Below are positions 1 through 21,401 of a stretch of DNA of 21,401 nucleotides, one piece after another. Position 1 is the stretch's first letter. Each line of letters starts with the position of its first letter. The stretch is from a virus. The notes below the pieces were generated by a model. That model saw only the letters and a list, made by a program, of their open reading frames with translations. It was not told the DNA's origin and ran no database searches. A program made the position numbers and the translations under genes. The stretch covers positions 1-21,401 of the IMG/VR virus record IMGVR_UViG_3300042860_000624; one strand, given 5' to 3'.

Positions 1-770
1 GTTCCTGTTGTACCAATGCGCACATCACAATTGATCAACTTGGTCATGATCGCAGTCAGTGACTTGGCTTTAAACGTATGTGCTTCGTCACCGATGATAA
101 AATCAAATTGTGTGAAATATTTTTTAGGCATGTCATAGATTGACTGCCATGTAGAGATAATCAAATCACTATCTGGTATCTTACTCTCGCCACCATAAAT
201 CTTCTGACAATACTTCTCGACATCCCAGCCGTTATTGCTGGAATAATTCTTAAAGTCAGAATGCATTTGTGTAACCAGATTAATCGTAGGAACAATCAAT
301 AATCCGCGCTTCTTACCTGTGTTCAACAGGTGGCGAATCATCATGTAGATTATAAGCGACTTCCCTGACGCGGTTGGTGATACGAGTACAGTTCTTTTCT
401 TTGTAAGTCCGACGCTAGACGCAAGTAACTGATAATCTCTTGGCTCCATTGGAAGCGAGAGAGCAGTTGATAGATTCTTCGTGTCGATCGGAAAGACTTC
501 CTTGTCTTCATCTAAGACCTCAATGGTGTAATTATGCTGCTTGCAGAAAGTCTTTATATAGCCAACAAGACCTGCATAAATTTGCTTTGTGCGCAAATTA
601 AGCAAACGAATTTTACCATCCCAGTGTCGATTCCTAAATGCTGGACTGAATTGGTATCCTGGAGTTGAGAACGTGAAAAACTCAGACATCTCCTGAAGAA
701 TGGAATCTTCAGCATGAACCTGAACATAGATGTTATCGGTTTTCTCAACGACAACGTGCTCAATTATCAT
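1..770 (-). CDS. uvsW: UvsW-like DNA/RNA helicase (C-terminal part cut off by window edge)
   Basis: This is the N-terminal 256 codons of a superfamily 2 helicase, read leftward from an ATG at 768-770 to the window edge without a stop. The sequence shows an N-terminal substrate-binding region (about residues 1-105), a Q-like PRDYQ motif near 110-114, Walker A SPTASGKS at 131-138, and a DEAH box at 228-231 followed by motif III-type residues (GTTGT) at the edge. In T4, UvsW unwinds branched DNA and R-loops and drives the switch from origin-dependent to recombination-dependent replication. The start is fixed by an ATGA overlap with the end of uvsY, so the two are translationally coupled. The adjacent uvsY supports the assignment. 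The missing C-terminal RecA-like domain lies outside the window. Confidence 0.93.
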   Translation of the reverse strand, partial: MIIEHVVVEKTDNIYVQVHAEDSILQEMSEFFTFSTPGYQFSPAFRNRHWDGKIRLLNLRTKQIYAGLVGYIKTFCKQHNYTIEVLDEDKEVFPIDTKNLSTALSLPMEPRDYQLLASSVGLTKKRTVLVSPTASGKSLIIYMMIRHLLNTGKKRGLLIVPTINLVTQMHSDFKNYSSNNGWDVEKYCQKIYGGESKIPDSDLIISTWQSIYDMPKKYFTQFDFIIGDEAHTFKAKSLTAIMTKLINCDVRIGTTG

Positions 771-1216
771 CTAGCACCTTGAATGAACTTCTCCCATCCC
801 ATGTATTCTTTTAACTGCCATGTACGATTGTTAAGTTCTTTCATGACATTGGTGCAGAACGCAGCAGACTCTTCATGGTATGCTTTCTTGCGCTTGAGTT
901 TAGCAAGATCATCATCGCCATCAAGATAGACTTGGATGTCAGATTTGAGAGTAAAGCGAAATGGTTCCCAACCAAGTTTATCCAATTCATCTTGGTCTAA
1001 CTTGCCGTTGTAGTACATCCATTTCATACGCTTGAGTTTGTCATACTCCAATCCTGCTCTCTTTGCAGCAAGATTGTGGAGTGACAAGTATTTGTTGTAT
1101 TTGTTATGAAGCAAAGGGATGCGGAGAATTTCTTTTCCAGGTTCCGTAATATCAACTTCGGAATCCCTTTCCCATTGCAACATTAATTCTTCGAGCGGTG
1201 GAGTTTCTATTTTCAT
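767..1216 (-). CDS. uvsY: UvsY-like recombination mediator
   Basis: The product is 149 residues, close to T4 UvsY (137). It is highly charged, mostly helical and has a central KLKRMKWMYYNGKL stretch that resembles the basic helix plus Y-x-G motif of UvsY proteins. UvsY helps load the UvsX recombinase onto gp32-coated single-stranded DNA. The call rests on size, the charge pattern, this central motif and its ATGA coupling to uvsW. Its start is odd: the 20 bases upstream of the ATG contain no Shine-Dalgarno sequence, but they do contain a sigma-70-like -10 box, so the mRNA may be nearly leaderless. Function is inferred from family and context. Confidence 0.82.
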   Translation of the reverse strand: MKIETPPLEELMLQWERDSEVDITEPGKEILRIPLLHNKYNKYLSLHNLAAKRAGLEYDKLKRMKWMYYNGKLDQDELDKLGWEPFRFTLKSDIQVYLDGDDDLAKLKRKKAYHEESAAFCTNVMKELNNRTWQLKEYMGWEKFIQGAR

Positions 1217-1222
1217 GCCAAT

Positions 1223-1251
1223 AATATACTATAATTCAACTCAAAAAGCAA
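1223..1251 (-). promoter_or_regulatory. Sigma-70-like promoter directly in front of uvsY
   Basis: On the minus strand, TTGCTT (1246-1251) and TATATT (1223-1228) are separated by 17 bases. An overlapping alternative -10, TATAGT, lies at 1228-1233. Either would start transcription within about 0-6 bases of the uvsY ATG. The gene lacks a visible ribosome-binding site, so a leaderless or near-leaderless early or middle transcript is possible. The sites are AT-rich and could partly be chance. Confidence 0.45.
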
Positions 1252-1263
1252 CCAAGACAATAG

Positions 1264-1292
1264 TTGACAATCGTTGATTAGTTCGTTATAAT
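1264..1292 (+). promoter_or_regulatory. Perfect consensus sigma-70 promoter on the opposite strand
   Basis: TTGACA (1264-1269), a 17-base spacer and TATAAT (1287-1292) form an exact consensus promoter reading rightward, opposite to every gene in the window. It would produce RNA antisense to gp3 and perhaps to the 3' end of gene 23. It lies back to back with the leftward uvsY promoter, with 12 bases between the two -35 boxes. An exact match of both hexamers at the optimal spacing is unlikely by chance in 21 kb. Activity is not shown by sequence alone. Confidence 0.6.
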
Positions 1293-1315
1293 GACTATGT
1301 CTGGTTTTAACGAAA

Positions 1316-1864
1316 CTACAATATTTCTACATCATACCAAGTAAATCTAAAAGATACTTGACAAGTCATTGTTGTTTCGGCGTTGTCAGTCACGCTAAAT
1401 TCTAGAGAACCAAGATATGTTGGAAACATGTCATGGAACTTCACGCGAAACCTTGGATTATTTTTATTTGAGTAAATTGTTAGAGTTCCGTCAGTGTAAA
1501 CTACTGGACGTCTGTTGTTAGCAAGGCTTTGCTCGTAGCCAGATTTAGTGTTTCTTGCTAAATCACGATATTCTTTAAAGTCTGTTGGGAAAGTTGCACC
1601 GCGAATCCAATTGTGCATCTCTAACCATGTGCTCATGTCCTCGTTAATCAGGAACTGAACATTAAACGCATCATAAATTGCTTTTTCGCCTGGATGAAAA
1701 ACATCAATGAATGGCGTGAATCTCTGAACTTCAGTCAAGGAGATTCCTGGAAGGGATGCAGTTTGACAAAAATAAGTTACATTTGGCATGCGATCAAATA
1801 CCATTTGAAACTTGTGTGGTTGTAACAAATCGGTATTGATCGGATTTCTTGTTAGAATTGTCAT
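1316..1864 (-). CDS. gp3: Tail completion and sheath stabilizer protein gp3 (tail-tube fold)
   Basis: The product is 182 residues; T4 gp3 is 176. The segment INEDMSTWLEMHNWIRG (about residues 73-89) resembles the corresponding part of T4 gp3 as I recall it, and the ATASLPGI-like N-terminal strand and C-terminal beta strands fit the gp3/gp19 tube fold. gp3 caps the distal end of the tail tube and, with gp15, stabilizes the sheath. Its place between gene 23 and uvsY matches marine T4-like phages. It could instead be annotated as a second gp19-family tube protein, because gp3 and gp19 share a fold. It has its own late-type promoter candidate beyond the gene 23 terminator. The only Shine-Dalgarno-like sequence is a weak GGA. 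Confidence 0.78.
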   Translation of the reverse strand: MTILTRNPINTDLLQPHKFQMVFDRMPNVTYFCQTASLPGISLTEVQRFTPFIDVFHPGEKAIYDAFNVQFLINEDMSTWLEMHNWIRGATFPTDFKEYRDLARNTKSGYEQSLANNRRPVVYTDGTLTIYSNKNNPRFRVKFHDMFPTYLGSLEFSVTDNAETTMTCQVSFRFTWYDVEIL

Positions 1865-1892
1865 CTAGTAATTCCGTAGATCGATATAATTT

Positions 1893-1900
1893 TATTTAGG
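1893..1900 (-). promoter_or_regulatory. Late-type promoter candidate for gp3
   Basis: CCTAAATA on the minus strand lies about 28 bases before the gp3 ATG and just downstream of the gene 23 terminator. It shares the TAAATA core of the T4 late promoter TATAAATA. Position is the main support: gp3 needs a fresh promoter after the terminator. Confidence 0.45.
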
Positions 1901-1936
1901 GAAATAAAAAGGGGTGGATTCTTTCGAATCCACCCC
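1896..1936 (-). terminator. Rho-independent terminator after gene 23
   Basis: An 11-bp perfect GC-rich stem (arms 1911-1921 and 1926-1936) closes on a GAAA tetraloop when read on the minus strand and is followed by TTTTTATTT. This is a textbook intrinsic terminator about 41 bases beyond the gene 23 stop. On the plus strand there is no T-run right after the hairpin, so it should act mainly on leftward transcripts. Confidence 0.93.
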
Positions 1937-1977
1937 GAGTCACTTTGCCTGATTATTTTTATAAGTTTGGCAAACTA

Positions 1978-3315
1978 TTACTGGTTGATATTCAACACTT
2001 GGAACTTACGGTAGTATACGTTTGTACCGTCTGTTAGAGCACCAAGACCAGCTGCTGTTGCGAATGGGTTTGCAACGAGACCATAACGTGTCTTGAAGCC
2101 GACCTTTGGCTGGTAAGTTGTTGGATCAACTGCACGTACCATCTGTAGTGGGACGTATGGGCAGTAGAACAAGCCAGCGTCATAAGGTGTTACACCCTTA
2201 TAACCAACAACAACATAATCTGCGCCAGCGACAGAATATGGGTCAACATAGACTTTGATGCGTCCGAAGAGCACACCAGCGAATGTGTTGCCTGTATCGT
2301 CTACAACGAGATTTGTATTGTTTGTTAGTGCTGAGTTGTAATCGAGAAGACCTGTCATTGCAAGAGCTGATGCAACATCGGTTGAAACGATGATCATGTT
2401 ACCCTTACCGCGACGTGTGTCTTTTGCGATCTTGTTTGCAGCTTGTTCGATACGGAATAGAAGTGACTTGTACTTCTCAACCTGCCAACGACCAGATGTG
2501 CCACCTGCATCTCCGATTACGGAGCTTGAAAGGTTAACAACATTTGCCGTTACGCCAGTTACACCGACGTTTGCTGTTGCATAGATTGTACGAACAACTT
2601 CGCGGTTGATTTCAGCAAGAATTTCAGTTGACAAGATATTTGTCAATTCTGTTTCTGCGTCGAGACCGTGAACTGCCTTGAGGTCTTGTGCAAGTTCGAG
2701 CGTGTATGATGCTTGCAAGCCACGTGAATTGGCTGTAACAGCAACGCGATCGATCTGGAAGCCCATATATGCGAGTGTTGCATCTTCGGCATAGGCTGTT
2801 GTGAAGCCATGACCTGTGTTTGCAAGACCGTAGATTGAGCTGTTTGCATTACCTGGGTTGACAGCTGTGCTGAATGCAGTCACTGTACCATTACCAGAGT
2901 GAGTGTTTGCTTCCTGGAATAGTGCTTCACCAGCGCGAGCAGATGCACTTGCGAACACTGATCGCATTGCGAAGATCAAACCTGTTGGACCTGTCATTGG
3001 CTGAACGCCGCAGATGTCATAAGCCATTAGGTTTGGCATAGAACGACGAACGAGTCCGATTAGAACTGGATCGAAGCCTGTAACGCCAGAGTTTGCTGCG
3101 CCTGAAAGACCACTGATTCCTGCTGTTCCCATGGCATTAGCTGGTGATGCTTCCCATAGGTTTTGCATTGAACGTGATTCTTCTTGTAGGGCACGCTCTT
3201 GATTTTCTAGAACGAGTGCAGTAACTGCGCGCTTGTAAGGGTCGCTGATTCCTGGGAGTTCTGGGTGATCAAGAACTGGTGCCCACTTCTTTGCATATGT
3301 TTCGTTAATATACAT
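1978..3315 (-). CDS. gp23: Major capsid protein gp23
   Basis: The product is 445 residues, typical of marine T4-like major capsid proteins and shorter than T4 gp23 (521). The N-terminus WAPVLDHPELPGI and the later regions GLVRRSMPNLMAYDICGVQPM and the Gly/Ala-rich capsid core are recognisable gp23 features. gp23 forms the hexamers of the head and is cleaved by gp21 during maturation. The best matching site is LWE at residues 53-55, followed by ASPANAMG, which would give a mature start at A56. The ATG is preceded by GAGGAAAC at good spacing. The gene follows the scaffold gene by 25 bases and ends at a strong terminator, as expected for the most highly expressed virion protein. Confidence 0.97.
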   Translation of the reverse strand: MYINETYAKKWAPVLDHPELPGISDPYKRAVTALVLENQERALQEESRSMQNLWEASPANAMGTAGISGLSGAANSGVTGFDPVLIGLVRRSMPNLMAYDICGVQPMTGPTGLIFAMRSVFASASARAGEALFQEANTHSGNGTVTAFSTAVNPGNANSSIYGLANTGHGFTTAYAEDATLAYMGFQIDRVAVTANSRGLQASYTLELAQDLKAVHGLDAETELTNILSTEILAEINREVVRTIYATANVGVTGVTANVVNLSSSVIGDAGGTSGRWQVEKYKSLLFRIEQAANKIAKDTRRGKGNMIIVSTDVASALAMTGLLDYNSALTNNTNLVVDDTGNTFAGVLFGRIKVYVDPYSVAGADYVVVGYKGVTPYDAGLFYCPYVPLQMVRAVDPTTYQPKVGFKTRYGLVANPFATAAGLGALTDGTNVYYRKFQVLNINQ

Positions 3316-3340
3316 GATAGTGTTTCCTCAGTTAATTGAA

Positions 3341-6300
3341 TTAGGCTTTTGGAGCCGTTTTAGAGATTGATTTAACATAACGAGCCATGACAGAGTTTGT
3401 TTGTTCTACTTCAGGTTCTTCATTAAGCATTGCTTGCTGAATTTCCTTTACCTCACTTCTCACTTGTACTTTAGTTGGGAAGTAGTTCTCGCGTAGTACA
3501 GCGAGTTTTTCTTCAAAATCACCTTCTGCGGTGAACTCCACACTCTCTGCGAGTGATTTCATTTTTTCTGCTTGAACTAGTGTAAGTCCTTCGCAGAAAT
3601 TATTAATTGCTTTTTCTTTCTTAACAGTGTTAAGTTCTTCTTGAAGATCGGCAATTGCGAGTTCTTGTGCCCCAATATATTCTTGTGCTTGAGTGCTTAG
3701 ATCTGCAAGTTCTGTTGCAAGTGTTTCTGCAACATCAACCTTCTCTTCAGGAATTTCGATGTAATGTTCTTGGAATAGAGCGCGTAGACCAGAGATGAAG
3801 TCTTCAGCGAGTTCTGAACGTAAACCTGTTTCGATAGCAACTTGATTTTGTGCCATCCACTGATCGACAACATAGTTGAGATATTCATCAACTTGTTCAG
3901 TTAGTTCGCCCTTCATATCTTCATATGCATTGGCAAGAACTTCTTCGTTGTCAGCCATTACTTGCTCTAGAATTGCTTCAACACGTGATGTTACAGCTGA
4001 TTCAAAGATCAAAGTTGCTTTGACACGGAAATCTTCTGAGAGTGATTCACCGTTGAATAGAGCATCAACGTCTTCTCTCATATTACCTTTATATTGATTG
4101 ACTGTTTCTTTGATTGAGTTCTTTCTTTGTTCTTGAATTTGCTCATCAGTCAAACCGTCATTTAAATCATCAATCATTTCATATTGTTCTTCATGTTCTT
4201 CTGACATTGTCTGTCCCTCATTTTTTGGTTTTCCAGAGCGATCAGTCCCTGGTTTCCAGCCAAGTTCTTTTGCCTTGAATAAATTTCCTAATTTATTTGC
4301 AACACCTGCAAGTTCATTTGGAATTGCTTTTCTTAAACGTGTCTTTTCACCAGTTGCGGTTCTCATCAAACCCTTACCAGCTTGTGCTGGTTTTGCTGGT
4401 TGTTGTGATTGGATATCTTGAACATCTTTATCAAGTTGATCAAGCATAGATTTACCGTAATCGTTTTCTGCTTGCTCAGGTGCTGCTGGTTCTTGAGCAG
4501 GTTCAACTGCTGGAGCTGCAGCTGCTGGAGCAGCTTTCTTGGCTCTTAGTTGATTCAAAAGATCCATATTTCCTTGTGCAGATTTTGGTCTATTCTTATA
4601 TGCTTCTGGATCCAATTTACGAATCTCAGCGCCGATCTTACCATACTTTTGCTCATCGCTCATTGCAGCTGGTTTAGATGGTTTAACTGGTTTATCTGGT
4701 TTTGCTGGAGCATTAGAACCTGTTAATGCATCTACTGCTTTAGATGCGCCGTAACCAGCAGCAACGCCAGCGGCAGTTGCTGCAGCGGCTTTACCTTTAC
4801 CGATTCCACCAGCTGGTCTGGCAGCTGGTCTGGCAGCTGGTCTGGCAGCTGGTGTTCTACCTCTACCGCCTGCACCTCGTGCACCTCGTCCGCCTCTTAA
4901 TAGATTTAATCTGCTTTCCATCAATGAATCAATGTACTCAGCTTCTTCATCTGATAATTGATCAACGATGATTGCAGCTTCTTCCTCTGAAAGAGTTGAA
5001 AGATGATCGATAAACTCAAGAGCATTTTGCTCAAGTAGTGACTCTTCTTCGTTTGTTTGTTCAATTTCCATTGATTCACCCATTGTGCCTTTTTTATTGA
5101 AGTGACGTTGTAATGCAAGATTTGCTTCTGCAGAACCTGCTTTAAATTTACCTTTACCCAGAACTGAATCAACTTTTGATTGATTGAGTCGATCTGATTT
5201 TGATGCAAACATTCCACCGCTTGATGATGCAAGATTTGCTCCAACAGAACCTTGTTGTTTTGGGTTAGCAGCAGACTTTGCTGCAGGTTTAGCAGCAGGT
5301 TTTGCAGCTGGTGTTGCAGCTCTTGCTGCTGGAACCATATTAGATGCTAGAGAAGCAACTCTTCTTGCTGCACCACCAGCAACGTTTCTAGCAGCTCCAG
5401 CGACGTTTCTAGCAGCTGCTGAAGCGGTATCACGTACAGCCCCTGCGGCATTTGCTAATCTTGCTTCGCCTTTGTCGTTGTATAGTGCTTTGCCGATTGC
5501 TGCCGCAGCTGGATCCCATGCAACACGTGCTACTGGATCTGTAGCCTTTGAAATTGCTTTACCAACTTTTGATTTGCTGGCTGCTTGCTGCAATGAACCT
5601 TCTGATCCAAGTGTTGATTTTATGCCAGGAATATAATCTCTGGCAATGTCAGCGCCAACAGCTGCTAATCCAGCACCAGGTAACATACTTGCTGCACCTA
5701 ATCCAGCGCCAACATAATCTCCAGCACGAAGTCTATCGGCAGCATAACCTGCGCCGAGAACTGTTCCAAGAACGGGTACTGCTCTAGCGAGTTTGCTGCT
5801 CTTGAGTTTGCTCCAAGCACTTGGTTTTGCTTGAGCAGGTGCTGTTCTTGCTTCTGCAAGACTCATTAAAGAAACAGCATAAACTAGTTGTTCTTCATTT
5901 AAATCTGAGAAATAGTTATCAAGTTCTTCATCTGACAACTCATTAATAGCAGAAACAAATGCATCTGATTCATTGACAATGTTTTCATAGGAATCATCAT
6001 CAAGCTGTTCAATGTTTTGATTTGTTTGATTGACAATTTCTTCTAGAAGAACATTAAAATCATTTTGTTTTACTGATTCGGCAACACTACGGGCTGCACC
6101 AAATCTGTTGCGCAATGCAAGTAATCTTTGTGCTCCAGCTGGAGGTGTTTGCGGTCTTGGAGCTGCAGCAACTCTTTCTTCTGGTTCATCATCCGCTGCT
6201 GCTGTGGCAACATTATCTTCTGCACCACCTTCGTCACCACCTGCTGCTTGTCTTCTTGATTGAGCAAGTGCGCTAAGACCACCGCTTACTGAACCTAATG

Positions 6301-7507
6301 CTGTATTTTTAATATCTGCAGATCTGCCGCCAGCAAGTTTTGTTGAAGCAACGTCGCCAACCAAATTACCTAGCGTGTTTGAGCCAGTTCTCGCTGCTAC
6401 TGCACCGCCGAGTCCACCGCCAATAGATCCAGCAGCACCACCGATAGCACCTTGTTTGAAACTGCCACCTTGCAATTTTGACATCACGCCGCCCTTGAGT
6501 GCTTCTTTACCAGCAGCCAATGCGCCTCTGCCAAGAACTGTTGAACCGAGTTTGCCAACTCCAGCACCTACTGCTTTACCGAGTGCGCTACCTGCAATCT
6601 TTGAACCAATGCCTGAAACAGCTTTACCAAGTGCAGTACTTGCGAGTTTTCCACCAAGTTTTGCTGCGATACCACCAACACCTGGAAGTGCAAATGATAG
6701 TGCTGTGCTCAATAGTGGATTTTTGAGAACTTTACCAGCAACTTTACCAACAGCCTTTACACCCTTTTTGAGTGCCTTACCAATTTTCTTTAAGAACTCA
6801 ACAAGATATTCTTCGTTGAGAGAAGAAAGTTGAATTGCTTGAATTAATTCTTCTTCAGTTAGATTTGCGACATAGTTATCGAAATCTTCCTCAGAAAGTG
6901 TTTGCATTTCTGTGATGAAGTTTTGTGATTGCTCTTGAATTGAAGCAAATTCTTCATCTGTGAATTGTAGTTCACCAAATTCTGCGATAACGCTTTCGGC
7001 AACTAGATTGATAACATTGTCTTCGCCAATTTCTTCAGACAATGTTTCTGCAAATTTCTCGTTTACTAGATCTTCACCATACTCAGCTGTATATTCTTCC
7101 ATAATGCTATGGAATACATTTTCATCACCATATTCTGCGATGAGGCTTTCAAGAACCATTTCTGCGCCGTGTTCTTGAATTAGTTCTTCCATCAACTCGT
7201 TTTCGTCTTTTTCTTCAGATTCCATTTCTTCTGATTCGTCGCCTTCTTCAGCTTCACCCTCACCAGACATTGGTGACACGGTTTTCATTGGCTCAGCAGG
7301 CACTCCTGGACGACCTGGTTTTGGAGAAACATTTACAAGACTTGAACTTGCAGATCCAATAGGAGTTACTGCGCCTGTAGTCATTTCACCGCCAAGGTCA
7401 ACAGCAGTCTGCGCAACTGTAGCCATTGGAACTGGTTCTTTGCCAGCAGCTGCAACTGATGCTGCAAGAATTTCTGCTGCCGATTCATGTAATGTTTTAT
7501 GCGCCAT
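3341..7507 (-). CDS. gp22: Giant prohead scaffold gp22 with a roughly 1100-residue N-terminal polyprotein extension
   Basis: The gene sits between protease gp21 and capsid gp23, exactly the gp22 slot. At 1388 residues it is about five times T4 gp22 (269). Residues about 1101-1388 look like a normal scaffold: acidic, helical and coiled-coil-rich, with LNE near the C-terminus (1361-1363). The N-terminal part has three acidic-then-cationic modules. The acidic segments are 81-235, 480-552 and 810-864. They end in L-x-E sites at 230-232, 550-552 and 862-864, matching the T4 gp21 cleavage rule. The blocks that follow are Lys/Gly/Ala-rich (236-420), Ala/Lys/Arg-rich with AKPAAK repeats (560-800), and RGG/ARPA-rich (865-930). 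Three copies of a roughly 30-residue LSEEE repeat mark the modules. AGGAGT precedes the ATG and a TATAAATA late promoter lies just upstream. The frame is uninterrupted and has a strong internal start at codon 1101. A scaffold role for the C-terminus is well supported; the extension's role is inferred. Confidence 0.88.
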   Translation of the reverse strand: MAHKTLHESAAEILAASVAAAGKEPVPMATVAQTAVDLGGEMTTGAVTPIGSASSSLVNVSPKPGRPGVPAEPMKTVSPMSGEGEAEEGDESEEMESEEKDENELMEELIQEHGAEMVLESLIAEYGDENVFHSIMEEYTAEYGEDLVNEKFAETLSEEIGEDNVINLVAESVIAEFGELQFTDEEFASIQEQSQNFITEMQTLSEEDFDNYVANLTEEELIQAIQLSSLNEEYLVEFLKKIGKALKKGVKAVGKVAGKVLKNPLLSTALSFALPGVGGIAAKLGGKLASTALGKAVSGIGSKIAGSALGKAVGAGVGKLGSTVLGRGALAAGKEALKGGVMSKLQGGSFKQGAIGGAAGSIGGGLGGAVAARTGSNTLGNLVGDVASTKLAGGRSADIKNTALGSVSGGLSALAQSRRQAAGGDEGGAEDNVATAAADDEPEERVAAAPRPQTPPAGAQRLLALRNRFGAARSVAESVKQNDFNVLLEEIVNQTNQNIEQLDDDSYENIVNESDAFVSAINELSDEELDNYFSDLNEEQLVYAVSLMSLAEARTAPAQAKPSAWSKLKSSKLARAVPVLGTVLGAGYAADRLRAGDYVGAGLGAASMLPGAGLAAVGADIARDYIPGIKSTLGSEGSLQQAASKSKVGKAISKATDPVARVAWDPAAAAIGKALYNDKGEARLANAAGAVRDTASAAARNVAGAARNVAGGAARRVASLASNMVPAARAATPAAKPAAKPAAKSAANPKQQGSVGANLASSSGGMFASKSDRLNQSKVDSVLGKGKFKAGSAEANLALQRHFNKKGTMGESMEIEQTNEEESLLEQNALEFIDHLSTLSEEEAAIIVDQLSDEEAEYIDSLMESRLNLLRGGRGARGAGGRGRTPAARPAARPAARPAGGIGKGKAAAATAAGVAAGYGASKAVDALTGSNAPAKPDKPVKPSKPAAMSDEQKYGKIGAEIRKLDPEAYKNRPKSAQGNMDLLNQLRAKKAAPAAAAPAVEPAQEPAAPEQAENDYGKSMLDQLDKDVQDIQSQQPAKPAQAGKGLMRTATGEKTRLRKAIPNELAGVANKLGNLFKAKELGWKPGTDRSGKPKNEGQTMSEEHEEQYEMIDDLNDGLTDEQIQEQRKNSIKETVNQYKGNMREDVDALFNGESLSEDFRVKATLIFESAVTSRVEAILEQVMADNEEVLANAYEDMKGELTEQVDEYLNYVVDQWMAQNQVAIETGLRSELAEDFISGLRALFQEHYIEIPEEKVDVAETLATELADLSTQAQEYIGAQELAIADLQEELNTVKKEKAINNFCEGLTLVQAEKMKSLAESVEFTAEGDFEEKLAVLRENYFPTKVQVRSEVKEIQQAMLNEEPEVEQTNSVMARYVKSISKTAPKA
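4205..4219 (-). promoter_or_regulatory. Internal ribosome-binding site and ATG inside gene 22
   Basis: GAGGG (4215-4219) lies 7 bases before an in-frame ATG (4205-4207) at codon 1101. Initiation here would make a 288-residue protein, residues 1101-1388, almost the size of T4 gp22 (269) and starting where scaffold-like sequence begins. This suggests a normal-length scaffold translated alongside the long form. The Shine-Dalgarno match could be chance, since it also encodes N-E-G-Q-T in the long frame. Confidence 0.45.
4811..4853. repeat. 12-bp tandem repeat within gene 22
   Basis: AGCTGGTCTGGC occurs three times exactly (4811-4846), followed by a partial copy to 4853. It encodes the ARPA repeats near residues 886-899 of the long scaffold protein. 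It keeps frame and could expand or contract by slippage. Confidence 0.85.
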
Positions 7508-7531
7508 TTATAACTCCTGACGAGGTATTAT

Positions 7532-7539
7532 TATTTATA
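7532..7539 (-). promoter_or_regulatory. T4-type late promoter for gene 22
   Basis: An exact TATAAATA on the minus strand lies in the 36-base gap between genes 21 and 22, about 25 bases before the gene 22 ATG. It matches the T4 late promoter recognised by gp55 with gp33 and the sliding clamp. It would boost genes 22 and 23 over the upstream head genes. Confidence 0.75.
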
Positions 7540-7543
7540 AAAC

Positions 7544-8188
7544 TTATAACTTTGACAAAAAGTTCTCGAAGATCTTTAAAGAGATGTCATCAAGCTGCTT
7601 TTGTTTTGCTGTCTTAATTTCTTCATAATATGCATTGACATCAAGCTCTCGTACTAATCCGTTATCCCAAATCCACTCCTTTCCTTCCATGATTCCCTGT
7701 ACAAAAGCACCAGGAGCAGAAGGATCTGCAACGATATCGGCTGCTGTAGCCAGGTAAAAGTCTGGTTGCACGATATTTGTACCGTTTACATTCTTCAAAG
7801 AACCCATACCGCGTGAAGATACTCCAAGAGTAGCCCCTGCTTCCATAAGATTCTTTGCGATCTTACCCATAGGCGTATCAAGAACTTTTGCTTTACCTTC
7901 AAAGACGTTTCCGTTCTTTGTGATATTAGTAATCATATGAGAGACGCGCTCTAGATTAATCGTAGGAGACTCTGGGTGACCAAGTTCGCCGAATGCACGG
8001 TTCTTATCCACATATTCCTTCATATAACGATTTACTTCGTTTTCGAGAACGCTAACTGGATATGAACGTCCATTACGGTTCTTTGTCTCAGCGACAAGAA
8101 ATGGACCTTGAATATAAAGTGTCTTAACACCGTTATTTTCTTCGGTGATATACTTTACTTCTTCAACTGTTTCTGTAATAAGTTTCAT
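7544..8188 (-). CDS. gp21: Prohead core serine protease gp21
   Basis: The product is 214 residues; T4 gp21 is 212. Features of the phage prohead protease family with a herpesvirus-protease-like fold are visible: GPFLVAETKNRNGRSYP near 28-44, GELGHPE with the likely catalytic His71, and LGVSSRGMGS with the likely catalytic Ser at 124 or 125. gp21 cleaves head core and shell proteins after L/I-x-E once the prohead is assembled, destroying the scaffold so DNA can enter. AAGGA lies before the ATG. The gene is four bases from the 302-residue core protein upstream and is followed by the giant gp22, which is rich in L-x-E sites. Confidence 0.96.
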   Translation of the reverse strand: MKLITETVEEVKYITEENNGVKTLYIQGPFLVAETKNRNGRSYPVSVLENEVNRYMKEYVDKNRAFGELGHPESPTINLERVSHMITNITKNGNVFEGKAKVLDTPMGKIAKNLMEAGATLGVSSRGMGSLKNVNGTNIVQPDFYLATAADIVADPSAPGAFVQGIMEGKEWIWDNGLVRELDVNAYYEEIKTAKQKQLDDISLKIFENFLSKL

Positions 8189-8192
8189 GTTT

Positions 8193-9101
8193 CTATTCCT
8201 TTAATCCAAGAGAGGCTCTTCTTCTCATTGATCTTTTTCTTTTCATAAGAGCACGAGCCATCTTTGCCTTTCTTTTAATCTTACCACGACGTTGACCACG
8301 CTTTCTGCGAAGTCTTTCAGCCATTGACATACGTTTTAATTTACCGCCACGAATGGTATAACCTTTCACAGCAGAAAGTCTTTTTCTTCTTTGTACCTTA
8401 CCACCGCGCACACGAGCCTTTACAATCTTTGTTCTACCCTGACGCATAACGTTTGGATTGCGACTTGCTTCATCGAGTTGATCAACTTCGGATTCTTCTT
8501 CTGTTGCAGACTTCGAATGAAGCGCATCATGAGCGGCGCGAATTGATTCTGGTGTTTTCAGCAGTTCAATACCACGTTGACGGCTTAATGCACTTCTTTG
8601 TTGTTCTAGATCAAATGCACGACCCAACTTCTCTGCTGCGCTCATACGGCGAGCTTCGCTCAAATCAACAGTTGCGTTGATAGCAATTGCTTTCTTATAA
8701 AGATCTAGTTTAGCAGAAGCAATCTCGTTCAATCTAGCAGCAATGCCTTCTTGAATGTTTGCTTTCGACATGTATTCTTTCTTTTCTCGCGATTTTAAAA
8801 TTCTTGGATTTAAGTATTGCATCAAAGCGATTCTTTTTTCTTCTTCATGATCAAAAAGTTCTTTATTATTCTCTTCATCCTCACCATCATTATCTTCTTC
8901 ATCATTTATTTCTGGCATTTCAGCTTTCTTTTCTTCGTCAAATGCGCCTTTCTTTTTCATCTTTAAAATTTTATCAGCGAGTGTGTCTGTTGATTTGATT
9001 CCAAACTTTCTGTTTTCGATATTTTGACTGTTTGCGCCTTTCCCTTCCTCATAATCGGAACCATAACGATCTTCATATTTTTCGTTAATATCGTTACTCA
9101 T
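8193..9101 (-). CDS. Head core protein with acidic middle and protamine-like basic tail (gp68 position)
   Basis: The product is 302 residues, with no recognised domain, encoded between the gp67-like gene and gp21, where T4 has gp68 (141). Residues about 64-88 are strongly acidic and residues 120-200 are helical. An L-D-E gp21-type site at 209-211 then precedes an extremely basic tail. By my count 38 of the last 91 residues are Lys or Arg and only two are acidic. The tail contains two RGGK motifs and long runs such as RLRRKRGQRRGKIKRKAK. This design suits an internal head protein whose tail is released or exposed by gp21 and binds packaged DNA; that role is inferred. The gene overlaps the upstream gene by 8 bases, which suggests translational coupling. 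Confidence 0.82.
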   Translation of the reverse strand: MSNDINEKYEDRYGSDYEEGKGANSQNIENRKFGIKSTDTLADKILKMKKKGAFDEEKKAEMPEINDEEDNDGEDEENNKELFDHEEEKRIALMQYLNPRILKSREKKEYMSKANIQEGIAARLNEIASAKLDLYKKAIAINATVDLSEARRMSAAEKLGRAFDLEQQRSALSRQRGIELLKTPESIRAAHDALHSKSATEEESEVDQLDEASRNPNVMRQGRTKIVKARVRGGKVQRRKRLSAVKGYTIRGGKLKRMSMAERLRRKRGQRRGKIKRKAKMARALMKRKRSMRRRASLGLKE

Positions 9102-10104
9102 CTTTAATTAACTCAACAAATTGAATAATACGATTAAATGTATCTGCATTTTCTAAAAGCATGTCGACCATCTTATCTTGATTTTCTTGGCTTAAAGATT
9201 CAAAAACATTTTGTAAGGAATTGATTGTATTTTGGTCAAGATAAACTTCTTCACCAGTTGTAAATGTAAGGATAGAATAATCACCTTCTTCTTGTAAATG
9301 CATTGCAGCATGATCATCACGCAATGATTGTGGCGTTTTCATGTCTGGTAAATTGCGATATAATGCTGCAGTTTTTTCTGATGAGATATCTGGATTTTGC
9401 GTTACTTCTCTGCCTACTCTTTTAATTGAAGGGTCATTATTTGATAATCCTTTGATATAAGCATGTGCACCAAGTTGTCTCAAAAAATTTCCTTTTGATT
9501 GTTTATTTTGTTGCTTTACAATACCTTCGTTTAATCTTGCTGATGTTGGTGCGATGCCAGTAGATGGCATGCCAGCATAATTTACGCTTGTGAATCCTCT
9601 TCCCATTGCATCATAAGGAACAGTAAATGACAGACCATATTTGTTATCAGTATACATTGCTACTCTTTGTGCATTTGGAAACTGACGAATGGCTTGTCTC
9701 TTTAAGATAAGCATTGCAGGTGGTTGAAATTCTTCGTTTAATAATTCTTCGTTTAATTTTTTTACTGATTTTTTACTTGTTGTTGCAACATCACGAACAA
9801 TTTTTTTAATCTGATTGTCTGATGCATTCACAATTGCACTGATTGGAACTACTCCACCAACCATTGTCACTGCATCACGATGCTGCTTTGATAGTCTTTT
9901 AAGAACATCATATTGTGATGATTTTGGATTACTTCTTGTTGTCTTAAGATAATTCAGAATTGCGCGTGAACTCGTGCCTGCTGAGACAGGTAATCTCAGA
10001 GCATTTGTAATATAAGAAACTCTTTGTGAAACTACTCTTTTTAATTCTGTGTTTTCACGAGCTTCTTCTAATGTTTCTGTATTTTCTTCGTTATTCTGTT
10101 GCAT
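9094..10104 (-). CDS. Putative head core protein with several gp21-type cleavage sites
   Basis: The product is 336 residues and I do not recognise it as a named T4 protein. It lies among the prohead core genes, overlapping the gp67-like gene by 14 bases and the next gene by 8. L-x-E sites of the kind used by gp21 occur at 12-14, 117-119, 122-124 and 191-193. Residues 18-116 are basic. Residues about 128-165 (LILKRQAIRQFPNAQRVAMY onward) look like a small folded beta domain. The C-terminus 286-336 is acidic and helical, with a FESLSQENQDKMVDMLLE stretch reminiscent of the LSEEE repeats of the giant gp22. It may be a second internal head protein precursor. Confidence 0.78.
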   Translation of the reverse strand: MQQNNEENTETLEEARENTELKRVVSQRVSYITNALRLPVSAGTSSRAILNYLKTTRSNPKSSQYDVLKRLSKQHRDAVTMVGGVVPISAIVNASDNQIKKIVRDVATTSKKSVKKLNEELLNEEFQPPAMLILKRQAIRQFPNAQRVAMYTDNKYGLSFTVPYDAMGRGFTSVNYAGMPSTGIAPTSARLNEGIVKQQNKQSKGNFLRQLGAHAYIKGLSNNDPSIKRVGREVTQNPDISSEKTAALYRNLPDMKTPQSLRDDHAAMHLQEEGDYSILTFTTGEEVYLDQNTINSLQNVFESLSQENQDKMVDMLLENADTFNRIIQFVELIKDE

Positions 10105-10291
10105 CTACTGTTTCTGTTGCTACTTCTGCTGAACTCATTTCTGTTGGAGCAGAAATTAAATTAGAAGCGATTTCAACTTTTTTAACTTCTAATGCGTTAG
10201 CAACCTTTGATGCGAGAGCACCATTAAGTGCTTCGCTGGCTGCTTCCACATCACTAGAGAAAATTGCATTTAATAATGATTCGCTATTCAT
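10091..10291 (-). CDS. gp67: Prohead core protein gp67
   Basis: The product is 66 residues; T4 gp67 is 80. The N-terminal segment LLNAIFSSDVEAASEALNGA, followed by a helix containing VKKVEIASNLI, follows the pattern of T4 gp67 (an amphipathic helix, then a lysine-rich helix with A-I-A-R-N), and the tail is acidic as in gp67. gp67 is a minor scaffold protein important for head shape and length. It directly follows the portal gene, as in T4. The start has TGGAGAT before the ATG. The stop overlaps the next gene by 14 bases. Confidence 0.8.
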   Translation of the reverse strand: MNSESLLNAIFSSDVEAASEALNGALASKVANALEVKKVEIASNLISAPTEMSSAEVATETVDATE

Positions 10292-10302
10292 ATTATCTCC
10301 AA

Positions 10303-10318
10303 TATTTAGATATTTATT
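10303..10318 (-). promoter_or_regulatory. Late-type promoter candidate for gp67 and the head core genes
   Basis: Two TAAATA cores lie in tandem on the minus strand: AATAAATA at 10311-10318, overlapping the portal stop codon, and TCTAAATA at 10303-10310. They are 12-27 bases before the gp67 ATG. Each has one or two mismatches from TATAAATA, so this is a plausible but unproven late promoter. Confidence 0.4.
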
Positions 10319-11972
10319 GTTGCGCAGCAGCTTGTTGTTCTGCTGCAGCTTGTTGCTCTAGAGCTGCCGCTTCTTCTGGCGTTGCTGCAGCCATTTCAGG
10401 TTGTTGTGGAGCGTATTGAGCCTGAATCTGCATTAATTGCTGATTCATAATCGCCTCATCTTCAGCTTTTCGTAAATTGTCTTGCTGTTCTTCAACGCGC
10501 TCTTCTTCAATTTGAGTCTTAATCCGTTCAATTTCTTCTTCATCCAAGTGAAGAACATTCTTCTGAACCCATGCTTTTGAGAAATATCTTCCTGTAAACT
10601 GTTCGACCTGCATAAGAAGTTGCATTCTAGCAGCTGTTAGATCTGCATCTCTTAACTCAGAGAAGTTATTATCCTTGAGGAAGTCATAGTGAATCTTCTC
10701 GCGGAGTTCCTTCCATTCGTCGACAGAAGCAATACCCTTGAGAGCAAGCTGACGTTCCATAAGTTCATCGAATAGAACTGTAAATTTGGAACGGAGTTTT
10801 TCAATAAATTTATTGAATTTCACTTCATCACGTGTAATTTCTTGTGAACGACCAAGCATGAAGCCTTGTCCTGGCTCCAAACGAGTGATTGGAATATTCA
10901 ATGACTTATAAAGTTTCTGCTCAAAATACTTAACGTCAGCCATCTCACCAAGATTTTGTCCTGGTGGGAGCGTCGTGATTTCTGTTGACTTACCTTCACC
11001 GCGACGTGGAATCCAGAAGTCTTCCATGATTGACATGAACTTACGATCGTCTTTAACTTCACCAGTTGTTGAGTCATAGACAACCTTGTTGCGGAACTTT
11101 GTCATGAAGTCACGGAGATATTGATCTGCCTTGATACGTGGCATGTTACCAACGTCAATATAGAACACGCGACGTTCTGGGGCACGCGATAGACGGTAGA
11201 TTACAACAGCATCTTCAACCATGCGTAATTGGTTTAATGGCTTGATGGCTTTGTGCAGATAACCCAAAACCATCTGACGTTTTGGATCTAACAAACCAGA
11301 ATTCACATTGACGATTGCATCAACTGCAATCTTGATTGCACCGTCGCCAATGTTGCTGACTGTCTGATTGCCTTGTGTGGATGATTTGTCATTAAACAAA
11401 TAAAACTCTTGCATACCAGCGACAACTTCAGCGCCAGTACGTGGATCTTTTTTCTTATTTACAGTGCGAACTTTTTTGATCTTTCGAGGATCAATATATA
11501 CGAGCTCTTGAATACCAAGTTGTGGTTGTGTTCTATCAACTAAAACTTGAAAAAATAATCTTCCGTCAATATACCAGTCTCTGAAAAGACCAGAACCATC
11601 GTTGGAAAAATTTAGAAGTTTAATAACGTTTTTAAATTCTTCGCGAATTGCGTCTTTGATTTCATCTGGCTGATCTAAATCATCAAGAATAATTGATACT
11701 GATTTACCAGACTCATCGTGCACAATTGACTCATTGATGATTTCGTCGACTGCGGATTCAAGTTCTGGTTGCAATGCCATTTCGCGATAACGAGAGATCA
11801 GATCTGCTTCGTTTTTAAAACTGGCTTCAAGGTCTAGATATGTTCCAAAATATCCACCAGTGCCAATTTCCATCGCTCCATCATCACTGACTGGCGGCGT
11901 GATTTGCGGTTGGATATCTGTTTCTGGCTTTTTGCGTACAAGTTCAAAGCCAAATAAATTAATACCTGCCAT
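10314..11972 (-). CDS. gp20: Portal vertex protein gp20
   Basis: The product is 552 residues; T4 gp20 is 524. The portal family pattern is clear: an N-terminal wing region, RYREMALQPELESAVDEIINE near 60-80, YIDPRKIKKVRTV, RLSRAPERRVFYIDVGNMP, and DFWIPRRGEGKSTEITTLPPGQNLG. gp20 forms the dodecameric ring at one head vertex, starts prohead assembly with the scaffold, docks the terminase and joins the neck. The C-terminus ends in a low-complexity Gln/Ala/Glu tail (about the last 45 residues), longer than needed for the core fold. TGGAG precedes the ATG. It is followed closely by gp67, as in T4. Confidence 0.97.
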   Translation of the reverse strand: MAGINLFGFELVRKKPETDIQPQITPPVSDDGAMEIGTGGYFGTYLDLEASFKNEADLISRYREMALQPELESAVDEIINESIVHDESGKSVSIILDDLDQPDEIKDAIREEFKNVIKLLNFSNDGSGLFRDWYIDGRLFFQVLVDRTQPQLGIQELVYIDPRKIKKVRTVNKKKDPRTGAEVVAGMQEFYLFNDKSSTQGNQTVSNIGDGAIKIAVDAIVNVNSGLLDPKRQMVLGYLHKAIKPLNQLRMVEDAVVIYRLSRAPERRVFYIDVGNMPRIKADQYLRDFMTKFRNKVVYDSTTGEVKDDRKFMSIMEDFWIPRRGEGKSTEITTLPPGQNLGEMADVKYFEQKLYKSLNIPITRLEPGQGFMLGRSQEITRDEVKFNKFIEKLRSKFTVLFDELMERQLALKGIASVDEWKELREKIHYDFLKDNNFSELRDADLTAARMQLLMQVEQFTGRYFSKAWVQKNVLHLDEEEIERIKTQIEEERVEEQQDNLRKAEDEAIMNQQLMQIQAQYAPQQPEMAAATPEEAAALEQQAAAEQQAAAQQ

Positions 11973-12012
11973 ATTTTACTCCATTATAACAAAATCAAAT
12001 TGAATAACAAAT

Positions 12013-12303
12013 TTATCGAATTTTTGGTTCTGGTTTAGGCTTCGCAGAAGTAGGTCTCACAGGTCTAGGATTCACATTTCTACCAGAACTCCTGGAATTT
12101 ACTTGCGAAAGTCCAATTGGTTTAAATTGATACGATGGCTGAGTGGTGCCAGGAATCTGCGGCGTTGATCGCGATGCACTTGATGGTGTTCTACCACGAA
12201 ACTGATTTCTAAGATCTTTAACAGCACGTACAGTTCCTGTTACTGAGCGAACTGCACTTGTGATATTATTGATTTTGCGAATGAAATTAGTGATGCTGCT
12301 CAT
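12013..12303 (-). CDS. Small basic protein of unknown function between tube and portal genes
   Basis: The product is 96 residues. The N-terminal third (about 1-35) is helical and amphipathic with repeated V-R-S/A-V motifs; the rest is rich in Pro, Ser, Arg, Gln and Lys and is probably disordered. There is no signal peptide or membrane span. I recognise no family. In T4, genes 19 and 20 are adjacent, so this is an extra gene in a very conserved place. AAGAGT before the ATG and a 12-base gap from gene 19 support real expression. Its basic, extended character fits a minor virion or assembly protein, but this is a guess. Confidence 0.68.
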   Translation of the reverse strand: MSSITNFIRKINNITSAVRSVTGTVRAVKDLRNQFRGRTPSSASRSTPQIPGTTQPSYQFKPIGLSQVNSRSSGRNVNPRPVRPTSAKPKPEPKIR

Positions 12304-12307
12304 TCTG

Positions 12308-12325
12308 AACTCTTATTATAGAGTT
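12308..12325. repeat. Small inverted repeat at the gene 19 stop codon
   Basis: AACTCT (12308-12313) and AGAGTT (12320-12325) form a perfect 6-bp stem with a 6-base loop that holds the gene 19 stop codon. The stem also covers the AAGAGT ribosome-binding site of the downstream small gene, so it could modulate its translation. It has no T-run and is not a terminator. Confidence 0.4.
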
Positions 12326-12828
12326 AGCGCGTCTGGCGAAGTCCAGTATTGATATGAGAATGTTACAGCATATTCTTCGATTGTATCATTTGCATCCCAG
12401 CTGACATCAATAGGTGAAATATCTGTTGGGAACATATCAATAAATGTATAAGACTTAATGATATTTCCTTGTTTGCCGTATTGATAGACCTCTGCATCAA
12501 ATGCATATTCAGCATAGAATGATTCGGCAAGATTTCCTTCGTGACCGTTCATTCTCCCCATCCATTCTTCCAATTGATTTCTGATAACGAAATCTTCGTC
12601 GTTAAGGACAGTGATTGTCCACTCTGGGAAGACTCTATTACCAGCAACTTTTACTGTTCTACCAAAGTAAGGAACTTCAATTGTTGCAATTGTCGAACCT
12701 GGTAATTGTGCTGTTTTTGCTGTAAAAGTTAGTTTTTGATCAAACACTGGAATGTTAACTTCAAACAGATTAGGGCGTGCGCCGTCGAATGAAAAATTTC
12801 CTTTAAAGTCTGTAATATTGAAAGGCAT
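12316..12828 (-). CDS. gp19: Tail tube protein gp19
   Basis: The product is 170 residues; T4 gp19 is 163. The family pattern is evident: RPNLFEVNIP near the N-terminus, TAKTAQLPGSTIATIEVPYFGR, then a VFPEWTITVLNDEDFVIRNQ stretch and LEEWM, and a C-terminal FIDMFPTDISPIDVSWD plus beta strand. gp19 polymerises into the tube through which DNA passes. It follows the sheath gene, as in T4. AGGAG lies before the ATG. The fold is shared with the gp3-like protein in this window, but the order and the contiguous sheath gene make this the true tube protein. Confidence 0.95.
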   Translation of the reverse strand: MPFNITDFKGNFSFDGARPNLFEVNIPVFDQKLTFTAKTAQLPGSTIATIEVPYFGRTVKVAGNRVFPEWTITVLNDEDFVIRNQLEEWMGRMNGHEGNLAESFYAEYAFDAEVYQYGKQGNIIKSYTFIDMFPTDISPIDVSWDANDTIEEYAVTFSYQYWTSPDALTL

Positions 12829-12849
12829 TGCGTTCTCCTGACTTTAGAT

Positions 12850-12857
12850 TATTTATT
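12850..12857 (-). promoter_or_regulatory. Late-type promoter candidate for gene 19
   Basis: AATAAATA on the minus strand overlaps the gene 18 stop codon and lies about 22 bases before the gene 19 ATG. It differs at one position from TATAAATA. It would allow tube synthesis independent of sheath transcription. Confidence 0.42.
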
Positions 12858-14565
12858 AGAATCTTCCGACGACTTCATCAAATGATACACCAGTACGAAC
12901 TGCAACAAAGTTTAGCTGGATGAAGTTGATGCTGCGGTTTGGCTTGACATAAATGTCACCGACAAACTCATTGCGATCAATTACATCTGACGTGTTGTTT
13001 GTCGCATTACATACGACCTTGAAGTCTGTGATTCCACGACGACCCTTCACCGTTCTCAAAAATGGTTCAACAATTGACACGAATTGCGATCTTGTAAATT
13101 CATCATTGAATTCGAAGAGTTGTGCCTTGGCAGCACGAGCGATCGCTTTTTCGAGCGTGATAAACAAGCGACGAACATTGATGCGGTCAAATGCACTTGG
13201 CTTTGATAGCATTGTCTTGTCGCCAAATAGGATAGTACCCTCACCAGCAAATGACACGACAGGATTGATACCGTTCTTGTAGAGTGTATCTCTGTCTGCT
13301 TTTGCAGGATAGTATGCAAGTTTGATAACGTTCTTGATCTGACCACGTGAAGAGCCAGCTGGTGAATACCATGCATCTCTTTCAAGGTCTGTGCGAACAC
13401 AAAGACCAGCAACGTCGCCGTTGAGTGGCATCCAACGATACTTGTCGTTGTACTTGTCATATTGATACTTCCAGCCGCTATCCATCACAGCGTATGAAGA
13501 AGACACATTTGACAATGCATTCTTACGATAATTTACGACAGAATCAGATGGTGTTGCAGAAGTTACATTTGCAAGAGTCGGCGATACGAATACCACGCAG
13601 TCCTTGCGAACTTCAGCTACGCTGTTGATTGCATAAAGTGCAGTTGCTGGTTCGGCGTCGCCAGTCATGATAAGTGATACATCAATTAGATCACCATCAA
13701 TGAACTTGCCATAACCTGTTTGAACATTACCAGCCAATACAACACCGTCTGCACCACCACTGAGTGATGTGGTATGAACAGCAGAGACATTAACTAGTTG
13801 AGCAAATGTCTTACCTGCAGAAGTTGTACCCCATGTTATTGCCGTGTTAACAGCATCTGGGTGATCTGTCCAATAGATATATTTTGATTTTCTCCAGAGC
13901 ACATCCTTGTAAAAGTTTGAATTGCCAACGCTATCTTTTGCGTCAGAAGCCTTTGACAAGAATGGGAATGTTTCAAGAACTGTTCCTGATGTGCCTGTGA
14001 AGAGACCATCTTCGTCTACGACAATGATGTGCATTTCATCATTAGCACCACCAACGCTAGAAACGAAAGCAGAAGTTCCTGGAACACTATCAAAGTAACT
14101 CTTGTATGCCCATGCATCAAAGTGCGTTTGATTTGTATTTGCCCAAACACTGACTTTGAGTGAGTTGCCAAGTGCGCCAGCATATCTTGCTACCCATGCA
14201 CCTGCGTTTGCAGTGTTTGAACTGTAATAGTTTGTGAAGTATTCATCTTCATTCTTGATTAAGAATGTAGTATTTCCTGATGTTGTTGCCGTTCTCGTGT
14301 TTGAACCGTTCACTGCGCGAACGACGCGAAGGTCGTTTCCGTAGTTTAGAAAGTTTGCGCAGGTGAAGAATGATACTGCTGTGTTATTGTCTGGTTTGCC
14401 AAAAACTTCTACTAGTCGAACTTCATTTTCGATTTGTGTCGCAAATTCAGCTGGACCCCACTGAAATGTTCCAGCAAATGCACCAGTAGTTGTTCCTGTT
14501 GATGGAACGGCAGTTGTTAAGTCAATCTCAGAAGTAACAACACCAGGAGATAATTGAAACGCCAT
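12856..14565 (-). CDS. gp18: Tail sheath protein gp18
   Basis: The product is 569 residues, shorter than T4 gp18 (659) but usual for marine relatives. It begins LSPGVVTSEIDLTTAVPSTG, a typical myovirus sheath N-terminus, and ends with the conserved C-terminal domain: RRLFITLEKAIARAAKAQLFE, FLRTVKGRRGI and IDRNEFVGDIYVKP. The sheath surrounds the tube and contracts on infection. The C-terminal domain is the best-conserved part; the middle (about 100-330) is the surface-exposed variable region. AGGAG precedes the ATG. Its own late promoter sits at the end of gene 17. Confidence 0.97.
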   Translation of the reverse strand: MAFQLSPGVVTSEIDLTTAVPSTGTTTGAFAGTFQWGPAEFATQIENEVRLVEVFGKPDNNTAVSFFTCANFLNYGNDLRVVRAVNGSNTRTATTSGNTTFLIKNEDEYFTNYYSSNTANAGAWVARYAGALGNSLKVSVWANTNQTHFDAWAYKSYFDSVPGTSAFVSSVGGANDEMHIIVVDEDGLFTGTSGTVLETFPFLSKASDAKDSVGNSNFYKDVLWRKSKYIYWTDHPDAVNTAITWGTTSAGKTFAQLVNVSAVHTTSLSGGADGVVLAGNVQTGYGKFIDGDLIDVSLIMTGDAEPATALYAINSVAEVRKDCVVFVSPTLANVTSATPSDSVVNYRKNALSNVSSSYAVMDSGWKYQYDKYNDKYRWMPLNGDVAGLCVRTDLERDAWYSPAGSSRGQIKNVIKLAYYPAKADRDTLYKNGINPVVSFAGEGTILFGDKTMLSKPSAFDRINVRRLFITLEKAIARAAKAQLFEFNDEFTRSQFVSIVEPFLRTVKGRRGITDFKVVCNATNNTSDVIDRNEFVGDIYVKPNRSINFIQLNFVAVRTGVSFDEVVGRF

Positions 14566-14608
14566 GTTTATGCTCCTATAAATGGAGAATTAAGAAAATC
14601 TACGAAAT

Positions 14609-14647
14609 TATTTAGTAAATTCGGGTTTTTAAGGTTTTTTATTTATA
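14609..14647 (-). promoter_or_regulatory. Late promoter and leader of gene 18
   Basis: An exact TATAAATA (14640-14647, minus strand) overlaps the gene 17 stop codon and stands about 75 bases before the gene 18 ATG. A second related element, ACTAAATA, lies at 14609-14616. The roughly 70-base leader is one of the longest untranslated stretches in the cluster, as fits a highly expressed sheath gene. Confidence 0.72.
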
Positions 14648-16288
14648 GGTCCCCCATTTACTGTCTTGAACGATGTTCCACACAGCTCCGTCTTGTACAA
14701 AAGAGTTGGATCGCTCATCTCCCCCAATAGATGCAATTGGTAAAGGGAGCATTTCATCTTCAATTTGTTGCATTTGTTGTTCGTGAAGTTTCTTTTTAAC
14801 GTTTGTATCGCTCAACTCTGAGAAGAAGTTTTGACTGGTACACCAAGAGAATAAGACTAAACACATAACGAGGTCATCGTGGCTTCCGCTTGCAGCTTCG
14901 AAACTGGTTCCATTTGTAACAAAGGTCGAAAGTTCGGATATAATCTCAAAGTCTTGTATAATCATCTGTTGAGATTCAATCAGATTCTTTAGAACGGAGC
15001 ATCCTAGACGCTTTACCGACTTCGTGGTTCGAATTCCACGATTTGATTTATTACCATATCCCCAAGTTAGAGCCATCTTACTCTTCATTTCGACACTGGA
15101 AAGGATATTCTCGTACTCATAATCATCAAAGAGAGAATCTACAACTTGCTGACCATTATCATTAATTTCGACGAGCGCATATGCGCTGTTATAGTATTCA
15201 CCAATCTTTTTAATCATACTAGGATAAACGAGTGGACTTATATCGTTATTCTTGTAAGTCGCGACGACTTTATATGGAATCTCAGAAATGTCTAAAACCA
15301 CGAACGCCGAGTAGTCCAGACCCTTTCCACGACTCGTATCTGCGACGAGCATATAACTCTTTCCAGGGATGGGTTGGTGATAGATTGAGATTCCGCTTTC
15401 AGTTTTGTTTAGAGGAGTCACAAAGGCGAGAGACTTTAGACCGCTGGCTGAAATAAGAGTTCCCGACGAACCCATGAATTCACATTCAACTTCCTGGAAA
15501 TACTTTTGTTCTCCAAGAACAGCTCGCTGCTCGTCTGCCCATTTCTGATCGCGCTCTGGAACCTGTCTCCAGTTGGCTTCAATATGTAAGAATCCGTTTT
15601 GATTTTCAACGGCTTCGGTCCACATCTTATAAAAGTGATTCATACCATTTGGGGTAGAAGAAATTAAAATCTTAGATGATGTACCAGAAGAAATCGTAGG
15701 ATAAACGGAAGTGAAGAATTCTTCTGCGATGTTACTCGGGACGAATGCAAATTCGTCGAGGTATAGTAACGAGATAGAGAAGCCACGAATTGCACTGGAT
15801 GCCGTAGACGTAGCCATTACACGGCAGTTATTCTCTAATTCAATGTCGCCTTTATTCCAAGTCTTAACACCTTGTTGAATCCAGAGTGGCAATGCTTCAT
15901 AAGCAATTTTAATACGACTCAAAATTTCGCGTGCAGTTGGTGCTTTGTTGGCAAGAATTGCGACGAATTTATCTTGATTGAAAAGAATATACCAGAGAAT
16001 ATAACCAACAATCATCGTCGTCTTACCAAGCTGACGACCAGCTTTTAGAATCACACGACGGTTTTGATTAATGTCTTCAATGGCTTGTTTCTGAAATGGA
16101 TAAAGCGAGATGTTGATAAAACCCTTATCAAGTGTGATGATCTTTACATATCGCTCAATAAAATAAATTGGATCTTCTGCACACTTTACATACTCACGGA
16201 CTTCATCTTCCGTGAGTTGCAATGGCATATTAATTTTCTTTAAATGCGGATTGCCAAGATAGTTTTTGATTCTAGTCTGAAGATTCAT
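14639..16288 (-). CDS. gp17: Terminase large subunit gp17
   Basis: The product is 549 residues; T4 gp17 is 610. ATPase motifs are visible: Walker A GRQLGKTT at 84-91, Walker B LLYLDEF at 174-180 with E179 as the likely catalytic Glu, and coupling motif SSTPNG near 210-215. The nuclease domain has VADTSRGKGLDYS with D316, LVEINDNG with E373, and SHDDLVM with D470/D471, which correspond to T4 D401, E458 and D542. It packages DNA into the prohead through the portal and cuts the concatemer. The start overlaps gp16 by 17 bases. No intein or intron interrupts it. Confidence 0.98.
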   Translation of the reverse strand: MNLQTRIKNYLGNPHLKKINMPLQLTEDEVREYVKCAEDPIYFIERYVKIITLDKGFINISLYPFQKQAIEDINQNRRVILKAGRQLGKTTMIVGYILWYILFNQDKFVAILANKAPTAREILSRIKIAYEALPLWIQQGVKTWNKGDIELENNCRVMATSTASSAIRGFSISLLYLDEFAFVPSNIAEEFFTSVYPTISSGTSSKILISSTPNGMNHFYKMWTEAVENQNGFLHIEANWRQVPERDQKWADEQRAVLGEQKYFQEVECEFMGSSGTLISASGLKSLAFVTPLNKTESGISIYHQPIPGKSYMLVADTSRGKGLDYSAFVVLDISEIPYKVVATYKNNDISPLVYPSMIKKIGEYYNSAYALVEINDNGQQVVDSLFDDYEYENILSSVEMKSKMALTWGYGNKSNRGIRTTKSVKRLGCSVLKNLIESQQMIIQDFEIISELSTFVTNGTSFEAASGSHDDLVMCLVLFSWCTSQNFFSELSDTNVKKKLHEQQMQQIEDEMLPLPIASIGGDERSNSFVQDGAVWNIVQDSKWGTYK

Positions 16289-16682
16289 TCTTTATTTTCT
16301 TTAACAAATCAGCAGTAGAGCCAACAAATACTGCTTTGTCTACAGTAATATTTGTTGGGGCAACTTCTTTTGGTTGAAGTTCTAATTGCTGTTTTTGGAG
16401 AATCATAAGTTTCTCTGTGACATCAGAGAGATTCTTAATCATGTTTGCTGCTACTTCATACGCTCTTGGGTGTTGCGATTCTTTCGCAACTTCAAGAATG
16501 CCGTCCAGAGCTTCGTTACCTTTTTCGATAAGGTTATAATAATTAGCACGAGAATAGTTAGCGTCAGGATTAACAGCTGATCCATCTGGCTCATGAATAG
16601 TAACACTTCTGTTTTCCTCTTTTACCGCAGGAACATAATCAGTGTTTAAAATTTCTGCTAAATTTTTATCTGTTTCGCTCAT
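16272..16682 (-). CDS. gp16: Terminase small subunit gp16
   Basis: The product is 136 residues; T4 gp16 is 164. It has a variable N-terminus, a central helical part (NYYNLIEKGNEALDGILEVA onward) with a conserved-looking HPRAYEVAANMIKNL segment near 73-87 and coiled-coil potential to about 115, then a short tail. This HPRAYEV/A-N-M-I pattern is typical of T4-type small terminases. gp16 forms a ring that recognises viral DNA and stimulates gp17. It overlaps gp17, matching the usual coupled pair. Confidence 0.92.
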   Translation of the reverse strand: MSETDKNLAEILNTDYVPAVKEENRSVTIHEPDGSAVNPDANYSRANYYNLIEKGNEALDGILEVAKESQHPRAYEVAANMIKNLSDVTEKLMILQKQQLELQPKEVAPTNITVDKAVFVGSTADLLKKIKNESSD

Positions 16683-16685
16683 AAA

Positions 16686-17687
16686 TTATGTAATGTTTGG
16701 TGCCGTTTCAATTGACACATCGAATCCAAACGCATCTCCAACGTTTGCAGACAATGGGTCTGGAATAACAGTGATATTATTTAACTGGTAATCTGTTGCT
16801 GATCTGTATGTTGATAGATTATAAGATGCATTTGAAACAGCACCTGTGATAAATTTACCAACTTCAAATGATCCAGACAAATCTGAAACAACTAGAGTAT
16901 TTGAAGTGTTGCTCCATGAAGAGATGAATCCAGTTGCTGTTGCGCCATTAATATTTCTACCTTGATATACAAGCTCGCCAATTTTAAATTCACCTTCACC
17001 TGTTGACAACGCAAAACTCTTCGCTTCGTTGCCACCAGTATTATATGCATATGTATTTGCTGTTGATTTGCGAATAATTTTAACGTTACTTTGTGGACCG
17101 TAGAGATATCCACGCATTGTGAATCCAAGATTCCACTGTAGCATGCGGAGCTCTTGTGGTGGACCGTCTGATCCACCAGCATTATAGTCAATGCTTTGCA
17201 GAATCAATGGTACATCAACTGGATTACCAACACCAACTAGATCTAATGTCATTGTGTAATCAGGATTGAAGTATGGTAAAATTTGCTCAATGATTTGTGT
17301 GCCGTCTTCAGTATTACGAACATAAATGTACAACTGAAAACTAAAATTATATGGTGCGAGCGTGACTGCCTTCACCGCAGAATCATTCAGTGCACCATAT
17401 TGATTCATAAATGGAGAAATTTTACGCGATGTATCATATGCGATACTTGTCATCTCAAAAGACATTCTTGGTAATGTCAACTGCACACGACGATCCAAGT
17501 TAGGGTCTTGTGTAATACGTTGATAGAATTTTTCTTTTGTGATGTAGTTTAATGGAACGATAACTCGTTCGATTTCTTGTGTACCTGCAAGGTTGTAGCG
17601 ATACAATTTGATGTTATTGAACATCGTGCCAAAAGCCACGACCATCTTACGAGTAATTCTATGATAAAAGTGTTGACCTGATAACAT
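16686..17687 (-). CDS. gp15: Tail terminator / sheath stabilizer gp15 with extra C-terminal domain
   Basis: The product is 333 residues, longer than T4 gp15 (272). Residues 1-205 follow gp15: GQHFYHRITRKMVVAFGTMF at the start, LPRMSFEMTSIAYD, NFSFQLYIYVRNTEDGTQII, and PYFNPDYT. gp15 caps the tail tube and sheath and joins the tail to the neck. Residues about 228-293 form an added beta-rich domain (GELVYQG, ATGFISSW, LVVSDLSGSF) that also occurs in gp14 next door. The gene starts three bases beyond the gp14 stop codon (TAATCATG). Confidence 0.95.
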   Translation of the reverse strand: MLSGQHFYHRITRKMVVAFGTMFNNIKLYRYNLAGTQEIERVIVPLNYITKEKFYQRITQDPNLDRRVQLTLPRMSFEMTSIAYDTSRKISPFMNQYGALNDSAVKAVTLAPYNFSFQLYIYVRNTEDGTQIIEQILPYFNPDYTMTLDLVGVGNPVDVPLILQSIDYNAGGSDGPPQELRMLQWNLGFTMRGYLYGPQSNVKIIRKSTANTYAYNTGGNEAKSFALSTGEGEFKIGELVYQGRNINGATATGFISSWSNTSNTLVVSDLSGSFEVGKFITGAVSNASYNLSTYRSATDYQLNNITVIPDPLSANVGDAFGFDVSIETAPNIT

Positions 17688-17689
17688 GA

Positions 17690-18565
17690 TTAGTTCTCGT
17701 CAGATGTACCAAATGGATTGGTTTCAGTCCAATCAAGGATATTGTCTGCTTCGTTTTCAAGCAATACATTCTCTTCGAAATCATCCGTAGCGTTATCTTG
17801 TGGATCGCTGCTAGTCACCGTCCATTGAGCACTACTTTCAGATCCTTTAATGACTGTATTCGCAGCAAAAGATCCTTTGATGTTTCGAATGATAAGTTTT
17901 CTATTTGGAAGATCCCAACTTGAAACATATCCTTTAGCTGTAGCAGCTGCTAGTGTTGCGCCTTGATAGACAATTTCATGCGTGTCATATGTTCCGCTAC
18001 CGCCAGCGTTCAATGTGAACTCAATTCCATATGCACTCAAATCAGCGACCGCATCAACCTCTGGAACGCCAGTGTCAATAATCTCACCATTGTATTTGAA
18101 GACTTCTAGATTTAATCCGTACATGTATGGCGCGAATTTACCAGCCTGGAAGAAGTTCTTTTCTTCTTCGACGAATCGAATCTCAAGAAGTTTTTGTTGC
18201 ACAGGCATGAAAATCAAATCACCTTCTTTTGGAACATTGCGCAAAATTGATGGAACATATCTCTCAAATGTTCTGCGGGCAACTGCAACACGCGCTTCTT
18301 TCTGAATTTGCAAACCAAACTTCGAGAAGAATTCCTGATTGCCTTCGAAGTCTTGAAACGACTCAAGATACATGTCAATCTTAAATGCTTTTGTATATTT
18401 CTTTACTGGATCATCACCAAACAAACGATCTAGTTCTGAGTGAGATTCTCGTGGCAAATAGTAAACATCGATTCCATGATTTTTGATAGATTCAATGATC
18501 ATGTCCTCGATGAGAATCTGCTCACGAGTTGCGCCTTGATTGTTAAAATAAACACTGACTGCCAT
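17690..18565 (-). CDS. gp14: Neck protein gp14 with extra beta-rich domain
   Basis: From the ATG at 18563-18565 the product is 291 residues; a TTG nine bases upstream would give 294. I chose the ATG because it opens with MAVSVYFNN, like marine gp14 proteins, and follows the gp13 stop by one base. The N-terminal segment IEDMIIESIKNHGIDVYYLP and the central FFSKFGLQIQKEARVAVARR are gp14-like. gp14 with gp13 forms the neck that seals the filled head and binds the tail. Residues about 188-251 contain EIVYQG, AKGYVSSW and LIIRNIKGSF, a domain shared with gp15 and lacking in T4 gp14 (256). The C-terminus is acidic. Confidence 0.94.
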   Translation of the reverse strand: MAVSVYFNNQGATREQILIEDMIIESIKNHGIDVYYLPRESHSELDRLFGDDPVKKYTKAFKIDMYLESFQDFEGNQEFFSKFGLQIQKEARVAVARRTFERYVPSILRNVPKEGDLIFMPVQQKLLEIRFVEEEKNFFQAGKFAPYMYGLNLEVFKYNGEIIDTGVPEVDAVADLSAYGIEFTLNAGGSGTYDTHEIVYQGATLAAATAKGYVSSWDLPNRKLIIRNIKGSFAANTVIKGSESSAQWTVTSSDPQDNATDDFEENVLLENEADNILDWTETNPFGTSDEN

Positions 18566-18566
18566 A

Positions 18567-19328
18567 TTAGCCAACTATCATCATTGGTGGTTCTTCATGG
18601 ACATCGCGGAGCTTTGCTTCAAGCCTTTGAACGTCGTCCATTGCTTCGGCATAAATTTGCTGACCGTTGACAACTAATCCACCAGGAAGGGTATAATTCG
18701 CATACTTCTTGAGATTGTTACCCCACTGACGTTTGAAGAGCGCAGTGACGTATTCTTTTAACCAAGAATCGTTGAAAATTCTTTCGTACGAATCAATATC
18801 AACGATTCGATTTGCTTTGAAGAGCATGAAGTCGCCAGCATCTAATTTACCGTCCCAGTCTTGCCACAAATAAAGGCGATTGGTTTTCTTGTTATAGGTG
18901 TATGGAATCTGTCCCGTTATGATCATGTCAAGTGTTGATAGATGCTGACGAGCGATAAAATAATAGGTGTATGACGAGGCTGAGAGGCTATAGAAATCGT
19001 TGAGGCGAATCTGATAGTTCACATCGAACATATTGAATTCTGTGCCACCAGTGGAACTTACGGAAGTTCCTGAGAATGGAAAAACCTCTGAGACGCCGAT
19101 GATATTGTCACACAGTGTGATATACTTGTTTAGAATATCAGCATTCGTGACTTTGTGGGCAAGATACATTGTCTCTGTACCATCGTAATGATAGTCTTGA
19201 AACATTTGTAATGCGTCGTCGATTCGATCGTCTAGTTGGTCGTCATCTACGTTGATGTCGATTACTGGAAAGCCTAGATTTCGAAGGCAGAAGTCTTTAA
19301 GAGTGGATTTATTGGTAGGTTTTGCCAT
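18567..19328 (-). CDS. gp13: Neck protein gp13
   Basis: The product is 253 residues; T4 gp13 is 309. The start TLKDFCLRNLGFPVIDINVD, followed by QLDDRIDDALQMFQDYHYDG, is the typical gp13 N-terminal helical domain, and LFKRQWGNNLKKYANYTLPGG marks the C-terminal part. It binds the portal and, with gp14, completes the neck. GAGGT precedes the ATG. It is the first structural gene of the head-to-tail run in this window and follows the accessory sugar-modification genes after 30 bases. Confidence 0.95.
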   Translation of the reverse strand: MAKPTNKSTLKDFCLRNLGFPVIDINVDDDQLDDRIDDALQMFQDYHYDGTETMYLAHKVTNADILNKYITLCDNIIGVSEVFPFSGTSVSSTGGTEFNMFDVNYQIRLNDFYSLSASSYTYYFIARQHLSTLDMIITGQIPYTYNKKTNRLYLWQDWDGKLDAGDFMLFKANRIVDIDSYERIFNDSWLKEYVTALFKRQWGNNLKKYANYTLPGGLVVNGQQIYAEAMDDVQRLEAKLRDVHEEPPMMIVG

Positions 19329-19351
19329 TTAGAACCTCACATGTAGTTCTA

Positions 19352-19359
19352 TATTTAGT
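19352..19359 (-). promoter_or_regulatory. Late-type promoter candidate for the neck genes
   Basis: ACTAAATA on the minus strand begins at the stop codon of the upstream glycosyltransferase and lies about 24 bases before the gp13 ATG. It shares the TAAATA core found before genes 18, 19, 67, 22 and 3. It has two mismatches from TATAAATA. Confidence 0.4.
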
Positions 19360-20105
19360 TATTCGACCAATCTACCCTCTCGAGAAGTGTAAGTCTTGTT
19401 TGGATCCATGTGAGCAAATTGTTCCCAGTTCGGCTCACCCTCAAGAATTCGTTTCCCAGTGGATTCTTCGCCGATGTGGTTTATCATATTACTTCCATCA
19501 GAATTCTTTAATTGAGCACTATACATCTGATGAAAATGATCAAGATAAACCATTATCATTCCCTCGTTAATATTGAATCCCCAATATTCCCTAAATGGAT
19601 ATTCTATGATACTCTTTCGATACAAACTAAAGATAATTGGAAACGTTTTTGTATTTTTAGAATAATAGTATTCCCCAAATTGAACGTCGTTTGATTCGAT
19701 ACAGGAAGGTTTTTCGTGAAAATACCATGGCTGACGTTGAAGGACAACTGAAGCCATCTTTTCATCGGATTCTAAAACACTGATTAAATCGTCTAGTCTT
19801 GTAGGATTAATTAACACTACATCATCTTCTTGATGAAGAATATAGTCATAATTCATTCCTTTGAGTGCAATGAAAAACTCAGTCCAGTTTACCGAAAGAC
19901 CTTTGTTTTCTTTATTGTACCAAACTTTAAATCCATAACGTTTTTCGATAAGATCGAAGATTGCATCATTTCGCGTTCTTGGATAGTCGTCGATGATAAT
20001 ACGATCTACCTGATGGTCGCCATAATCTAAATTCTTGAGTGAATCTAGAGTCGGAAACAGATACCGAATCCGATTACACGAGAAAATTACATGAAGAATT
20101 TTCAT
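19359..20105 (-). CDS. GT-A-fold glycosyltransferase
   Basis: From the ATG at 20103-20105 the product is 248 residues. It opens with a Rossmann-like strand (ILHVIFSCNRIRYLFPTLDS), has IIIDD at 36-40, and a DxD-type metal/nucleotide-sugar site QEDDV at 92-96, preceded by NYDYIL as in family 2 and related transferases. GFNINEGM near 176-183 may be part of the acceptor site. It probably transfers a sugar from a nucleotide donor; the acceptor is unknown. The start overlaps the previous stop codon (TGATG), so the pair is co-translated. It lies between an oxygenase-like gene and gp13. T4 has no equivalent gene here. Confidence 0.83.
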   Translation of the reverse strand: MKILHVIFSCNRIRYLFPTLDSLKNLDYGDHQVDRIIIDDYPRTRNDAIFDLIEKRYGFKVWYNKENKGLSVNWTEFFIALKGMNYDYILHQEDDVVLINPTRLDDLISVLESDEKMASVVLQRQPWYFHEKPSCIESNDVQFGEYYYSKNTKTFPIIFSLYRKSIIEYPFREYWGFNINEGMIMVYLDHFHQMYSAQLKNSDGSNMINHIGEESTGKRILEGEPNWEQFAHMDPNKTYTSREGRLVE

Positions 20106-20659
20106 CAATACTCAGTATTGAAAAAGAAAGTTTGAAATAGTCTTCCGTCTTGAAGACTGCTTCCGAAATAATCTAATGATGCATGATAAAGATTTCCGCG
20201 ATATAAAACGATACGATTATATTTGTTTGCAACATAGTCTGTCATTTCCCACTTTGTATAATCATATCCATCATGAATTTTTTCGCGTTGAATAAACTCA
20301 TACTCTCCGCTTTCTTTATGTCGATAAATAGCTGTACCTGACGACAACGGAGCATCTGGAGTGAGATAACAAACGCCAGCCCAAGTGTTGAACTGATCCG
20401 CGTGAATCCATGTACGATCTTTTGCAGTGCAAATTTGGAATGCGCCAGTATACCCTGAATCTTCAAACCAATAGGTGATCTTTCCACCAGCATTTTGAAT
20501 CACATGCTGAATTGATGCCTTTAAATCTTCTGAAAGATACGGTTTAGTCCTCATTCCAGGATAGTTACCAGAGACCTCAAACTTCTGAGAAAGAGCATAC
20601 TCTCTGACCGCATCTGGATTGCTATAAAAATCGTCGACGATAATAAGTTTTGTTTTCAT
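20105..20659 (-). CDS. 2OG-Fe(II)-oxygenase-like protein (DUF6445-like)
   Basis: The product is 184 residues from the ATG at 20657-20659, which has AGGTG at good spacing; upstream TTG/ATG starts would overlap the previous gene. The jelly-roll oxygenase pattern is visible: H86-A-D88 within WIHADQF as a candidate HxD iron site, GVCYLTPDAPLSSGTAIYRH as core strands, distal H159 in LYHASLDYFG, and R173 in QDGRLFQTFFF as the likely 2-oxoglutarate-binding Arg. This resembles the DUF6445 group. Such proteins are common in marine T4-like phages, where they may hydroxylate a protein, nucleotide or sugar; the substrate here is unknown. The two flanking sugar-transfer genes suggest a glycan-related role. 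Confidence 0.75.
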   Translation of the reverse strand: MKTKLIIVDDFYSNPDAVREYALSQKFEVSGNYPGMRTKPYLSEDLKASIQHVIQNAGGKITYWFEDSGYTGAFQICTAKDRTWIHADQFNTWAGVCYLTPDAPLSSGTAIYRHKESGEYEFIQREKIHDGYDYTKWEMTDYVANKYNRIVLYRGNLYHASLDYFGSSLQDGRLFQTFFFNTEY

Positions 20660-20666
20660 TTTACAC

Positions 20667-21401
20667 CTAGTAATGCATATATTTACCAGAAACTCCATCC
20701 CACCCTGATACAATCCAATCTGTTTCTATGACCTGTTTTTCATACGGTCGCGTCAGATAATATGATAGAGTTTCAATATCGTAATGCTTCATTTCTTCAC
20801 TGTTCATGAATTGCATTGATGCTTCGTTTATATCTATCATTTTATCTAGATGCTGAGAACCGAATGCATAGAGAACAGTACAATATTGTTTTAATAAATT
20901 GTGGTTTTCTATTTTTCTTCGATCTACCATCCAATAGTTCCAAGCATCATTCCACGGAAATTGTAATGGTTTCTTGAAGAAGATTTTGTCGATATTCTGT
21001 TCAGTGAACAGTTTGTCATTGAAATCATAGTAAAAGTATCTTCCAGTAGCCTTAATAATATAGTCATAGTTGACAAGTTCTTTTTTAAATTTAGTATAAA
21101 ATGTGTTGAGTAGCAAATTCTCACAATAACTCTTATTGAGGTGTGTGTTAACTTCTTCAAAAGTCGCATATGAAAGTTCTTTGAGGGAAACGTATTCTAC
21201 GTTCTTCAAGATTGAGAAATCTGGAAAATATTTCTTGTAATCTGCTGATGTGTCTACAACAATGATTCTGGCATCTGGCAAACAATTCTTTAGGCTATTG
21301 ATTGTGAAGATCGTATGACGATATCTTTCTTCTGCATCAAATTTTGATCGTGTTTGGCTGTATGTAAATTTACCTTCGCGTGGTTGAATTGAAGAGCCGA
21401 C
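20667..21401 (-). CDS. Glycosyltransferase-like protein, N-terminus cut off by window edge
   Basis: The frame runs open from the right window edge (245 codons visible) to a TAG at 20667-20669. No initiation codon is needed inside the window; the TTG near 21281 is internal. The visible part starts in a helix (residues KFDAEERYRHTIFTINSLKN), continues with a Rossmann-like strand ARIIVVDTSAD, and later has YDYIIKATGRYFYYD, a K-x-T-G-R-Y pattern seen in several uncharacterised glycosyltransferases, then FPWNDAWNYWMVDRR. It is read into the oxygenase-like gene with a 7-base gap. The function is tentative. It is placed with two other genes of likely sugar modification. Confidence 0.6.
   Translation of the reverse strand, partial: VGSSIQPREGKFTYSQTRSKFDAEERYRHTIFTINSLKNCLPDARIIVVDTSADYKKYFPDFSILKNVEYVSLKELSYATFEEVNTHLNKSYCENLLLNTFYTKFKKELVNYDYIIKATGRYFYYDFNDKLFTEQNIDKIFFKKPLQFPWNDAWNYWMVDRRKIENHNLLKQYCTVLYAFGSQHLDKMIDINEASMQFMNSEEMKHYDIETLSYYLTRPYEKQVIETDWIVSGWDGVSGKYMHY

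Follow-up and report, generated by a model that had tools for sequence, protein, structure and literature searches.

A gp22 scaffold gene in a T4-type head cluster carries an insertion of about 1,000 residues, and we interpret it, with a probability of roughly 60%, as a gene with two products: a cargo-loaded fusion and a nested plain scaffold, with the gp21 protease releasing basic internal proteins from the fusion. Initiation at the first start would give the long fusion, which leads from the gp22 N-terminus through degradable acidic segments in alternation with basic cargo blocks to the scaffold domain of gp22. A second ribosome-binding site, nested at codon 1101, would give a plain scaffold of 288 aa. 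Both products would join the prohead core via the scaffold domain that they share, so that the fusion would bring its cargo into the head. There gp21 would cut after L/I-x-E and reduce the scaffold, together with the acidic linkers, to small peptides able to exit. The basic blocks (~24–27 kDa, pI ~10) would stay in the head as internal proteins, and some of them, at least, would probably pass into the cell envelope or break through it along with the DNA.

The Long gp22 Frame

The window, that is, the whole stretch of DNA analyzed (21,401 bases), is an entire virus record. Its head genes run gp23, long gp22, gp21, two further head genes, and gp20, an arrangement identical to that of T4 (NC_000866). 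As the original prediction had it, the gp22 slot between gp21 and gp23 is filled by a single open frame, here of 1388 codons on the minus strand (Table 1). Residues 1143–1380 match Pfam T4_CASP (E 9e-62) and residues 1024–1383 match the head scaffold family phrog_237 (E 1e-69); the scaffold core domain was matched in all 10 long members examined, and the gp21 beside the long gp22 has kept the GEL.HP and GVSSRG blocks of T4 gp21. By domain and position the protein is within the gp22 family, and by size and architecture it is outside it. The description of the protein as five times normal size is right relative to T4 gp22 (269 aa) but drops to ~3–4 times relative to its own relatives (mostly 311–523 aa). 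Taking ~270–520 aa as a typical, not strictly defining, size for T4-type gp22, the long products (948–1388 aa) fall outside the range and the nested 288-aa product would fit.

Table 1. Coordinates of the long gp22 gene, its parts and its neighbors in the window (a slash marks a candidate cut)
Feature	Position	Strand	Remarks
gp23 major capsid protein	1978..3315	-	candidate site LWE/ASPAN
Long gp22 frame, complete	3341..7507	-	1388 aa, 145.6 kDa, ATG to stop
Predicted nested frame from ATG codon 1101	3341..4207	-	288 aa, 32.8 kDa, T4-sized gp22 scaffold
Putative nested Shine-Dalgarno GAGGGA	4214..4219	-	GAGG ends 8 nt before internal ATG
Cationic block 3, residues 865-1100	4208..4915	-	24.3 kDa, pI 10.2, Arg-Gly-Gly/Ala-Arg-Pro
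Acidic module 3, residues 827-864	4916..5029	-	sites E826, E841, E864
Cationic block 2, residues 553-826	5030..5851	-	27.3 kDa, pI 10.2
Acidic module 2, residues 490-552	5852..6040	-	sites E489/E490, E523, E538, E552
Cationic block 1, residues 233-489	6041..6811	-	24.8 kDa, pI 10.3, Lys/Gly/Ala
Acidic module 1, residues ~81-232	6812..7267	-	12 [LI]xE sites, terminates IQLSSLNE/
Ordinary gp22 N-terminus, residues 1 to ~80	7268..7507	-	common to short gp22s
Shine-Dalgarno AGGAG of long product	7514..7518	-	TCAGGAG-like in most of the clade
gp21 prohead protease, presumed processing enzyme	7544..8188	-	Peptidase_S77

Architecture of the Insert

It had been proposed that some 1,100 residues precede a complete gp22. 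The scaffold core is indeed C-terminal, but residues 1 to ~80 are ordinary gp22 rather than extra sequence: the N-terminal signature LHESAAEILAAS...DLGG...G.PAE.MK is common to the normal-sized gp22s of sister loci (L020, L021, L113–L116). Because this segment matches normal gp22, the extra sequence is an insertion of ~1000 residues in the gp22 linker, and the reading as an N-terminal extension is to be replaced. The N-terminus itself starts with a CTS-like MxHKxLHE/SAAEILAAS, with a site at E8, and both L6 and E8 are invariant across the clade.

The pattern first described in the window, in which acidic segments rich in [LI]xE take turns with long cationic blocks, is conserved in 10 diverged relatives, whose cores are 72%–80% identical to that of the window. 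All ten of these representatives keep the same order. They begin with the gp22 N-terminus and acidic module 1, whose last residues read IQLxSL[ND]E; next comes a cationic block of Lys/Gly/Ala composition (starting near FLKKIGKALKKGVKAVGKV in most of them), then the short acidic module 2 (LSTLNEEQLDxFIxxLSEEE), then a block that varies and is mostly basic, and finally the gp22 core. The second block of one member, L094, is an exception, being about neutral. To this plan the window adds an Arg-Gly-Gly block and a third acidic module, the latter missing from the nine other members aligned. The proposed cut positions E232, E552 and E864 are genuine [LI]xE sites at acidic-to-basic junctions, and there is a further site at E237. 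The acidic segments of the window have a computed pI of ~4.1; a hydrophobic stretch lies near residue 264 in cationic block 1, and a hairpin-like element at ~573–625 in cationic block 2. In the window, no family could be assigned confidently to the insert by searching Pfam and PHROG, and AlphaFold gave no confident fold for residues 91–440 (module 1 plus block 1; mean pLDDT 42.7), a model too poor to be fit for fold search. Two long members have weak matches to the tape-measure family phrog_167.

Distribution and Evolution of Long gp22s

We gathered gp22 frames around matches to gp21, to the gp22 core and to the gp22 N-terminus. Among 116 distinct complete frames, 103 are 174–523 aa long (all but one at least 311 aa) and 13 are 948–1388 aa, with none sized between 523 and 948 aa; 58 further distinct complete frames from near cyanophage P-SSM7 are all 337–352 aa. 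The search for other phages with an extended gp22, suggested in the original prediction, yielded 12 further complete frames, all distinct, along with several partial ones, with the same architecture as the window's. The long gp22s form one clade with support of 100/100 in a tree that includes the window's own row, and, judged from the tree and the alignments, this clade is of single origin with its module order conserved. The sole row in the clade without the long label, L148, is a 2-kb contig whose match starts at the contig edge.

The insert has dN/dS values of 0.27–0.65 in the informative, more divergent pairs, indicating coding sequence under (purifying) selection. It mostly evolves faster than the gp22 core, and in two pairs its silent-site divergence lies far above that of the core (dS 0.19 versus 0.03 in L094/L096, and 0.40 versus 0.04 in L011/L104), which suggests that segments of the insert have been exchanged by recombination.

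An assembly, sequencing or frameshift artefact, or read-through of a pseudogene, has nothing in its favor as the source of the long frame except the unusual size, and we give it almost no weight. A separate IMG/VR contig (L004) holds a 1388-aa frame identical to the window's, identical partial copies occur in five further contigs (including L005 and L006), and the 12 other distinct complete long frames differ by in-frame indels. In every informative insert comparison dN/dS is below 1. The long gp22 is confirmed as a real observation, and the assembly or frameshift error against which it had to be weighed is, as far as sequence data can tell, not its explanation.

Cleavage Motifs and Predicted Processing by gp21

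The gp21 protease of T4 cuts after L/I-x-E, dicing gp22 into fragments and stripping short N-terminal propeptides from retained proteins (PMC9026906). We derived expected counts of [LI]xE from composition and used [LI]xD as a control motif. The acidic segments contain 132 [LI]xE sites against 67.8 expected (1.95x; for acidic module 1 the clade total is 102 against 50.7), the scaffold core 133 against 65.0 (2.05x), and T4 gp22 16 against 5.7. The control motif shows no enrichment in either the acidic segments (18 against 18.8, 0.96x) or the core (17 against 15.8, 1.07x), and none of the other spacings tested is enriched as strongly as [LI]xE. Across the proteins of the window, the [LI]xE excess is strongest in gp22 (z 4.2) and mild in several others. 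At the level of sequence, the doubled L/I-x-E density of the acidic segments is the signature of T4 gp22.

Cationic block 1 is depleted in the motif across the clade (2 observed against 7.7 expected; P 0.011, such P-values being indicative only, since the null models take related sequences as independent), and in the window both of its sites lie at the acidic end. Depletion is not significant in cationic block 2 (9 observed against 11.2 expected), and the cationic blocks are poor in sites partly because their Glu content is low. From these motif statistics we infer cleavage of the long gp22 by gp21 after L/I-x-E; the published view for giant phages is that many cuts help to clear propeptides from the head (PMC5694885).

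The insert could also be no more than a bigger scaffold, a polyampholyte that makes the core larger, determines head size and is wholly removed or degraded, delivering no cargo. Its low complexity and predicted poor order would suit such a role, as would the strong divergence and variable length of blocks 2–3, and T4 gp22 is itself diced and mostly cleared (PMC9026906). This reading appears unlikely to us: cationic block 1 is conserved and avoids cleavage sites, blocks of 24–27 kDa would be large for exit through pores, and a nested short scaffold would dilute the long one that is supposed to set the size.

A Probable Nested Start at Codon 1101

The ATG at codon 1101 (window position 4207) is preceded by TGAGGGACAGACA. 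A GAGG and in-frame ATG occur at the equivalent position in 17 of the 17 long sequences that reach it, including L016, which has kept them despite 57 extra residues separating the site from the core; among short gp22s the GAGG-ATG site is found in 0 of 58. E1097 and M1101 are invariant standouts within a divergent stretch, the codons that flank them varying down to EGQTM and EELHM. E1097 is encoded by GAG in 10 of 10 representatives, although just 20% of the Glu codons of these genes are GAG; under a synonymous-codon null, none of 20,000 draws gave more than 8 of 10. GAG is likewise the sole codon in five other invariant Glu columns, every one of them within the conserved core, which leaves the codon evidence by itself moderate. 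The predicted nested product and T4 gp22, with lengths of 288 and 269 aa, respectively, can be aligned along 202 aa (E 3e-20). Taken together, we consider it likely that the start at codon 1101 makes a plain 288-aa scaffold.

The original prediction of cargo fused to scaffold is partly supported, by the module pattern and the [LI]xE enrichment, but it missed this conserved nested start, which makes a simple model with all scaffold fused to cargo unlikely. In such a model there would be no functional nested start, every scaffold would carry cargo, and the GAGG-ATG would be a relic of an ancestral junction or a product of chance. Kinship within the clade, as seen in the tree, does inflate the apparent conservation of the site, and GAGG is a modest Shine-Dalgarno sequence. 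However, the codons around the site vary, with the exception of the invariant E1097 (always GAG) and M1101. An all-long scaffold of 145.6 kDa at T4's 576 copies (PMC9026906) would put ~84 MDa in the core, a figure that is arithmetic, not evidence, and that favors dilution by a short form. We regard a one-product gene as quite unlikely.

Candidate Cargo

The second block of one long member (L106) holds a LysM domain (30.7 bits versus a Pfam cut-off of 20.9), which makes little sense in a pure spacer and would seem to add support to the two-product reading with delivered cargo. The element at ~573–625 in block 2 of the window resembles part of large proteins of cyanophage ACG-2014j and Xanthomonas phage X1 whose genes lie close to baseplate genes. 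In a database search the match is weak (E 0.03–0.05); when the sequences are compared directly in pairs it is clear, with an E-value that refers to a single sequence. By sequence the element resembles virion proteins of other phages, and the putative cargo differs between lineages. Peptidoglycan binding, together with hydrophobic Gly/Ala stretches of hairpin-like character, suggests that the basic blocks may be ejected to act on the envelope, rather than serving only to condense DNA.

When every ORF of the collected loci, all of them partial contigs, was searched with profiles, module 1, cationic block 1 and module 2 turned up in no frames but the clade's own gp22s, and cargo as stand-alone flanking genes was rejected on this basis. 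No photosystem gene was present as a host clue in 14 partial contigs, which is uninformative.

More tentatively, at somewhat less than even odds, gp22 may be a modular platform: exchangeable cassettes of degradable acidic spacer and protease-resistant basic cargo, with the nested start determining how much of the scaffold is loaded and how much is plain, and with maturation releasing phage-specific ejected proteins. If the two-product reading is correct, the long gp22 would be a natural counterpart of the laboratory loading of T4 heads via targeting-sequence fusions, with the scaffold itself as carrier; one gene would control the carrier-to-cargo ratio, and it would account for internal proteins being loaded by some T4-like phages that might have no IP genes of their own, the replacement of separate internal proteins that the original prediction put forward. 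The long gp22 also provides a clean test of what gp21 spares versus what it dices, and could lead to a way of using the scaffold to package proteins in phage heads.

Comparison with Known Systems

We found no report of a cargo-bearing gp22 in the open literature (subscription journals lay outside this coverage). The long gp22 shares with T4 gp22 the scaffold domain, the position between gp21 and gp23 and the dense L/I-x-E sites; it differs in the ~1000 residues that separate its N-terminal segment from the core, in the conserved nested start and in the cationic blocks. The T4 internal proteins IPI–III and Alt offer another parallel, in that T4 targets basic proteins to the core and gp21 releases them after L/I-x-E, and the long gp22 likewise begins with a short CTS-like segment ending LHE/S. 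In T4, however, these are separate genes with a CTS of 10–19 residues, whereas here the basic blocks are linked to the scaffold and follow acidic modules of ~40–150 aa inside gp22; no sequence similarity to the cationic blocks has been shown. In lambda C/Nu3 and herpesvirus UL26/UL26.5 the C-terminal part of the long product is also made separately, from a nested start, as the scaffold, and the N-terminal part of the long product is the protease. The N-terminal part of the long gp22 would instead be cleavable cargo, the protease being a separate gene.

The closest published analogues appear to be the long, multiply cut propeptides of head proteins in SPN3US, which, as in phiKZ, are borne by abundant internal or ejected head proteins (PMC10052503, PMC5694885). 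Those systems differ in carrying one cargo per gene, the SPN3US specificity is A-x-E, and a gp22 counterpart is not confirmed in them (PMC10052503, PMC5694885). Translation of T4 gene 21 also starts internally (PMC9026906; annotated in NC_000866), at a nested start in the neighboring head gene, but that start shortens the protease by 22 codons (NC_000866) and involves no cargo.

Variation of the gp22 Insert among Relatives

In two pairs of relatives that carry the long scaffold gene (L094/L096 and L011/L104), silent-site divergence of the gp22 insert is ~6–10-fold that of the core, which suggests that insert segments have been swapped by recombination. Among ten diverged representatives, L016 alone has PQQKPQQMPQQ-type repeats, located in gp22 between the nested start (residue 882) and the scaffold core (978). 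In L106, a LysM domain lies in the second block of the long gp22.

Neighboring Genes

The protein in the gp68 position has a candidate [LI]xE site at E211 (QLDE|ASRN), followed by a C-terminal block of 91 residues with a net charge of +36. Its tail, RRRASLGL, resembles that of T4 gp68 (KRRKALGL). BLAST against gp68 gave no significant match. The C-terminus of the 336-aa protein matches phrog_4187 weakly and phrog_696 more weakly still. At the window end, the ORF beside the glycosyltransferase and DUF6445 genes has no family, and all three have a TTG start as called. The window holds two tail-tube-like genes, gp19 and the phrog_45 gene; Pelagibacter phage Mosig has a gene of similar annotation at the position equivalent to the latter.

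Features of the window and of the L106 locus
Feature	Position	Strand	Context
Tail-tube-like gene, phrog_45	1316-1864	-	Flanked by gp23 and uvsY
302-aa protein, slot of T4 gp68	8193-9101	-	Flanked by gp20 and gp21
336-aa head-region protein, family not assigned	9094-10104	-	
Glycosyltransferase family 2 and DUF6445 genes, adjoining third ORF	19359-21281	-	Window end, past neck genes
LysM domain	L106:6834-7499		Second block of long gp22
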